A stretch of DNA of 64,000 bases from Bacteroidales bacterium (GTDB lineage Bacteria > Bacteroidota > Bacteroidia > Bacteroidales > P3). The position numbers and the translations under genes are program-made. The notes under the pieces were generated by a model. The model saw nothing but the letters and a program-made list of their open reading frames with translations, did not search any database and was not told where the DNA came from. The stretch lies in the NCBI GenBank assembly GCA_017616895.1, contig JAFZXE010000024.1, forward strand, positions 1 to 64,000, in the 5' to 3' direction. Shown in pieces: positions 1 to 64,000 of the stretch; the stretch's first letter is position 1, and each line of letters starts with the position of its first letter.

Positions 1-22
1 CAGGATCAAACTCTTCATTGTA
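1..22 (-). rRNA. 16S rRNA, 5' end only (partial)
   Basis: The first bases are the reverse complement of the universally conserved start of bacterial 16S rRNA (AGAGTTTGATCCTG, the 27F primer site), preceded by the TACAATGA typical of Bacteroidales. The gene therefore enters the window from the left and is read leftwards, with its mature 5' end at about base 22. Only the extreme 5' end is visible. The exact processing site is inferred from related 16S genes. Confidence 0.9.
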
Positions 23-199
23 AGAATTTTTGACTTCGGGCAGCGGAATTTCTTCCGCCATCCTTTACCTTGAACTCATCTGTGTCGCGCCACACATCTT
101 ATATTATATGTGGCTCTTGACACACGCTATCTCATGTTCCAAAATTTCAATGTTCTCTTCGCTTTTTTTCAACACCCGTTTTTTGGGCGAAAGCGGATG

Positions 200-230
200 C
201 AAAGATACAACCATTTTCATAACTGACAAA
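200..230 (-). promoter_or_regulatory. rRNA operon promoter (proximal)
   Basis: Reading leftwards there is TTTG (227-230), a 19-nt spacer, then TATCTTTG (200-207). This is an exact match to the Bacteroidota housekeeping promoter (-33 TTTG, -7 TAnnTTTG). The start of transcription would lie near base 193-195, about 170 nt before the mature 16S end. Confidence 0.85.
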
Positions 231-292
231 TATTTTTTTCAATGCCTAAGACTTGAGAGTTGTAAAATGATTGTATCACAATACTTTCACTC

Positions 293-324
293 CAAAAATA
301 TTTTTCATTTGCAACCCATCCAAG
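293..324 (-). promoter_or_regulatory. rRNA operon promoter (distal, probable)
   Basis: A second leftward match lies upstream: CTTG (321-324), a 20-nt spacer and TATTTTTG (293-300). The -33 box has one mismatch. Tandem promoters are usual for rRNA operons, which supports it, but the element is AT-rich and could be fortuitous. Confidence 0.45.
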
Positions 325-470
325 CCGCCAAACGCAACATCGCCAGAACAAAAACCAACACCACAAACACACTTTTTGCTCCAAAATTCCTGCAATATTG
401 TTAATAACACCATAATGTATTGATTATTACTGATTATAGGTGTGATTTTGCACATTGGAAATCACGGCCG

Positions 471-791
471 TTATCGCGGAAGAACGCCGATATTCTTCAA
501 TAAAGCCCCGATAACCATCATCGAAGCATCAATCACCACAATCCATTTCATATATCGCTGGCGACGTTGCCGAGTGTGGAGAAGCAGCGACCCTACCACC
601 GACACTAGGATCGGCAGCAGGGCTGGGTAAAGAAGAAAGGATTGTGCAATGTCACCCTTTAACAGGGCTATCACCGAGCGCTGAAATCCGCAAAACGGGC
701 AGCATAGTCCAAAACATTGCTTATAGACGCACGGCAAGGCATGTCTCCCAATCCAATCTGCAAACGCTGCACTTATAACCTTTAAATTCAA
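471..791 (-). CDS. DUF2752 family membrane protein
   Basis: This 106-residue protein carries the CPFCGFQRS motif (about residues 31-39) that marks DUF2752 (CPxCGxxR), followed by two hydrophobic segments (about 52-70 and 84-98). Family members are small inner-membrane proteins of unknown function. The start is a TTG whose bases overlap the TGA stop of the upstream gene, and no ATG lies before the motif, so translational coupling with the DUF4190 gene is likely. The pairing of these two families suggests a shared membrane role, but the function is unknown. Confidence 0.75.
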   Translation of the reverse strand: MNLKVISAAFADWIGRHALPCVYKQCFGLCCPFCGFQRSVIALLKGDIAQSFLLYPALLPILVSVVGSLLLHTRQRRQRYMKWIVVIDASMMVIGALLKNIGVLPR

Positions 792-1123
792 AAGTCAAGG
801 CTCAAAAGGTCGAACAACCATGAGAAATAGGCGGCTCCTGCGGCATAGGTTATAATGGTGACCAGCAGAGCGATGCCACCGAGTATTGTTCCGATTATTG
901 ACATTATGTGACCAGCCGTGAGCATTCCTGTGCCTTTATATTTTTCAGGATTGGCTGCTACTGCATTTTTGCCTTTACCGCCAAACACCACTCCAATGAT
1001 GCCTAGAACCAAGCCTGCGCAGAAACATCCCGTAACAAGACTGAGTATTCCTAACACAAGGGTTACGATTGAATATGGTGCGTTTTCTTGTGTCCGAGGC
1101 AATTGATTGTTGTTTTGTTCCAT
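788..1123 (-). CDS. DUF4190 family membrane protein
   Basis: This is a 111-residue protein. A polar N-terminus of about 17 residues (MEQNNNQLPRTQENAPYS) is followed by a hydrophobic hairpin-like region rich in glycine (VTLVLGILSLVTGCFCAGLVLGI begins near residue 20) and a second pair of hydrophobic stretches at about 66-105. The GKGKNAVAANPEKYKG loop between them is typical of DUF4190. The role is unknown. It precedes and overlaps the DUF2752 gene, and the two probably form one transcript. Confidence 0.75.
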   Translation of the reverse strand: MEQNNNQLPRTQENAPYSIVTLVLGILSLVTGCFCAGLVLGIIGVVFGGKGKNAVAANPEKYKGTGMLTAGHIMSIIGTILGGIALLVTIITYAAGAAYFSWLFDLLSLDF

Positions 1124-1141
1124 GATATATTTAATTTGCAG

Positions 1142-1945
1142 TTAATTAATTGCGGTAAGCATCTTGTTGTTTATTTTGTTCATTCTTGCAATTTGAGTTG
1201 CAGTAAGATTACTTCCGGCTTTTTCCAGCTTATCCGAAAAACTCTGTGCTTTTTCAAGCATTGAGGCATACTCACCCATTGCCGACATGTCGCCGTTCAT
1301 TGCCTTTTTGTAAAGGCTCACGTAGGAGTTCACATATTTCTCGTATTCATCAAGTACTTTGTCCCAATCCTCTGACCCTATATTACCTTCATCATCTTCA
1401 TCGATATCTTCATCGTCATCATCAACAATAATAGTGATATCTTCTGACGATTCTTCAAGTTCATCAAGCGTCAGCTCCACTTCACATTCCTTTATCTTCT
1501 TCACCATTTCATCAGTAGCCTTCTCGTCAGAAATGACATATGTAAATGTAACCTTCACTTTATCCCCGACTGATGCTTGAAACAGTTGTTGTGCAGCGGC
1601 ATGTCTATCTTCGGCTTGGAATTCAACTTTTTTGTCGTTAATTTTTAACTTATGGTCTCCATCGTCAGGAGTCAAAATAAATTCTTCTATGGAATACTTT
1701 GTATTAGATGTTTTTTTGATTTTTACAAACTCCATAGTAACCTCCAATTTCCCATCTTTTTTCTTTACCGGATAAACGCCCGCCACGGGTTCAAAAAAAT
1801 CATCGTCTGAGTCAGACTCTTCACCATATACACTGACCACATAACTTAGATCTTCGTTTAACACAATTTTGGCTACGTCTTTTTTGCCACACGACATAAA
1901 GCACACCGTGCCAGCTGCAAGTAAAAATAATGCTAATTTTTTCAT
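1142..1945 (-). CDS. Predicted lipoprotein with Asp/Glu-rich segment
   Basis: I place the start at the ATG at 1945 (267 residues) because it begins a clean lipoprotein signal: MKKLALFLLAAGTVCFMSC, with Cys19 as the lipidated residue. An in-frame start at 2104 would add 53 residues without signal character and would overlap a repeat array. The middle has a run of Asp/Glu (about residues 175-195, including DDDDEDIDEDDEG), followed by a helical C-terminal third. I do not recognise a family. The acidic run could bind cations, which is a guess. A promoter-like element lies about 75 bp upstream. Confidence 0.7.
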   Translation of the reverse strand: MKKLALFLLAAGTVCFMSCGKKDVAKIVLNEDLSYVVSVYGEESDSDDDFFEPVAGVYPVKKKDGKLEVTMEFVKIKKTSNTKYSIEEFILTPDDGDHKLKINDKKVEFQAEDRHAAAQQLFQASVGDKVKVTFTYVISDEKATDEMVKKIKECEVELTLDELEESSEDITIIVDDDDEDIDEDDEGNIGSEDWDKVLDEYEKYVNSYVSLYKKAMNGDMSAMGEYASMLEKAQSFSDKLEKAGSNLTATQIARMNKINNKMLTAIN

Positions 1946-2017
1946 TTTTTGTAAAGTTTTTAGTTGATAAATAATGTGAACTATGCTGCGACCACGAAGT
2001 GTGGCGCGTTTCGGTTG

Positions 2018-2045
2018 CAAAAATACAGTCCTATTCACATACAAA
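2018..2045 (-). promoter_or_regulatory. Probable promoter of the 1945 lipoprotein gene
   Basis: Leftward TATTTTTG (2018-2025) fits the -7 consensus. The nearest TTTG (2042-2045) is only 16 nt away, shorter than the usual 19-20, so the -33 assignment is weak. A further -7-like TATATTTG lies at 2278-2285. Confidence 0.4.
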
Positions 2046-2046
2046 A

Positions 2047-2178
2047 ATGGTCCTAATATGGTCCTAATCAAGCCCAAAGGAGCTTGGATACTTGTTATTA
2101 GCAAGATATCCTAACCCCCACACACGGCTTTGATACGGCTTTGGTATGGCTTTGATACAGCTTTGTATCATGGGGTGC
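2047..2178. repeat. Degenerate 11-bp-phase tandem array
   Basis: Twelve consecutive 11-bp windows can be read without a phase break. Two identical ATGGTCCTAAT units (2047, 2058) and, six units later in exact phase, ACGGCTTTGAT, ACGGCTTTGGT, ATGGCTTTGAT and ACAGCTTTGTA (2124-2167) fit one pattern, AYRGYYYTRRT. The units between are diverged. On the minus strand the core reads CAAAGCC, as in the arrays at 42.06 and 61.8 kb. It lies upstream of the lipoprotein gene. Confidence 0.75.
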
Positions 2179-2425
2179 CCCAAAATCAGCGCCTATGTAT
2201 AATCACAGAAGAATGTCTTTCAACACATAATGCGTGCTGCGACCGCTGGATTGGGAATGGACGGTGTTTTCATGAGGCAAATATATGCATTATTCTCTGC
2301 AAATTTGCGGAGAATAGAACCTTTTTTTTCTCCGCATGGCTCTAAAAAAAGACTCTACAAGATTTATATTTTCAAAAAGAAAAGACCCTGTATGATTTTT
2401 TTGTAAATCGGAATAGTTTGTAGTT
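2179..2425. other. Intergenic gap, no gene; one hairpin
   Basis: There is no coding signal. A 9-bp inverted repeat (TGCGGAGAA at 2306-2314 with TTCTCCGCA at 2328-2336, 13-nt loop) could form a hairpin. On neither strand is it followed by a convincing T-run, so I do not call it a terminator. The remainder is AT-rich. Confidence 0.5.
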
Positions 2426-3811
2426 TCATTCGCTCCCAAGCCTGCGCTGGCGGCATCCTTCATATACTTTTATGAAGTGGTCGCAGGTAGCCTGGAGCAT
2501 ATCGCACAGCCGCATGTAATCCGGATCGTCATAGTCGTCGGGCTTGGAGAATGGATGGGTTTCCATATAGTTGTCGGCACTGGCAATAAAAGAAATCCGC
2601 ACCTTGTCGAGGATAGTAAAATAGCGTTCATACTCGTCCTCGGTTTGTATCGGAATATCCATCAGCAGAAGCTCTTTACGTTCCATGATGAGCATTTCGA
2701 GATACCTCTTTCCCAGATCTGCTTTGGCATGAGTGTCGTAGGTGCCGTCGGCTACGTTCTTCATCCATATGGCATTTATACTGTCACCAAAGGCTTTAAA
2801 CTTGGCTTTGGCATCTCTGAAAGCTGCAAGATTGTCGGTTGGCTGTGTAGGAATTGACAGATGCACCGTCTCTGGCAATTCAGCTCCCGATTGCACCACC
2901 TCTGACGATATGGTTTGGACGACCGCATTTTGACTTGAGTCCTGCAACGGGACCGATGTGTCGGAAGAGTTTTCCGAAGAAACCGATTCTTGATGTTTCG
3001 GGACAAAGAACACGGCGACAGACGCAATGGCTAACACTACAATGGACAAAGGAATCCAACGCCTGGCAGCATCGTGCCTCAATATGGCTTTCCTCACGGC
3101 GGCGGCCGACGGATAGCGTGCGGACTGGGCGGTGCGAGTACAACGGCGTATGATGCTTTTATAGCGATTCGGGAAAAGCTGTCGCAGGAGAATACCGAAA
3201 GCGTAGATGTCGGTGCGGCAATCGACCGAAGGACCTGCAGTCATCTGCTCTGGTGCAGCGTAGCCATCGGTGTAAGCAGGTTCTTTGAGTACGGCATAGT
3301 CGTCGGCATCGGCCAAGCCGAAATCGATTACCTTCACATTGTCGCCGTTATAGGTGACGAGGATATTGGAAGGTTTCAGGTCACGGTGGACGATTTGTCG
3401 TGCGTGGAAGTATTCCATAGCGTCGAGGAGTTGCAAGACGACTTGCTTGCGTTTTGCGGCAGACGGGTTCTCGTCCAGGAACTGCGCCAGAGTGCGTCCC
3501 TCAACATATTCCATCACGAAGCAGCGACCTGCCACCTCGTCGGTTTCGAGGCTATAGGTGCGGACGATGTTTGGATGGTCGAGAGTTACGGCCGAGTCGA
3601 ACTCTTTTTCCAACATGGCCATATAGACGGGGTCGGCAATATGCTCTGCACGGAGACCTTTCAAAACATACCACTTGCCGTAACGCTGTGCCTTGAAGAT
3701 GCGACAATAACCTCTGGAGGGCAGCTCCTCGTGGAGAGAGAACTGGCTCGAAGTGTTGAAATCCAAAGGATTCGGCACACCGGAAGTTGAAGAAGCCTCG
3801 TCGTTTTGCAT
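2426..3811 (-). CDS. Membrane-anchored Ser/Thr protein kinase
   Basis: This is a 461-residue Hanks-type kinase. The nucleotide-binding Lys is K51 (YVLKGL), with VHRDLKPSNI at 141-150 (catalytic D144), metal-binding DFG at 163-165 and an APE-type YAAPEQ at 184-189. The glycine loop (LPSRGYCRI) is poor in glycine. A single membrane span (about 252-270) separates the cytoplasmic kinase from a roughly 190-residue, mainly helical outer part with no family I recognise, so it may sense an envelope signal. Substrates are unknown. It is transcribed divergently from the 3882 gene across a palindromic promoter region. The -7 box ends only 5 bases before the ATG, implying an almost leaderless mRNA. Confidence 0.85.
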   Translation of the reverse strand: MQNDEASSTSGVPNPLDFNTSSQFSLHEELPSRGYCRIFKAQRYGKWYVLKGLRAEHIADPVYMAMLEKEFDSAVTLDHPNIVRTYSLETDEVAGRCFVMEYVEGRTLAQFLDENPSAAKRKQVVLQLLDAMEYFHARQIVHRDLKPSNILVTYNGDNVKVIDFGLADADDYAVLKEPAYTDGYAAPEQMTAGPSVDCRTDIYAFGILLRQLFPNRYKSIIRRCTRTAQSARYPSAAAVRKAILRHDAARRWIPLSIVVLAIASVAVFFVPKHQESVSSENSSDTSVPLQDSSQNAVVQTISSEVVQSGAELPETVHLSIPTQPTDNLAAFRDAKAKFKAFGDSINAIWMKNVADGTYDTHAKADLGKRYLEMLIMERKELLLMDIPIQTEDEYERYFTILDKVRISFIASADNYMETHPFSKPDDYDDPDYMRLCDMLQATCDHFIKVYEGCRQRRLGSE

Positions 3812-3813
3812 GG

Positions 3814-3863
3814 CACAAAGTTACGCTATTTCCACCAAATGTCAATAAATTTGTAACTTTGTG
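3814..3863. promoter_or_regulatory. Divergent promoter pair in an 11-bp inverted repeat
   Basis: CACAAAGTTAC (3814-3824) and GTAACTTTGTG (3853-3863) are perfect inverted copies 28 bp apart. Each contains TAACTTTG, a fit to the -7 box, one facing the kinase gene (3816-3823, minus) and one facing the 3882 gene (3854-3861, plus). The minus promoter has ATTG at 19-nt spacing. The plus -33 box is not clear. The symmetry could also be an operator. Confidence 0.6.
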
Positions 3864-3881
3864 GTCTCAAAAACACTTGAA

Positions 3882-4454
3882 ATGGATATAAAATCACCAC
3901 ATATTGTGAAACTGAAAGCCGTGATTGCCGAGTCGGTCATGCGGTCAATGGACAGCCCGAAAGACTTTGAGTATCTTTACAACACCATACGCGAACGCAC
4001 CAACGAGACCATAGGTTTGAACACGTTGCGCCGGATGTGGGGATATGTGGAAGGTTACCCAACCGTGAGGGAATCGACGCTGGACGTGCTTTGCCGTTTT
4101 GTGGGGTATCCTGACTGGCACACCTTTGTGGCAGATTACTGCGGTGTGGAGGGAAGCGAGAGCTCATACCGTATCGTGAGTGCGACGCTGAACGTGGAAG
4201 AACTTGCCGAGGGCGATGTGGTGGCTATAGCGTGGAACCCCAACCGAAGGCTTGTGTTGATACACAAATGTAATGGTGTTTTCGAGGTGACTGAGGCACG
4301 TAATTCGAAAATTGTAGTGGGTGACCGATTCCATTGTGATCGTTTCATGATAGGTCAGCCCCTGTATATTGACAACCTTGTGCATGAGAATACTCCGCCT
4401 TCCCTATTTGTTGTTGGCAAACAGGGTGGTTTGACAAAGATTGAAAGGATTTAA
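3882..4454 (+). CDS. Putative regulator with Bacteroidota TLxRxWGY domain
   Basis: This is a 190-residue protein if started at the ATG at 3882. The in-frame GTG at 3861 lies inside the -7 promoter box and is rejected. Residues 1-85 contain the pattern DFEYLYNTIRERT, TLRRMWGY, STLDVLCRFVGYPDWHTF. This arrangement recurs at the N-terminus of many uncharacterised Bacteroidota proteins and looks like a helical, possibly DNA-binding, module. The C-terminal 100 residues are beta-rich and unassigned. Divergent transcription from the Ser/Thr kinase suggests the two act together. Function is unproven. Confidence 0.6.
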   Translation: MDIKSPHIVKLKAVIAESVMRSMDSPKDFEYLYNTIRERTNETIGLNTLRRMWGYVEGYPTVRESTLDVLCRFVGYPDWHTFVADYCGVEGSESSYRIVSATLNVEELAEGDVVAIAWNPNRRLVLIHKCNGVFEVTEARNSKIVVGDRFHCDRFMIGQPLYIDNLVHENTPPSLFVVGKQGGLTKIERI

Positions 4455-4467
4455 GAACCATCTTCAC

Positions 4468-4953
4468 TCAGACGCGCAAGTATTCCGCGTAGGTGTAGGT
4501 TATACCGTTGGTTGGATCCTCCATCAGCTGAGTTTCGTCAATTAGTCGAAACTCTGAGAAGTCGATTTCTGGGAAGAAAGTGTCGGCTTCGAAATCTTTT
4601 TTTATCCAGGTGATATATAGTTTATCGACATGGGGCAAAAACTGGCGATATATCGTGGCTCCGCCCATAACGAAAGTCTCGTTGTCGGCTGATATCAGTG
4701 ATAGCGCCTCCTCTATAGAGTGAACCACATCTATGCCCTGAAAACTGAAGACGGTATCAGATGTGAGCACTATGTTCTGGCGATTGGGCAGGGGTTTCTT
4801 GGGCAGCGAGTCGAAGGTCTTGCGCCCCATGATGACCGGATGTCCCGATGTGAGGGCTTTGAAGTGCTTGAGGTCATTGGAAAGATGGCACAAAAGGTCG
4901 TTGTTGTTGCCAATGGCCATGTTGTTTGCAATAGCGACTATGATGGAGAGCAT
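4468..4953 (-). CDS. folA: Dihydrofolate reductase
   Basis: This 161-residue protein has the usual DHFR length. It reduces dihydrofolate to tetrahydrofolate with NADPH. Signature parts are visible: the N-terminal strand MLSIIVAIANNMAIGNNNDL with the Met20-type loop, HPVIMGRKTFDSLPKKPLPNRQNIVLTSD (NADPH-binding region) and FVMGGATIYRQFLP (the GG of the cofactor site). It follows hydF on the same strand with a 55-bp gap, so the two may be co-transcribed. Its stop lies 13 bp from that of the convergent 3882 gene. Confidence 0.95.
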   Translation of the reverse strand: MLSIIVAIANNMAIGNNNDLLCHLSNDLKHFKALTSGHPVIMGRKTFDSLPKKPLPNRQNIVLTSDTVFSFQGIDVVHSIEEALSLISADNETFVMGGATIYRQFLPHVDKLYITWIKKDFEADTFFPEIDFSEFRLIDETQLMEDPTNGITYTYAEYLRV

Positions 4954-5008
4954 CTATTGGAATGTTGAATTTTGAAATTTGAATATAGAAGTGATTGGTT
5001 GTAAGTGA

Positions 5009-6220
5009 TTAGTGGTTAAAAATCTTTGTGGCACGGTCAAATATACCGTTGACGTATGCCAGTGCTAGTCCGTAGTTCGAAACAGGTATGCCGGCCTGCA
5101 CAGCTGGCATAAGTCGCGCTACAAGTTGCTGGTGGGTTACGACGCAGCCGCCACACTGGACAACCAATGAATAATCGCTCAGGTTCTCTGGCATGGGCGA
5201 GGCTCCAGCAATGACGTCGCAAGTCAGCTGCTTGCCAGTGAATTTGCGCAGCAAGGCGGGAAGTTTCACTCGTCCAATGTCCTCGCAGGTGACATTATGG
5301 GTACATGATTCAAGCAGAAGCACACGGTCTCCGTCATGTAGTTTCGAAATTTTTGGTGTGCCTGCGATATATTCTTTGAAAAGGCCTTTGTTTCGTGCCA
5401 GCAGAATGCTGAAACTGGTAAGCGGCACTTCGGTTGGCACTATTGCGCTGACTTTTGCGAATGCCTGGCTGTCGGTGACAACCAATGAAGGAGGATTTTT
5501 TATGTCTGACAGCAGTGATTGAAGTTCGTCGGGTTGTGTCACGAATGCCTTTGCGTTGAGGTCGAGTATATCGCGCAGCACCTGAACCTGCGGCAGTATC
5601 ATTCGGCCTTCAGGCGCAGATGAGTCGATGGGTGTAACCATAACCACGTTATCGCCATGAGCAACGATGCCTGCAAGCGTGGACTTGCGAACGTATGAAG
5701 ACTCTGGAAGCAGCGACTTGATTCGGTCGCATAGTGGGGTTCGTAGGCGTTGGTCGAATATGCTGACGACGAACAGGCGCTCGGCGCCGTATTTGGCGGT
5801 AAGGAAGTCTATAATGTGTTGTTCGGGCTTGAATTTATCCGACTGCGTATATACCAATAGGAATGGTTTGCCAGCACTTTGGCACGCATCCACCAGTCTG
5901 ATTTCGTCAATGTCGAACAGGTTGTTGGTGAAAAGTATGAGTGCAAGATCCACCTCTGGCAAGACACGCAGTGTTTTCTCCACACGCATGGAACCGAGGT
6001 AACCGTCATCGTCCACACCAGCGGTGTCAATCCATACAACGGGGCCTATGCCCGAAATCTCCATTGTCTTCTTGACTGGGTCGGTGGTGGTTCCGGCCTC
6101 GGACGAAACAATAGAGACAGTCTGTCCTGTTAGAAAATTTACGAGCGAGCTCTTGCCATAGTTGCGTCGTCCAAAGAGCCCTATATGCGGTTTTAGTTCG
6201 GAGCCTTTCATATAATGCAA
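5009..6220 (-). CDS. hydF: [FeFe]-hydrogenase maturation GTPase HydF
   Basis: This 403-residue protein has the HydF layout. The N-terminal GTPase domain has a P-loop (GLFGRRNYGKSS, residues 14-25) and a DTAG switch motif. A dimerisation region follows, then a C-terminal [4Fe-4S]-cluster domain whose ligand motifs appear as SCTHN and QCGGC. HydF is the scaffold that assembles the 2Fe subcluster of the H-cluster and delivers it to HydA. Its partners hydE and hydG and the hydrogenase itself are not in the window. The start may be the ATG at 6220 or the one three codons later (MKGSELKP). Confidence 0.92.
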   Translation of the reverse strand: MHYMKGSELKPHIGLFGRRNYGKSSLVNFLTGQTVSIVSSEAGTTTDPVKKTMEISGIGPVVWIDTAGVDDDGYLGSMRVEKTLRVLPEVDLALILFTNNLFDIDEIRLVDACQSAGKPFLLVYTQSDKFKPEQHIIDFLTAKYGAERLFVVSIFDQRLRTPLCDRIKSLLPESSYVRKSTLAGIVAHGDNVVMVTPIDSSAPEGRMILPQVQVLRDILDLNAKAFVTQPDELQSLLSDIKNPPSLVVTDSQAFAKVSAIVPTEVPLTSFSILLARNKGLFKEYIAGTPKISKLHDGDRVLLLESCTHNVTCEDIGRVKLPALLRKFTGKQLTCDVIAGASPMPENLSDYSLVVQCGGCVVTHQQLVARLMPAVQAGIPVSNYGLALAYVNGIFDRATKIFNH

Positions 6221-6223
6221 TCA

Positions 6224-6257
6224 AGAAAAAAAGCATCCCGTCTTTGTGGCGGGATGC
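6224..6257 (-). terminator. Rho-independent terminator
   Basis: Read leftwards, GCATCCCG and CGGGATGC form an 8-bp GC-rich stem (6233-6257, 9-nt loop) followed by a run of seven T. It ends the transcript of the 6284-6733 gene just before the hydF start. Confidence 0.85.
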
Positions 6258-6283
6258 CTTTTGTTCAAGTTAGTTTCAGAAAC

Positions 6284-6733
6284 TTATTTCTGTTTCTTGA
6301 TGATTTTGTAGTTTTTCTCAGCACCCTTGGGCTCGATGAGCTGCAGGCGATACTCGCCGGGCTGATAGTTGCTCATGTCAACATAGCCGTTGCCACCATT
6401 GATGTAGTTCTTTGAAACGGCCTGGTCGTTAGCGTCATAGAGATAGTAGCTGACACCCGAAACACCATTGACGGTCACTTTCACTTTGTCGGTCTTGCCT
6501 TCCTGCTTAACAGTAGCGGCGTTGTCCATAACGGTCACGTTAGCAATGCTCATCTCGCTGATAGTGTAGCTGTAGGTCTTGGCTGTAGCACCAGCGGTAC
6601 GGACGTTAGCGTTTTTGTTGATTTTAGTAGCAGTGTTAGTGGTGTTGGTTGCTCTGGTTGTGGTTGTGGGACGCTGTGCGAAAACCATACCAGCGAAAAG
6701 AACGAGTGCGGAAAGAATTAAAGCTTTTTTCAT
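6284..6733 (-). CDS. Small exported protein of unknown function
   Basis: This 149-residue protein has a signal peptide (MKKALILSALVLFAGMVFA, cleavage before QRP). A Thr/Asn-rich low-complexity linker (about residues 20-45) is followed by a roughly 85-residue beta-rich domain ending GEYRLQLIEPKG...KIIKKQK. The end resembles the last strands of secretion-tail-like Ig folds (GxYxLxL), but it lacks the NPxxG start of a T9SS domain, so I do not call it one. It has its own terminator. The location would be periplasm or cell surface. Confidence 0.7.
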   Translation of the reverse strand: MKKALILSALVLFAGMVFAQRPTTTTRATNTTNTATKINKNANVRTAGATAKTYSYTISEMSIANVTVMDNAATVKQEGKTDKVKVTVNGVSGVSYYLYDANDQAVSKNYINGGNGYVDMSNYQPGEYRLQLIEPKGAEKNYKIIKKQK

Positions 6734-7010
6734 AGTTGTAATTTTTTTAGGTTTATTAATTTGTTAATTAAAAATTTTCATTGTCTGTTATCCTCTCACC
6801 TTTTCTCTCGCGCTTTCATTTATTCAGTATCGGAACTTTTGTTTTTCTTGCAAAAAATTTAAAAAAAATATTTTTTTTTCTTTCAAGTTCCCCGGCGCTC
6901 TCTCTTGCCGTTTCTGTTATTTTGGTATCAGACTCTTCAAAAAAATTGCAAAAAAAATATAAAATATTTTTGATAGTTTTACAATATTCTCATAAATAAG
7001 TAGTTATATT
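6734..7010. other. AT-rich intergenic region, no gene
   Basis: This is a very AT-rich gap between divergent genes. A TATTTTTG match at 6965-6972 could be the -7 box of the 7011 gene, but no good -33 box is spaced correctly. No leftward promoter for the 6733 gene is obvious. Confidence 0.4.
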
Positions 7011-8162
7011 ATGAGTAGTTGGCTTGTCTATATGACTAAAGAAGTAAAAAAAGAGATTCAAAAATATGTTGAGGAAGAAGTGATTCCTCAGTACCGCACA
7101 TTTGACAGGGCACATAATATCTCACATGTTCAGGCTGTCATAACTGAAAGCATGCGGCTCGCCGCAAATTACGATGTTGATATAAATATAGTGTATGTTA
7201 CTGCAGCCTTTCACGACCTGGGGCTTTGTGTGGGGCGTGAAGTGCATCACACCGAGTCGGCAAAAATAGTGCGCCGAGATGCTCGTTTGCCAGAATGGTT
7301 CCGCCCCATCGATATAGAGATGATTGCCGAGGCGGTGGAAGATCACAGGGCTTCCAATAAACACGAACCGCGTAGCATTTACGGACGCATAGTGGCCGAA
7401 GCCGACAGGCAGATAGTGCCTGACGACATTATCCGTCGTGCCGTGGAATATGGACTCGACAAACAGCCCGAGCTTGGGAAAGAAGAACAGTGGCGTCGCG
7501 TTTGTGAGCACATGCTGGAGAAATATGCTGATGGAGGTTATATGCGGCTCTATATACCGGAATCGGACAATGCGAAAGGTCTCGCCGAATTGCGTGAAAT
7601 CATCGCCGACAAAGACCGGCTGCGCAAGGTCTTCGAGCGGTTCTACGAGGAACTTTCCCTATGTGGCGTTAGAAAAGCCAACCCGTTAGATATGGACGAT
7701 ATACTCGATATGGTTGCAGACTCAAGAGACCAGATGCGGCGGAACGGAAATACCACTCAGTGGGTAAACGGCTATCCCTCGCGCGAAATCATCGAGAATG
7801 ACATCAGGAATGGTAACGGATACATTATATATATTAAATCCAATCTCACCGCCATCGGCTATTTTGCATTCATAGTTGGGATTGAGCCAACATACAATAT
7901 TATCGTCGGCGGACAATGGTCAGACCAGGATAAGCTGTATGGCACCATTCACAGGCTGGCTCGGCGAGCTGGACACAATGGAGTTGCAAGGAAATGTCTT
8001 GAGTTTTGCAAGGGACAGATAAACTTTCTACGGGCCGACACGCACAAGGATAATGCCATAGTGCAGCACATTCTGCTGCGAGAGGGGTTCGAATATAGGG
8101 GCATAATATATGTTTCCGACGGAACTGAACGATTGGCCTACCAGTGGAAAACGTCAGAATGA
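7011..8162 (+). CDS. HD-domain phosphohydrolase fused to GNAT acetyltransferase
   Basis: This 383-residue protein has two domains. Residues 1-200 are an HD-type metal phosphohydrolase: NISHV (H39), AAFHDLG (H68-D69), VHHTES (H79/H80) and later acidic residues in EDHRA and AEADRQ. Residues about 225-383 match the GNAT N-acetyltransferases common in Bacteroides-type genomes, with TTQWVNGYPSREIIENDI, YGTIHRLAR, RADTHKDNAIVQH and GFEYRGIIYV. Such acetyltransferases normally occur alone, so the fusion is notable. Substrates are unknown. An alternative start is the ATG at 7032. Confidence 0.8.
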   Translation: MSSWLVYMTKEVKKEIQKYVEEEVIPQYRTFDRAHNISHVQAVITESMRLAANYDVDINIVYVTAAFHDLGLCVGREVHHTESAKIVRRDARLPEWFRPIDIEMIAEAVEDHRASNKHEPRSIYGRIVAEADRQIVPDDIIRRAVEYGLDKQPELGKEEQWRRVCEHMLEKYADGGYMRLYIPESDNAKGLAELREIIADKDRLRKVFERFYEELSLCGVRKANPLDMDDILDMVADSRDQMRRNGNTTQWVNGYPSREIIENDIRNGNGYIIYIKSNLTAIGYFAFIVGIEPTYNIIVGGQWSDQDKLYGTIHRLARRAGHNGVARKCLEFCKGQINFLRADTHKDNAIVQHILLREGFEYRGIIYVSDGTERLAYQWKTSE

Positions 8163-8206
8163 CAAGAAATCCAGGAATCCACCCGTCGCCTTCAAATAGG
8201 CCACTG

Positions 8207-8371
8207 GTTTATACAGACTTAATACAGACTTGATACAGACCTGACACAGACCTAATAAACAACTTACCTTTATCTGCCGCATGTCAGTCGCAAGCTTGGC
8301 TCATGCCTGCCAAATACCTGCCGTAAGCCTACAATGGTCTTGAGTCCGACCTATCCCAATCTTAATGAAGA
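8207..8371. repeat. Degenerate 11-bp-phase tandem array
   Basis: Fifteen 11-bp units run without a phase break. The first five are close copies (GTTTATACAGA, CTTAATACAGA, CTTGATACAGA, CCTGACACAGA, CCTAATAAACA). Later units diverge but keep a CYT start in phase (CTTGGCTCATG, CCTGCCAAATA, CCTGCCGTAAG, CCTACAATGGT, CTTGAGTCCGA, CCTATCCCAAT, CTTAATGAAGA). It fills most of the 315-bp gap between the HD-GNAT gene and the tRNA promoter. No gene is present. Confidence 0.8.
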
Positions 8372-8426
8372 AAAACCACACAATACGCTCAGTGTCATCT
8401 ATCGAAATGACCAATTATATTTTTTT

Positions 8427-8457
8427 CTTGCAATATTAAAAAAAATATGTACTTTTG
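8427..8457 (+). promoter_or_regulatory. Promoter of the tRNA-Val pair
   Basis: CTTG (8427-8430), a 19-nt spacer and TACTTTTG (8450-8457) match the Bacteroidota promoter with one -33 mismatch. Transcription would start about 15 bases before the first tRNA. Confidence 0.8.
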
Positions 8458-8477
8458 CACCCGCTTTCGAGCGAAAT

Positions 8478-8552
8478 GATCTGTTAGCTCAGTTGGTTTA
8501 GAGCGCTTGCTTGACAGGCAAGAGGTCAACAGTTCAAATCTGTTACAGATCA
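8478..8552 (+). tRNA. tRNA-Val (GAC)
   Basis: The acceptor stem GATCTGT pairs with ACAGATC. The D arm carries TAGCTCAGTTGG and the T arm GTTCAAATC. The anticodon stem CTTGC/GCAAG encloses the loop TTGACAG, giving anticodon GAC. The 3' CCA is not encoded. Confidence 0.93.
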
Positions 8553-8566
8553 CACAAAACCGCGAA

Positions 8567-8641
8567 GGTCTGTTAGCTCAGTTGGTTTAGAGCGCTTCCT
8601 TCACACGGAAGAGGTCGACAGTTCGAATCTGCCACAGACCA
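8567..8641 (+). tRNA. tRNA-Val (CAC)
   Basis: The acceptor stem GGTCTGT pairs with ACAGACC. The anticodon stem CTTCC/GGAAG encloses the loop TTCACAC, giving anticodon CAC. It is nearly identical to the preceding tRNA outside the acceptor and anticodon arms, so it is a tandem duplicate that changed its anticodon. The 14-bp spacing implies co-transcription. Confidence 0.93.
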
Positions 8642-8648
8642 CATAGGA

Positions 8649-8676
8649 AGAGCCGCAACAATGCGGCTCTTTTTTT
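8649..8676 (+). terminator. Terminator of the tRNA-Val transcript
   Basis: AGAGCCGC (8649-8656) and GCGGCTCT (8663-8670) form an 8-bp stem with a 6-nt loop followed by seven T. It touches the stop codon of the convergent 8675 gene. Confidence 0.9.
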
Positions 8677-11311
8677 ATATTGTCTTCAGGGTTTCTATCC
8701 TTTCTTTTATCCATGGCTTCGTCATGTCGAAAATCTCTCCTATAGGTTGCGAGAGCTTTTCGACCAGCAGGTGAGTGTTCTCCTGATGCTCCAGTTTGTC
8801 GAGTTCGCCCGAAATCGACTTCCAGTCAAACCCCGCATAAAGCAGCGGCACAAAGTTATATAGGTCGAAGTTGCTGATGACCATATTGTCGATACCTTCG
8901 GTTTCAATGCGCGAATGTGCCCGAGCGAGCCTTATCTCGCCAACCTCCTCAAGCACATGCAGGTACTTTTCATACAGCACATATTCGTTTAGCAAAAATG
9001 CGACAACCTCGGCAGACAGCCCTCGCCACAGTTCTTGAGGCAGAGGCCGTGCCACGAATCGTCCAAGCATGAACGAACCTGCTCGAAGTCCTGAGAGTCC
9101 AGCCGGAGCGCATACGGCGTGGGCTCGTGTGAAGAAATCCGCTTTGCGGCTCGAAGATAGCAGGTCAAACACACGCGACTGGTCTTGATGCGACCCCATT
9201 TGGCTGCGTAGCACCTGTTCCACATAGTCGTCGGCATGCTGCAGATACCAGTTGTTTACCAGTTCGCGTGCAGTTTCCGGCTGGTTCTGCAGGTCGCAGC
9301 GTATCAGGCGCGCCAACTTGTCTATGTCGTTGATATGGTTTGTCTTCTCGCTTGTTACTATATCTTGATATGTGGCGTAGGCATCTTTCATTTGTGCAAA
9401 AAACACCTTTTCGTCCTCAGCAAGTTCCACCGCCTGTCCTTCGAGATATTTTGTGAACCTCGCAGGCTTGAATGCCGCAACACCCTTGTATATCGTCTGG
9501 CGTTTGCTGGAGAGTGTAACATATTCCAGCTCGTTGATTTCCACCCCGTGTTCGTTCACAATCTTATTGCCTTCCAGCGTAATGCCGTATGACTGCAGGT
9601 TCATGAATGCCGGGATTCCGTAACCGCGGCAGGCCGTCACCACGTGTATTGCCGCCGGCGACATGCTCAGTATCGCATCTACCTCGTTTAGCGTTATCGT
9701 GTCCTGCGGCACAAAGCGTTCTTGGCACAGACACACGTTCTCGCCCTTGGACTTCATCTGCCGTGCCTTGGCTATGCTGAAGCACAGCACCGCCGAAATT
9801 GCCGTGCGCGGCAGCACGTTGAGCCCTTTCCCGAAAAACTGCAGCTGCGACAGCGATGAGTCGTCTATCGAGGCCGACACTATCTGACGAAGGTGGTACG
9901 GCTTAATCGAATCCACCACGTCGCCCGCAGCTATAGCTCCGTCCCTGTACAGGTCTATGGCCGAAAGCAGTGCGGCACGTCCGGTCATCTCGCTGATGTT
10001 GAGTTGCAGTACTGCGAAGAGGCTGCGCTGACCGGGGTTGGTCTCTACCGCAAATTCTATTGTCACTGGACTTTTGTATCGGCTTTCGAGTTTTTTCAAC
10101 AGCGGGTCGAAGTGATACACCGCCGGAAACTCGTCTTTTATCTCGTTGCGGTCGCTATACGAAGAGTCTATCGATGTCACATCACCAGTCATTATCTCCT
10201 CTCCGAAAATGTTTCTGTAGCTCTCAATCTGCCTACCTTTGCCTGTGCGGCTGTGGCGGCTGTAAAGCACGCCTGGGTACGACTGCTCGTTGCCTATCGT
10301 CCACACCATCCTTTGCAGTATCAGTGACGGATACGCCTGCTTGCCTTGCATGAACGTGAGTATCATGTCTTGGTTCGATATGAAAAACCTCCTCACATAC
10401 TGAGCCACGCATAAAGCCTGGAACGAGGCGTCTGAAAGCATCCTTTCTCCCTCTTGCGAGGCTGCCACTATGGCCGTCTCCATGTCGGCTATGCGCTGTT
10501 CTTGCATCTCTGGCGATAGGGCTATGTCGTTGGTTGGGAACATACGGTCTATGCCCAAAACCTCCATCAGCGTGTGCAGGGTGCTCAGGTAAACCCTGTT
10601 GGCCATGGTTGCGGTGTGGCGATGACGCAGGGCGTTATATGCCGTATGCGTCACACCTATGTTCAGCAGTGTGGGCATCAGTCCTGGGATATACTGAGGC
10701 ATTGCGCACCGTATGGCGAACACAAGCGGGTTGTAGGCATCGCCAAGGCGGCTGCCTGTCATGATTTCCAGGTTTCGTATTGCCTTTTCCAGCGTCTCCT
10801 GAAAAAGATTCTCTTTCGGAAACAGAGCCGCCGTGAGTATGCAGAAGTCGGGCACTGGATAGCAGTCCCTCGTCAAATCTAGCAGCATGTGTCCCTTGTG
10901 GCTTATCTGCTGGTCGGTATATTCGCCTTTCGACAGCGTGGTTATCAAGTCCTCGCTGTCGTGCAGCGGATTCCGTTCCACATATTCTATACATTCGCGG
11001 CGGAAGTTGTCGCGCCGTCTTTCCAGTTCCTCTATCTGCTTACCCTTCGCCTCGTCCAGCAGCATCTTCAGGTACCTCTCTTTTTCATCGCCCTGCTGTT
11101 TGAGCAGATAGTAAATATCATACCATCTCGGAGGAAATTCGCGTGTCTCGCCCTCCTCGTCGGTATATATCACCGTTCCTGGTTTGTTTCCTGCCAGACG
11201 GTTCTCCGGCGACTCGTTGTCAAAATCAAACGGTTTCCGCCCATCCCTTGCGAAGAGGCTCGTCATATAGAAATTTGGGTAGCTTGCGCGAATAAGAAAT
11301 TTCATAATCAA
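8675..11311 (-). CDS. PPDK-like protein lacking the PEP-binding barrel
   Basis: This 878-residue protein follows pyruvate phosphate dikinase through its first two functional parts. Residues 138-160 (HKGHMLLDLTRDCYPVP...) match the PPDK ATP-grasp start (KGanLaemtrlGlPVPpGF), keeping K139. Residues 184-220 (TGSRLGDAYNPL...IRCAMPQYIPGLMPTLLNIGV) match the R92 region, keeping R201. GVLYSRHSRTG, TIEFAVE and LQLN match later ATP-domain motifs. AIHVVTACRGYGIPA (554-568) matches the swivelling phosphohistidine motif, with H556 exactly where SHAAVVARGxGIPA has its catalytic His. After about residue 610 the PEP/pyruvate TIM barrel is absent, replaced by about 265 mainly helical residues. Residues 1-125 are an extra domain. 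It may phosphorylate another acceptor or be regulatory. Confidence 0.75.
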   Translation of the reverse strand: MIMKFLIRASYPNFYMTSLFARDGRKPFDFDNESPENRLAGNKPGTVIYTDEEGETREFPPRWYDIYYLLKQQGDEKERYLKMLLDEAKGKQIEELERRRDNFRRECIEYVERNPLHDSEDLITTLSKGEYTDQQISHKGHMLLDLTRDCYPVPDFCILTAALFPKENLFQETLEKAIRNLEIMTGSRLGDAYNPLVFAIRCAMPQYIPGLMPTLLNIGVTHTAYNALRHRHTATMANRVYLSTLHTLMEVLGIDRMFPTNDIALSPEMQEQRIADMETAIVAASQEGERMLSDASFQALCVAQYVRRFFISNQDMILTFMQGKQAYPSLILQRMVWTIGNEQSYPGVLYSRHSRTGKGRQIESYRNIFGEEIMTGDVTSIDSSYSDRNEIKDEFPAVYHFDPLLKKLESRYKSPVTIEFAVETNPGQRSLFAVLQLNISEMTGRAALLSAIDLYRDGAIAAGDVVDSIKPYHLRQIVSASIDDSSLSQLQFFGKGLNVLPRTAISAVLCFSIAKARQMKSKGENVCLCQERFVPQDTITLNEVDAILSMSPAAIHVVTACRGYGIPAFMNLQSYGITLEGNKIVNEHGVEINELEYVTLSSKRQTIYKGVAAFKPARFTKYLEGQAVELAEDEKVFFAQMKDAYATYQDIVTSEKTNHINDIDKLARLIRCDLQNQPETARELVNNWYLQHADDYVEQVLRSQMGSHQDQSRVFDLLSSSRKADFFTRAHAVCAPAGLSGLRAGSFMLGRFVARPLPQELWRGLSAEVVAFLLNEYVLYEKYLHVLEEVGEIRLARAHSRIETEGIDNMVISNFDLYNFVPLLYAGFDWKSISGELDKLEHQENTHLLVEKLSQPIGEIFDMTKPWIKERIETLKTI

Positions 11312-11360
11312 ATCTGTTTTATATACCGACCGACAGGCTGCAGACCACCCTGTCTTTCTG

Positions 11361-12128
11361 TTATTGAGTCGTGTCGTGCTGTGTTGCCGTTCCGCTGTCC
11401 TGAAGCATCTCCGGCGGTATTACTCCCATAATCACCGTCGTTGCCTTCTGTGTGTCGGGTTCAGGCGTGCGGTCTCTGAAAATCACCATCGCAAAGAGTA
11501 TGTACAAGGCAAAGCCAATCAAAATCAACCCCACAATCTTGTTGAATATATTCATAAACCGTGCCGAGAGCAGCCTTTGCAGCTGCGACGACAACCAGCA
11601 TTTGAGTATATTGACCCCAAATTCTGCAAGCAGCACGCCTGTAAAGAAAACATATATGCGCGCTGTGGGCGCATTGTCAAACAGGGGACTGACCACTATC
11701 ACTACGGTCAGCCAGAAAAACCATGCCAGCGGATTGAGAAAGTTGAGTGCAAAGCCGTGCCCGAACAGGGTAGTCCAATGCGGGTTGTCCGCACTCTCGC
11801 ATTTTATTGCGCCGCCCTTCTGTTTGACCCGTTTCGACTTGCGGGTCATGGTGTATATGCCTATTGCTATCAACACGCTGCACCCTAATATTAGCATCCA
11901 CGGGCGCTTGAGTATGCCAGCAACGGTGTCTAGACCCACTATGTTTGCAAGCAGCCCCAGCATCAGCGCCACCCTGATGGCGTCGCTAAGTATGATGCCA
12001 TATACCATCGGCAGCGTCTTGCGGAATCCGTAATGCGCTCCCGTTTGCATCATTGAAAAAAACGATGCTCCATACCCGAACACAAACCCAAGTGCAACGC
12101 CGATTATAATGCCGTATAGAAGTGTCAC
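11361..12128 (-). CDS. LysE/RhtB family exporter
   Basis: This 255-residue membrane protein has about six hydrophobic segments. The family signature is near the N-terminus (IGVALGFVFGYGASFFSMMQTGAHYGFRK), with the conserved GHGFALNFLNPLAWFFW in the middle, as in Bacteroidota LysE-type transporters that export amino acids or related metabolites. A polar linker (about 95-118) separates the first three spans from the rest, and about 35 polar residues close the C-terminus. The substrate cannot be read from sequence. It precedes the PPDK-like gene by 49 bp on the same strand, so the two may form one transcript. Confidence 0.85.
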   Translation of the reverse strand: MTLLYGIIIGVALGFVFGYGASFFSMMQTGAHYGFRKTLPMVYGIILSDAIRVALMLGLLANIVGLDTVAGILKRPWMLILGCSVLIAIGIYTMTRKSKRVKQKGGAIKCESADNPHWTTLFGHGFALNFLNPLAWFFWLTVVIVVSPLFDNAPTARIYVFFTGVLLAEFGVNILKCWLSSQLQRLLSARFMNIFNKIVGLILIGFALYILFAMVIFRDRTPEPDTQKATTVIMGVIPPEMLQDSGTATQHDTTQ

Positions 12129-12202
12129 TGCCGCTCAAATTATAATTATATAAAAACATAATATTTGAAAAATTATTTTACACAAGTTCCGTTTTTTATA
12201 CA

Positions 12203-12988
12203 ATGGAAGAAAAACTCGACGATAGCGTTGTTGAAGCCATGGGCATCACCAGGCCGGTCTATGAGGAGATGACCCTTATCCTTGGTCGTCTGCCGGTCAT
12301 AGACGACATCAGCACCCTGTTGGCTATGTGGGAGTCCAACGGACGCCAACAAAGTCTGCTGGCTTGGCTCAAAGGCATGCGTCATGTTTCTAATCCCCAA
12401 TCTTACATATACAGCGGTTCCGACAACTCTCACAAGGAAATCAGGGAGCCCCGTGTATCCGACTGTGCAGCCATTGCACGACAGATGGTCCGGCTCCCTC
12501 TTTCCTCCGATTCCTTCTCTGAAACAGGACTGCTGCTTTATATGGTGGGCAACGTCTCGTCGCTTTTTCTCGACTCCGACTATGCTCAGCGGTTCCTCCA
12601 CCTCACCTCCAACCCCATCGACCTTGCCGATTACGACGAGGAGCGCAGCTACATCTCTTTAATTCTCCATTCAATGCGCGATGCTCAACTTGTACGGAAT
12701 ATCGCCGAGGTGTCGCTGGGTGGATTGTTCGCCACCATTGTTTCAATGGGTGGTGGACAATATGGATTTGATATTCTTACCCCTCGCGAAGTACGTCTTG
12801 ATTCTTTCCTTTTTGGAGAAGAACCTGGAAGGTTTATTGTGTCGTTGTCTGAGGCTTACGACGATGAATTCTTATTGAAACTCGACGAGGCACGCCTCAA
12901 CTGTTGCTTCCTTGGTCGTGTCACCAAAGGTCGCGTCCTTGTCGATGGCATGGATTTTGGTCCCGTGCAAGATTATAGCGCCTCCTAA
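12203..12988 (+). CDS. AIR-synthase-related (PurM/PurL C-terminal-like) protein
   Basis: This 261-residue protein resembles the C-terminal domain of the PurM/PurL/HypE/SelD superfamily. EVSLGGLFATIVSM corresponds to HDvSdGGLavalaEM, FLFGEEPGRFIVSLSE to the LFgEspgRfvvevp segment, and FLGRVTKGRVLVDG to the terminal iGtVt..grv. The usual N-terminal ATP-binding half is absent, and the HD of the conserved motif is replaced by AE, so it is unlikely to be a working AIR or FGAM synthase. Residues 1-100 are helical and unassigned. It is a single gene, divergent from lysE, ending at a strong hairpin. Confidence 0.65.
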   Translation: MEEKLDDSVVEAMGITRPVYEEMTLILGRLPVIDDISTLLAMWESNGRQQSLLAWLKGMRHVSNPQSYIYSGSDNSHKEIREPRVSDCAAIARQMVRLPLSSDSFSETGLLLYMVGNVSSLFLDSDYAQRFLHLTSNPIDLADYDEERSYISLILHSMRDAQLVRNIAEVSLGGLFATIVSMGGGQYGFDILTPREVRLDSFLFGEEPGRFIVSLSEAYDDEFLLKLDEARLNCCFLGRVTKGRVLVDGMDFGPVQDYSAS

Positions 12989-13014
12989 AAACATACTTGT
13001 ACCTCATATAAAAT

Positions 13015-13044
13015 GAGAGCCGCCCGTTGGTTCGGGCGGCTCTC
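13015..13044. terminator. Terminator hairpin between convergent genes
   Basis: GAGAGCCGCCCG and CGGGCGGCTCTC form a perfect 12-bp stem with a 6-nt loop. The T-run is weak on both sides (ATTTTAT leftwards, GTTATT rightwards). It lies between the 12203 gene and the end of the subtilase gene and can serve both. Confidence 0.75.
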
Positions 13045-13080
13045 TCGTTATTACACGGCGCAGATTTGTAGTCGCGTCGG

Positions 13081-16000
13081 TTAATGCTTTACAGCAATCT
13101 TCTGTTTCACCACGGTTCCGTTCTGGGTCATTACGCTGATTACGTATATGCCCTCTGCAAACTTGGCCACATCTACCTGAGCCTTGTCTCCGACAAGGTT
13201 GGTCTGCTCGCTTATCATGCGGCCCGCCATGTCATACACACGCACCGCGCTGATTCCTTCGCAGTCGATATCGACCTTCGTGCTTGCGGGATTCGGGTAG
13301 AGCTTCATTGCTATGCCGTTGACGTCGTCAATACCGTCGCCACCACCCTGGCCGCTTTCAACCACTGTCAGGTACAGGTTCACCGTGCTGTCGCAGTGGT
13401 GAATAGTATAAAGACCAGTGTGTGAACGCTCAATTACGTCGCCTGGTTGTGCAGCACCAGTTTCGCTGCTGGGCACATAGAAGCCATAGTTGCTGTATGC
13501 TCTGCCTGCCGACACCGTATCGTAGATGTTGTTCACCTCCGAGTGGTTGATGGTCAGTGTCAGGGTTACAACTCTCGGGCATCCCCACTGGTTCGTGCCA
13601 GTGTATGTGTAGGTGCCGCTTGTAGTGTAGTGCTGTCCGTTGACGTCCCAATCAAAGCCGTCGCAGTTCTCCTGCTGGTCTGATTCGTTAGTACTCGGGT
13701 TCACAGTCAAGTGCAGCGTCACCGTCTCCTGGCAGCCAGCCGCATTGGTCTGGTTCAATGTGTATGTACCGCTCTGGGTGTATGTGTGACCATTCCAGTT
13801 GATTATGTCGCAATCGGCAAGAGTTTCCTCGATTGTGCTGCTGAGGTTGATGGTCAGGTGCAGAGTCAATATACTGTCGCCACCGTTTGCGTTGGGGATA
13901 ATAGCAGTGTAGTCGCCAGATGAGGTGTAGGTCTGGTGGCTGCGTCCCCATGTGAACGAATCGCATGCAACAGCTGAGGTATCACCAGTGCTTGACGGTG
14001 CGCTGCTTACGGTCACTGTTACTTGTGTCGAGCCAGAGCAGCCGTGTGCGTCGGTACCAGTTACGGTGTACATCGTGGTGTTGTTCAAAGTTGGAGTTAT
14101 GTATGGGTTCGAGGTCGAAACAGTCGCTCCGTTCGAGGTCCATACATAGCTCGTGGCTCCAGATGCGGTCAGCGTTGTTGACTGTCCAGTATAGATGCTG
14201 GTGTTTCCGCTCACGCTGATGGTCGGGTTCTGGTAGATGGTCAAAGCAAGCACATGTACGTTGTTGCCCTCGGCATACGTGTAGTAGCCGCTGGCTGTGT
14301 AGTTCTGACCATGCCACGTGTACGAGTTGCACTCGTTTACCCAGGTGGTGTCATACACCGTGCTGGGCGAGCTGACGATTACCGTCGTGCTGGCTGAACC
14401 CGTGCAGTAGTGTGCGTCGGTTCCAGTCACAGTGTAGTTCGTGTTCGAATAGAGGGCAGGCGTTGTGTATGGGTTGCTGGTCGAAACGGTGCTGTTGCCC
14501 GATGTCCACACGTAGCTCACCGCACCATTGGCAGTCAATGTTGTTGACTGTCCGCTGGTTATCGTCGTGTTGCCCGAAATGGTTATTGTCGGGTTCGGAT
14601 AGATGGTCAGGTGCAGCGTTATGGTGCTGTCGCCGCCCAGGTGGTTGCCACCGACAATGGTGTATGAGTAATCTCCGCTTGCGGTGTAGGTTGTGTTGTT
14701 GTTGAGTGTCCAGGTGTAGCTTCCACAAGCCGCATCGCTGAATTCGCTGTATGTGGTCGGAGCCGACTGAACAGTCACCGTCACCTCCGTGCTGCCCGTG
14801 CATTCACCTGTCGTGCCTTCAACCGTATAGACAGTTGTGTTGTTCAGTGCAGGAGTGGTGAACGGGTTCGAGGTCGAAACTGTATTGCCGTTTTGCTTCC
14901 ATATATAGGTGGTCGCACCCGAAGCGGTCAGTGTGGTGGTGCTGCCAGGCGTTATGGTTGTGTTTCCGCTTACGGTAACAGTGGGCGCACCGATGATGGT
15001 TAGGTGCAGCGTGTCAGTGCTTGCACAGTTGTTTGTGGTGTATTCGTAAGTGTAGTTGCCACTCTGGGTATAGTTGGTTCCATGCCACTGGTAGTTCGTG
15101 CACTCGCTTATTGTCTGCGAGTTGAATGTGCCGTGGTTGATGGTCAGGTTCAGCGTCACGATGCTGTCGCAACCGTTAACGGTGGTGAGCGTGTCACTAT
15201 AGACGCCGCTCTCGGTGTAGGTCGTGCTACCTAGTGTGTATGAGTTGCAAGCCGTCTCCGTTGTAGTGTTAACCACCGGCGGGCAGTTGATGGTAAATGC
15301 TACACACGATTGGTTGTTGGTCACATCCATATCCACCCATTCGTAGGTGTCATTTACATGAGATACGTTCATGCAGAGGTTCAGCACATCGTTGTGGCGA
15401 TAGCCCAGTGTCATCAGGTTTGCCCAAGAAAGAATACCGATATTGTCGGTCAAAGAACCACCTGCGAAGAAGTTCATCGGAGGATATGCGAAACTGCCAA
15501 GTTCGATAGTGTCAAGGAAAACCGATACCTTGGTGGAGTCTAGGTATGGAGCTTCTCCGAGATTCTTGAGTTGATAAACTGCAATGAGAGAATCGCCTGG
15601 GTTGAGTGTTGCAGTTGTTATTGGGTTGCGGTTGGTTTCGTTGTCAATCTGATAAATGGCCAAATCTATATTGCGTTCTCCGCCGTTGTAGCATATCGAC
15701 GGGAATGCTCCGATTGTGCCGTAGAACCTAATCCAGTCGGTGCCATCCAGTTGTATCATGCCGTTGTTGATGAATCCATCGTATGAGCGTGCGTAATACC
15801 AGAAGTTGGTGTAGAAGTAGAAGAACGAGCCGCTGCTTACAGAGCTGAAGTCGGCTCCGATATAGAAAGTGTCGGTTACCTCTATCGGACTGTCGAAATC
15901 CCAGCTATACACGCCTATATAGCCCGCCTCGTAGTCGAGGTTGCTCATGTTCACGGTCTTGCTGGCAAGCACTGACATATCCTTGTCCCACATCTTGAAG

Positions 16001-18843
16001 GTCACGCTGCCGCCAGTGCCAGTTCTGCCATACTGGAATGTGGCGCCGTTGACCATGGCTGTGCCATAGACGGGCACCATGTTGGCTGCCGCGCTTGTGT
16101 TCAGGTCAGTGTTGGTTCCGTAATAGTAGCCTGTGTCTATTGTGTTGTCGTCGTCGTATGGGTAGTTGAAGCCAGCGTAGATGGAGTCTTGATATAGCTG
16201 ACAGGCTGTCGTATCGGCGTTTATAAACCATCCGAAGTGCTGCCAGTCGTAGAGTTCAGCCTCGTCGCAGCCCGACTGGTGCGCCATTTGGGTGACTGGC
16301 ACAACTATTGTGCCTCCCTCGTAGGTGAAGGTTATGTTGCAGTCGCGCACGTCGCCCATATTCTCTGCAATACTCAGGGATACTGTCGCAGCATCGGTGC
16401 CCGATGCGGGCGAAACCGTAATCCAGTCGCAGTCTGATGATACCGTCCAGTCGCAGTTGGCGGAGACATCGATATCCTCCGATCCCATCAAAGGTGTTGC
16501 AACTATAGTGTTTGAATCGACTACCAGCCAAGGTGCGGTGGATTCACAGAAGTGGGTAGAGACAGCAATGTCGTAGTAGTTGCATCCAAACAGACTACCG
16601 GAATACCAGTTTCCGCTATAGTAAATGACGCCATTGTTATAGTTCGCCTGTGTGGCAGAGTTATCGATAACATCTGATATGAACATGTCGAAGTTGTTCG
16701 CTGCATTGGCTGTGACTGTCGAAAAATCAAACACAATATAGTATGTGCCGGATACATCTATCGGGGTGTTGAATTTTACACCGAACTCTTCGCCATAGTA
16801 AATGTTTGAGGTACTGCCCTCAGCAGCGCTGACAAAACTTGACATGTTGACGGTTTTTGTCCCCAAAACCGAACCGGGAACTCCGTTATTGTCATTGTAA
16901 ACTTTAATGGTTAGGGAGCCCGATGTTGATGAATTAAGATATGAGGCTATGGTTAAGGAGTCAACAGTTCCAACCCTTGGGTTGGGAAATCTTTGACCGA
17001 AAAGCATTTGGTATTGTTCATAGTTACGTTGTCCTGTAATGCCACCAAGGAGGCTGTTCCCACGGATACAGGTGATTGAGTCATCATTGAACAGTTCGTT
17101 ACCAATAGTCCCGCAGAAGTCCGACTGGTCGTTTTGTGTGATGGATATTGTGACCGTCTGTCTGTTGGATCCCGTACCCTGAGTAATGGTGATGGTTCCT
17201 GAAATAGGAGAGCCCGTTCCGTTGGCATCGGCAGATATTGTCATCGTCTGGGTAGCACCGCTGCCAGGTCCTGAGGTGGGACTGATAGTGAAGGCAGCGT
17301 TGTTGCAAGAGGCTGACCATGTATTGCTAAGGTTGGTGGCAGAGGTGATTTCCACAGTTTTTGAACCTCCGCGGCTGGCAATAACTACGCTTGATGGGTT
17401 CGCACGCAGTACGGCGGCTAGCGATTTGGCGCAGTTCACCGAAGCTGCGGCATCGATATAGCCGTTGCCATCAATTGTGTTGCTGCCAGTGGTCAATGCA
17501 TGCGCATTGCTTTGCAGGCAGGTCTGAGCCTGGTCGGGTGTCATCTGCGGATAGGCGGAAAGCATCAGACCGCAAAGTCCAGCAACTGTCGGGCAGGCCA
17601 TCGATGTGCCCTGCATGCCGTCGTAGTATTGGCCAGTGAGCGCTGTGCCAAGAATTATACGGTCATACTGGCTTTTACAGTAGGTCGTGCTCAGGATGTT
17701 GTTGGTGCGGCTGGTGTTGTAGAATCCGCCAGGTGCGGCGATGTCTGCTTTGCCTGTGCCGTATTGTGAGAAATAGGACAGTTTGCCGTTATAGTCAACC
17801 GATGCTACGCTTATAACGCCAGTGTAACATGCGGGGTAGCTCTTATAATTGTCACCATCGCCCTCGTTACCAGCAGCTGCCACAAGGATGATGCCGTTGT
17901 TGTAGAGGTTGGTGTAGGAGCGCTGCTCAGACTGGCTTGAACTTGAACCACCGAAGGACATGCTGATGACCTTGGCTCCGTTGTTGGCTGCCCAAGTCAC
18001 ACCGTTCGAGGTGTAGTAGAGGTATCCGCTGTTGTTCGCAGCGCGTACACCCATAAGGGTAAGACCGCTGCCAGAAGTACCGTCGCCACCACCGATGGAG
18101 GAGATTCCAACGCCGTTGTTGTTCTTTGCTGCAACCATACCGGCGCAGTGGGTGCCGTGTGACCAGTCATACGACTCGCATGAGCCGTTGCCATAATAGA
18201 AATAGTTGCTTGAGCAGGTTTCGGTTTGAGACACCGATGTAGGAGGATTGGCGTTGCCTGTTTGGGCATACCCCGAACCGTAGGAGCAAAGGTTGCTCGA
18301 AGAGATCTGCAAATCAGGGTGTGAGCCCCAAACTGCATTGTCAACCACAGCAACCTTGATGCTTGAGCTTGCCACCTGTGCATCCCATGCACCTTGTGCG
18401 TTGATCATGGTAAGGTTCCATTGGTAAGGGCCTGCACTTCCCCATGAACCACTCGAATAGGGGTCGTTGTAGTTGACGAGTATATGCGGCAGTGGGACGC
18501 GCTCGGCGTATTCTACCTCTGGCAGTGCCTCAAGAGCTGCGATGAACTCATCGATTTTTCTGTAGTTTGTGAATTCCAAGCGGATGATACGCTCGGTCAC
18601 AGGGTCGTTGAATGCGTAAAGAGGACGTGTGATGAGCGTCACCCCATACTGAGCGAACAAGCTCGAGTACTGCTTCATTTCCTGCGGTTCGATACGAGTG
18701 TCCTCGTTCACCCGGAATTGGAAATCGTAGCTGTCCACGAACTTGAAGTACAGATGCCCATCAATGTAGTTGGGATCCAACGTTTGCGCCCGCAACCCCA
18801 AGAAAGAGAGGCACAAGAGCGCTGCTAGTAATAATTTTTTCAT
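13081..18843 (-). CDS. T9SS-secreted subtilisin-like protease with repeats
   Basis: This 1920-residue secreted protease has a signal peptide (1-19) and an I9-like propeptide (about 22-120). The S8 catalytic domain (about 135-475) has D168 (VAVVDNAVWG), H229 (SHGTHCAG), N326 (AAAGNEGD) and S414 (GTSMACP). Next come a BACON-like domain, beta-sandwich modules with Thr/Gly-rich repeats, and about eight copies of a 45-55-residue repeat (C-x-S-Y-x-W...Y-x-x-S-G-x-Y...GCDS-x-x-T-L-x-L-T-I). These alternate with three Ig-like copies starting near SGNTTI. The C-terminus (about 1845-1920, LYPNPAST...) is a T9SS type A sorting domain. Function: cell-surface or released protease of unknown target. The same Cys-flanked repeat occurs in the three genes after 53.6 kb. 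Confidence 0.92.
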   Translation of the reverse strand: MKKLLLAALLCLSFLGLRAQTLDPNYIDGHLYFKFVDSYDFQFRVNEDTRIEPQEMKQYSSLFAQYGVTLITRPLYAFNDPVTERIIRLEFTNYRKIDEFIAALEALPEVEYAERVPLPHILVNYNDPYSSGSWGSAGPYQWNLTMINAQGAWDAQVASSSIKVAVVDNAVWGSHPDLQISSSNLCSYGSGYAQTGNANPPTSVSQTETCSSNYFYYGNGSCESYDWSHGTHCAGMVAAKNNNGVGISSIGGGDGTSGSGLTLMGVRAANNSGYLYYTSNGVTWAANNGAKVISMSFGGSSSSQSEQRSYTNLYNNGIILVAAAGNEGDGDNYKSYPACYTGVISVASVDYNGKLSYFSQYGTGKADIAAPGGFYNTSRTNNILSTTYCKSQYDRIILGTALTGQYYDGMQGTSMACPTVAGLCGLMLSAYPQMTPDQAQTCLQSNAHALTTGSNTIDGNGYIDAAASVNCAKSLAAVLRANPSSVVIASRGGSKTVEITSATNLSNTWSASCNNAAFTISPTSGPGSGATQTMTISADANGTGSPISGTITITQGTGSNRQTVTISITQNDQSDFCGTIGNELFNDDSITCIRGNSLLGGITGQRNYEQYQMLFGQRFPNPRVGTVDSLTIASYLNSSTSGSLTIKVYNDNNGVPGSVLGTKTVNMSSFVSAAEGSTSNIYYGEEFGVKFNTPIDVSGTYYIVFDFSTVTANAANNFDMFISDVIDNSATQANYNNGVIYYSGNWYSGSLFGCNYYDIAVSTHFCESTAPWLVVDSNTIVATPLMGSEDIDVSANCDWTVSSDCDWITVSPASGTDAATVSLSIAENMGDVRDCNITFTYEGGTIVVPVTQMAHQSGCDEAELYDWQHFGWFINADTTACQLYQDSIYAGFNYPYDDDNTIDTGYYYGTNTDLNTSAAANMVPVYGTAMVNGATFQYGRTGTGGSVTFKMWDKDMSVLASKTVNMSNLDYEAGYIGVYSWDFDSPIEVTDTFYIGADFSSVSSGSFFYFYTNFWYYARSYDGFINNGMIQLDGTDWIRFYGTIGAFPSICYNGGERNIDLAIYQIDNETNRNPITTATLNPGDSLIAVYQLKNLGEAPYLDSTKVSVFLDTIELGSFAYPPMNFFAGGSLTDNIGILSWANLMTLGYRHNDVLNLCMNVSHVNDTYEWVDMDVTNNQSCVAFTINCPPVVNTTTETACNSYTLGSTTYTESGVYSDTLTTVNGCDSIVTLNLTINHGTFNSQTISECTNYQWHGTNYTQSGNYTYEYTTNNCASTDTLHLTIIGAPTVTVSGNTTITPGSTTTLTASGATTYIWKQNGNTVSTSNPFTTPALNNTTVYTVEGTTGECTGSTEVTVTVQSAPTTYSEFSDAACGSYTWTLNNNTTYTASGDYSYTIVGGNHLGGDSTITLHLTIYPNPTITISGNTTITSGQSTTLTANGAVSYVWTSGNSTVSTSNPYTTPALYSNTNYTVTGTDAHYCTGSASTTVIVSSPSTVYDTTWVNECNSYTWHGQNYTASGYYTYAEGNNVHVLALTIYQNPTISVSGNTSIYTGQSTTLTASGATSYVWTSNGATVSTSNPYITPTLNNTTMYTVTGTDAHGCSGSTQVTVTVSSAPSSTGDTSAVACDSFTWGRSHQTYTSSGDYTAIIPNANGGDSILTLHLTINLSSTIEETLADCDIINWNGHTYTQSGTYTLNQTNAAGCQETVTLHLTVNPSTNESDQQENCDGFDWDVNGQHYTTSGTYTYTGTNQWGCPRVVTLTLTINHSEVNNIYDTVSAGRAYSNYGFYVPSSETGAAQPGDVIERSHTGLYTIHHCDSTVNLYLTVVESGQGGGDGIDDVNGIAMKLYPNPASTKVDIDCEGISAVRVYDMAGRMISEQTNLVGDKAQVDVAKFAEGIYVISVMTQNGTVVKQKIAVKH

Positions 18844-18940
18844 GGATAGAAATTTTATGTGTGTAATTATTTTGATTACGCCTTATGTTGCTGTTTGTTA
18901 TATGTTTATATGCTATGTGTAACAAACGAAAACAATAGGA

Positions 18941-18972
18941 CAAAAGTAGTAATTATTGGGGAAATAAACAAG
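18941..18972 (-). promoter_or_regulatory. Promoter of the subtilase gene
   Basis: Leftward CTTG (18969-18972), a 20-nt spacer and TACTTTTG (18941-18948). The leader would be about 90 nt. The rest of the 354-bp gap to panB holds a small hairpin (ACACTA/TAGTGT, 19116-19131) and the panB terminator. I see no gene there. Confidence 0.7.
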
Positions 18973-19138
18973 CATCTGTAGATAAATTTTTATCAACAAT
19001 GGTTTTCGGTTCTTCCCTTTTGCCGAAACAGAGCGGTTTCTTAGCTGTTTATTATTCACTATCATTCGCTCTCACCATCCCCTAGCATAGTATCATTTGC
19101 AGAACCCAATTTTTGACACTATTGGTAGTGTATAAGAT

Positions 19139-19168
19139 ACAAAAAATGCAGCCAATTCTAGCTGCATT
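19139..19168 (-). terminator. Terminator after panB
   Basis: Read leftwards, AATGCAGC and GCTGCATT form an 8-bp stem (19145-19168) with an 8-nt loop, directly followed by TTTTTTG. It lies about 30 bp past the panB stop. Confidence 0.85.
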
Positions 19169-19197
19169 ATGATTGATTGTCAGCTGATTCTGTCTGG

Positions 19198-20016
19198 TTA
19201 GTACTGTTCTTTCTCGTTCGGAAAGTCAACGCTTTTGACATCGTGGATGTACTGGCGGATGGCGTTGCTTATCTCATGACCGAACGACCCGTATGTGCGT
19301 AAATATCTCGGCGAGAACTGCTGAGTGATGCCCAGCATGTCCTGCAGCACCAGCACCTGCCCATCGACCGCGCTGCCAGCCCCTATGCCTATTGTGGGTA
19401 TCTTTACTTCCTTTGTTACCTGCTCGGCAAGGGTCGCGGGTATTTTCTCAAGCACCATGGCGAAACATCCGGCTTCCTCCAAAACGTGTGCGTCTTTCAC
19501 CAGACGTTCGGCCTCTTCTGTCTCTGTTGCACGAACAGCGTAGGTGCCAAACTTGTTGATGCTCTGCGGGGTAAGTCCGAGATGACCCATGACAGGGATT
19601 CCTGCTGTAAGTATGCGGGAGATTGATTCCAGCACCTCTTCGCCACCTTCTAGCTTCACGGCGTCGGCACCTGTCTCTTTCATGATACGAATGGCAGAAG
19701 CAAGTGCCTGCTTAGAATTCCCTTGGTAGGTGCCGAACGGCATATCAACGACCACTAACGCCCGCTTTATGGCTCTCACAACAGAGGCACCGTAGAAAAT
19801 CATCTGGTCGAGAGTGATGGGCAGCGTCGTCTGGTAGCCCTGCATCACGTTGGCGGCAGAATCGCCCACGAGTACTATGTCAATCTTTGCGTCGTCCAGC
19901 AGGCGTGCCATCGAGTAGTCGTAGGCCGTCAGCATGGCTATTTTCTCATTGTGAAGCTTCATGTTCTGAAGCACTCTCGTTGTGACCTTGGTCACATCTG
20001 TCTGCAAGTAGGCCAT
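19198..20016 (-). CDS. panB: 3-methyl-2-oxobutanoate hydroxymethyltransferase
   Basis: This protein is 272 residues when started at MAYLQTD (ATG at 20016). The open frame extends 33 codons upstream into the preceding gene, with no family similarity there. PanB transfers a hydroxymethyl group from methylene-THF to ketoisovalerate, the first step of pantothenate and CoA synthesis. Visible signatures are [62 protein letters not shown] and IGIGAG, covering the metal and substrate ligands. It is the last gene of a minus-strand run. No panC or panD is nearby. Confidence 0.95.
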
Positions 20017-20062
20017 CTTTTTTGAATGCTTGATTGTGTTAATGCTTGAATGCGTTAGTGTG

Positions 20063-21337
20063 TTAGATTTCTTCGTCGGCGCCTTTCTTGGGTTTCTTCG
20101 GGGGTTGGGGAACATCCTCGTCGTCCTCTTCCTGCTCTATAATGCGGAATAGGTCTCTCAGAGCAGGCTTGATTTCGTAGTCGCCGTGTTTGTTCACTCG
20201 GAACGCCTTGTAGTATTTTCTGCCGAATTCAAACGAACCTTCCTCAACTTCCGATATTGCGGGATAGAAGTAACTGCTAAGTTCGTCGGGTTGTATGCGT
20301 TTTCCTAGATATACAGTATCGAGTTGCGTGGCGTTGATTGCCGACTGCACCGTAATTTTTGTCTTGTCCTTGGATTTCAGTTTTTTGGTTGAGAGAGCCT
20401 TGTATTCCAATTGACCTTTGTTGTTCACTACTTTCGAATAGATTCTCAGTTTTCCCGCCCATTGTTCTGGAGTGAACGGGAATCGTACATATATCGAGTC
20501 GGGCAGTTTTGCCGTACATTCTCCAATCTTGCGGCTCGAGTTGCTGTGTAGCACGACGTATCCAGCTTGAAGAATAATATATTTCCTGTGTGGTATCAGT
20601 GAGTAGCGTTCCACTATCTCTTTGTAGTCAAGGTGTTCCTCAATCTTTATCTCCAACTGGGGTGGGCATGTGTCTTTGGTGTTTTGTACCGCATAAACCG
20701 CGCCTTTTTGTATTGCCAGCGATGCATAGTATCCGTGTATCACTGTGTCGTTGGCAGGCAGGAAGCACCCTCTGGATGTGCCGATGCACTCGTCAGGATT
20801 GTTTCGGAACGTTACCAGCACATTGCCTTTCAGTTGTATGGTTTTGTTCAGTGTCTGGCGGCTTTCTGGCAGGTCTGCCATATTGAGTACGTTTACAGTT
20901 GCCGGCACCTCATAGCGCAGAGACTCTACGGTATCACCGTGGCAAGAGCAATGTATGGGATTGTAGGCTATGCGGATAGGGAAGGGGGAGTAACTCCGGC
21001 GGCAGAAGTAATTATATACCGCGTTGCAGCGCGCCTCCATCGTTTGTTCGTCGCCCTCGGCATAACCCTCCACAGTCATTGTGTAAAAGTTGGGGTTTTC
21101 TCTGTTTAGGAAGGCGTAGTTATATACCGAATCCAGCATATCAAGGTCGCTCAATGTGAGCGTTGTGTCCTTCCCAAACTCCATCACAAGATAGAATGTC
21201 TCGGGGTATGTCGCCAACACCTTATTCATGTCCTTGACAGGTTTGGCACTCGCCACATAGAGTCCTGTCTGTGCAAGTAGGGGCAGTTGTTGGATGCCGA
21301 AAAGAATCAGGATGGATATGGATAAGAGCTTTTTCAT
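20063..21337 (-). CDS. Exported protein of unknown function
   Basis: The start is set at [14 protein letters not shown] (ATG at 21337, 424 residues) because it opens a signal peptide ending LLAQ. The longer frame overlaps the MoxR gene. Residues about 80-130 ([23 protein letters not shown]) faintly recall OmpA-like peptidoglycan-binding motifs, but key residues are absent. CSCHGD is a possible Cys-His site. The C-terminus is acidic and lysine-rich ([16 protein letters not shown]). The role is unknown. It lies between moxR and panB with short gaps. Confidence 0.65.
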
Positions 21338-21375
21338 GTTCAGAGGTTTTATTGAAATGGTTGTCTGTTCGCTGG

Positions 21376-22341
21376 TCACAGTTCAAGAATCAATTTTCCA
21401 ATCAATTCATCTGTTGAGATGTTTTCGGCCTCGGCGTAGTAGTTGCGTACGATGCGGTGTCTCAGTACGTTGTTGGCTACAGCACGGATGTCCTCGATGT
21501 CGGGCGAGTACTTGCCGTTCAGGGCTGCATGAGTGCGGGCTCCGATAATCAGATATTGTGACGCACGAGGGCCTGCTCCCCACGAGATATATTTGTCCGC
21601 AAGAGTGTCCCCTTTTCCAGTCGGTCGTGTTGAGGTCACGAGGCGCACGGCATATTCGCACACGTTATCGACCACTGGCATGTGGCGGATGGTGCGCTGA
21701 TAGTTTATGATGTCTTCGGCAGAAAGCACCACATTTACATTGGCCTCCTTATCTACTGTGGTTTCTCTCACAATCGACATTTCTTCGTCAAACGATGGAT
21801 AGTCGAGCTTCACGTCGAACATAAAGCGGTCGAGTTGGGCTTCAGGCAGGGGGTATGTACCCTCCTGTTCTATGGGGTTCTGTGTGGCGAGGACAAAGAA
21901 AGGCTCGTCAAGTCGGTAGGCTTTTCCTGCCACCGTAACGGCTTTTTCTTGCATGGCTTCGAGCAATGCGGCTTGGGTCTTGGGTGGGGTGCGGTTAATC
22001 TCGTCGGCAAGCACGATATTCGCGAATACAGGTCCTTTGATGAAACGGAACTGGCGGTTCTCGTCCAGGATTTCGGTTCCAGTGATGTCCGAAGGCATAA
22101 GGTCTGGTGTGAACTGTATGCGACTGAACGATAATCCTAACGCTTTCGACAGAGTATTCACCATAAGTGTCTTTGCCAATCCGGGAACGCCTACCAAGAG
22201 GCAGTGTCCGCCAGAAAATACAGCCGTAAGCAGGCTATCAACAGCGTCGTTCTGTCCAATGATGACTTTGTTTATTTCGCCTTTCAGCAAATTGTATCTT
22301 GCGACAAGATTGTCGATGGAAGATTTGTCAGAGTGTTCCAT
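21376..22341 (-). CDS. MoxR-family AAA+ ATPase
   Basis: This 321-residue protein has Walker A GVPGLAKT, Walker B VLADEIN, the family stretch TPDLMPSDITGTEI, sensor motif ATQNPIEQEGTYPLPEAQLDRF and the C-terminal lid. MoxR ATPases act as chaperone-like remodelers of partner proteins, often with von Willebrand A or DUF58 proteins. Here no such partner is adjacent. The neighbours are a SurA-type foldase upstream (19-bp gap) and the 21337 exported protein downstream, which could be a client, though that is speculative. Confidence 0.93.
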   Translation of the reverse strand: MEHSDKSSIDNLVARYNLLKGEINKVIIGQNDAVDSLLTAVFSGGHCLLVGVPGLAKTLMVNTLSKALGLSFSRIQFTPDLMPSDITGTEILDENRQFRFIKGPVFANIVLADEINRTPPKTQAALLEAMQEKAVTVAGKAYRLDEPFFVLATQNPIEQEGTYPLPEAQLDRFMFDVKLDYPSFDEEMSIVRETTVDKEANVNVVLSAEDIINYQRTIRHMPVVDNVCEYAVRLVTSTRPTGKGDTLADKYISWGAGPRASQYLIIGARTHAALNGKYSPDIEDIRAVANNVLRHRIVRNYYAEAENISTDELIGKLILEL

Positions 22342-22359
22342 TAAATTGATAGTTGAAAA

Positions 22360-23703
22360 TTATTTCCCTGTCCAGTTCAGGCGGAAGTTGCAGTCCTTGT
22401 ATTCGTCGGCTATGCGGATATAAGTGTTCTTTATCATTTTAGCCGACCATTCCATTATCTTTTTGTCCTTTTTCTCTTGCAGCGCCGCATTGCTTATGCG
22501 GTCGTAGTCGTCGGTCAGATTGGCCTTGTGTTCTGGTATGCGGTTGTCAAGCCGCACAATGCGGAAGGCGTCGCGCTGGTTCTCTGTTTTGAAAGAGAGG
22601 GCGTTGGTCACGGTGCCAACTTCTACACCTACCACCGAAACGCCAGGAAACTGTTCTGCAACCTCATCTTTGGTGAATCGGCTCGATGATGTCAGCTCGT
22701 TGGTGGCTACGCCGCCTTGCGCTTTGCTGGCACCGTCTGAGTACTGTCGGGCAGCATCGGCAAAGGTTATATTGCCGTTGCGGATTTCCAGGGCAAGGCT
22801 GTCGAGTCTCATACGTGCCTTAAGTAGGTCGTCTGACGACACTTTGGGAATCATCAGGATGTGGCGGACATTTACCGTGTTGCCGCGACGCTCGATGAGT
22901 TGCAGGATGTGAAATCCGAATTTGGTCTCGATAACTGGTGACACTTCTCCTGGCTTGAGTGCGAATGCAGCTGCCTCGAACTCGCCCACCATATCGCCAC
23001 GAGTGAAGAAACCTAGCTCGCCACCTTTGGCAGTTGACCCAGGGTCTTGAGAATAGAGAGTGGCCAACATGCTGAATTTTTCACCTTTGAGCACTCTTTC
23101 TCGCAGGCCTGAGAGTTCGGTACGTACTCGGTCGCGCTCCATCTCCGACACCTCGGGCGAGAGTATTATCTCGGACAGCTCGTAGCTTTCGGGAATTACT
23201 GGCAAGCTGTCTTTCACGTTGTTGTAGAAGTCGGCTACCTCGCGCGGTGTCATGGTGACATTTTGGGTGAGTTTATATTCTACCTCCTGGCTTATTTTGC
23301 GGTTTTTAAGTTGGTCGAAGAAAATGTCATGCATCTCGTCGTATGTGTAGCCAGTGGCGTCACGCAGTGCCTCGCGGCTACCGTACTGCCTGACGTAGTT
23401 TTTCAGATAGTACTGAACCTCCTGCTCTACCTGATCGTCGCTCACTTCCACGCTATCTACCTCGCCTTTGTGCAACAACAGTTTGGATAGCATCATGTTC
23501 TCTAGCAGCATGCATCGGGTCTCCTGGGCATTTTCGGAACCCTGACGAAGGCGGTACTGCACATAGCTATTCTCCACATCCGACATCTTGATGATGCTCT
23601 TGCCGACCACGGCAACCACACCGTCAACCAATGTGCCGTTTTGGGCAAAGGATGTCTGTAAGTTGAAAATCAAAAGTAAAAGTATCAGGAGTGTTTTCTT
23701 CAT
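22360..23703 (-). CDS. SurA-like periplasmic peptidyl-prolyl isomerase
   Basis: This 447-residue protein has a signal peptide (1-20), a SurA-type helical N-domain with VDGVVAVVGKSIIKMSDVE, and two parvulin (PpiC) domains at about 170-270 (ILSPE...GGELGFFTRGDMV...FGFHILQL) and 275-375 (VRHILMIP...GGVATNEL). It would chaperone outer-membrane and secreted proteins through the periplasm, which fits a genome with many T9SS cargo. It is first of three related genes in the block downstream of guaB. A palindromic element separates it from the next. Confidence 0.9.
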   Translation of the reverse strand: MKKTLLILLLLIFNLQTSFAQNGTLVDGVVAVVGKSIIKMSDVENSYVQYRLRQGSENAQETRCMLLENMMLSKLLLHKGEVDSVEVSDDQVEQEVQYYLKNYVRQYGSREALRDATGYTYDEMHDIFFDQLKNRKISQEVEYKLTQNVTMTPREVADFYNNVKDSLPVIPESYELSEIILSPEVSEMERDRVRTELSGLRERVLKGEKFSMLATLYSQDPGSTAKGGELGFFTRGDMVGEFEAAAFALKPGEVSPVIETKFGFHILQLIERRGNTVNVRHILMIPKVSSDDLLKARMRLDSLALEIRNGNITFADAARQYSDGASKAQGGVATNELTSSSRFTKDEVAEQFPGVSVVGVEVGTVTNALSFKTENQRDAFRIVRLDNRIPEHKANLTDDYDRISNAALQEKKDKKIMEWSAKMIKNTYIRIADEYKDCNFRLNWTGK

Positions 23704-23731
23704 GGCTTTACTGAATGGTGTTGTCTTGTTA

Positions 23732-23896
23732 AGAAACTGTTTTGAATTTATTGATGAATAAGATTATTGTCTATTGTTGTGGGATTTTTTAACTGTTTTG
23801 AGAGCGCAATGTGGGGGCATTGTAACCGAAAAACAGTTAAAAAAGCACTGGCAAGAGGCTGTAATATTGTCATTGAATAAATTCAAAACAGTTTCT
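23732..23896. mobile_element. 165-bp nested palindromic (MITE-like) element
   Basis: The ends are 21-bp perfect inverted repeats (AGAAACTGTTTT... at 23732-23752 and its complement at 23876-23896). Inside lies a 15-bp perfect inverted repeat (TTTTTTAACTGTTTT at 23785-23799, complement at 23830-23844). Innermost is CAATG/CATTG (23807-23811, 23818-23822) around a G-rich loop. The arms share the AACTGTTTT core. There is no coding capacity. The right end overlaps the TAG stop of the 24746 gene by two bases. No clear target duplication is seen. No second copy is recognised in the window. Confidence 0.65.
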
Positions 23897-24746
23897 AAAG
23901 AGTCCATTTGTATTTTTTTATCTTGCCTTCTTTCTCCGCTTGGGTCAGCAAGTTGCGTTGCATCTGTTTGATAATCTCTATACGTCGTTGGTTAAGTATG
24001 ATATTCTTGATGCGCTCGGTCTCGTAGGAGAGGGGAGACAGCTGTTCGCTTAGGCGGTATTCCAGTATTTTGGCTATATATACGCTCGAGCTGTCCACTA
24101 TCACCACGTTGCGGTTGTTTTTCAGATACAGCTCTTCGTTGTAGGTTGTGATAGGTACCATGGTCTGGAACTTGAAAAACGGAATCCATGTGTCGGCGTC
24201 GAAGTTGTAGTCTCTGCCGTACTGCATTGCCGCCTTCTGAATATAATCCATTTCCTTGTCGCTGATGTCGTTGGAGGCCATCATTTTTGTGACGGTTTTC
24301 ACTGTCGGTGCATCCTTGTCAAACTTCACATAAATGGCTTTGAGTATATTGGTGCGCAGGGTGAAGTCGTCCTGATGGGAATTGTAGTATTCCGTCAGCT
24401 CATGGTTTGATACAACGGTGTCAAGTGTCCTGTCGATGACCAATTGCTCATATTCGTATGTCAACAAACTTGAGCGGTAGTTTTCAAGTTCTTTTTCAAA
24501 ACTTTTGTTTATCTCCCTCTGAGCCTGATCCAGCACCACGGTCTGCTGAATCCATTGGTTTATGTAGTTCTCTGTTATAGCTATACTGTCCTCCATTGAC
24601 AGTCCTGCAGTCACTACACCGTCCAAATCGCTGCGGAGCAACTTGTGGCCACATGCTTCGGCCAACACGTCACTGTCCTGCCTGTCTCCGCAGGCTGCAA
24701 AAATCATGCAACACAGGGTGCTATATAATAAGGTTTTTAGCGACAT
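23895..24746 (-). CDS. SurA/PpiC-like lipoprotein without rotamase domain
   Basis: This 283-residue protein has a lipoprotein signal (CCMIFAAC, lipidated Cys near residue 19). It has the all-helical layout of SurA-type chaperone domains (DLDGVVTAGLSMEDSIAITENYINQWIQQTVVLDQA...) but no parvulin motif. With its two PpiC neighbours it probably forms a periplasmic folding module. It is inferred to be a chaperone without isomerase activity. The stop codon lies in the right arm of the palindromic element. Confidence 0.75.
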   Translation of the reverse strand: MSLKTLLYSTLCCMIFAACGDRQDSDVLAEACGHKLLRSDLDGVVTAGLSMEDSIAITENYINQWIQQTVVLDQAQREINKSFEKELENYRSSLLTYEYEQLVIDRTLDTVVSNHELTEYYNSHQDDFTLRTNILKAIYVKFDKDAPTVKTVTKMMASNDISDKEMDYIQKAAMQYGRDYNFDADTWIPFFKFQTMVPITTYNEELYLKNNRNVVIVDSSSVYIAKILEYRLSEQLSPLSYETERIKNIILNQRRIEIIKQMQRNLLTQAEKEGKIKKYKWTL

Positions 24747-24778
24747 TGTTGACTATTGTGCGTTCCAAGGTATGCTAA

Positions 24779-26881
24779 TCAGTATGTAGTCTCGTCAACC
24801 ACATCCTGGTGTATTTTCACGTTGTATTTCTGGCGCAGTCGTTTGTTGAGTTCTTGTTCAAGCTCATTCTGATAGTCGGTGATGTAGTAGCCGCGAGCTT
24901 CCTGTAGCGATTTCAACCCTGGGTTCGTTATCTGTTCCACCACGTATATTTTGTATCCGTGACCTGACGTGTGTGTATAAATGCCAGGTCTCCATTCGTT
25001 GCGCAACAGTTCGGAATGTCTGTCCTCCTCGAATGTTTCCAATGCGACTGATATGGGATTGCTTATTGTCGATTTCTTGTTCACAGACTTTGTCAGCATC
25101 TCTTTCAAGTCGCTTTGTGACATCCGTTTCTTATTGGCTTTCTCAACTATTTTTATTGCTTTTGCCGGTGCTATACACGAGCTGTCGGCAATTGTCACAA
25201 CCATGGTTCTGGCGCGTGTATTCCAGAAATAGTTTGAGTCCGCTGGGTTGTTTATGTCGCGTTTTGTCCGCTGTATGTTGTAAAATGCCTTAAGTCCAGC
25301 CGTGTCTTCCATTGCTTTCGACCATATCATCTTCTCGTTGTAGGCGAAAATCATCAGCCCGTTGCGGTACTCGTTGATAAGGGCTGCAAAGTCGCTGTTG
25401 TCTCGCTCCAAGTTGTCGTTGGCACATTTAATCACCATCTCGTCGGTATAGCTCTTGTATCGTGAGTTGAGGTATTCTGTGTAATCGCGTTTTAATTCTC
25501 CTCTTTGGTGGTCTTTTACATATTTTGCAAACTCCGTCAGCTTATAGTCTTTCCCATTCAGCGTAAAGAGGGTTTGGTCGTTTGCCGCAAGTGCCGCCTC
25601 GTCATATTCCCACTGCTTCATGAATATCGAGTCGTTCACCATTTTTATCAGTGTCTCCATGTTTGCCATGGGTTTGTTGCTCTTCTTCCCATTCTTCCCT
25701 TTGGCGTATTCTTGGGTGTAGTCTTTGAATCCATAGCGTTTCTTTGCATCGACAATGAAACGGTCTTTGGGTTTCGAGTTGCGCTGGTCTCGTGTCAAGC
25801 GTTGCTTGTATATTGACACCATATCCTCGTATGGCGGGATTGTGTCTTTGTGGAGCAGTTTCACGATATGCCATCCGAATCTTGTGTGGAATGGCTCGGT
25901 GTATGTTCCTTCGGCCATTCCGCTGGCTGCCTTTTCGATATACTCTGGCGGTAGCTTTGTGACTGGCAGCATCGGCAGCCTTCCTCCGTCGCTGTATGTG
26001 GTGCGGTCGTCGCTAATGCTTTGTGCCACCGACTCGAACGATTCTCCTTTCGACAATCGTTTGTAGGCTTCCTGTATCTTTTTCTGTCCTGTTATAGTGT
26101 CGGCTCCGCCGCGTACCCAGATGTGCTGTACTTTCGTCTGTCCATAGAACGGTTTCCTGTCGATAACTTTGATGATATGGTATCCGAAACGTGTTCTGAC
26201 GGGTTTCGAAATTCCTCCTGCTTTCAGGTTGTATGCTGCTGTCTCGAACGGATAAACCATGTCGAAAACCGAGAAATACCCCAACTCTCCAGCCACGTAT
26301 GTACTGGCCGTTTCTGCGTCGCGCACCACACCTTCGTCTGTGCGCTGTTCTTCCTCCTTGGCCAAAGCGGTGAAATCTTCTCCTTTCATGACGCGGTTGT
26401 ACAAATCCGTCGCGTGCCTGTAGGCTTTCAGCGTGTCCGCCGGTGATGCGTTCTCGTTGCAGCGCACCAAAATATGGTTGGCACGGACAATGTAGTGGTT
26501 GCGGTCGTAGGCCTCCTGCAGCAGTTCCTGCAATGTGGTCGAGTCAAGCAGATAGGGTGCCGCGAGGTCGTTGCGGTATTGCCTCAGTTCGTTTACAAGC
26601 GATGGCATGGTGTCGAAACCACGTGCTTTTGCGTCTGCCAGCTTTGCCCTGAAATTGGCAAACAGCTCCACATATTCCTGGAGCGCTTGTCGTTTTTCGT
26701 ATGTGCAGGCGGTTTTGGGCGACGACGGGTCTTTGCCTATCGAGGCAAGAAACTCTTTCATAAATTCGGACCGGCGTATCTGCTGCCCGTTGACCTCGAA
26801 CATCACAGGGTCGTCCGTCTTTTGGCAAAATGCGGTGGCCGTCAGCGCCACAAGCACTATCGTCGTGAGGAGTTTTTTCAT
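24779..26881 (-). CDS. Large PpiC-type peptidyl-prolyl isomerase
   Basis: This 700-residue protein has a signal peptide (1-19, TAFCQ). Two parvulin domains are visible: about 133-250 (VRANHILVRC...AGELGYFSVFDMVYPFETAAYNLKAG...FGYHIIKV) and 255-350 (VQHIWVRG...GGRLPMLPVTKLP...FGWHIVKLL). A long helical C-terminal half (about 390-700) follows with no family I can name. It is a periplasmic foldase for envelope proteins. It lies 39 bp downstream of guaB and 32 bp before the lipoprotein gene, consistent with one operon. Confidence 0.88.
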   Translation of the reverse strand: MKKLLTTIVLVALTATAFCQKTDDPVMFEVNGQQIRRSEFMKEFLASIGKDPSSPKTACTYEKRQALQEYVELFANFRAKLADAKARGFDTMPSLVNELRQYRNDLAAPYLLDSTTLQELLQEAYDRNHYIVRANHILVRCNENASPADTLKAYRHATDLYNRVMKGEDFTALAKEEEQRTDEGVVRDAETASTYVAGELGYFSVFDMVYPFETAAYNLKAGGISKPVRTRFGYHIIKVIDRKPFYGQTKVQHIWVRGGADTITGQKKIQEAYKRLSKGESFESVAQSISDDRTTYSDGGRLPMLPVTKLPPEYIEKAASGMAEGTYTEPFHTRFGWHIVKLLHKDTIPPYEDMVSIYKQRLTRDQRNSKPKDRFIVDAKKRYGFKDYTQEYAKGKNGKKSNKPMANMETLIKMVNDSIFMKQWEYDEAALAANDQTLFTLNGKDYKLTEFAKYVKDHQRGELKRDYTEYLNSRYKSYTDEMVIKCANDNLERDNSDFAALINEYRNGLMIFAYNEKMIWSKAMEDTAGLKAFYNIQRTKRDINNPADSNYFWNTRARTMVVTIADSSCIAPAKAIKIVEKANKKRMSQSDLKEMLTKSVNKKSTISNPISVALETFEEDRHSELLRNEWRPGIYTHTSGHGYKIYVVEQITNPGLKSLQEARGYYITDYQNELEQELNKRLRQKYNVKIHQDVVDETTY

Positions 26882-26920
26882 CTTAACTTGAAACTAAAAA
26901 CTTGAAACCTGAAACTAAAA

Positions 26921-28393
26921 TTATCTCGAATAGTTCGGAGCCTCTCGTGTGATTGCTATGTCGTGCGGATGGCTCTCGGTGCGGCCTGCCGCGGTGATTC
27001 TGATGAATTTGGCTTGTTGCAGAGCCGTTATGTCTCGGCTGCCAGTGTAGCCCATACCCGCTTTCAGTCCGCCGACCAGTTGGTATAGCACCTCGTTCAG
27101 TGTGCCTTTGTAAGGTACGCGTCCCACAACGCCTTCGGGCACAAGCTTCTTCACGTCGGTCTCTTTCTCTTGGAAATACCTGTCTTTCGAGCCGCTCTGC
27201 ATAGCTTCCAGCGAGCCCATGCCACGATATGACTTGAATTTGCGGCCTTCGAAGATGATGGTCTCGCCCGGGGCTTCATCAACACCCGCCACCAGCGAGC
27301 CTATCATCACCGAACTGGCGCCTGCGGCCAAGGCTTTCACAATGTCGCCGCTGTAACGTATGCCGCCGTCTGCGATAAGCGGTATGTCGTAACCCTTCTG
27401 CTTCAAAGCGCCGGCCACCTCGCAAACCGCCGTGAGTTGAGGCACACCGATTCCTGCAATGATACGAGTCGAGCAGATGCTTCCAGGTCCGATACCGACT
27501 TTCACTGCGTCGGCGCCAGCCTCGGCCAGCATCAGTGCGGCCTCGCCCGTGGCTATGTTGCCTACGACTACGTCGAGCTTCGGATATTTGGATTTCACCT
27601 GTTTCAAGGCTTCAACCACACGTATCGAGTGGCCGTGAGCCGTATCAATCACCACAGCATCCACACCGGCCTTCACCAGCGCATCGACACGGTCCATCAT
27701 GTCAGCCGTGATGCCCACACCAGCGGCAACGCGCAGCCGCCCTTTCTCGTCTTTGCAGGCGTCGGGGCGCTCCTTGGTCTTGATGATGTCTCTATAAGTG
27801 ATAAGTCCCACAAATTGGCCTTTGTCGTTCACGACAGGTAGCTTCTCAATCTTGTGCTGCTGCAGTATGTCCGTGGCCTCCTCGAAAGTCGTCCCCTCAT
27901 GGGTGGTTATCAGCTTGGTTATCATTATCTCGCTGAGCGGACGGTTCATATTGCGTTCAAAACGCAGGTCGCGGTTCGTAACCATGCCTATCAGTATCTG
28001 GTTCTCATCCACGATGGGTATCCCGCCGATGCCGTACTCGTGCATCAGGTTTAGTGCATCCTTCACCAGTGCCTCTTTGCGCAATGTCACGGGATCTACA
28101 ATCATTCCGTTCTCCGAGCGTTTCACCTTGATGACCTCGTTGGCCTGGCTCTCGATTGACATGTTCTTATGCAGCACACCGATGCCACCTTCCTGTGCCA
28201 TTCCAATCGCCATAGCCGCTTCGGTAACGGTGTCCATGGCAGCCGACACAAGGGGCATCTTCAAAGTTATGTTGCGTGAAAAACGGCTCTCCACCGATAC
28301 CTCGCGGGGCAGGATTTCGGAATAGCCTGGAACTAATAGGACGTCGTCGTAGGTCAGTCCCTCGCCAATGAATTTTGTGGTGTCTGTAAACAT
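26921..28393 (-). CDS. guaB: IMP dehydrogenase
   Basis: This 490-residue protein has the normal length. It oxidises IMP to XMP with NAD+, the committed step of GMP synthesis. The N-terminal barrel part ([18 protein letters not shown]) is followed by a CBS pair (about 95-215) and the rest of the barrel with the catalytic loop GPGSICSTR. The flap RYFQE and the K+-site region are present. A -7 promoter box lies about 95 bp upstream, and the foldase genes follow on the same strand. Confidence 0.97.
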
Positions 28394-28487
28394 ATCTTTC
28401 TGTTTGTTTTATTGTGGGATTGCGTTATTGTTTCGTTTAGCCTGAAAATCGCAGTGTCAGTAGCAAAAACTGCTGAAAATAATTATG

Positions 28488-28495
28488 CAAAGGTA
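28488..28495 (-). promoter_or_regulatory. guaB promoter (-7 box)
   Basis: Leftward TACCTTTG matches the -7 consensus. The -33 side is an A/T run without a clear TTTG. The leader is about 90 nt. Confidence 0.5.
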
Positions 28496-28524
28496 CGCTT
28501 TTTTTTATAAAAAAGATGTTTTTT

Positions 28525-28555
28525 TTTCATAAGTCCTTTTTTGTCCGTAAATTTG
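28525..28555 (+). promoter_or_regulatory. Promoter of the TlpA-type gene
   Basis: TTTC (28525-28528), a 19-nt spacer and TAAATTTG (28548-28555), one mismatch in the -33 box. Transcription would start near 28560, about 25 bases before the ATG. Confidence 0.65.
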
Positions 28556-28585
28556 CAAAAAAGCAAATAATTAAACACTAATAAT

Positions 28586-29686
28586 ATGAAACGCTCATTT
28601 TCAATCTTTTTGGCACTTTTTGGAGTGGCTTTGGCTGCTCTTATGACCGTTGGTTGCAAACGTACTTCGTACAATGTCGAGGCTACTGTTATGGAGGACT
28701 TCAATGGCGAGACCGCCTACCTCTTCGATGCCTTAACCGAGGAAACCATTGACTCCACTGTGGTGGCTGACGGCAAGGCCATCTTCTCTGGCAAGACTGA
28801 CTCCACTCGCATTGTTGCTCTCGTGGGGGTTGGTTATACGCCAGTCATTTTCTTCCTCGAGCCAGGTAAAATAAAAATCGATGCTGACAGCAACCGCATC
28901 TCCGGTACAAAACTCAACGATGATTTCAGCGCGTTTGCCAACAACGACGAGCTGAAAGGGCTTGCGGAAGAGTGCGAAGCCATACGGGGCGAAATCTTCA
29001 TGGCAGAGTCGGAAGATGCGCAAAGTGATATTGTTGACCGCTATGAAAAGGCCAGCGAGAAGCTGCAGGCACGTCTGAAGGAGATCTGCCTGGAGGTCTA
29101 TGAGTCGCACAAAAAAGACCTTCTGGGGGCTTACGTCCTGACTATTGCCGCTCAGAGCTTTTCTTACGATGAGTTAGAAGGTGTTTTCTCGGAAGCAGAG
29201 CCGGTGATCAAGAACTTCGCTCCGCTGGCGGAGATGTACGCGGGACTCAAGATGGCGGAAGCGACGCAGCCAGGACACAAATATATAGATATTGAGGGTA
29301 CTGACTATGCCACAGGTAAGTCGTCGTCGCTGTCGAAGATGATTGAGGGGAAAATAGCTGTCGTCGATTTCTGGGCATCGTGGTGCAGGCCGTGTCGCGA
29401 GGAGATAGAAAACACGCTGAAAGGTGTCTATAACGATTATAAAGACAAAGGTGTCATTGTTGTTGGCGTGGATGTGTCCGATACCCCGGAGGACCACGAC
29501 AAGGCTGTAAAGGAACTGAAAATAGAATACCCGCAGCTAATAGATTCTAAAAAGATAGCGGGAGAGGCATGGGGTCTTAGCTCTATTCCACAGATTGTTG
29601 TTATTGACAGGAATGGTAGCATAGTCGCCAGGGACCTTCGTGGTGAAGCGGTGCGTGCTGCTATTGACGAGCTTGTGTCCAAATGA
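28586..29686 (+). CDS. TlpA-family thioredoxin lipoprotein (DUF4369-like N-domain)
   Basis: This 366-residue protein has a lipoprotein signal (ALMTVGC, Cys24). Residues about 30-130 form a beta-rich domain of the DUF4369 kind (EATVMEDFNGETAYLFD...DSTVVADGKAIFSG). A helical linker follows, then an AhpC/TSA-thioredoxin domain (about 225-366) with active site WASWCRPC and the cis-Pro segment SIPQIVVID. It is an envelope thiol-disulfide oxidoreductase of the Bacteroidota type. The electron donor is unknown. Its TGA overlaps the ATG of the TPR gene (ATGA). Confidence 0.9.
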   Translation: MKRSFSIFLALFGVALAALMTVGCKRTSYNVEATVMEDFNGETAYLFDALTEETIDSTVVADGKAIFSGKTDSTRIVALVGVGYTPVIFFLEPGKIKIDADSNRISGTKLNDDFSAFANNDELKGLAEECEAIRGEIFMAESEDAQSDIVDRYEKASEKLQARLKEICLEVYESHKKDLLGAYVLTIAAQSFSYDELEGVFSEAEPVIKNFAPLAEMYAGLKMAEATQPGHKYIDIEGTDYATGKSSSLSKMIEGKIAVVDFWASWCRPCREEIENTLKGVYNDYKDKGVIVVGVDVSDTPEDHDKAVKELKIEYPQLIDSKKIAGEAWGLSSIPQIVVIDRNGSIVARDLRGEAVRAAIDELVSK

Positions 29687-31089
29687 GGTTTATGAGGCTG
29701 CGTAACATATTGGTTTTACTGGCGTTTGGGCTGTTGGCTTTGAGCCCGCAAGCCCAAGGGGTCGAGAGTCTCAATGAGAAGGCTATCGATTTTATTCGCC
29801 AAGAGAACTATGAGAAGGCTGTATCGACTCTTACCGAAGCAATCAAAGCTTCTCCGAAATATGCTGAGTCATATTTCAACATGGGCTTTACTTACTATTG
29901 TATGAGTCGATACGACGATGCTATGCAGTGGTACAAGAAGACTATTCAAGTAGATAGTTCGTACGCTGACGCTTACGTCAACGTCGGGCTAATATGCAAC
30001 CACAAGAAGCAATACGAAGAGTCTATCAGGTGGTGTCGTCGTGCGCTTCTCATCGATAGTACCCTTGCAAACGCCTACACCAATATGGGGGTGGCATACG
30101 GTGGTCTGGGGCAAAACAATGAGTCTATCAAGTGCTACCTCAGTTCGCTTGCGATAGACAGTACGTCGGCGATTACCTACAATAATCTCGGCAACGCATA
30201 CAATAATATAGGTCAGTATAGCCGAGGCATATCGTATTTGAACAAAGCGGTGAGCATCCAGCCGGAATATGCTTCGGCCTATTACAGTATGGGCTTGGCA
30301 TACGCAAGGCTGGAAATGCCAGACGATGCTATCCGTTGCTACAAGAAGTCGGTGGAACTGGAGCCGAGGCTCATCACGGTCTATAACGACATGGGCAATG
30401 TCTATGCCTCCTCTCATGAATACGACAAGGCGATAGAGTGTTTCCGTACCTCGGTCAACAAGGCTCCAAAGTATGTCGATGCCTACCACAACATTGGCAT
30501 GATATATTACGAACGCAAGAAGTACGACTCGGCGGCTGTATGGTTCAAACGTGCCACACTTATCGACCCCGATCATGCTCAGTCGTACTATGCCTGCGGA
30601 ATTGCATACTACATGAAAGGAGATCGCAAAGAGGCTTTGAAGTGGTATCAGAAAACCGTGGAGGTGAATCCGAAGCATGCGTTGGCGCTTAATAGTCTGG
30701 GCTATGTCTATCAGGAGCAGAAGGACTTTGACAAGGCGTTGGACTGCTACACAAAAGCTATTGCGGCATCGCCAAAGTATATAGATGCATACAACAACCT
30801 CGGGGCTCTGTATATACACCTAAAAAGGTATTCAGAGGCTGTGAAGTGCTACACGGCAGCCGTCTCGGTTGATACGAAGAGGGCAGAGTCTTATTATAAC
30901 CTCGGGGTTGCCTATTATCTTTCGGGCGATAAAACACGAGCCGTCGCAGAGTTGGAAAAGGCAGTCTCTTTGCGGGGAAAATATGTCGATGCTTACCACA
31001 ATTTGAGTGTGATATATGATGAACTGGGACAGCCGGCAAAGGCTAAGATATACCGTGAAAAGGCGGAGGATGCTGAGTTTGGCATGTGA
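29683..31089 (+). CDS. Exported TPR-repeat protein
   Basis: This 468-residue protein has a signal peptide (LVLLAFGLLALSPQAQG) followed by about twelve consecutive 34-residue tetratricopeptide repeats covering the whole mature protein (for example AESYFNMGFTYYCMSRYDDA, ADAYVNVGLICNHKKQYEES). This makes a solenoid for protein-protein contact in the periplasm. No enzymatic domain is present. The start codon overlaps the previous stop, so it is translationally coupled to the TlpA-type gene and probably acts with it. Confidence 0.88.
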   Translation: MRFMRLRNILVLLAFGLLALSPQAQGVESLNEKAIDFIRQENYEKAVSTLTEAIKASPKYAESYFNMGFTYYCMSRYDDAMQWYKKTIQVDSSYADAYVNVGLICNHKKQYEESIRWCRRALLIDSTLANAYTNMGVAYGGLGQNNESIKCYLSSLAIDSTSAITYNNLGNAYNNIGQYSRGISYLNKAVSIQPEYASAYYSMGLAYARLEMPDDAIRCYKKSVELEPRLITVYNDMGNVYASSHEYDKAIECFRTSVNKAPKYVDAYHNIGMIYYERKKYDSAAVWFKRATLIDPDHAQSYYACGIAYYMKGDRKEALKWYQKTVEVNPKHALALNSLGYVYQEQKDFDKALDCYTKAIAASPKYIDAYNNLGALYIHLKRYSEAVKCYTAAVSVDTKRAESYYNLGVAYYLSGDKTRAVAELEKAVSLRGKYVDAYHNLSVIYDELGQPAKAKIYREKAEDAEFGM

Positions 31090-31121
31090 CAAAAATTGAT
31101 TGAAACCTAAAAAGCATAATC

Positions 31122-32339
31122 ATGAATAAGTACTTCAAATTGTTCTCGTTGTTGGTGGCGGTCCTTTCGTTCACCCTTGTGGGTTGCATCAAGGACAGCT
31201 ATTATGACAGCTACAGCCTGTTGCAGTCAAAAGTCGAATTGAAGGTTGGGGAGACCTACCAGCTTTCCTTTGGATACGATGCAGGTTATTCGGGAGGAAC
31301 CTCTTTCTTCGGCCACCAGTATTCGTCAGACCGCGAGCTGCAGCAGCAAGGCAATATCTACGATGCATCCCGAGTATTGTGGAAAAGTAGCGACACTAGC
31401 GTGGCGACTGTAAGCGCTACTGGTTTGGTCACAGCCGTCGCGGTGGGCGAGTGCAATATTGTGGCATATTATGGCGATGGATATGATATCTGTCATGTGG
31501 TAGTGCTTTCAGATGGGCAGACTTCTGGCGACGAGCCCGAAGGTGGATTTACCGACTATGGGGCGGTAAACAGTCTCTTTTCGGTAGCCAGAGGCAAGCA
31601 GGTTCAGTTCTCTCGTGGAAACCTGCAGTATCAGGCATCGACCGACACTTGGCGTTTTGCTGAGCAGCAGTATGTCTCTGTGGGTTCGGACAATGCCAAT
31701 GCCGCTGCCGCCTACACAGGATGGATAGACCTTTTCGGGTGGGGTACAAGCGGATGGAACAGCGGTGCCACAGCCTATCTGCCATACGCCACCAACACTG
31801 ACAACGCCGACTATTATCCTGGCGGTGACGCCGGCAACGACCTCCTCGGCTCTAACGACAGTGCAGACTGGGGGCGTTTCAACGCTATCGCAGCAGGTGG
31901 TGACCAAGAGGGTAAATGGCGTACGCTCACCTCGGCTGAGTGGAACTATCTGCTTGGCTCCAGTACCTCACGTCAGGGAAAGTCTGGCAAGGCTGTCATC
32001 GATGGCACCTACAATGGAATAGTCCTCCTGCCCGACAACTGGGTGCTGCCTTCTAGTTTGACATTCACTCCTGGTATCTCGTCAGATTATACTACCAATG
32101 CCTATACTGCTGCCCAGTGGACGGCAATGGAGGATGCAGGCGCTGTATTTATCCCTGCTGCAGGATTCCGTGACGGCACAACGGTATCAAACGTCGGTAC
32201 ACACGGCTATTATTGGTCATCGACGCATATCAACGGCACATATGCATACGACCTCTATTTCTTCAGCGGTTATGCGAACGCTTCCGACTTGGGAACTCGT
32301 GCTGTGGGGCGTTCTGTGCGCCTGGTTGTTGACAAGTAG
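31122..32339 (+). CDS. Lipoprotein with Big2 domain and FISUMP-like C-domain
   Basis: This 405-residue protein has a lipoprotein signal (SFTLVGC, Cys23). Residues about 35-125 are a bacterial Ig-like Big2 domain (VLWKSSDTSVATVSATGLVTAVAVGECNIVAYYG). The C-terminal 260 residues (FSVARGKQVQFSRGNLQYQ...HGYYWSST...SVRLVVDK) belong to a domain frequent in Bacteroidota surface proteins that resembles the Fibrobacter succinogenes major paralogous domain. It is probably surface-exposed. Ligand unknown. It follows the TPR gene by 32 bp. Confidence 0.8.
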   Translation: MNKYFKLFSLLVAVLSFTLVGCIKDSYYDSYSLLQSKVELKVGETYQLSFGYDAGYSGGTSFFGHQYSSDRELQQQGNIYDASRVLWKSSDTSVATVSATGLVTAVAVGECNIVAYYGDGYDICHVVVLSDGQTSGDEPEGGFTDYGAVNSLFSVARGKQVQFSRGNLQYQASTDTWRFAEQQYVSVGSDNANAAAAYTGWIDLFGWGTSGWNSGATAYLPYATNTDNADYYPGGDAGNDLLGSNDSADWGRFNAIAAGGDQEGKWRTLTSAEWNYLLGSSTSRQGKSGKAVIDGTYNGIVLLPDNWVLPSSLTFTPGISSDYTTNAYTAAQWTAMEDAGAVFIPAAGFRDGTTVSNVGTHGYYWSSTHINGTYAYDLYFFSGYANASDLGTRAVGRSVRLVVDK

Positions 32340-32403
32340 TCTGATGACCTTAGCAATCACCTATTAGGACATTGTGGCAACATAATCTATACGGTAAGGA
32401 CAA

Positions 32404-33105
32404 ATGTGCAAGTTGATTGTCATAATGCCTGTGAAGGACTCCATGGATACCGCACGTGATGCTATTCGTGCGGTGATGCAGTCGCAGGATGTAGATTTTG
32501 CCGTATACAATGATTTCAGTTCTGCCGAGACAACGGCAGAGTTGACAGACATGGCTGCCGACTACGGATTTCGTCTGGTCAATTGGGCAGATGCCACAGA
32601 CCATCCGTCACCTAACTACCGACTTACTTTGCAGGATGCGCAGCGCCGAGCGTTGTCTGAAAACGCGCATCTGGTGGTTGTCGAGAGCGATGTGACTGTT
32701 CAGAACGAAACCATTAACCGTCTCGCTGCTGAGGTGAAAAGTGGTACGGGAATAGTGGCTGCTGTCACGGTGGATTCCAATGGTGAGATAAACTTTCCAT
32801 ATTTGTATGCACGAAAGCTTAAAGGCGGTACGGTCTCAACAACCAAACGCTTGAGTTTCTGCTGCACACTTCTTACGAACGAGTTTCTCCAGAAATTCAG
32901 TTTTGAAAGCCTTGACCCGGACAAGCAATGGTACGACGTGTTCATCTCGCACCAGTCGGTTCGTCTGGGGTTCCGTAACCTTCTGATGCTTGACAATCGA
33001 GTACTTCACCGCCCTCATTCATCGCGACCGTGGAAACTGTTGAAATACTCCAATCCACTGAAATACTATTGGCTCAAAATTATTAACAAGCGCGACCGTA
33101 TATGA
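32404..33105 (+). CDS. Family 2-like glycosyltransferase
   Basis: This 233-residue protein has a GT-A fold start (KLIVIMPVKDSMDTARDAIRAV...FAVYNDFSSAETT), with VVVESDVTV as the probable DxD-like position and a C-terminal acceptor part. It is short for a GT2, close to other compact Bacteroidota members. Its stop overlaps the start of the next glycosyltransferase (ATGA), indicating a coupled pair. The glycan target is unknown. Confidence 0.8.
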   Translation: MCKLIVIMPVKDSMDTARDAIRAVMQSQDVDFAVYNDFSSAETTAELTDMAADYGFRLVNWADATDHPSPNYRLTLQDAQRRALSENAHLVVVESDVTVQNETINRLAAEVKSGTGIVAAVTVDSNGEINFPYLYARKLKGGTVSTTKRLSFCCTLLTNEFLQKFSFESLDPDKQWYDVFISHQSVRLGFRNLLMLDNRVLHRPHSSRPWKLLKYSNPLKYYWLKIINKRDRI

Positions 33106-33818
33106 AAGTCTATAGTTTGTTAGTCGTCAAGGATGAGGTGGACGTTATTGCACTTTCGCTGAAGGATGCATGCCGTTGGAGCGACAAGGTGATTGTGATT
33201 GATAATGGTAGCAGTGACGGCTCTTGGGAGACCATAAACCAACTCTCCTCACAGGAACCCAAGATAATACCTTTCATGCGTTATGAGGGTCCATTCCATA
33301 TCGGACTCAGGTCTAAGGCATTCAGGGCTTTTCGAAAAGAAATGCGATATGGCGACTGGTGGTGCGTCAGGCTTGATGCCGATGAGTTATATACAGGTGA
33401 TGTGAGGTCGTTCCTGTCGAATGTGCCGTGGTATTTTCGCACAGTAAAGAAGCGCAGCGACGATTATGTGATTACGCACGAGGATTTTGACGAGGGTATT
33501 ATTACCGGCGATTTTGAGAAAGACAGACTGAGAATCCGTTATGCTCTGCCCGAAAGACGGGAAGAGAGGCGTTTTATGCGACATTCACCGTTGCTGGTGT
33601 GGCTCAGCCATTGGCGCTATCCGCACCCTTGGGGATTGGTGGCAAAAGAGCGTATTGAAGTCGCTCACTACCAATACCGCAGTGTGGAGCAGATGCAGAG
33701 ACGATTTCAGAATAGGCAGAAAGCCAAAAGTGAAGGGTGCGGTTCGTTCAGCCATGAAACAGGATTGGAATGGCGTGATTATCTCCGCCACAGGTCTGAC
33801 TGCAGACTGGTCAAGTAG
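33102..33818 (+). CDS. Family 2 glycosyltransferase
   Basis: This 238-residue protein has a typical GT2 N-terminus (VYSLLVVKDEVDVIALSLKDACRWSDKVIVIDNGSSDGS) and a metal-binding motif in VRLDADELY. The C-terminal half is basic, with helices that may contact membrane or acceptor. It is translationally coupled to the previous gene. The pair may add sugars to surface glycolipid or protein. Substrates are not deducible. Confidence 0.88.
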   Translation: MKVYSLLVVKDEVDVIALSLKDACRWSDKVIVIDNGSSDGSWETINQLSSQEPKIIPFMRYEGPFHIGLRSKAFRAFRKEMRYGDWWCVRLDADELYTGDVRSFLSNVPWYFRTVKKRSDDYVITHEDFDEGIITGDFEKDRLRIRYALPERREERRFMRHSPLLVWLSHWRYPHPWGLVAKERIEVAHYQYRSVEQMQRRFQNRQKAKSEGCGSFSHETGLEWRDYLRHRSDCRLVK

Positions 33819-33821
33819 TCA

Positions 33822-35054
33822 TTAGACGCGCGGCAGGCGGATTATGAAGGTGGAGCCTTTGCCGAGTTCGCTTTCTATGCCGATTTTGCCTTTGTGGGCT
33901 TTAACCACCTGCATGACGTAGTTGAGGCCTATACCGAACCCTTTGACGTCGTGGCGGTCGCCAGTGGAGACTCTGTAGAAGTTCTCGAATATGTGGCGGC
34001 GGTCTTCTTTGGAGATGCCGATGCCATTGTCGGCGATGCTGATGCGGATGTATTTGCCCTCGATGGCGGTTGAAACCTTGACGGTAGGGTTCTTGGGGGA
34101 GTATTTTATCGCGTTGTCGATGAGGTTGCTAATCATGTTTGACAGGTGGTCGGCATCGCCATAGACGGTGACTTTCTCTGATGTGTAGTCCTCAGAAGAG
34201 GAACCTCCGGCGTCGGAAAGACGGACTTGGGCGCGCTGAACCTCGTCGGCGAGCAGTTGGTTGATGTCTATCTCGGTGTATTTCAGCGTGAATTTCTTTC
34301 TGGCCATGCGCGAGTTTCGCAGCACCGCCTCAACCAAGCGCAGCATACGTTCGTTCTCGTCGTGAATAACCTCGATGTGGTGCTTGGTGTCGCACTCGGG
34401 GGTCTCCATGTTTTCGGTCAGGTAGCAGGTTTCGAGGCGTATTGTTGAGATGGGGGTCTTCAGCTCGTGCGTCATGTTGTTGATGAAGTTGGTCTTCATC
34501 TCGTCGATTTTCCGCTGGTTGTACATGCTGCGGGTAATGGTAAGATAGGCCATCGCGATGATGACGATGAGCATGATGCTCATGAGCACCAGCACGTTGC
34601 TGTTCTTCATCAGGTATAAGGCCTTGTCCGAGAAGTATAGGGTGATGTAGTAGTCGGCAGGGTTGCCGCGGTCGTCGAGTATGATATTGTACTTGAATGG
34701 CGAATCGGCCATTTTCTTCTCCTGTCCGGGTTTGCTGCAGAAGTAGAAGTAGGTCATGCCTATGTCGCTGACCGCCACGGTGGGCAGCAGATCGACACCG
34801 TTGACAAGTAGGGCTTCGTTGACCGAGGTGACGAGAGCGTCGTAGTCGAGAGCGTCGAGCGATGGACTGTTCTCGCTGTGCTTGTCGGCGGCGAGGTTGC
34901 GGATGACCTCGTCCATGGCGTCGGTCACGCTGGTGTTGAAGAGGCTGTCGCTTATGGACGCCGAGCGCTCAATCTGCCATATCTGAATGGACACCAGAGC
35001 CGTGGCGGCAACGGTGAAAATGGTGGATATGGTGACAATGAACCAGCGTCTCAT
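33822..35054 (-). CDS. Sensor histidine kinase (orphan)
   Basis: This 410-residue protein has a first membrane span at about 5-26, a periplasmic sensor of about 125 residues, and a second span at about 153-173. The HisKA domain has phospho-acceptor H196 (NMTHELKTPIS), and the HATPase domain has N box NLIDNAIKYSP, G1 IADNGIGIS, F box IFENFYR and G2 GFGIGL. No response regulator gene is adjacent, so its partner lies elsewhere. The stop is 3 bp from that of the convergent glycosyltransferase. The region upstream of its start is the long 11-bp-phase array. Confidence 0.92.
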   Translation of the reverse strand: MRRWFIVTISTIFTVAATALVSIQIWQIERSASISDSLFNTSVTDAMDEVIRNLAADKHSENSPSLDALDYDALVTSVNEALLVNGVDLLPTVAVSDIGMTYFYFCSKPGQEKKMADSPFKYNIILDDRGNPADYYITLYFSDKALYLMKNSNVLVLMSIMLIVIIAMAYLTITRSMYNQRKIDEMKTNFINNMTHELKTPISTIRLETCYLTENMETPECDTKHHIEVIHDENERMLRLVEAVLRNSRMARKKFTLKYTEIDINQLLADEVQRAQVRLSDAGGSSSEDYTSEKVTVYGDADHLSNMISNLIDNAIKYSPKNPTVKVSTAIEGKYIRISIADNGIGISKEDRRHIFENFYRVSTGDRHDVKGFGIGLNYVMQVVKAHKGKIGIESELGKGSTFIIRLPRV

Positions 35055-35122
35055 AATCTATATTATAACGCAGAAAGTGCGATTTAGGTATATGCGAGTG
35101 GATTGATTCCATACACGCCATC

Positions 35123-35463
35123 CCCTCGTTTGTCCTTAGTCCAACCCACGGTCGGCCCCCGCCAACCCCACGGTTGGCCACCACCAGACCCCATACTGGC
35201 CCACGGTCGGCCACCACCAACCCCACGGTTGACCCCAAACAACCCCACGGTTGGCTCCAAACAACCCCACGGTTGGCCCACGCTTACCCACCACCAGACC
35301 CCATACAGAACCGAGGTCGGCCACCGCCAAACCCACGGTTGACCCCAAACAAACCCAAGGTTGGCCCACGGTCGGCTCGAAACCGAGCCAATGTCGTCTT
35401 TACGTTGGCTCAACTCAATAGTTAATCAAAACCTGAGCAAAACCTGAGCAAAACCTGTAAACA
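35123..35463. repeat. Long degenerate 11-bp-phase tandem array (about 31 units)
   Basis: Consecutive 11-bp windows from 35123 to 35463 never lose phase. Common unit types are CCCACGGTTGG or CCCACGGTCGG (35145, 35167, 35200, 35244, 35266, 35365), CCACCACCAGA (35178, 35288), CCCCAAACAAC or CCCCAAACAAA (35233, 35343) and finally ACCTGAGCAAA twice (35431, 35442). Many adjacent pairs form a 22-bp higher-order unit. Nearly all units start with C. The array fills much of the 650-bp gap between the divergent histidine kinase and mtnN. No gene is present; frames across it are open only because the repeat lacks stops. Confidence 0.9.
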
Positions 35464-35682
35464 TATTTTGTTGGTTTATAAAACGTTATAACCACTATTT
35501 TTGCCATTTTTCGTCAAGTTGAAAATAGCTAATCCGCACATTGTCAAAACATTGTCTTCAAAAAAAATAATACAGCATTTTCTATCACATAGCGTATATC
35601 AAGTGTCGCACATCCAAGTTGAATTTAAGTGAAAACATGGAATAATTTTCATCATAAAGTATATACATGCAGTAATATTGCG

Positions 35683-35690
35683 TATTTTTG
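35683..35690 (+). promoter_or_regulatory. mtnN promoter (-7 box)
   Basis: TATTTTTG fits the -7 consensus 16 bases before the ATG. No correctly spaced TTTG is present. The sequence from 35464 to 35682 is AT-rich and otherwise featureless. Confidence 0.45.
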
Positions 35691-35706
35691 CAAAAAATAT
35701 TTTGAT

Positions 35707-36369
35707 ATGAAGATTGGACTTATCATTGCTATGGAGAGTGAGTACCGTATGCTTGGCGAGATGCTGGGAGGTGACTGCGGGCGACTTGGTGCGAACACAG
35801 TGGTGCTGCACCGCTGCGGTATAGGCAAGGTGAACGCTGCGGTAGGCACTGTGGGGCTGATTGAGAAGGAGCGTCCGGACTGTATCATCAGTAGCGGTGT
35901 GGCGGGCGGTATAGACAGAGGCCTGGACGTGATGGACATAGTGGTTGCGGAGCAGACGGCTTACCACGACGTGTGGTGCGGCGACGGGAACGAGAAAGGG
36001 CAGGTGCAGGGGCTGCCGCCGCGGTTTGAGTCGGACACAAGGCTGTGTGACGCTGCGATGGCAGGTGCGGCAGGAAATGTGAAAAGGGGGCTCACGTGCA
36101 CAGGAGACCAGTTTATCACATCAAAAGAGGCTCTGGCGAAGATAAAGCTAGACTTCCCCGAGGCTTTGGCGGTGGATATGGAGTCGGCTGCGATAGCACA
36201 GGTGTGCTACTTGAAAGGCGTTCCGTTTATGTCGGTGCGGATTGTGAGCGACACGCCAGGTGCGACACCTGACCATTTCGCTCAGTATATGGACTTCTGG
36301 AAAGAGTTAAGCGACCGCTCGTTTGGGAATATTAAGGCGATATTAGAGCGGATGCCAGCGAAACTTTGA
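35707..36369 (+). CDS. mtnN: MTA/SAH nucleosidase
   Basis: This protein is 220 residues from the ATG at 35707 (MKIGLIIAMESEYRML). The 26-codon in-frame extension includes the promoter and is rejected. It cleaves adenine from methylthioadenosine and S-adenosylhomocysteine, serving methyl-cycle salvage and, where luxS exists, AI-2 formation. Family marks are GIGKVNAAVGT, ISSGVAGGID, CTGDQFI and VDMESAAIAQVC (purine-site Glu and Asp region). It is slightly shorter than the E. coli enzyme. Confidence 0.93.
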   Translation: MKIGLIIAMESEYRMLGEMLGGDCGRLGANTVVLHRCGIGKVNAAVGTVGLIEKERPDCIISSGVAGGIDRGLDVMDIVVAEQTAYHDVWCGDGNEKGQVQGLPPRFESDTRLCDAAMAGAAGNVKRGLTCTGDQFITSKEALAKIKLDFPEALAVDMESAAIAQVCYLKGVPFMSVRIVSDTPGATPDHFAQYMDFWKELSDRSFGNIKAILERMPAKL

Positions 36370-36380
36370 ATAAAAATGTG

Positions 36381-36388
36381 TATCTTTG
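36381..36388 (+). promoter_or_regulatory. Promoter (-7 box) of the MNT/HEPN pair
   Basis: TATCTTTG is a perfect -7 box ending 8 bases before the ATG at 36397, so the mRNA would be almost leaderless. It also rules out the in-frame ATG at 36376. The -33 side has no well-spaced TTTG. Confidence 0.6.
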
Positions 36389-36396
36389 CAAGCGAT

Positions 36397-36714
36397 ATGG
36401 AACAGCATGAGGTGATTAGGCATATTAAAGAAAAAGCCTTGAAAATACTGCCTGAGGGTAGTTCCCTATGGCTTTACGGCAGTCGTGCCAGAGGGGATGC
36501 CCACGATGGCAGCGATTATGATTTGCTCATTTTGCTTGACAAGGACAAGATAACATCGGGCGACTATGACGACTATGTATATGCGTTCAGTATTCTTGGG
36601 GTGAATATCGATGAAGAGATAAATCCGCATATATACACGAGGCGAGATTGGGAAAAGTGGTCCTTTGAACCCTTTCACAGCAATGTGGAAAGAGAAAAAA
36701 TAGTATTGAGATGA
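36397..36714 (+). CDS. MNT-type nucleotidyltransferase (probable antitoxin)
   Basis: This 105-residue minimal nucleotidyltransferase has motif YGSRARGDAHDGSDYDLL (residues 27-44), with active-site GS and catalytic D40 and D42. Proteins of this family paired with HEPN proteins act as antitoxins, in studied cases by adenylylating the HEPN toxin. The start is chosen by the promoter position. It overlaps the HEPN gene by four bases (ATGA), the usual coupling for this two-gene module. Confidence 0.88.
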   Translation: MEQHEVIRHIKEKALKILPEGSSLWLYGSRARGDAHDGSDYDLLILLDKDKITSGDYDDYVYAFSILGVNIDEEINPHIYTRRDWEKWSFEPFHSNVEREKIVLR

Positions 36715-37106
36715 GCCTAGACGAGGAAAAACGAAATACATTGGTTGAGCTGGAACTTGAAAAAGCTGTCAACACATACGAGGACGCCTCGCTGCTGGCT
36801 GAACGCGAGAGGTGGAGTGGTGCTGCAAACAGGTTGTACTATGCTGTATTCCATGCAGTAAACGCCTTGCTGATAAAGGATGGACATCTAATTAAATCGC
36901 ACAAGGGTGCATTTGCGGAGTTCAGCAAGAATTATGTATTGACGGAGCAGGTATCGTCCGAGTATGGCAAGCTGTTCCGTCAACTGGAAACAATGAGAGA
37001 GGAAAGTGACTACGACTGCATGTTCCATGTGGAGGCGGATCAGATAAAGGAAAAACTGCAGCCTGCAAAAGAAATGATAGATATGATTGCGAGCAGAGTG
37101 AAGTGA
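36711..37106 (+). CDS. HEPN-domain protein (probable RNase toxin)
   Basis: This 131-residue all-helical HEPN protein has the core AANRLYYAVFHAVNALL (38-54), including the R-x6-H motif (R41, H48) associated with HEPN RNase activity. The rest (HKGAFAEFSKNYV, ESDYDCMFHVEADQI) matches HEPN partners of MNT antitoxins. It forms a type VII-like toxin-antitoxin pair with the preceding gene. Such pairs are mobile and often lie next to tRNA genes, as here (tRNA-Arg 66 bp downstream). Confidence 0.88.
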   Translation: MSLDEEKRNTLVELELEKAVNTYEDASLLAERERWSGAANRLYYAVFHAVNALLIKDGHLIKSHKGAFAEFSKNYVLTEQVSSEYGKLFRQLETMREESDYDCMFHVEADQIKEKLQPAKEMIDMIASRVK

Positions 37107-37172
37107 CAAATAAATCAGTAGGCACAATAAAACGTGCGGTTGCAAGTTACTTATTGTTGGAATAGAGAAAAA

Positions 37173-37246
37173 GGCCCCGTAGTTCAGCTGAATAGAACGT
37201 CGGATTCCGGTTCCGAAAGTCGTGGGTTTGAATCCCGCCGGGGTCA
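37173..37246 (+). tRNA. tRNA-Arg (CCG)
   Basis: The acceptor stem GGCCCCG pairs with CGGGGTC (one G-T). The anticodon stem TCGGA/TCCGA encloses the loop TTCCGGT, giving anticodon CCG. The T arm has GTTTGAATC. The 3' CCA is not encoded. Confidence 0.93.
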
Positions 37247-37257
37247 CAAGGAAGACG

Positions 37258-37296
37258 GGAGTTGAAGGCAAGCCTGCTTTTGACTCCTCTTTTTAT
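37258..37296 (+). terminator. Terminator after tRNA-Arg
   Basis: GGAGTTGAAGGC (37258-37269) pairs with GCTTTTGACTCC (37276-37287) through Watson-Crick and G-U pairs, with a 6-nt loop, followed by TCTTTTTATT. Confidence 0.75.
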
Positions 37297-37317
37297 TAAC
37301 GAATTACATTAAAGATT

Positions 37318-38178
37318 ATGCACACTCCAATTTTCCCTAAGACAAGACCTTTTCTGAAGCTGCTGGCGTTCTTTGGCATGTTTATAGGCATGCTGTTGGT
37401 GGCGTCGTGCCTCACGTTGCTTGTGCCGATGTTCGGTGGCAACATAATGGATACGCGCACGTTGCTGTGGGTGCAGTGCGGCACGCAGCTGCTTACGTTC
37501 CTGCTGCCTGTGGTGCTGTTCGTGCTTTTCTACGAGAGCGACGAGCGGGGTTTCCTTAAAGCCGACTTTCGCGGTGACAGTTGGGTGCAGGCTCTTGCGG
37601 GTATGGCCATAATGCTGCTGTTGGTGCCCGTAATCGACGTGGTGACGCAGTGGAACGACGGGTGGCACTTTGCGGAGCCGCTAGAGGGAATACTGCGCCA
37701 AATCACCGAGCGCAGCCAGAAACTGATAGAGGCGTTCATGTCCGACACGTCGGTCGCGGGACTTGTGCTCAACATACTGATTATCGCCCTTGTGCCTGCG
37801 GTGTGTGAGGAACTCTTCTTCCGCTGCGTGGTGCAGCAGACCTGCCACAAGTGGTTCAAGAACGGGCATGTGGCGATATTGGTGACGGCTATCCTTTTCA
37901 GCCTTGCGCACGGCGAGGTGTATGCCTTTGTGCCGAGGGTGATTATGGGTGTACTGCTGGGATACCTGTTCTACTATGGTCGCTCGGTGGTGGTGAACAT
38001 CTGCGCCCACTTCCTGAACAATGCACTGATAGTGGTGCTGTTTTTCCTGTATCATAGGGATATAATAGGTTTCTCGCCCGAAGAGCTGCCCTCGTTGGGC
38101 TGGGTGTGGAACATTGTGTTCGTCGTGGCTGCTGGCTTCCTGTTCTACGTGACTTTTTTGAGAAAGGAACGGAAGTGA
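37318..38178 (+). CDS. CPBP (CAAX-type) intramembrane protease
   Basis: This 286-residue protein has about seven to eight membrane spans. The CPBP (Abi/Rce1-like) motifs are in order: EELFFR (catalytic Glu pair, near residue 165), ILFSLAHGE (His) and HFLNNAL (His/Asn). Members are intramembrane glutamic proteases involved in peptide processing or immunity. No bacteriocin or toxin gene is adjacent, so the substrate is unknown. Confidence 0.9.
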   Translation: MHTPIFPKTRPFLKLLAFFGMFIGMLLVASCLTLLVPMFGGNIMDTRTLLWVQCGTQLLTFLLPVVLFVLFYESDERGFLKADFRGDSWVQALAGMAIMLLLVPVIDVVTQWNDGWHFAEPLEGILRQITERSQKLIEAFMSDTSVAGLVLNILIIALVPAVCEELFFRCVVQQTCHKWFKNGHVAILVTAILFSLAHGEVYAFVPRVIMGVLLGYLFYYGRSVVVNICAHFLNNALIVVLFFLYHRDIIGFSPEELPSLGWVWNIVFVVAAGFLFYVTFLRKERK

Positions 38179-38301
38179 ATTTCAGGTTGTCACAACATAT
38201 CGGATTGTCATAATTGATTCGGAAAGGCAAAAATGATTATTTGTAAATACTATTGACTATCAGTCTTTTAGTGGCAAAATTGTTGAAAAAATATAAAATT
38301 G

Positions 38302-38332
38302 TTAGGTAAATCATTTTTTATTAGTACTTTTG
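38302..38332 (+). promoter_or_regulatory. Promoter of the HU gene
   Basis: TTAG (38302-38305), a 19-nt spacer and a perfect -7 TACTTTTG (38325-38332). The leader is about 50 nt. The preceding intergenic bases are AT-rich. Confidence 0.65.
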
Positions 38333-38386
38333 CAACTCGTTTCGACTGAAAAAACAAGTTTTATAAACAGAAAAATACTTTAAGAA

Positions 38387-38671
38387 ATGACAAAAGCAGA
38401 AATTGTAACAGACATTGCTCAGAAAACTGGCATTGAGAAGGTTGCTATCCAGGCAGCTGTTGAAGAGTTCATGACAGTGGTGAAGGAGTCGTTGGCCGAA
38501 GGCGAGAACGTTTATCTGCGTGGTTTCGGTAGCTTCATCGTGAAAAAACGCGCCGAGAAGACTGGCCGTAACATTTCGAAGAACCAGACAATTCTTATCC
38601 CGGCTCACAATATCCCGGCATTCAAGCCTGCCAAGACTTTTATGAACGACGTGAAGAAAAACGTGAAATAA
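38387..38671 (+). CDS. HU-family DNA-binding protein
   Basis: This 94-residue protein begins MTKAEIVTDIAQKTG. It has the HU/IHF core GENVYLRGFGSF and the DNA-binding arm region KTGRNISKNQTILIPAHNIPAFKPAKTF (Arg/Pro arm). It is a nucleoid-associated protein that bends DNA. It is followed by the 29-residue basic gene and rng, an order I recall from other Bacteroidales, suggesting a growth-linked transcript. Confidence 0.95.
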   Translation: MTKAEIVTDIAQKTGIEKVAIQAAVEEFMTVVKESLAEGENVYLRGFGSFIVKKRAEKTGRNISKNQTILIPAHNIPAFKPAKTFMNDVKKNVK

Positions 38672-38692
38672 TAAACAATAAAAGAAACAGTT

Positions 38693-38782
38693 ATGCCTAA
38701 CGGAAAAAAACACAAAAGACACAAGATGTCCACGCACAAGCGTAAAAAACGCCTGCGCAAGAACAGACATAAGAAGAGATAA
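38693..38782 (+). CDS. 29-residue basic protein, AURKAIP1/COX24-like (ribosome-associated?)
   Basis: This short gene starts MPNGKKHKRHKMSTHKRK and ends RHKKR; 20 of 29 residues are Lys, Arg or His. From memory, almost identical peptides are annotated in many Bacteroidota as AURKAIP1/COX24-domain proteins, a family related to mitochondrial ribosomal protein mS38, so a ribosomal role is likely but not shown here. The ATG lies 21 bp after the HU stop, with an A-rich leader (AAAAGAAACAGTT). It is the shortest gene in the window. Confidence 0.8.
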   Translation: MPNGKKHKRHKMSTHKRKKRLRKNRHKKR

Positions 38783-38824
38783 GCTTCCAGGTTGAAGCCT
38801 CTCTTTAATCTAACAAACTTTATA

Positions 38825-38880
38825 AAACAAATTACACGGCCACGACGGATAAAACCGCAGGCGTGTAGTTTGTTTTATTA
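38825..38880 (+). terminator. Hairpin terminator after HU and the small basic gene
   Basis: AAACAAATTACACG (38825-38838) pairs with CGTGTAGTTTGTTT (38862-38875) over 14 bp with one G-U. The loop is long (23 nt) and is followed by TATTATT. The stem is AT-rich, so it may end only part of the transcripts. Confidence 0.55.
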
Positions 38881-39144
38881 TTAAGTGAACTGTGAGCTGT
38901 GACCAGTGAACTGAGATGGGGTGATGTATAGTGACCCGTTAGGGTGTGGGATCAAGTGACCTGTGACCAGAGTGTGGCGGGGAAACTGTGTGGAGTTGGT
39001 GAGAAGTGAGCTGAGTGGGGTGGGTTTTGGTGTGTTTTTTTGAGGATGGTGAGTGTCGTAGTAACGGTATAACGTGGTGGGGGACTATGAGGAAGTGTGT
39101 AGGTTGTTGTGAAGAAATTAATATTCAATTAATAGTAGAGATTC
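38881..39144. other. G/T-rich intergenic region with imperfect repeats
   Basis: There is no gene. The plus strand is strongly G/T-rich with recurring GTGAACTG, CTGTGACC and GTGACC words (38884-38970). Unlike the other arrays, I cannot fit a constant 11-bp phase here. No clear promoter for rng is visible, so rng may depend on read-through from the HU promoter. Confidence 0.5.
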
Positions 39145-40698
39145 GTGAACAAGGAATTGATTATATCTGCCAATGAGACGGGAGTGCGCATAGCGCTGAC
39201 GGAGGACAAGCAGTTGGTGGAGCTACATACGGAGAAATTCGGGAATAAGTTCTCGGTGGGTGACATATTCATCGGGAAGGTGAAGAAGATAATGCAGGGG
39301 CTGAACGCGGTGTTTGTCGATTTGGGTGACGAGGAGCAGGACGGTTTCATGCACTATCTGGATTTGGGTCAGTACTATAACTCGTGCAGCAAGTATATGC
39401 GGCAGGCGATGAACGGGAACGCTGGGATGAGAACGCTCAGCCCGTTTAAGCTGGAGCCTGATTTGGCGAAGGACGGGAGCATAGGTGCGACGGTGTCGGT
39501 TGGACAGTTTTTGCTGGTGCAGGTGGCGAAGGAACCTATCTCGACGAAAGGACCGAAGCTGACGGGAAACTTGTCGATGGCCGGGCACTTCGTGGTGCTG
39601 ACGCCGTTTGAGAACACGATATCGATTTCGCAGAAGATAAAGTCGAAAGAGGAGCGTGCGCGGTTGAAGAGGCTGGTGCAGAGCATCAAACCCGAGAACT
39701 TCGGAGTGATAGTGCGCACGAATGCCGAGGGGAAGACGGTGGCGGAACTGGATGCGGACATGCGCGACCTGATGGGCAAGTGGGCGAAGATGACGGACAA
39801 ACTGAAACGTGTAACGTCACCGCAGAAACTGGTGTCGGAGCTGAGCGCGGCGTCGGCTGCGCTGAGGGAGGTGCTGAGCGACGACTTCAACACGGTGTAT
39901 GTGGATAACGAGGAGGTGTATAACGAGGTAAGGGAGTATGTGAAGAGTGTGGCGCCAGGGAGAGAGTCGATAGTGAGGTACTACAAGTTGCAGACGCCGA
40001 TATTCGACCAGTTCGGCATCACGAGGGATATAAGGAGGGCGTTCGGGAAAATTGTGACGATAAGGTCGGGAGTGTATCTGTATGTGGAACACACTGAGGC
40101 GATGCATGTGATAGACGTGAACAGCGGGAACCACGTGAAGTCGGGCAACGGGCAGGAGGACACGGCGCTGCAAGTGAACATAGAGTCTGCTATCGAAATC
40201 GCCCGCCAACTTCGTCTGCGCGATATCGGAGGTATTATTATCGTTGACTTTGTCGATATGCAGAAGGCGGAAAACAGGAAGAAGCTGTACGAGGTGATGT
40301 GCGAGGAGATGAAGAAGGATAAAACCAGACATACTATCTTGCCTCTCAGTAAGTTCGGTCTTATGCAGATTACGCGTCAGCGTCTGCGCCCGGCAGTGGA
40401 GGTGGATGTGCAGGAGAAATGCCCGCTGTGCGACGGGACTGGGAAGATAAAGTCGAGTCTGGTGGTGGTGGATGAGATTGAGGCGGACATAAAGTACCAT
40501 GTGGGTCGGAATGTGTCGAAGCGCATAGTCATAGAGGCGCATCCGTATGTGCAGGCGTACTTGACGAAGGGACTTGTGTCGCAGAGGCTGAAATGGATGA
40601 TGAAATACAAGCGTTGGATTGAGGTGAAGGCGGACAGCCACCTGAGTTTGCTGGATTTCAAATTTGACGGAGTCAGGGATGGGGAGCTGGCCGAATAG
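39145..40698 (+). CDS. rng: Ribonuclease G/E family endoribonuclease
   Basis: This 517-residue protein starts with GTG (39145; no ATG is near). The S1-type RNA-binding part is at about 36-130 (VGDIFIGKVKKIMQGLNAVFVDLGDEEQDGFMHYLDL). The RNase H-like catalytic core has metal-binding Asp in MHVIDVNSG and IIIVDFVDM. The zinc link is CPLCDGTG. It processes 16S rRNA and mRNA 5' ends. No RNase E-like scaffold tail is present. Two conserved stretches (40187-40260 and 40321-40390) use C/T-ending codons, unlike the G-ending style of the rest. It overlaps the lysozyme gene by 20 bases. Confidence 0.95.
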   Translation: MNKELIISANETGVRIALTEDKQLVELHTEKFGNKFSVGDIFIGKVKKIMQGLNAVFVDLGDEEQDGFMHYLDLGQYYNSCSKYMRQAMNGNAGMRTLSPFKLEPDLAKDGSIGATVSVGQFLLVQVAKEPISTKGPKLTGNLSMAGHFVVLTPFENTISISQKIKSKEERARLKRLVQSIKPENFGVIVRTNAEGKTVAELDADMRDLMGKWAKMTDKLKRVTSPQKLVSELSAASAALREVLSDDFNTVYVDNEEVYNEVREYVKSVAPGRESIVRYYKLQTPIFDQFGITRDIRRAFGKIVTIRSGVYLYVEHTEAMHVIDVNSGNHVKSGNGQEDTALQVNIESAIEIARQLRLRDIGGIIIVDFVDMQKAENRKKLYEVMCEEMKKDKTRHTILPLSKFGLMQITRQRLRPAVEVDVQEKCPLCDGTGKIKSSLVVVDEIEADIKYHVGRNVSKRIVIEAHPYVQAYLTKGLVSQRLKWMMKYKRWIEVKADSHLSLLDFKFDGVRDGELAE

Positions 40699-41350
40699 AC
40701 TGAGGCTTGTTGCACTTGCCGTTGCCGCACTGCTGACAGTGGGCATTGGCATGCCTTTGCGGGCGCAAGGTATAGACGTGTCGAAGTTCCAGGGGACGAT
40801 AGACTGGCGGAAGGTGAAGGCGAGCGGTAAGGTGAAGTTTGTGTATATCAAGGCAACGGAGGGAACGTCGATACAGGACCCGATGTACAAGAGAAACATC
40901 GACAGTGCACGGGCGGCAGGGATATTGGTGGGAAGCTATCATCTGTATAGTAAGAAAACCACTGCTTACCAGCAGTTTAATAACTTCAAGGCGGTGGTGA
41001 AGAAGGATAAACAGGACTTGGTGCCTGTGCTGGACATAGAGGAACGGTACAACAAGGACTTGTATATGGCGAGGGTGGATAAACTGCTGGAACTGATGGA
41101 GAAGGAGTATGGTGTGAAACCGCTGATATATACGAGCGAAAAGGTCTATTGGGACCATTTCAGCGGGAAGAAATACAAAGACTACCATATATTCATTGCG
41201 AACTACAGACGGTATCCCTCGACGAGGTTTACGCTGTGGCAGCACTCGCAGACGGGGAGAGTGAAGGGGATAAGCGGCGACGTGGATCTCAACAAGTTCC
41301 ATAAAAACCACGGAATCGGTGAGATAAAGTTGCCGAAAAAAAAGAAATAG
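40679..41350 (+). CDS. GH25 family lysozyme (exported)
   Basis: This protein is 223 residues from the ATG at 40679; a TTG five codons upstream is possible. A signal-like segment (RLVALAVAALLTVGIGMPLRAQG) is followed by a GH25 catalytic domain: GIDVSKFQGTIDWRKVK, FVYIKATEG, GSYHLY, VPVLDIEE (catalytic DxE) and the C-terminal FTLWQHSQTGRVKGISGDVDLNKF. It hydrolyses muramic linkages in peptidoglycan. The basic tail ends KLPKKKK. It overlaps rng by 20 bases, so it is probably co-transcribed. Confidence 0.93.
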   Translation: MGSWPNRLRLVALAVAALLTVGIGMPLRAQGIDVSKFQGTIDWRKVKASGKVKFVYIKATEGTSIQDPMYKRNIDSARAAGILVGSYHLYSKKTTAYQQFNNFKAVVKKDKQDLVPVLDIEERYNKDLYMARVDKLLELMEKEYGVKPLIYTSEKVYWDHFSGKKYKDYHIFIANYRRYPSTRFTLWQHSQTGRVKGISGDVDLNKFHKNHGIGEIKLPKKKK

Positions 41351-41382
41351 TTTGAATGTATAATTGTATAAAAATCAATGTT

Positions 41383-42042
41383 ATGAAAAAGTATTTTTGG
41401 GTTTTGGCGTTCGTGTTGGCGGGAATGGCTGCGCAGGCACAGATTCCGGCCGAAGTGGAGGATGTGTTGAATAAATGTGCCGAGAAGATGCACAACCCGT
41501 CGGGTGTGGAGATGGACATGAACCTGAGTGTTAAGGCGGTGGTGTCGTTCAACGGGACGATAAAGATGTACAGCAAGGGCGAGAAGTCGCTGGCGAAGAT
41601 GCGGATGAAAGTGTTGGGACGCGAAATAAAGACAGAGACGGGTGACGACGGCAAGCAGGTGTGGGTGTTCAAACCCGGCATAGAAGAGGGTGACAAAGAC
41701 TCTGTGCTGGTGTATAAGCCTTCGGGCAAGAAAAAGGGCGAATACGACCTGGACTTTGATGTGGGGAACGAGTATAAAAAGGCCAAGATGAAGGAGAAGG
41801 ACGGCAGGTATGAGATTACATTCACCGAGCCGAAGGACAAGGAGATGCCGAAGAAAACCGTGATGGTGGTGAACAAGAGCGACTACTCGTTCCATCAGAT
41901 GTCTGTCAAGGACGGTGTTGTAGGCTTCACGATGACGGCGACGAAGATAAAATACGGGGTGAGCGACGCAGTGTTTGTGCTCGACCAGAAGAAATATCCT
42001 AACGCGGTGATTGTGAAGAAGGACAAGCCTATTGGTAAGTGA
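41383..42042 (+). CDS. LolA-like outer-membrane lipoprotein carrier
   Basis: This protein is 219 residues from MKKYFWVLAFVLAGMAAQAQ (ATG at 41383). The signal peptide is followed by a LolA/LolB-type half-barrel: AEVEDVLNKCAEKM, GTIKMYSKGEKSLAKMRM, KQVWVFKPG, TVMVVNKSDYSFHQM. These proteins carry lipoproteins or other lipids across the periplasm. It lies 32 bp after the lysozyme gene and is the end of the rng run, followed by an 11-bp array and a terminator. Confidence 0.82.
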   Translation: MKKYFWVLAFVLAGMAAQAQIPAEVEDVLNKCAEKMHNPSGVEMDMNLSVKAVVSFNGTIKMYSKGEKSLAKMRMKVLGREIKTETGDDGKQVWVFKPGIEEGDKDSVLVYKPSGKKKGEYDLDFDVGNEYKKAKMKEKDGRYEITFTEPKDKEMPKKTVMVVNKSDYSFHQMSVKDGVVGFTMTATKIKYGVSDAVFVLDQKKYPNAVIVKKDKPIGK

Positions 42043-42062
42043 TGAGTGATGTCGGTGGGTAT

Positions 42063-42117
42063 CAAAGCCACTGCAAAGCCACTGCAAAGTCACAGCAAAG
42101 TCACTGCAAAGTCGCTG
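42063..42117. repeat. Five 11-bp tandem repeats (CAAAGYCACTG)
   Basis: The units are CAAAGCCACTG (twice), CAAAGTCACAG, CAAAGTCACTG and CAAAGTCGCTG, contiguous and in exact 11-bp phase. They lie between the LolA-like gene and its terminator. The CAAAGYCA core is shared with the array at 61.8 kb. Confidence 0.88.
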
Positions 42118-42194
42118 AACTCAGACCAGGTTTTTAGATATGTGAGTGACGGGGCTTCGGAAAGACTTGTAGAAGGCGGAGAAATGAATGATAG

Positions 42195-42226
42195 AGCGTG
42201 TTTTTGACACGCTTTTTTTATTTTTG
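42195..42226 (+). terminator. Rho-independent terminator
   Basis: AGCGTGT (42195-42201) and ACACGCT (42207-42213) form a stem with a 5-nt loop, followed by seven T and ATTTTT. It ends the rng-lysozyme-LolA transcript before kamD. Confidence 0.85.
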
Positions 42227-42237
42227 TGTTGCGAATG

Positions 42238-42267
42238 TTTATGATTGCAAAAATCTTTGTATCTTTG
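42238..42267 (+). promoter_or_regulatory. Promoter of the kamDE operon
   Basis: TTTA (42238-42241), an 18-nt spacer and a perfect -7 TATCTTTG (42260-42267). The leader is about 25 nt before the kamD ATG. Confidence 0.65.
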
Positions 42268-42295
42268 CAGTCTTAAATTATATATAATACAACTG

Positions 42296-43852
42296 ATGCA
42301 GAAAAGTAAAGTAGGACTTGATTTCAATCAAGTGGAGCATGCGCGCGACGTCGCCAAACGTATCGCTGGACAAGTGCAAGACTTTGTCGGCGGATACACC
42401 ACCGTCGCGGTTGAGCGCACCATCTGCCGTCTTCTCGGTATCGACGGCATCGACGAAAACGAAGTGCCACTACCAAACGTGGTTGTCGATTCTCTTAAAA
42501 CTAACGGGTTGCTTGGCGAAGGCGTCATGTATTTCCTTGGCAACGCAGTGCTGGAGACAGGAAAAACTCCTCAAGAGATAGCTGAAGCCATAAGCAAGGG
42601 TACGATTGACATCACCAAGCTGCCGATGCACAAAGAGGCCGAGATAAAGACGGCACTGCAGCCTTATATGGATGCCACTATTGAAAAAATACGCACAAGA
42701 AGACTTCGGAGAGAGCATTATATTGAGACAATAGGCGAGGGCTCCAAGCCCTACCTCTACATCATTGTTGCCACAGGTAATATCTACGAGGATGTGGTGC
42801 AGGCGCAGGCTGGTGCGCGTCAAGGCGCCGACATCATCGCCGTGATTCGTACCACGGGACAGTCGCTTCTTGACTACGTGCCTTACGGCGCTACCACTGA
42901 GGGTTTCGGAGGCACGTTCGCCACACAGGAGAACTTCCGTATCATGCGCAAGGCGTTGGATGAGGTGGGAGAAGAGGTCGGACGTTACATCCGCCTATGC
43001 AACTACTGCTCTGGACTTTGTATGCCAGAAATTGCTGCGATGGGAGCTCTGGAAGGTCTCGATGTGATGCTTAACGATGCTCTTTACGGAATTCTTTTCC
43101 GTGATATCAACATGCAGCGTACATTGATAGACCAGTATTTCTCACGTATCATCAACGGTTTTGCCGGCGTTATCATCAACACCGGTGAGGACAACTATCT
43201 CACCACCGCCGATGCGTATGAGGAGGCTCATACGGTTTTGGCGTCGGACTTCATCAACGAGCAGCTTGCATTCTCGGCAGGATTGCCAGAGGAGCAGATG
43301 GGACTTGGACATGCTTTCGAGATGGACCCGATGTTGGAGAACGGATTCCTCTACGAGCTGGCTCAGGCACAGATGCTGAGAGAGATATTCCCGAAGGCGC
43401 CGCTGAAATACATGCCGCCGACGAAGTTCATGACTGGAAACATCTTCCGTGGACATATACAGGATGCCCTGTTCAACATTATTGGACAGTGGACTCATCA
43501 GGGTCTGCAGCTGCTGGGTATGCCGACTGAGGCTATTCACACGCCGTTTATGAGCGACCGCTACCTTTCGATTGAGAACGCCAAGTATATCTTCAACAAC
43601 ATGAAGGACATTGGAGAAGAAGTCGAGTTCAAGGATGGCGGAATTATTAAAAACCGTGCCAAAGAAGTCCTAGACAAGGCTACGAAACTGCTCGAGAATA
43701 TGGAAAGCGAAGGACTGTTTACCGCATTGGAGAAAGGTATCTTCGCCGATGTGAAGCGTCCGAAGAACGGTGGTAAGGGTCTGGACGGTGTGACTATGAA
43801 AGGCGAGCACTATTTCAACCCGTTTGTTGAACTTTTAAAAGGAAAGAAATAA
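42296..43852 (+). CDS. kamD: Lysine 5,6-aminomutase alpha subunit
   Basis: This protein is 518 residues from MQKSKVGLDFNQVEHARDVAKRI (ATG at 42296), the family's usual length. The longer frame runs through the promoter. KamD with KamE moves the terminal amino group of beta-lysine or D-lysine using adenosylcobalamin and PLP. The barrel stretches PYLYIIVATGNIYEDVVQAQ, GADIIAVIRTTGQSLLDYVPYGATTEG and MPEIAAMGALEGLDVMLNDALYG are characteristic. Codons are C/T-ending, unlike the flanking genes, consistent with strong expression. It is the first gene of a three-gene run. Confidence 0.95.
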   Translation: MQKSKVGLDFNQVEHARDVAKRIAGQVQDFVGGYTTVAVERTICRLLGIDGIDENEVPLPNVVVDSLKTNGLLGEGVMYFLGNAVLETGKTPQEIAEAISKGTIDITKLPMHKEAEIKTALQPYMDATIEKIRTRRLRREHYIETIGEGSKPYLYIIVATGNIYEDVVQAQAGARQGADIIAVIRTTGQSLLDYVPYGATTEGFGGTFATQENFRIMRKALDEVGEEVGRYIRLCNYCSGLCMPEIAAMGALEGLDVMLNDALYGILFRDINMQRTLIDQYFSRIINGFAGVIINTGEDNYLTTADAYEEAHTVLASDFINEQLAFSAGLPEEQMGLGHAFEMDPMLENGFLYELAQAQMLREIFPKAPLKYMPPTKFMTGNIFRGHIQDALFNIIGQWTHQGLQLLGMPTEAIHTPFMSDRYLSIENAKYIFNNMKDIGEEVEFKDGGIIKNRAKEVLDKATKLLENMESEGLFTALEKGIFADVKRPKNGGKGLDGVTMKGEHYFNPFVELLKGKK

Positions 43853-43853
43853 T

Positions 43854-44642
43854 ATGAGCGAAGGATTGTATTCGATGGAGGCTAAGGATTACGACAAAAC
43901 CTTAGACCTGACCAAGATAAAGCCATACGGCGATACGATGAACGACGGCAAGGTGCAGCTCAGTTTCACGCTGCCTGTGCCTGCTGGGGCTGAGGCCGAA
44001 GAGGCCGCCAAGCAACTTCTTAAGAAGATGGGTTTTGAAAATCCGCTGGTGGTTTATCAGAAGGAGTTGACCGAGGGTTTCTGCTTTATGAACTGCTACG
44101 GTTCGCTCACCCACACCATAGACTACACGGCCATCCACGTGCCGAAGGTGGAGAGTGACAAGATGGATATGCATGAGTGCGACGAGTATATACGTCAGAA
44201 TATCGGTCGCAAGATTGTCATTGTGGGTGCTTCGACAGGTACGGATGCACATACGGTGGGTATCGACGCTATCATGAACATGAAGGGCTACGCTGGACAC
44301 TATGGTTTGGAACGTTATGATATGATAGACGCTTACAATTTAGGTAGTCAGGTGCCCAACGAGGAGTTTATAGCCAAGGGCATTGAACTTCATGCCGATG
44401 CACTTATCGTCAGCCAGACCGTGACACAGAAGGATGTGCATATCAAGAATCTCACGGAACTGGTTGAGATGCTTGAGGCTGAGGGCTTGCGCGACAAGGT
44501 GATACTGATATGCGGAGGTCCGCGTATCAGCCACGAGTTGGCTAAGGAATTGGGTTATGATGCAGGATTCGGTCCCAACACCTTCGCAGACGACGAAGCA
44601 TCGTATATAGCCCAGGAGATGGTGAAGAGAGGCTGGAAGTAA
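43854..44642 (+). CDS. kamE: Lysine 5,6-aminomutase beta subunit
   Basis: This 262-residue cobalamin-binding subunit has the B12 motif DAHTVG (DxHxxG) within VGASTGTDAHTVGIDAIMNMKG, then GLERYDMIDAYNLGSQVPNEEF and ALIVSQTVTQKDVH. The N-terminal domain (about 1-100) dimerises and, in studied enzymes, the subunit holds PLP. The ATG follows the kamD stop by a single base, so translation is coupled. Confidence 0.95.
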   Translation: MSEGLYSMEAKDYDKTLDLTKIKPYGDTMNDGKVQLSFTLPVPAGAEAEEAAKQLLKKMGFENPLVVYQKELTEGFCFMNCYGSLTHTIDYTAIHVPKVESDKMDMHECDEYIRQNIGRKIVIVGASTGTDAHTVGIDAIMNMKGYAGHYGLERYDMIDAYNLGSQVPNEEFIAKGIELHADALIVSQTVTQKDVHIKNLTELVEMLEAEGLRDKVILICGGPRISHELAKELGYDAGFGPNTFADDEASYIAQEMVKRGWK

Positions 44643-44708
44643 CTTTGCAATGTTGTGGTGTGATAACGTAATAACGAGATAACGTAATACTGAAAAAATA
44701 TAATTATC

Positions 44709-45365
44709 ATGGAAAAAGAACAGATTAAACCCTTTATCGCAAAACGTGCTGCCAAGGAACTGCACGACGGCGATGTTGTGAATCTTGGTATCGGATTGCC
44801 GACACTTATCCCGAACTTTTTGCCCGAAGGCGTGCATGTGGTCCTCCAGTCGGAGAACGGCATGATTGGCATGGGACCCACCCCCGAAGAGGGTAAAGAA
44901 GATCCCTGGTTCATCAACGCAGGTGGTGGATATATCACCCATGTGCCTGGCGCTTCCACTTTTGACAGTGCTACCTCGTTCGGTATCATACGTGGTGGTC
45001 ACGTCGATGTTAGTGTCCTCGGCGCTATGCAGGTTGACGAAGAGGGCGACCTGGCCAACTGGATGATTCCTGGCAAGAAAACCCCCGGTATGGGTGGCGC
45101 TATGGATCTCCTCGTGGGTGCCAAGAAGGTTATCCTCGCTATGGAGCACACGGCCAAGGGCAATCCTAAGATCTTAAAGAAATGCACGCTTCCTCTTACC
45201 GCTAAAGGTCAGGTGAACATGATTATCACCGAGATGGGCGTGATGGAAATCACGAAGGAAGGCATTGTTCTAACAGAAATCAATCCTGAATTCACCGTTG
45301 AGCAGGTACAGGCTGCCACCGAGGCTAAACTCATCGTGTCGCCGAACCTGAAAAACATGGAATAA
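44709..45365 (+). CDS. 3-oxoacid/acetoacetate CoA-transferase, subunit B
   Basis: This 218-residue protein has the subunit B signatures NLGIGLPTLIPNF, the catalytic Glu in LQSENGMIGMGP, GHVDVSVLGAMQVDEEGDLANWMIPGK and GMGGAMDLLVGAKK. In lysine fermentation the AtoDA-type enzyme moves CoA between acetoacetate and butyrate. Subunit A is not adjacent and not in the window, although the two are normally neighbours. It follows kamE by 66 bp containing two copies of GATAACGTAATA. Confidence 0.92.
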   Translation: MEKEQIKPFIAKRAAKELHDGDVVNLGIGLPTLIPNFLPEGVHVVLQSENGMIGMGPTPEEGKEDPWFINAGGGYITHVPGASTFDSATSFGIIRGGHVDVSVLGAMQVDEEGDLANWMIPGKKTPGMGGAMDLLVGAKKVILAMEHTAKGNPKILKKCTLPLTAKGQVNMIITEMGVMEITKEGIVLTEINPEFTVEQVQAATEAKLIVSPNLKNME

Positions 45366-45377
45366 ACACATACTTTG

Positions 45378-45420
45378 CATACACTACCGGCAGGATAGAG
45401 TGTCGGTAGTGTATGTGTTT
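45378..45420 (+). terminator. Hairpin terminator after the CoA-transferase gene
   Basis: CATACACTACCG (45378-45389) and CGGTAGTGTATG (45404-45415) are a perfect 12-bp stem with a 14-nt loop, followed by TGTTTAAT. The T-run is short, and the next ATG is 9 bases away. Confidence 0.65.
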
Positions 45421-45428
45421 AATCGGAT

Positions 45429-46007
45429 ATGAAAAAGATAGCACTCTTGGCTGCGATGCTATGCGTTATGCAGGCAGCTTTCAGTCAGCATACGGTTTTT
45501 AGAGAGTATGGATTTTACGGCACGGCCAGTTATACTCTGCTCACCAACCTGAACCGTACTGACTATAATTTTGTGCTTAATGGAGTCACCATGAGCGGTG
45601 GCTTTCAGATAAGGCCTAAGACTTGTGTGGAACTCGGAGTAGGATTTCTTGCCGATATGAGTGGTGTATATACCCAGATACCGTTCACGGTTGCGCTCCG
45701 CACCCACTATATGGATACCAAACTTACACCCACGACAGAACTCTTTGCAGGCTATGCACTGCCATTGAAGAAAACAGGGACAAACAGCAACGGGGACAAA
45801 ATGCGCATAGACCAAGGTGGTGTGACTGCAGGTGTAAACGTTGGATGTCGCTATTCGATTTCGCGTAAGGTTGCATTAAATGCATATATCGGATGGCACT
45901 TCTTTATGATAAACGAATTCAGTGTGTTTACGGCAGACAAGCAGCCCATAGCGCAGGATGCGTGGGCGGCGCATTGTTTCCGATTCGGACTAGGAGTGAT
46001 GTTCTAG
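45429..46007 (+). CDS. Outer-membrane beta-barrel-like protein
   Basis: This 192-residue protein has a signal peptide (MKKIALLAAMLCVMQAAFSQ). Alternating hydrophobic strands (YGFYGTASYTLL, MSGGFQIRPKTCVELGVGFL, ELFAGYALPL, AGVNVGCRYSISRKVALNAYIGWHFF) and a terminal FRFGLGVMF ending in Phe are typical of small outer-membrane barrels. I do not recognise a specific family. The GH2 gene begins 24 bp downstream, so the two may be functionally linked. Confidence 0.7.
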   Translation: MKKIALLAAMLCVMQAAFSQHTVFREYGFYGTASYTLLTNLNRTDYNFVLNGVTMSGGFQIRPKTCVELGVGFLADMSGVYTQIPFTVALRTHYMDTKLTPTTELFAGYALPLKKTGTNSNGDKMRIDQGGVTAGVNVGCRYSISRKVALNAYIGWHFFMINEFSVFTADKQPIAQDAWAAHCFRFGLGVMF

Positions 46008-46031
46008 TAATTATAACTTAACCGCTCTTGT

Positions 46032-49000
46032 ATGAGAAAGATGCTTGCTATAGCCATGCTGACGGCGATAATGATTCCGTTCAGTGTGTATTCACAGAAA
46101 AATGACAAAGGATCCGCGGCACCCGTGCTGACGGAATGGAGTGACCCTGATGTGTTCGAACAGCATAAACTGTATCCTCGGGTCAATGTCGTCGGATATG
46201 AGTATGAGAACGATATTGCAAAGGGTTATTATCGCTCATCGCCATACTATGTGTCGCTTTCTGGCAAGTGGAGTTTTGACATACAGAACGCAGTCGGGCT
46301 TCGCCCCGATATGGAAAACAAAAAACTAGACGTAAGTGGTTGGGGAAAAATCAACGTGCCTAACTATGTGTGGCATTACAAAGGTGAGGTGGCGAAAATA
46401 CCAGAAATAGGCAATGTTACTGATTTGCCAGACAAAGGCAACTATATTGCCACCTACTATAGAGAGTTCAATGTGAGTAGTACGTGGAAGGGGTATGAGG
46501 CGTTTTTGCAAGTGCAGGGCAAATCGGCATACTATGTATGGATAAACAACGTGTATGCAGGATACAGCGAGGACTCACGGGCACTGAGTGAGTTTAATAT
46601 CACGCAGCATTTGAAATATGGCAAGGTTAACACCATTGCCATTCAGGTATTGGGATTGTCGGATGGTTCGCTACTGGAAAGCGACTATTCGCACTCGCTT
46701 AACGGATTAACCCACGATGTCGCAATAGTGCTGAAACCAACGGTTAATATAAACGACTACAAGATAGTAACAGACTACGATGCGAAGACCACGATAGGAG
46801 AGGTTCAGATAACTGCCACAGTTGCCAACAAGGCGAAAAACGGGCTGTATTACCTCGAAACAGAGATATGGACGCCGCAGGGCAAGCAACTCGACAAAAT
46901 GGCGAAGTGGGTGGCTTTTGACAAGCGCAGCGAAGTGGATGCAACGCTAAAGCGCGACTTTGCAGGCATAGAACCGTGGACTGCAGAAACGCCTAACCTA
47001 TACACAGTGATAGTGCGTCTTCGCGACAAAAATATGAACCTCATAGAAGTGACGGGAGGGCAGTTCGGGTTCCGCAAGGTGGAGATTTCGGGTACGGAGC
47101 TGCTTGTGAATGGAAGTCCAGTGAAGTTGCGTGGAATGGCATACGCCAACTACGACATCGCAACAGGAGGTGAACCGACATACGAGCAGATGGAAAAGGA
47201 TTTGGTGCAGATGAAGAGAAACAACATCAATGCCATAAGAACGGCAGTGTATTCTCCAGCCGACGACGAGTTTTATAAGCTTTGCGATAAATATGGATTC
47301 TATGTGGTGTGCGAGGCTAATATACAGCCATACTCTACTCAGAAGAAGGCTATAGCCACGGATGGAGACTACGAGAACCTTTTTGTGGCAAGGGTGCAAA
47401 ATATGTATGAACCGCTGAAAAACCACCCGTCAATCATAGCCTGGTCTCTAGGCTCGGGAAGAGACAATGGTGTGTGTATGGAGCGTGCATACGCGGCGTT
47501 GAAGCAGAAAGACAAGGGGCGCCCAGTGATATTTGCAGGTGCGGGTTATTCTGAGAATACTGACATAGTGGCGCTAACAGAAACCGACCCCGATGCGTTG
47601 AAAGCGGCTGCGGTTAAGAAGCAGTCGAGACCGATACTGTTGAACTCGTATGGAATCTTGGCAGGCAACGGATTTGGGGGTATGGAGGCATTGTGGAAGC
47701 TTGTGTCGGACAACAGTAAGTTTCTTGGTGGTTTTGTAGAATGGTGGGCGTCTGTAAACTCGTATGCAGAGGCGTTGAAAAGCGATAGAAAAAGCAGGGG
47801 GCTGTACGAGGATGCAAAGAACAGTGTGCCGTATCTTCAGGAGTTGGCAAACATATACCGTCCGTTCGACGTGCGTCTTGTGAGTGTATCGCAAGATGCC
47901 TGTGAATTTGTGATAAGTTGCCGTAGCGGAGTAAATGCGACGGGCAATTATGTGCTGGAATACAATATGTTTTCAAACCTAAAACCACATATCGTTGGAG
48001 GCGAGATAGACCTGGCGTTGTCTGCGGGAGATTCGAAGACGTTTAGGCTTAAGATGCCAGTGTTGAACCTGTATATAGGAGAGGAACTGTTTGTGCGTTT
48101 TTCGGTGAAACAACGTACTCGCACTGCGGCTGTACCGCAGGGGACAACGTTGGCAACAGTGGAAATGCCTTTGCCCACAAAACGATTGGATAAGATTGCG
48201 CTTGAGAATTCTGGAAAACTGTCGGCTGCGGTCACAGGTGACCAGAATGGCAAGAAAGGCGTGCTGACCTTAACAGGGCCTCGTTTTAAAATGAAATACG
48301 ACTTAGACGCTGCGGATATAAGTGAATATTCATACGACGGAGTCGTGATGGTAGAATCACCGCTGCGTTCAACAATTACGCGTCCACCTACCGAGAACGA
48401 TGTGGTAGATCGCAATGGGGTTCGCAACTGGGGACACCTCACGCCAGAGGAGCTGACGCGTTCGGTACAGGCTGTGAACTACAGGCAGGTCGATGAGTCG
48501 TCAGCAGTGATAGATGCGATGGTGAGCTACAGCAAAGACGGAAGTCCTGTATATGACCTTAAGCAGACGATTGCGATACACTCGTCAGGAGATGTCATAG
48601 TGGACAATAGCATCACGATTTCGTCTTCTATCAAGAATGTTGCTCGTATAGGCTTCGAAACGCAGGTACCAAACGGTTTGAACGATGTGAGCTGGTTTGG
48701 ACGTAAGGGAGAGACGTATGTGGATCGCTGCTCATGGGCAGATATGGGAAGCCATAAAGAGAAGGCGGAGAAAATGTCGTATGACTATGAGATTCCACAG
48801 GCAAGCGGGAACCGTTCGGATGTGCGTTGGTTTGCCCTCTCGAATGGGCAGAAGGGATTGTTTGTGGATATGATAGACACGACGTTTAACTTTACAGTGA
48901 GCCGATATACAGACCATCAGATATCTGCGGCAAAGAACCGCTCTGCACTGAAGGCGTCGAACCTCAACACAATACATATTGACTTCAAGATGGCTGGTGT

Positions 49001-49892
49001 GGGAAGTGCTTTAGCCGCATACGACATGTCTGATGCTGCATTGGTTAAGGATCACAAGGTGAACTTCAAGGTACATCTGCGTGGTTATGACTTGAACGAC
49101 AATAATGCCGAAGATTTCAGGAGAATATCCTATCCGTCGGTTGAGTCGGGGGTGCTGCCGATGCCAGAGATGGAGAAAGACAGAGAGAGGTTTAATGCAC
49201 CGATGCTGATTACTCTAAAATCGGCAGTTGCCGATGCGGAAATACGATATACGCTCGATGGAAGCGAGCCTACCGAGTCATCGCTGTTCTATAAGACACC
49301 GATTAAAATATCGTCGTCAACTATCGTTTCGGCAAGGGCGTTCAAGAAAGGATTTGCACCATCGTTTGTGGCTCGCAGCCATTACAGTTTCGACTATGTA
49401 AAATCGACCACATTTGACCACAAACCAAACACACCATATAATCGGCAGTACCAGACGGCGCTGTTTGATGCAGAGTACGGCGATGTGAACAACCTCTCGA
49501 ACGGATGGATTGGTTTTTCTGCATCGGATATGTCTGTGGTGTTGGAGCTGACAAAAGAGATAGAGTTGGAAAGTGTAGAACTGCGGTTCGCACATAACCC
49601 GGATGCATGGGCGTTTGCGCCTACTGCGGTGGATGTGTATGTGTCGCAGGATGGAGTGACGTATTCAGAGCCGATGGCTGCGAATATAACGTATGACCCT
49701 CAGTCGGAGACGATGAATATGTCGCAGCTGACGTCGATAAACGTGTATGTGGATAAGCCTAATGTGCGTTATGTGAAGGTTGTGGCTAAAAATATGGGGC
49801 GGATACCGTCGTGGCATCGCAACAAAGGACTGCGCCCGTGGCTAATGACTGACGAGATTAAGTTGAACGAGAGAATTGGAGGGAAGTTTTGA
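46032..49892 (+). CDS. GH2 (LacZ-like) protein lacking both catalytic Glu
   Basis: This 1286-residue exported protein (signal 1-21) has the LacZ domain order. The sugar-binding domain (about 45-235) and Ig-like domain are followed by a TIM barrel (about 345-610) and beta-galactosidase small-chain-like domains (about 745-1050). A chitobiase-type C-domain (about 1100-1150, ADAEIRYTLDGSEPTESS) and a discoidin-like end follow. In the barrel, the acid/base motif SLGNE reads SLGSG (Gly476) and the nucleophile motif CEY reads NSY (Ser539). The NRHEHHP and HYP substrate motifs read AYANYDI and VYS. It is therefore probably catalytically dead and may bind glycans. Fold and length are fully kept, so it is not simple decay. 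Confidence 0.85.
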   Translation: MRKMLAIAMLTAIMIPFSVYSQKNDKGSAAPVLTEWSDPDVFEQHKLYPRVNVVGYEYENDIAKGYYRSSPYYVSLSGKWSFDIQNAVGLRPDMENKKLDVSGWGKINVPNYVWHYKGEVAKIPEIGNVTDLPDKGNYIATYYREFNVSSTWKGYEAFLQVQGKSAYYVWINNVYAGYSEDSRALSEFNITQHLKYGKVNTIAIQVLGLSDGSLLESDYSHSLNGLTHDVAIVLKPTVNINDYKIVTDYDAKTTIGEVQITATVANKAKNGLYYLETEIWTPQGKQLDKMAKWVAFDKRSEVDATLKRDFAGIEPWTAETPNLYTVIVRLRDKNMNLIEVTGGQFGFRKVEISGTELLVNGSPVKLRGMAYANYDIATGGEPTYEQMEKDLVQMKRNNINAIRTAVYSPADDEFYKLCDKYGFYVVCEANIQPYSTQKKAIATDGDYENLFVARVQNMYEPLKNHPSIIAWSLGSGRDNGVCMERAYAALKQKDKGRPVIFAGAGYSENTDIVALTETDPDALKAAAVKKQSRPILLNSYGILAGNGFGGMEALWKLVSDNSKFLGGFVEWWASVNSYAEALKSDRKSRGLYEDAKNSVPYLQELANIYRPFDVRLVSVSQDACEFVISCRSGVNATGNYVLEYNMFSNLKPHIVGGEIDLALSAGDSKTFRLKMPVLNLYIGEELFVRFSVKQRTRTAAVPQGTTLATVEMPLPTKRLDKIALENSGKLSAAVTGDQNGKKGVLTLTGPRFKMKYDLDAADISEYSYDGVVMVESPLRSTITRPPTENDVVDRNGVRNWGHLTPEELTRSVQAVNYRQVDESSAVIDAMVSYSKDGSPVYDLKQTIAIHSSGDVIVDNSITISSSIKNVARIGFETQVPNGLNDVSWFGRKGETYVDRCSWADMGSHKEKAEKMSYDYEIPQASGNRSDVRWFALSNGQKGLFVDMIDTTFNFTVSRYTDHQISAAKNRSALKASNLNTIHIDFKMAGVGSALAAYDMSDAALVKDHKVNFKVHLRGYDLNDNNAEDFRRISYPSVESGVLPMPEMEKDRERFNAPMLITLKSAVADAEIRYTLDGSEPTESSLFYKTPIKISSSTIVSARAFKKGFAPSFVARSHYSFDYVKSTTFDHKPNTPYNRQYQTALFDAEYGDVNNLSNGWIGFSASDMSVVLELTKEIELESVELRFAHNPDAWAFAPTAVDVYVSQDGVTYSEPMAANITYDPQSETMNMSQLTSINVYVDKPNVRYVKVVAKNMGRIPSWHRNKGLRPWLMTDEIKLNERIGGKF

Positions 49893-49945
49893 GTTTTAAG
49901 CTGTAAGTTTTAAGTTTCAAGGTTTAAGTTTCGGCTTACAAATAT

Positions 49946-50665
49946 ATGGGCGACACGTTTCAATCACGTAGTGAACTTTTGCTTGGTGCCGACGGCATGG
50001 AGCGGTTGGGGCGTGCGCATGTGTTGGTGGTAGGATTGGGTGGAGTAGGAGGATATGCAGCGGAGATGCTGTGTAGAGCAGGCGTGGGAAAGTTGACTAT
50101 CGTTGACGGGGACAAAGTTAGTGTCTCGAATATAAATAGGCAAATCATCGCGTTGAATTCTACGGTTGGACAATCGAAGACCGAGCTTTTTGAGAAGCGA
50201 TTCAAGGACATAAATCCAGAGTGTGAGGTTGTGGCGAAAAATGTGTTTCTGAGAGATGAAGAGATGATAGAACTGCTTGAGGCGGAGAAGTACGACTACG
50301 TGGTGGATGCGATAGACACGTTGTCACCAAAAGTGTTTCTGCTTTATCATGCGCAGAGGCTTGGATTGAGGACGGTGAGCGCCATGGGAAGTGCAGGAAA
50401 GTTCAATCCAGAGTTGGTCAAGGTGAGTGATGTGTCAGAGAGCCATACCTGCCCATTGGCGGCGATGGTGCGGAAGAAATTACATAAACTTGGAGTTAGA
50501 GAAGGTTTCAAAGTTGTTTTTTCGACGGAGAAAATCTTGGAGTCGGCTATGATTGAGGATCCGTCGCAAAACAAGAGAACCACGGTGGGGGTGATTTCTT
50601 ATATGCCAGCAGTGTTCGGTTGCCACTGTGCCGCAACCGTGATAAACGAAATAATTAAAATATGA
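49946..50665 (+). CDS. tcdA: tRNA threonylcarbamoyladenosine dehydratase
   Basis: This 239-residue protein of the ThiF/E1-like family (TcdA, formerly CsdL/YgdL) has the nucleotide-binding motif VLVVGLGGVGGYAAEMLCRAGVG, SNINRQ, DAIDTLSPK and the terminal PAVFGCHCAA. It uses ATP to cyclise t6A37 of tRNA to ct6A. The stop overlaps the start of the DUF4249 gene (ATGA). The 53-bp gap upstream consists of imperfect TTTAAGTTT repeats. Confidence 0.92.
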   Translation: MGDTFQSRSELLLGADGMERLGRAHVLVVGLGGVGGYAAEMLCRAGVGKLTIVDGDKVSVSNINRQIIALNSTVGQSKTELFEKRFKDINPECEVVAKNVFLRDEEMIELLEAEKYDYVVDAIDTLSPKVFLLYHAQRLGLRTVSAMGSAGKFNPELVKVSDVSESHTCPLAAMVRKKLHKLGVREGFKVVFSTEKILESAMIEDPSQNKRTTVGVISYMPAVFGCHCAATVINEIIKI

Positions 50666-51816
50666 AACGAATACTTTTTGTTGCAATACTACTTCTGACC
50701 TTTACCACCTCATGTAAAGTGGATTTCTCGCCCAATGCTGATTGGAAAGAGGTCCCCGTGGTGTGGTGTGTTTTGGATCAATATGACGATACGACATGGG
50801 TAAGGGTTCAGCGGTGCTATCTTGGAAGCGAGAATCTTTACAACTACACGCAGGTCAGCGATTCAATATACTATCCCAAGGACAGCATAACGGTGACTTT
50901 GGAAAAATGGGAAGCAACCGAAGGTGCGGACAACATACTCACGAAGACAGGCGATGCACCTAAAGAAACTAAGACATTGGAGTATATGCTGCGCAGCAAG
51001 GACACAGGCTTGTTTGCGGGAGGTGTCCAGCCGTTGTATTTTGCACCGACATACGGTTGGCTACAACCAAACTATGTGTATCGCATAGTTGTGAGCCACA
51101 AAACGACGGGAGAAGTCGTGGCGTCGGCAGAGACTCAGCTTGTTGGGCAGAAGATAGACCAGTCGAATCCCAGGGCTAGAGATCTTGTCGCGCTTGAAAG
51201 ACCCAATCCTTCGACACCTGCGTACAGCCAATTTAGATTTGCTGGTAATCCTGCAAAATGCGAGATTGCATGGAAGCCGCTTGTACGGGCGCGTCTATAT
51301 CAGCCGGTGGTGCGGTTCTATTACTACCATCTGACAGAGCCGGACGCCAACGGAGAAAGGCATAACGACTATACGCAGAAATATCATATTGATATAAATG
51401 TGCCGTCGGTTTCACAGTCGGGAAGTCCTAACGAGGTTACTACGGCGATATACGAGTCGTCGTTTTTTGCCGACTTGGTGGATGCCGTGAGAAGCAGAGG
51501 GGACAATGCTCCCAAGGGATTCTGCGATTCGGTGGATATAAGGCTCAGCGTGTGCAACGAGGACTTGAACGCATATATCAAATCGACAGAGCCTTCGAAT
51601 ACGATAGTACAGGATAGGGTTGTTTATTCCAATATCAACGATGGCAATGGAGTGGGGATATTTGCTGCACGGAGGACACCACATCTAATAGACAACAATG
51701 ATGGATCAACAACACAAGTGTTTATATTCACAGTGCCGACCAATGCGGAAACAGGCTCTGGGTCGTACCATTCAAAGCTGAAAAACTTGAATATAGGGTT
51801 TGAGGCTGCCGAGTGA
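50662..51816 (+). CDS. DUF4249 family lipoprotein
   Basis: This 384-residue protein has a lipoprotein signal (LLTFTTSC, Cys18) followed by a beta-rich DUF4249 fold: PVVWCVLDQYDDTTWVRVQRCYLG near the start, NYVYRIVVSHKTTGEVVASAETQ in the middle. Bacteroidota members are often encoded beside TonB-dependent receptors. None is present here; instead it is coupled to tcdA by a 4-base overlap. The role is unknown. Confidence 0.8.
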   Translation: MKRILFVAILLLTFTTSCKVDFSPNADWKEVPVVWCVLDQYDDTTWVRVQRCYLGSENLYNYTQVSDSIYYPKDSITVTLEKWEATEGADNILTKTGDAPKETKTLEYMLRSKDTGLFAGGVQPLYFAPTYGWLQPNYVYRIVVSHKTTGEVVASAETQLVGQKIDQSNPRARDLVALERPNPSTPAYSQFRFAGNPAKCEIAWKPLVRARLYQPVVRFYYYHLTEPDANGERHNDYTQKYHIDINVPSVSQSGSPNEVTTAIYESSFFADLVDAVRSRGDNAPKGFCDSVDIRLSVCNEDLNAYIKSTEPSNTIVQDRVVYSNINDGNGVGIFAARRTPHLIDNNDGSTTQVFIFTVPTNAETGSGSYHSKLKNLNIGFEAAE

Positions 51817-51887
51817 GCTTTGCGATTGGTTTAGAGTGATAGGGAGTGTAAAAATTCGGAGAGAAATAAAAATTCAAATTAATATCG

Positions 51888-51895
51888 TACCTTTG
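51888..51895 (+). promoter_or_regulatory. Trigger factor promoter (-7 box)
   Basis: TACCTTTG is a perfect -7 match with TSS near 51900. The upstream -33 region (ATAAAAAT) is poor. Confidence 0.55.
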
Positions 51896-51937
51896 CAAAC
51901 TCAAAAAATAAAAACAAATATTCAAAATTAACTCGAA

Positions 51938-53353
51938 ATGAACGTCACAAGAGAGAATTTAAGCGATTTGGAATTATGCATAAAGGTTGAAGTTGCAGCC
52001 GCCGACTATGCAGAAAATGTCACAAAGCAGCTCAAGCGCTACCGTCAGCAGGCAACGGTGCCTGGTTTCCGCAAGGGAATGGCTCCAATGGGTATGATAG
52101 AGCGTATGTACAAGCCCACTTTGGTGGCGGAAGAGGTCAACAACATCCTGTCGCAGAACCTCTACAAATATATTGACGATGAGAAGTTGGACATCATAGG
52201 CTCGCCGTTGGCCAACGAAGAGAAAACTGGAACTCCCGATTTTTCACATCCTGCCGACTACGTGTTCTATTTTGACGCAGCGTTGATGCCGAAAGTTGAG
52301 ATTGACTGGAGCAAGATAGATACCAAACTGTTACAGATAAAAGTGCCCGCAAAGGAGATCGATTCTCAGATTGAGGACATACGGAAACGTTACGGCAAGT
52401 TCGAAACTCCCGAAGCGGTGGGCGAGAACGACCACGTCTATGGCAAAGCTGTGGAACTGGGCAAGGATGGCAAGGTGAAGGAAGGCGGCGTGAGTGTGTT
52501 CCTGTCGTTTGAAGTGCAGGAAGTGAAGGATGAGGACATCAAGCAATCCATTATCGGCAAGAAGAACGATGAGAAGGTTGTTTTCAACGCATTCAAGGCG
52601 TTCGGTTCGGCGTTCATTGAGAAGAACTTCCGTATGGAGGCTGCCGCAGCAAAGAAGTTCAAATCCGACATAGAGTTTTCGGTAAGCGGATGCTCGCGCA
52701 TAACCCCGCACGAGGTCGATGAGGAGCTGTTTGCACAGGTATTCCCCAACGAGGAGATAAAGGACGAGGCGAAGTTCCGCAAGGCGGTGCAGAAAGAGAT
52801 TGAGAAGGCCAATGACGAGCAGTGCAGAATACTGTTTGTGAACCAGGTGAGACGCCAGTTGCTGGATGAGTTCAATGCCGAGATGCCCGAGAAATTCCTG
52901 AAACGCTGGATACTTTCTCGCGACAATAAAGACCTGACGGCAGAGAAACTCGATGCCGAATGGGACGAAAAGTACTTGCCGGCTCTGAAGTGGGAGATTC
53001 TGGACGGCGCATTGAACAAAATCAAGTCGATAGAGCCGACACATAACGACGTAGTCGATTATGTGAAAGACATATTGAAACGCAATGATAGAGGCGAAGC
53101 CGACGAAACAGCCGAGGCTAAGGAGGAACGCATAGAGAAGGCCGCTCAAAGCATTGCTTCTGACCGCAATAACGTGAGTCAGATTGTGGATAGGCTTTAT
53201 GCTGACAAGACGTTTGAGTTGTTCAAGGCGCAGGTGAAGCCTGAGGTTGAGAAGGTGACAGGAAAAGAATTTGGCGAAAGAGTGAAAGAGGACAACGAGA
53301 AAAACAGCAAGAAGGATAAGACAGAAGAAGCTCAGCAGGCACATGAATTGTAA
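51938..53353 (+). CDS. tig: Trigger factor
   Basis: This 471-residue ribosome-associated chaperone has the ribosome-docking signature GFRKGMAPMGMIERMYKP at residues 43-60 in the N-domain. The PPIase-like middle (about 150-250) is divergent, as is usual in Bacteroidota. A helical C-terminal chaperone domain follows, with a charged tail (EDNEKNSKKDKTEEAQ). It binds nascent chains at the exit tunnel. It is a single gene between a promoter and a strong terminator. Confidence 0.95.
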   Translation: MNVTRENLSDLELCIKVEVAAADYAENVTKQLKRYRQQATVPGFRKGMAPMGMIERMYKPTLVAEEVNNILSQNLYKYIDDEKLDIIGSPLANEEKTGTPDFSHPADYVFYFDAALMPKVEIDWSKIDTKLLQIKVPAKEIDSQIEDIRKRYGKFETPEAVGENDHVYGKAVELGKDGKVKEGGVSVFLSFEVQEVKDEDIKQSIIGKKNDEKVVFNAFKAFGSAFIEKNFRMEAAAAKKFKSDIEFSVSGCSRITPHEVDEELFAQVFPNEEIKDEAKFRKAVQKEIEKANDEQCRILFVNQVRRQLLDEFNAEMPEKFLKRWILSRDNKDLTAEKLDAEWDEKYLPALKWEILDGALNKIKSIEPTHNDVVDYVKDILKRNDRGEADETAEAKEERIEKAAQSIASDRNNVSQIVDRLYADKTFELFKAQVKPEVEKVTGKEFGERVKEDNEKNSKKDKTEEAQQAHEL

Positions 53354-53375
53354 TTGGTTTTTCTAGGCAAAATGG

Positions 53376-53412
53376 ATGCCCTGCGGATAGTTTCCGCAGG
53401 GCATTTTTTTAT
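53376..53412 (+). terminator. Terminator after tig
   Basis: ATGCCCTGCGG (53376-53386) and CCGCAGGGCAT (53394-53404) form a perfect 11-bp stem with a 7-nt loop followed by seven T. Confidence 0.95.
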
Positions 53413-53428
53413 TTTTTTTTGTTAAAAA

Positions 53429-53460
53429 CTTGCATATTAATAAAAAAGTGCATATCTTTG
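53429..53460 (+). promoter_or_regulatory. Promoter of the 53610 adhesin gene
   Basis: CTTG (53429-53432), a 20-nt spacer and a perfect TATCTTTG (53453-53460). The leader would be about 145 nt, unusually long for this window. Confidence 0.75.
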
Positions 53461-53609
53461 GCATGTCCTAATTGTAGGTAAAGAGAGCGTTCGAAAAGAG
53501 GGTGAAAGTGCGTGACAATGCGGTGTTTGGGGGAAAATAATGGGGTCGGGCGCGAGTATATAATAAGACAAAAAAACAGAAAAAAACACACCACCAAAAT
53601 ATAAAGTCT

Positions 53610-56600
53610 ATGGAAACGACTAGTATTTGTTGCCTGAATCGTAAATCATTTAGTTCGCTGCTATTGTTGGCGTTGTTCATGCTTGGCCAAATGGCTGATA
53701 TCAATGCGGCATGTAGCAATAAAACCTGTGGAACAGGGTCGTCCACGAACAACGGTACCCCTGTTAACAACTTCTATAACTACACATATACTCAGTTGCT
53801 GTTTTTGGCAAATGAGATAAATGTCACGGGTGGAACAATTGAGAAGATTGGTTTCCAGTATGGCTATAGTACGGCGATGACCGCTAAGACTAATGTGACA
53901 ATATACATGGCCAACACTACGAAGTCGTCGTTCTCTAATGGTAATGATTGGGTGTTGACAGGACTCACACCGGTGTATAGTGGATCGCTCAACTGCTCGG
54001 GCAACGGCACGTGGAACGATTTTACGCTAAACACACCTTTCGATTATGATGGAGGCAACTTGTTGGTGGTCATTGACGACAATTCTGGGGATTACAACAA
54101 TTCGTCATACGTTTTCAGATATACAGAAACATCAGGCTACACAGTACTTACGACGCAAAGCGACGGCACCCATTATTCTCATGTTGGGGGTACGGCTCCC
54201 AGTTCCGGCGGTTATAACAAAAAACGCTGCAACACGCGGTTCTGTATCACTGCTTGTTCTGGACATCGATCTGGCACCTTTGCGTTCAACCCACCAACGG
54301 AAAACTACAACTATGTGATAGGCAGCGGTGACTTTGCCGAACCGACAATCCAAAATACACTATCCCCTGCCGGAACCGTGACTTACACTTCTTCAAACCC
54401 AGCGGTTGCTACTGTGAGTTCCACCACTGGAGCTGTCACCTTTACGGGTTTGGAAGGAGAGGTGACAATTTTTGCTGTCTCGTCATCTGGAAACTATTGT
54501 AACGAGCGGGCCTCCTATAATATCAGTGTTAGCGACAACTGTGTGAAGATTGGAACAGGTACATCTACAACATCATCAACACCATTGTCAACGGGTTGGA
54601 AAAATTCATACGACCAGATTATATACACGCCAGAAGAGGTGGGTATCGGTATGATTAATATGATTGGATTCCAAAGTACTGGTTCGAACTCTGTAGCGCG
54701 TCAAGTAGATATATACATGGGAGAGACGACACAGTCGTCATTTGCTTCGACTACGGATTGGGTGCCTTATGAGAATCTCTCGCATGTTTATTCTGGTACT
54801 TGGAATATTACTTCAGGATGGAATATGTTCCCTGTAAATTTCTTGTACACAGGTATGGGTAATCTTGTGATTGCAATCGATTGCGGAGCTACAACTTACA
54901 CCACGTCGTATTTCAGCTACACTTCGACCACGGATTATAGGACGATATATGCGTACAGCGATACATACGATGCGGTGCCAGCGACAATAGAAAGTTATCA
55001 GGGCTCAAAAAGCCGACTACAGTATCGTCCCAACACCAAAATCTGTATCGATGCATGTACTATACGTCCGACTGTAGAGTTCGAAAACACTATGGCAATG
55101 TGCTATCAGGGTAGCAACTGTCCGATGCTTCCTCTGACAAACACCTCCTCTGGTACTGTACATTATACATCTTCCGACGAAACGATAGCAACTATAGATA
55201 ACGATGGTAATATCACAACTTTGGAAAGAGGCGAGACAACTATAGAAGTCTTCGTAGAGATGGATGGCAATGTATGCCCTGCGAAAGCGTCGTATGTGTT
55301 GCAGGTGGTCTGTCCGGCCCTTATTCCTTCGGCAGAGAGTGTCTCCATGTGTGAGGGGGGCACTGTAACGCTCAACGCCTCCACAGCAGGCGGAGGCGAT
55401 TTGGAATGGTTCGATGCTGTCGATGCGACGACACCTGTTCATACCGGGGGCTCATATACTATCAATGCCGACCACTCAACCACCTATTTCGTTGCAACAT
55501 ACAATGATGAATATGACTGCGCCAGTTCTCGTGTGCCGGCATACGTCAATGTGTTTGACTTGGCATACGAGAGTACAACACAAAATATATCGGGCTACAC
55601 GGGGGTTGCAATGTATGGCTATCCGCCGACTGGTAGCACCTCGGGAACCACATACACGGCAACAGGAATGCCTGCGTGGATGACGCTGAATCCCGACGGT
55701 TCGTTCAACGGCACGCCTACCTCGACTGGCAGCGGCTCCTTTACGATAACAGCCACAAACGGCGGTTGCAGCAAAACCATCACGATAAACTGGTCGGTTG
55801 TTGCAAACAACCTGAGTTGCTGTGACCCCGATGCTTTCTATTTATTCAAGGACGGAGACCCGTTGCCGATACGTATGGATGCAGATGGGTACTACTATAT
55901 AAATGTATGTAAGGATGATCCGGCTACATTCAGAATCCAGAGCCTCGCGAGTTGCACTGGCTATAGCTACAACTGGCGCCTGGCCTCCTCGACAGGTGGA
56001 TTGCTGGAACAGCAGACGGGTACATCGTTCAGCTACACGTTTGACCGCGCCATGGGATACAACATGACGTTGACTATTACAAAATCAGGTACCAACGGTT
56101 GCACGCTCGCCTTGCCGATACGTATCAGAGTGGCCGGTGTATTCCAGGTCGCGACTCGTCCGAGTTTCGATTTGTGCAAGGGTGAGCCCTTTAATATATA
56201 TGTGTCATCAGACGGTATTGGTTCGGTTGACGTGGTGAGACCCAACGGAGCCTCGGGTTCGACGCGTGGAGTATCGGATACGGTATTCTTGCCTGATGGT
56301 GTTGACTGCGGTGACGGATGTGCTTATGTTTCAGCGGTTACCTTTACCGACTTCTCTGCCAATGCCACGGTGCGGGATGAAAATGACATACTATTCTTGA
56401 CGATTAACCTTGAACACTCGTACATAGGTGACTTTGCCATATATCTCTCTTGCCCTGGAAATCTGCACACGGTTTCAATTATGAACTGGAGCGGCTCGGG
56501 TAGTTCCAGCTGCTCATCGTCGGTTCCATCTGGATTCCAGGGATGGGTTGGAACAACGAGTAATTATGTACAGTTTGGAAATGCCAATGACTGTACTAAT

Positions 56601-59600
56601 GACACATACGGTTTTACGGGTGACTATTCTACTGACAAGTGTGACAACAGTAACGGAAGAAACCAGCCTGGAATAGGGTGGAACTATTGCTGGTCGCAGA
56701 ATACGGAGCGTGGTTATGTTTATGCCGCATCACCGTACAGTAGGGTATATGAAACCGCCAACCATAACTCTACTACAGCTTGTAACACTTCTGTCGATTC
56801 GTCAGATGTGGAGAATATGACGCAGATATACCTGCCTGATGGCAACTTCGCCGATTTCACGGGATGTGACTTGAATGGTACGTGGACGCTTACGGTTGTT
56901 GACGCATACAGCGTCGATAACGGATATGTGTTCAGTTGGGAGCTCGGTCTTAACGAGGATCTCTTGCCTGAGAGTTGGACATATACTGTTGATTTGGATT
57001 CGGCGTGGGTGGATTGCGGATGGAATACGACCAAGGCTGGTGTGTATATGGAAATCACTCCGCCGGAGGATTTCGTGGGTACGACTACTTGCGACTTGAA
57101 CCTGAGAGATGAGTATGGCTGCATAAGCCACTATAACAATATTGTCACGGTGACGATGAATCCGACAGTGGGTAACACTGATGTTGTGACTGAGTGTGAC
57201 TCTTATACATGGGATAGAACGGGTGTGACCTATACTGTGGGTGACACAATCATTGATAATCAACTGACCGATCATGGCTGCCCTGATAGAGACACGCTGA
57301 TACTCACGTTGAACTACACTCACTATGACACGGTGAATGAGAATGCATGCCAGTCGTACCATTGGGATATAACTAATCAGGACTACACGACTACCACATC
57401 GGTTACGGAGACCCTTACGGGTCAGGCTGTAGGCGGCTGCGACAGCATCGTTACGCTGAACCTGGAAATTCTGCCAGAGCTGACGACAACAAAAGACACG
57501 GCGGTATGTCCGATAACGTTCCCGTTTGACTGGAACGGAGCACACTTTACGGAGGCAGGGACTCAGGTGTTGAACCTGCAGACGGCAGGCGGGTGTGACA
57601 GTATTGTTACGCTGACGGTCACGGCGCTGTCGAAGCCCGTGATCAATCTGACCAATCCTGCGACGGCCAACGGGTGTCCGATACCGACCACGCAGAACTA
57701 TGTGGTGACGACGAATGTTTCGGGTGGAACTGCGCCGTTTACGTATGCATGGACGGGCAGTTACACTGGTGACGCACAAAATGCCACCATACCAGGCACG
57801 GGTACATGTGGAGATTTCTCGGTAGAGGTCATCGTTACCGACGCCAACGGATGTATGGACACCAACAACACCAGTTTCTCGGCTATAGATGTGGAAGCTC
57901 CCACATTCAACAGCCCGATAACGACTACGGCGGCAATATTGTCGGGAAACAACTGTGTATATCTGGTGCCAGACATTATAGCAATGGTGCAACCGCAGGA
58001 TAACTGCGGCATAGTGTCGCAAGTGCAGACCCCGACGGCAAACTCGCAGATAACGGGCGAGACGGATGTTACGGTGGTTGTTACCGACGCCTGCGGCAAT
58101 GAGGATTCCATAACTGTACACCTGACGGTGCCAGCCACAGTAGAGGCTGAAATAGAACACACGGATGTGGCTTGCAACGGAGGCCACGACGGAGTGGTGA
58201 ATGTGTTCAATGTCACAGGTGGTAGCGGTGGTTACCACTACACATGGTCGGCCACTGGTGGTGGTAGCAGTAGTGGCGGTATGGGTGACGTGGCTACTAT
58301 TACAGGATGTACGGCTGGCTTCTATACAGTGGTTGTGTCGGATGCTAACGGATGCTCGGTGACGCTGAACGATACGATTAACGAGTCGAGCGATATGGTT
58401 CTGGTGTTGACTGCCGACACGGTGCAGTGCTATAATACAGCAACAGGACGAATCACCATCACGACGCTGACTGGCGGCACGGGTGTGTACAGTGAATACA
58501 ACTGGAGCAATAATGAACATTCATCGACGGGTATTGAAAACCTCTTGCCAGGTCAATATACTCTTACGGTCATAGACGATGCGAACTGCCGCATTACGGC
58601 TTCGGCAACAGTGGCGAACCGCGCACAACTGGTGGTATCGCCAGCTGGCAGTGTTAACACGCTGTGTTTTGGTTCGGCAGACGGCTCGGCGTCGGTCTCG
58701 GCGGTGGGTGGTGTGACACCTTATACTTTTGTAAGGTCAGATACAGACACGAACACTACGGGTACTTTCACGTCGTTGGCTGCTGGCAGCTATCCGGTTC
58801 AGGTGATAGATGCAAAGGGATGTACGAATACAACTACCGTTACGGTTGGGCAGCCCGCGTTGCTGCAGTTGCAGGAGACCATGTCGGCACACCAGAATGT
58901 GGATTGCTTCGGCAATTCGACAGGCGGTGTGACGGTTGCGGCTTACGGCGGCACACCGCAGTACACATACGAACTTAACGGTGTGACAAACACTACGGGC
59001 GTATTTGCAAACCAGTTGGCGGAGGGAACCTATACGGTAAATGTTACGGATAATAACAACTGCACGGCGCAGACGACGGTCACCATTACGCAACCCACGC
59101 TTCTGCAGATAAGCGCGACACATGAGAACTTGCGTTGCAAAATGGATGGCTCGGGTTCAATAGACTTGACGGTATGGGGCGGAACCACGCCGTATTCATA
59201 CCAGTGGCGCTATAATAACACGAACTATGCCACAAGTCAGGATGTCACAGGGATAATGGCGGGTGAGTATATGGTGACGGTGACTGATGCCAACGGCTGT
59301 CTGCATGACACTACGATTACGGTCACGGAGCCAGAGGGTATGGTGTTGACTATGAGTCCGGCGGTAGCAATATGTCTATATGAGTCGGCTGATATCTCGG
59401 CGACGATACAGGACGGCACGGGTACACCTCCATATCGTTTTACCTGGAATAATGGACATACCAATAACGGAGTGACCACTGACCAGCAGACGGTAACACC
59501 CAACAGCACTACGACCTACACGGTTAATGTGCTTGATGCGGGAGACTGCCCGATGACGGGACAGGTGACGGTGACGGTGAACTATCCGACTACAGGAATA

Positions 59601-60518
59601 GACAATCAGAGGGCGTGCGATAGCTATGTGTGGCCTACGAACGGTGCTGAATATACGGAAAGTACAAGTGCACCGATGGTAAGCACGATGACCAATGTGG
59701 CGGGTTGCGACTCGACGGCGATATTGCACTTGGTGATAGTTTATAGCACTGAAGGTGTGGATAGGCAGACGGCGTGCGACCAATTCAAGTGGCAGCACAA
59801 CGGACAGTCGTACTATGAGTCGACAAATACGCCCAGCGTGGTGCTTCAGGGCGGTAATAGCGTGGGGTGCGACAGTACTATCACACTTGACTTGACGATA
59901 AACAACAGTGTCACCACGCACGACTCCGACATGGTGATATGCAGAAACGATGATCCGTATGTATGGAACGGTCAGGCATACAGCGTGGCTGGACGGTATG
60001 AAATACATCTGCGCACGGTGCATGGTTGCGACTCGGCGGTGTGGTTTACGCTTACGGTGCGTGACACGAACCATACGTATATCTATGACACATGTATGGT
60101 GAAAGAACTGCCGTGGGAATGGGGCGGACGGACTTATCCGACACCTGTCACCGACGACCTGTTCAGTTTCCTGAACGTGTATGGATGCGACTCGCTGGTG
60201 TATTATAACCTTGAGGCGATATTCGACTGCTCGGAGTTCCTGCAGTTCCCGAGTGTGGTGACGCCGAACGGAGACGGATTGAACGATGTGTTCCACATTG
60301 TAGGACTGATAGAGGAGGAGTGCTATCCGTTGAACAAGCTGACTATTTATAACAGATGGGGTGCGAAGGTGTATGAGGTGAACAATATTGACGAGGAGAG
60401 CGATTTCTGGGATCCTGCGGCTGAGCGCACACCTGCCGGCACATACTACTACCGCTTTGACGGCGACGGATTCAAGGGGCATGTGGAGAGAAAAGGTGTT
60501 GTGGAAGTGGTAAGGTAA
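53610..60518 (+). CDS. Giant SprB-like T9SS (type B) surface protein
   Basis: This 2302-residue protein has a signal peptide (about 1-34). Two copies of a 170-180-residue module (about 35-213 and 311-490; shared words IGFQ, IYM, TTDWV, VYSG, NLV-IDD) each precede a Big2-like domain. Ig-like domains follow, then a proprotein-convertase P-like domain (about 898-1113, GTWTLTVVDAYSVDNGYVFSWEL). Next are three Cys-flanked repeats (CxSYxW...GCDS), an HYR-like domain (about 1426-1508), a run of SprB repeats (about 1518-1900, ACNGGHDGVV...GGSGGYHYTW), four more Cys-flanked repeats (2000-2208) and a gliding-type T9SS type B C-domain (2209-2302, FLQFPSVVTPNGDGLND). It is probably a surface adhesin. No SprF/PorP-like partner is in the window. 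Confidence 0.9.
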   Translation: METTSICCLNRKSFSSLLLLALFMLGQMADINAACSNKTCGTGSSTNNGTPVNNFYNYTYTQLLFLANEINVTGGTIEKIGFQYGYSTAMTAKTNVTIYMANTTKSSFSNGNDWVLTGLTPVYSGSLNCSGNGTWNDFTLNTPFDYDGGNLLVVIDDNSGDYNNSSYVFRYTETSGYTVLTTQSDGTHYSHVGGTAPSSGGYNKKRCNTRFCITACSGHRSGTFAFNPPTENYNYVIGSGDFAEPTIQNTLSPAGTVTYTSSNPAVATVSSTTGAVTFTGLEGEVTIFAVSSSGNYCNERASYNISVSDNCVKIGTGTSTTSSTPLSTGWKNSYDQIIYTPEEVGIGMINMIGFQSTGSNSVARQVDIYMGETTQSSFASTTDWVPYENLSHVYSGTWNITSGWNMFPVNFLYTGMGNLVIAIDCGATTYTTSYFSYTSTTDYRTIYAYSDTYDAVPATIESYQGSKSRLQYRPNTKICIDACTIRPTVEFENTMAMCYQGSNCPMLPLTNTSSGTVHYTSSDETIATIDNDGNITTLERGETTIEVFVEMDGNVCPAKASYVLQVVCPALIPSAESVSMCEGGTVTLNASTAGGGDLEWFDAVDATTPVHTGGSYTINADHSTTYFVATYNDEYDCASSRVPAYVNVFDLAYESTTQNISGYTGVAMYGYPPTGSTSGTTYTATGMPAWMTLNPDGSFNGTPTSTGSGSFTITATNGGCSKTITINWSVVANNLSCCDPDAFYLFKDGDPLPIRMDADGYYYINVCKDDPATFRIQSLASCTGYSYNWRLASSTGGLLEQQTGTSFSYTFDRAMGYNMTLTITKSGTNGCTLALPIRIRVAGVFQVATRPSFDLCKGEPFNIYVSSDGIGSVDVVRPNGASGSTRGVSDTVFLPDGVDCGDGCAYVSAVTFTDFSANATVRDENDILFLTINLEHSYIGDFAIYLSCPGNLHTVSIMNWSGSGSSSCSSSVPSGFQGWVGTTSNYVQFGNANDCTNDTYGFTGDYSTDKCDNSNGRNQPGIGWNYCWSQNTERGYVYAASPYSRVYETANHNSTTACNTSVDSSDVENMTQIYLPDGNFADFTGCDLNGTWTLTVVDAYSVDNGYVFSWELGLNEDLLPESWTYTVDLDSAWVDCGWNTTKAGVYMEITPPEDFVGTTTCDLNLRDEYGCISHYNNIVTVTMNPTVGNTDVVTECDSYTWDRTGVTYTVGDTIIDNQLTDHGCPDRDTLILTLNYTHYDTVNENACQSYHWDITNQDYTTTTSVTETLTGQAVGGCDSIVTLNLEILPELTTTKDTAVCPITFPFDWNGAHFTEAGTQVLNLQTAGGCDSIVTLTVTALSKPVINLTNPATANGCPIPTTQNYVVTTNVSGGTAPFTYAWTGSYTGDAQNATIPGTGTCGDFSVEVIVTDANGCMDTNNTSFSAIDVEAPTFNSPITTTAAILSGNNCVYLVPDIIAMVQPQDNCGIVSQVQTPTANSQITGETDVTVVVTDACGNEDSITVHLTVPATVEAEIEHTDVACNGGHDGVVNVFNVTGGSGGYHYTWSATGGGSSSGGMGDVATITGCTAGFYTVVVSDANGCSVTLNDTINESSDMVLVLTADTVQCYNTATGRITITTLTGGTGVYSEYNWSNNEHSSTGIENLLPGQYTLTVIDDANCRITASATVANRAQLVVSPAGSVNTLCFGSADGSASVSAVGGVTPYTFVRSDTDTNTTGTFTSLAAGSYPVQVIDAKGCTNTTTVTVGQPALLQLQETMSAHQNVDCFGNSTGGVTVAAYGGTPQYTYELNGVTNTTGVFANQLAEGTYTVNVTDNNNCTAQTTVTITQPTLLQISATHENLRCKMDGSGSIDLTVWGGTTPYSYQWRYNNTNYATSQDVTGIMAGEYMVTVTDANGCLHDTTITVTEPEGMVLTMSPAVAICLYESADISATIQDGTGTPPYRFTWNNGHTNNGVTTDQQTVTPNSTTTYTVNVLDAGDCPMTGQVTVTVNYPTTGIDNQRACDSYVWPTNGAEYTESTSAPMVSTMTNVAGCDSTAILHLVIVYSTEGVDRQTACDQFKWQHNGQSYYESTNTPSVVLQGGNSVGCDSTITLDLTINNSVTTHDSDMVICRNDDPYVWNGQAYSVAGRYEIHLRTVHGCDSAVWFTLTVRDTNHTYIYDTCMVKELPWEWGGRTYPTPVTDDLFSFLNVYGCDSLVYYNLEAIFDCSEFLQFPSVVTPNGDGLNDVFHIVGLIEEECYPLNKLTIYNRWGAKVYEVNNIDEESDFWDPAAERTPAGTYYYRFDGDGFKGHVERKGVVEVVR

Positions 60519-60573
60519 GACGGTGAAATAATAGTTCAAAACGGTTTTAACATTCATTGTTCAGCAATTTCAC

Positions 60574-60581
60574 TATCTTTG
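60574..60581 (+). promoter_or_regulatory. Promoter (-7 box) of the 60609 gene
   Basis: A perfect TATCTTTG 27 bases before the ATG. A possible -33 (ATTG at 60556-60559) is too close. AAGGAG (60598-60603) before the ATG is a rare clear Shine-Dalgarno in this window. Confidence 0.55.
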
Positions 60582-60608
60582 CGGCTGATTAAGAAATAAG
60601 GAGTAACG

Positions 60609-61637
60609 ATGTTAAGCGGTGAATGCGAGATTGTAAGACGGTTTTTGAGGCGGCTGGCAGTCGTCGCGGTGGTGCTTTTTACGGCAGTCGCGGCGGAGGC
60701 AAAGAGGCCGATGGGCGACGGGGGACATGTGGGCGACACTATGGCTGTGGCGTGCGACAGTTTCACGTGGTACGGCACGACATATACGACTTCGAGCGAG
60801 GCGACGCATACGCTTGCGGGTGCGGCTTCTGACGGGTCGGACAGCGTGGTTGCGCTGCATCTGGTTATCCTTTATTCGAGTTCGGCTAGAGACACGGTGA
60901 TGGCGTGCGACAGCTATCTTTGGGAGGCGAACAACGCGGTGTATAGGGTTAGCAGTGTGTCAACGGCTGTGCTGACAAATGCGGATGGATGCGACAGTAC
61001 GGTGACGCTGGTGTTGACGATAAACTATTCGGATACGGTTGACTCGGACACGGCGGAGGTGTGCATTGGTGGGTCTCACCAATGGGGAGACACGACGCTG
61101 ACGGAGACGGGGACTTATCGGAGGACGGTGCCCAACGAGGTGGGGTGCGACTCGCTGTGGATGATGACGCTGATAGTGCACGACACAAGCGACGTGACGG
61201 TTGACGACACGTGTGCATACAAGGATTTACCGTGGTCGTATGGCGAGAGGGTGTATGAGGACTCGGTAAGGAACGATATATTCGAGTTGAAGAACCAGTA
61301 TGGGTGCGACTCGACGGTGCACTACAATCTGACGGTGGTGTGGCGGTGCGACGCGTTTCTGCAGTTCCCGAGCGTGGTGACGCCGAACGGTGACGGCATA
61401 AACGACAGGTTCGTTATATACAACCTGGTGGATGAGGGCTGTTATCCGCACAACCGCCTGAGCATATACAACCGCTGGGGCTGGCTGATGTATGACAAGG
61501 AGAACATAAGCGACGACGAGGAGTTCTGGAGCCCTGAGAACGCTTTGCCCGGCACGTATTTCTTCAGGTTCGAGGGATATGGATTCAGCGACAAGGTGGA
61601 GAGGCTGGGGTCTTTCGAGATACTGAGAACTCCGTAG
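60609..61637 (+). CDS. Compact T9SS (type B) protein of four Cys-flanked repeats
   Basis: This 342-residue protein has a signal peptide (about 12-35, LAVVAVVLFTAVAAEA) and four tandem repeats of the CDSFTW...GCDS...L-x-L type (about 46-245). A gliding-associated T9SS type B C-domain (about 249-342, FLQFPSVVTPNGDGIND) follows. The C-terminal two thirds align with the end of the 2302-residue neighbour, including the DTC...LPW repeat directly before the sorting domain. It therefore looks like a duplicate reduced to the surface-anchoring part. It has its own promoter box and ribosome site, so it is probably expressed. Function unknown. Confidence 0.85.
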   Translation: MLSGECEIVRRFLRRLAVVAVVLFTAVAAEAKRPMGDGGHVGDTMAVACDSFTWYGTTYTTSSEATHTLAGAASDGSDSVVALHLVILYSSSARDTVMACDSYLWEANNAVYRVSSVSTAVLTNADGCDSTVTLVLTINYSDTVDSDTAEVCIGGSHQWGDTTLTETGTYRRTVPNEVGCDSLWMMTLIVHDTSDVTVDDTCAYKDLPWSYGERVYEDSVRNDIFELKNQYGCDSTVHYNLTVVWRCDAFLQFPSVVTPNGDGINDRFVIYNLVDEGCYPHNRLSIYNRWGWLMYDKENISDDEEFWSPENALPGTYFFRFEGYGFSDKVERLGSFEILRTP

Positions 61638-61652
61638 GCAGGAGTCTTTTTA
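61629..61652 (+). terminator. Weak terminator at the end of the 60609 gene
   Basis: ACTCC (61629-61633) and GGAGT (61641-61645) form a short stem around the TAG stop, followed by CTTTTTAA. Five base pairs is minimal. The following 280-bp gap holds a G/T-rich stretch, an 11-bp array and a promoter, but no gene. Confidence 0.35.
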
Positions 61653-61798
61653 AGCATTAATTATTTTCCCGATTGGTATTCAGGCTTTGTGTAGATTTGA
61701 CACGGAGATGTGTTGATTATGAGGTTGTTGTGTATTTTGATGGGTGTTTTGTGGTGGTGGAACTATAAGATTGTGAGGTTGTTAGATACTTTCCTCCG

Positions 61799-61853
61799 TA
61801 TCAAAGCCATATCAAAGTCATATCAAAGTCATATTAAAGTCAGGATAAAGCCG
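61799..61853. repeat. Five 11-bp tandem repeats (TATCAAAGYCA)
   Basis: The units are TATCAAAGCCA, TATCAAAGTCA (twice), TATTAAAGTCA and GGATAAAGCCG, contiguous and in phase. The core matches the 42.06-kb array and, on the opposite strand, the array near 2.1 kb. It lies upstream of the third adhesin gene promoter. Confidence 0.85.
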
Positions 61854-61891
61854 ACTTTGGGTTAGTTTGTCTGTAATTGGTTTTTTATTTG

Positions 61892-61899
61892 TATCTTTG
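61892..61899 (+). promoter_or_regulatory. Promoter (-7 box) of the 61935 gene
   Basis: A perfect TATCTTTG. A TTTG at 61866-61869 is 22 nt upstream, slightly long. The ATG follows after 35 bases. Confidence 0.6.
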
Positions 61900-61934
61900 T
61901 AGATTATTTATTTATCTATAAAAAGGGTAGAATT

Positions 61935-64000
61935 ATGGCAACTCGGCGATATATAGTGAGTTTGATGCTGGCGGTTATGATGCTGGCAGTGGAGGGATTG
62001 CGTTGCCAGTGCTCGAATTTTGTGGTTGGAGGCAGCCGAGCGACGACTTTCGAGGTGCCTGTTAATAACTATTACAAGTACAGCGTCACGGAGATGATAT
62101 ACACTGCGGAGGAGATAGACGCGCAGCCGGGAACGATAACGTCGATAGGGTTCGAGTATGCGTACGGAACCACGATGGCGAGGAAGAATAGTGTGAAAAT
62201 ATATATGGCGAACGTGATGCAGTCGGAGTTTGCGAGTACTACGGACTGGGTAGTGACGGGGTTGACACAGGTGTATAGCGGGATTCTGAACTGTCAGAGG
62301 GGTTGGAACACGTTTCAGTTTAACGGAGGGGGCTTTGAGTGGACGGGGGGTAACCTGCTGGTGGTGATAGACGACAACTCGGACAACTATGACGGGCCGG
62401 AGTATAAGTGGTACTGCTCGGAGGCATCGGGGATGAGGGTGTTGAGAATTCAGAGTGAGGATAACAACTACACGATATCAAGTACGGATGCCAATAGTGT
62501 GAGCAACAGTACTGGCTCGTTGTCATCAAGGAGACCGAACACGCAGTTTTGCATAGACGAGAACTGCAGCAAGCGGACGGGGAAATTGCAGTTCAGCGGA
62601 GAAAGTTTCACGTATGTTGTGGGTGGCGGCGATTTCGTGGAGCCGACGCTGGATACGTCAACGTCGGCGAGCCTGCATCCATATACTGGAACGGTGACGT
62701 ATGCATCGAGCGATGAAAGTATCGCAACGGTGGATGCGAACACGGGAGAGGTGACTTTCGTTGGAGGATATGGAACGGTTATAATCACGGCGACAGCGAT
62801 ATATGGGGATTACTGCCCAGTGAAGGCACGGTATATGATAACGGTGTATGACGGATGTCCTGTGATAGGAGAGGGGACGGCGTCGATTAGTTCGGCACCG
62901 ATATACGGATCGTTCAAAAACAGCTACGACCAGATGCTGTTTACGCCAGAGGAGGTCGGTGCGGCAGGACGAATCACGAAGGTGGGGTGGAACGCAAGGG
63001 GTGCAAACATGCAGCCGAGGCGGCTGGACATATACATGGGTGAGACGGAAAGAACTGAGTTTGCAACAACGGCGGACTGGATAGAGTCGGGGGTGTTGCA
63101 GCTGGTCTATAGCGAGACGTCGCAGACTTGGGATGCGGGTTGGAACGAGTTCAGCGTGGATTTCCAATATTCGGCTTTGAACAACTTGGTTGTGGCAGTG
63201 GATTGTGAAGCAACGGCTTCGTCGTCGATGTCGTTTGTGGGCAGCCAGACAACTGGCAACAGCGTGATATATGCGTATAGCGACACATACAACGTGGATC
63301 CGGCGACGATAGGTACTTATACGGGAACCAAGTCGGTTTCGAGTGCGCGTCCGAACACGAAGATATGCATAGAACCGTGCGAGGTGGAACCGACGTTCAG
63401 ATTTGAGGACGGTTTGTCGATATGCCAGTCGGGAACGAGCTGCGGCTTGACGGTTGAGAACAGCTCGACAGCGACGGCGCACTACTACTCGTCGGACGAG
63501 ACGGTGGCGACGGTTGACGAGCTGACGGGCACGGTGACGCCGTTGGCTTTGGGAACGACAACAATCACGGCAATAATAGGGATGGACGGGAACTACTGCC
63601 CATCCAAGGCTAGCTATGAATTGCAGGTGGTTTGTCCAGCCAAGGAGCCTACGGTGAGCGGAATGTCGGTGTGTTCGGACACGACGGTGGATTTGACCGC
63701 GTCGGCGGACGGAACGGGAGAGATTAGGTGGTATGAAGCGGAAAATTCGACTGTGCCGATGTGGATAGGAGATACTTATACGGCAACTGTTACGGCCACG
63801 ACGACATATTATGTTGAGACATACAACGCAACATTTGACTGCTACAGTGATAGAGTACCTTTGACGGTGGAGGTGCATGGGCCCGTATATCATACGGAAA
63901 CTGTCGGCGCGGTGTGTGACTCGTTTGTTTGGGCACGGACGGGACAGGCATACTACGAGTCGGGAACATACGTGGATAACAGGCTTACGGCGTTTGGATG
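61935..64000 (+). CDS. T9SS-cargo-like surface protein, cut by window end (partial)
   Basis: The frame is open from the ATG at 61935 to the last base (688 complete codons, no stop). A signal peptide (MATRRYIVSLMLAVMMLAVEG...) is followed by the same order as the 53610 protein. This is module copy 1 with ITSIGFEYAYG, IYMAN, TTDWVVTGLTQVYSG and NLLVVIDDNS; a Big2-like domain; module copy 2 with NSYDQMLFTPEEVG and DIYMGETERTEF; a second Big2-like domain; and an Ig-like domain with IRWYEAE. At the very end a Cys-flanked repeat begins (AVCDSFVWARTGQAYY). It is a paralogue of 53610, and a type B sorting domain is expected beyond the edge. Confidence 0.88.
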   Translation, partial: MATRRYIVSLMLAVMMLAVEGLRCQCSNFVVGGSRATTFEVPVNNYYKYSVTEMIYTAEEIDAQPGTITSIGFEYAYGTTMARKNSVKIYMANVMQSEFASTTDWVVTGLTQVYSGILNCQRGWNTFQFNGGGFEWTGGNLLVVIDDNSDNYDGPEYKWYCSEASGMRVLRIQSEDNNYTISSTDANSVSNSTGSLSSRRPNTQFCIDENCSKRTGKLQFSGESFTYVVGGGDFVEPTLDTSTSASLHPYTGTVTYASSDESIATVDANTGEVTFVGGYGTVIITATAIYGDYCPVKARYMITVYDGCPVIGEGTASISSAPIYGSFKNSYDQMLFTPEEVGAAGRITKVGWNARGANMQPRRLDIYMGETERTEFATTADWIESGVLQLVYSETSQTWDAGWNEFSVDFQYSALNNLVVAVDCEATASSSMSFVGSQTTGNSVIYAYSDTYNVDPATIGTYTGTKSVSSARPNTKICIEPCEVEPTFRFEDGLSICQSGTSCGLTVENSSTATAHYYSSDETVATVDELTGTVTPLALGTTTITAIIGMDGNYCPSKASYELQVVCPAKEPTVSGMSVCSDTTVDLTASADGTGEIRWYEAENSTVPMWIGDTYTATVTATTTYYVETYNATFDCYSDRVPLTVEVHGPVYHTETVGAVCDSFVWARTGQAYYESGTYVDNRLTAFG

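Follow-up and report, generated by a model that had tools for sequence, protein, structure and literature searches.

An 11-bp repeat array between divergent genes of a Bacteroidales bacterium as a probable copy of a dispersed minisatellite, and the unit lengths of spacer repeats in its genus

We analyzed an array of 11-bp units in the window, which denotes the whole 64,000-nucleotide stretch of a Bacteroidales genome under study. Our best reading is that the array represents one copy of a young minisatellite, specific to its lineage, that is dispersed over about ten spacer sites of one gut bacterium. The fuller statement, that the array is such a copy and that its unit length follows a genus-wide bias, we regard as roughly an even call. 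In this explanation, family A consists of an 11-bp minisatellite joined to an AT-rich module of about 170 bp, the two of which would have been inserted into spacers at about ten sites. The array would grow and shrink through in-register duplication and deletion, by slippage or unequal exchange, thereby keeping its 11-bp phase while the units diverge. The unit length would come from a genus-wide bias in making or retaining tandem duplications of 7, 8 and 11 bp, and not from a function of the window site itself.

Structure and phase of the array

The periodicity of the region 35123-35463 was compared with 1000 dinucleotide shuffles, for which the top value over lags 2-44 was 0.395. The fraction of matching bases reached 0.430 at lag 11 (shuffle mean 0.285; z 6.0) and 0.549 at lag 22 (z 10.4), with 0.445 at lag 33 and 0.495 at lag 44. 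The lag-11 signal expected by a first-pass annotation of the DNA is thus present, and the comparison with shuffles excludes chance as its origin. Head-to-tail units of one length occur beyond chance, and the higher-order duplications consist of whole units. The plus strand of the array is rich in C and poor in G. ORFs run across it on both strands and in several frames, but a unit of 11 bp is not a whole number of codons, and a coding repeat seems unlikely. An assembly artefact is unlikely, as 11-bp arrays are present in many separate genomes of the genus.

The first-pass annotation had counted about 31 contiguous units without indels, arranged in part in a 22-bp higher order. Twenty-one of these units are clean (Table 1). 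The flanking ones, among them those of 35123-35144, fit the register when cut but show weak resemblance to one another, and the core is a distinct three-unit array within the conserved module. Tandem Repeats Finder reported periods of 11, 22, 77 and 110 bp; freedom from indels holds for the 110-bp row (86% matches, 0% indels) but not for three overlapping rows, which contain 4-6% indels. The 22-bp order is borne out by a unit identity of 0.59 at a lag of two units against 0.40 at a lag of one, and a ten-unit, 110-bp order is stronger still (0.70). The higher-order periods of 22, 77 and 110 bp in the window and of 99 bp in copy C25 of the family are all multiples of 11, which supports our explanation.

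Table 1. Features of the array and its surroundings (positions in the window)
Feature	Coordinates	Strand	Basis
Histidine kinase gene (HisKA PF00512, HATPase_c PF02518), divergent left neighbour	33822..35054	-	
Lineage-specific insertion, approximate extent	35090..35660	.	Relatives' spacers
Clean array, 21 diverged 11-bp units in one register with 22- and 110-bp higher order	35145..35375	+	Tandem Repeats Finder, lag identity, unit comparison
Unit types of the clean array: CCCACGGTTGG, CCACCACCAGA, CCCCAAACAAC	35145..35375	+	
Transitional units, cuttable in the 11-bp register of the array, weakly alike	35376..35429	+	
Conserved AT-rich module, about 170 bp, whole or in part at 10 places in the own genome	35389..35570	+	
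Core, three 11-bp units CAAAACCTGAG, most conserved part of dispersed family A	35427..35457	+	
Nucleosidase-type gene (PNP_UDP_1 PF01048), divergent right neighbour	35707..36369	+	

The unbroken phase had been taken to mean that spacing is constrained at the site. A minimum spanning tree of the window array holds at least about 27 substitutions. No second genome of the species turned up; the sole near-strain pair, L063 and L065, differs by 39 substitutions and 2 indels in spacers over 953 columns; no 7-, 8- or 11-bp array lies in the 9.2 kb compared between the two. At their rate about 1.4 indels would be expected in the window array and the probability of seeing none is about 0.25, with a span of 0.008-0.85 over the assumed rates. 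With about 27 substitutions and this probability, the missing-indel argument is weak for the window array alone. Spacer indels are rare in any case (2 per 39 substitutions), and the phase is, in our best reading, explained well enough by in-register duplication together with rare indels.

When the sequence preceding the core in each of the nine other copies was scored with a profile of the window units, the best score fell in the register of the window in six of them (C9, C18, C22, C1, C23a and C25; the score of C18 rests on the 66 bases before its contig start). These six keep array and core in phase as the window does, which favours the earlier emphasis on 11 bp. Copy C2 is shifted by -1, the array of C23b is divided between registers 0 and +1, and in C31 the core is not preceded by an array of the window type. 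Most copies of family A keep the register, yet indels do occur, and the shifted copies weaken the argument from missing indels further.

A dispersed family with an empty site in relatives

The module starts at the 3' end of the window array. A BLAST search of 35375-35710 against the own genome found nine further places (E < 1e-10), and ten places of that genome carry the 21-base core without mismatch (C1, C2, C8, C9, C18, C22, C23 twice, C25 and C31). Outside it, the core was found in 0/120 other genomes of the family (50 of them of the same genus) with up to 1 mismatch allowed. Neither a collection of 84,980 species genomes nor viral contigs held an exact match to the core, with the proviso that both may omit records very close to the window's genome. 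The module as query gave only short matches of 27-36 bp, in 3/98 other genus genomes.

The array does lie between two divergent genes, as first annotated. Kinase and nucleosidase genes are separated by 652 bp here and by about 105, 105 and 116 bp in the close relatives Tb.RUG.96, UBA1223 and RUG12008, the last of which was taken to be our comparison genome G014. None of the three has the array in this spacer; in a fourth relative, Reindeer_2_mag_91, a different gene stands beside the kinase. The empty site was observed for the window copy of family A. As the orthologous spacer is empty in three close relatives, the array is not a conserved regulatory cis element. The ten core copies, the failure to find the core in the other genomes searched and the empty site all speak for our explanation.

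The -7 box of Bacteroidetes promoters has the consensus TAnnTTTG. The plus-strand sequence TATTTTTG at 35683..35690 fits it. The relatives have TACCTTTG and TACTTTTG at a similar place, and the box is present in all three empty-site relatives. Judged from these boxes, the insertion is probably located upstream of the promoter. Beyond the nucleosidase gene, the window carries a toxin-antitoxin-like pair of HEPN and nucleotidyltransferase genes (36376-37106), and nothing matching the stretch 36373-37122 is present between the corresponding neighbours in Tb.RUG.96 (L063).

The first-pass annotation had also considered an RNA with periodic structure. An alignment of the module from 7/10 copies gave a consensus fold of -2.2 kcal/mol with two-sided changes in 1/17 pairs and hence no supported RNA structure, and an Rfam scan of the window returned tRNAs only, with nothing at the array. 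A structured RNA was rejected on these results.

Unit lengths of spacer arrays across the genus

Arrays were called in stretches of the own genome, of G014 and of 28 further members of the genus, together 131,123 noncoding bases, with noncoding defined as outside ORFs of at least 100 aa (genes were called by this simple ORF rule, without a gene finder) and an array as at least 24/33 matches at the smallest lag. Twenty of the stretches were the first contig of each genome, taken regardless of array content; two G014 stretches overlap by 1 kb (C11:134001-135000). Three lengths dominated, with 49 arrays of 7 bp, 43 of 8 bp and 63 of 11 bp against one of 10 bp and none of 12 or 13 bp. Further arrays had units of 4 (3), 6 (5), 9 (7) and 22 bp (7), and all other lengths from 14 to 35 bp amounted to 15. 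The density of 11-bp arrays in the own genome is inflated, because its stretches were partly picked for copies of family A (8/25 own 11-bp calls). Block-shuffled sequence of the first three sets yielded zero arrays at the stricter threshold of 26/33. In the mean lag spectra, the own genome has its peaks at lags of 7, 8 and 11 and at multiples of these; G014 and other members of the genus share the peaks at 7, 8 and 11 and add others at 6, 18 and 24 or at 9, 18 and 27.

Outside the genus the picture is different. Sampling ten further genera of the family (30,620 noncoding bases) yielded 7-bp (2), 8-bp (1), 10-bp (3), 12-bp (1), 21-bp (7), 22-bp (2) and 30-bp (1) arrays, and genera of the other families of the order (29,291 bases) gave two of 7 bp and one each of 8, 16, 21, 23, 24 and 39 bp. 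No 11-bp array was called in these roughly 60 kb, where the rate of the genus predicts about 14 in each sample. Zero arrays were found in 7,438 noncoding bases of E. coli. A sister genus of the family has about 10 units of a 21-bp array at L199:18053-18271; we do not rely on the 21-bp arrays of sister genera as two helical turns, as most of nine inspected stretches overlap small ORFs. The earlier emphasis on 11 bp is thus upheld at the level of the genus, where this length recurs in many different units and 10, 12 and 13 are almost absent.

Sequence and period behave differently. Among the 63 11-bp arrays, 61% of those with another array in the same genome have a unit there within 2 mismatches (6% in shuffles), and for another genome the figure is 25% against 20% in shuffles, which is not much above chance. 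Units of 8 bp are common to different genomes in 67% of cases against 34% by chance (within 1 mismatch), and units of 7 bp in 71%, equal to the chance value of 72%. The 11-bp units turn over species by species and the period stays. This turnover and the counts of unit lengths both speak for our explanation.

The window itself contains further 11-bp arrays with other units (2047-2068, 2124-2165, 8211-8257, 42063-42117 and 61799-61842), a 7-bp array (49884-49931) and an 8-bp array (20022-20057). A second 11-bp family was seen at L077:8719-8853, L078:963-1096, L080:11448-11617 and L085:1129-1186, with the ordered unit types CCGTATCAACG, TATACCCCTTA and CTCCTACAATT, L085 being limited to the first of these; all of the copies but L080 come after a common flank with a short sequence that by eye resembles a hairpin.

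Short tandem repeats are usually attributed to slippage, which offers no obvious reason for 7, 8 and 11 without 10, 12 and 13. The absence of these lengths therefore counts against our explanation as far as plain slippage is concerned. Exact two-copy repeats outside arrays in genus spacers agree with our explanation in that they include lengths of 7 (6) and 11 bp (5) and none of 10 or 13 bp, but they conform to the rule imperfectly, as lengths of 8 (1), 9 (3), 12 (2), 17 (4) and 22 bp (7) show. The five 6-bp arrays, which are found in G014, count against it as well. A context-free mutational bias furthermore does not predict that the period correlates with gene context, which it does.

Gene context and competing explanations

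Spacers of at least 60 bp numbered 616 (345 tandem, 148 divergent, 123 convergent). The 11-bp arrays favour divergent spacers (31/69 arrays versus 148/616 spacers, P 4e-4; bp-weighted P 0.005; per spacer 26/58, P 0.0014; without family A 22/51, P 0.004), and those in tandem spacers lie far from genes (medians of 150 and 217 bp). The 7-bp arrays favour spacers between co-oriented genes (37/44 tandem, 4/44 divergent, P 2e-4; per spacer 34/41 tandem, P 5e-4) and lie close behind the upstream stop, at a median distance of 22 bp. Arrays of 8 bp have no context preference (25/41 tandem per spacer, P 0.63). Among 11-bp arrays in tandem spacers, A outnumbers T on the sense strand in 18 cases and is outnumbered in 7 (P 0.04); 7-bp arrays show a tendency towards G on that strand (24 versus 12, P 0.065).

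A strong form of these findings would be that a mechanism or constraint of the genus fixes the spacer-repeat unit at 7, 8 or 11 bp whatever the sequence, sorts 7-bp arrays into co-oriented and 11-bp arrays into divergent promoter spacers and renews the 11-bp sequences in each species, a claim we consider rather unlikely. A related proposal is that the 11-bp period is selected, with the arrays as putative platforms for a nucleoid or regulatory protein stacked on one face of the helix in promoter spacers, and that 7-bp arrays have another job in transcribed spacers. We think this doubtful. The preference for divergent spacers, with or without family A, the distance of tandem 11-bp arrays from genes, the position of 7-bp arrays shortly past a stop and the excess of A over T on the sense strand all speak for it. 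Long divergent spacers give more room, which explains part only of the preference given the bp-weighted value. However, B-DNA has 10.5 bp per turn, and phasing on it should tolerate 10; the helical-turn spacing suggested in the first-pass annotation fares badly for this reason, and because 7- and 8-bp arrays are nearly as common. The neutrality of 8-bp arrays towards gene context and the empty spacer of the window array in three relatives weigh against selection as well.

Orthologous spacers bear on the same proposal. In 77 syntenic spacers of the own genome and G014, assessed by length-matched permutation, 11-bp arrays occurred in 5 and 4 spacers with 2 in common (P 0.05; 0.33 at a looser threshold), a co-occurrence too weak to carry selection of the period. 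The corresponding numbers were 16 and 7 with 4 in common for 7-bp arrays (P 0.025; looser 0.135), 9 and 8 with none in common for 8-bp arrays and 27 and 18 with 9 in common for any of the three lengths (P 0.027; looser 0.041). Three spacers have 11-bp arrays in both this species and G014, two with synteny on both sides and one with synteny on one side, and their units differ by eye, for example CAAAGTCACTG here versus CTCCCTATCAT in G014 at window position 42063; this favours a selected period. Co-occurrence of arrays in orthologous spacers is thus suggestive but not established. The orthologous spacers L078:10700-10985 and L097:4955-5180 of two species share a layout in which an 8-bp array comes after a 7-bp array, with units that differ between the two.

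Family A may instead be a non-autonomous mobile element, with the array as an internal passenger and the module bearing ends recognised by a transposase. Dispersed copies, a conserved module and the empty site in relatives fit this idea. A two-sided synteny comparison with G014, which covered part of both genomes, placed the copy at a synteny break in 3/4 loci: left and right neighbours of C1, C23b and C23a map to different G014 places, and the window locus is syntenic. The breaks lose weight, however, as 26/35 listed ones lack a 7-, 8- or 11-bp array and part of this list stems from the ends of sampled stretches. Terminal inverted repeats or a target duplication were not resolved, the spacer alignment being too diverged to place the ends; C31, C2 and C25 match the window over only 56-62 bp around the core, and the 5' side consists of the array alone. 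On balance we judge a mobile element unlikely. Directly after one family-A copy lies a repeat of about 165 bp (L023:4106-4269) with seven G014 matches of 71-92% identity, whose surroundings by eye resemble inverted, MITE-like ends.

A Rho-utilisation (rut) site or other RNA signal with periodic YC steps, suggested by the C-rich, G-poor plus strand of the array and by an absolute GC skew of 0.40 in 11-bp arrays versus 0.26 in spacers generally, is highly improbable and was rejected for the absence of a GC strand preference (of the tandem-spacer arrays, 11 have the C-rich strand as the sense strand and 14 as the antisense strand, and among 27 the GC skew of the sense strand is above zero in 13 and below it in 14), and neither the position of the window copy upstream of both genes nor the fold and Rfam results agree with it.

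A copy of a dispersed minisatellite remains our preferred reading, and its nearest counterparts are repeat systems described earlier. TAACTGA heptamer arrays of Beggiatoaceae, Cyanobacteria and some Bacteroidetes (MacGregor 2015, PMC4679880) likewise form many intergenic arrays of one short unit length with a sporadic distribution over lineages. According to the accessible part of that paper, spacers of close relatives are in some cases without the heptamer repeats, and indels between two strains are mostly 7-nt steps. The window array does not belong to that type, as its unit is 11 bp and 7-bp arrays are found elsewhere in the genus. The part of the paper available to us follows one heptamer, whereas here three exact lengths coexist, with 11-bp arrays at least as numerous as 7-bp arrays in the sample, and family A has a conserved flanking module, unlike the TAACTGA arrays as presented there.

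Prokaryote satellites (PMC6749651) are also intergenic tandem repeats in families scattered over a genome, a process termed satellite transposition; the accessible text of that study contains no Bacteroid word stem and notes no quantisation of unit length. A tree-of-life survey of short tandem repeats (PMC12699852) reports, in its accessible part, units of 6-9 bp enriched in a subset of prokaryotic phyla and a high repeat density in Bacteroidota; it spans units of 1-9 bp, and 11-bp arrays fall outside. The bacterial 11-bp genomic periodicity (PMC3372288) shares a period of about 11 bp, tied to helical phasing and negative supercoiling, but its signal as described in the available text is one of periodic A-tracts, not tandem arrays, and makes no prediction of 7 and 8. 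Searches of the open-access literature brought up no report of the 7/8/11 pattern of unit lengths. A near precedent is Mrazek et al. 2007, which, as summarised in the accessible part of PMC4679880, described long simple sequence repeats with units of 5-11 nt, heptamers being commonest in most genomes, and proposed polymerase contact as the cause for 7; that summary has no 7/8/11 rule with gaps at 10, 12 and 13. In this genus, rich in such arrays, the old remark that heptamers are preferred becomes a sharp pattern open to test: either a length ruler is built into the replication and repair machinery, or spacer DNA is subject to a length constraint that varies with the kind of spacer.
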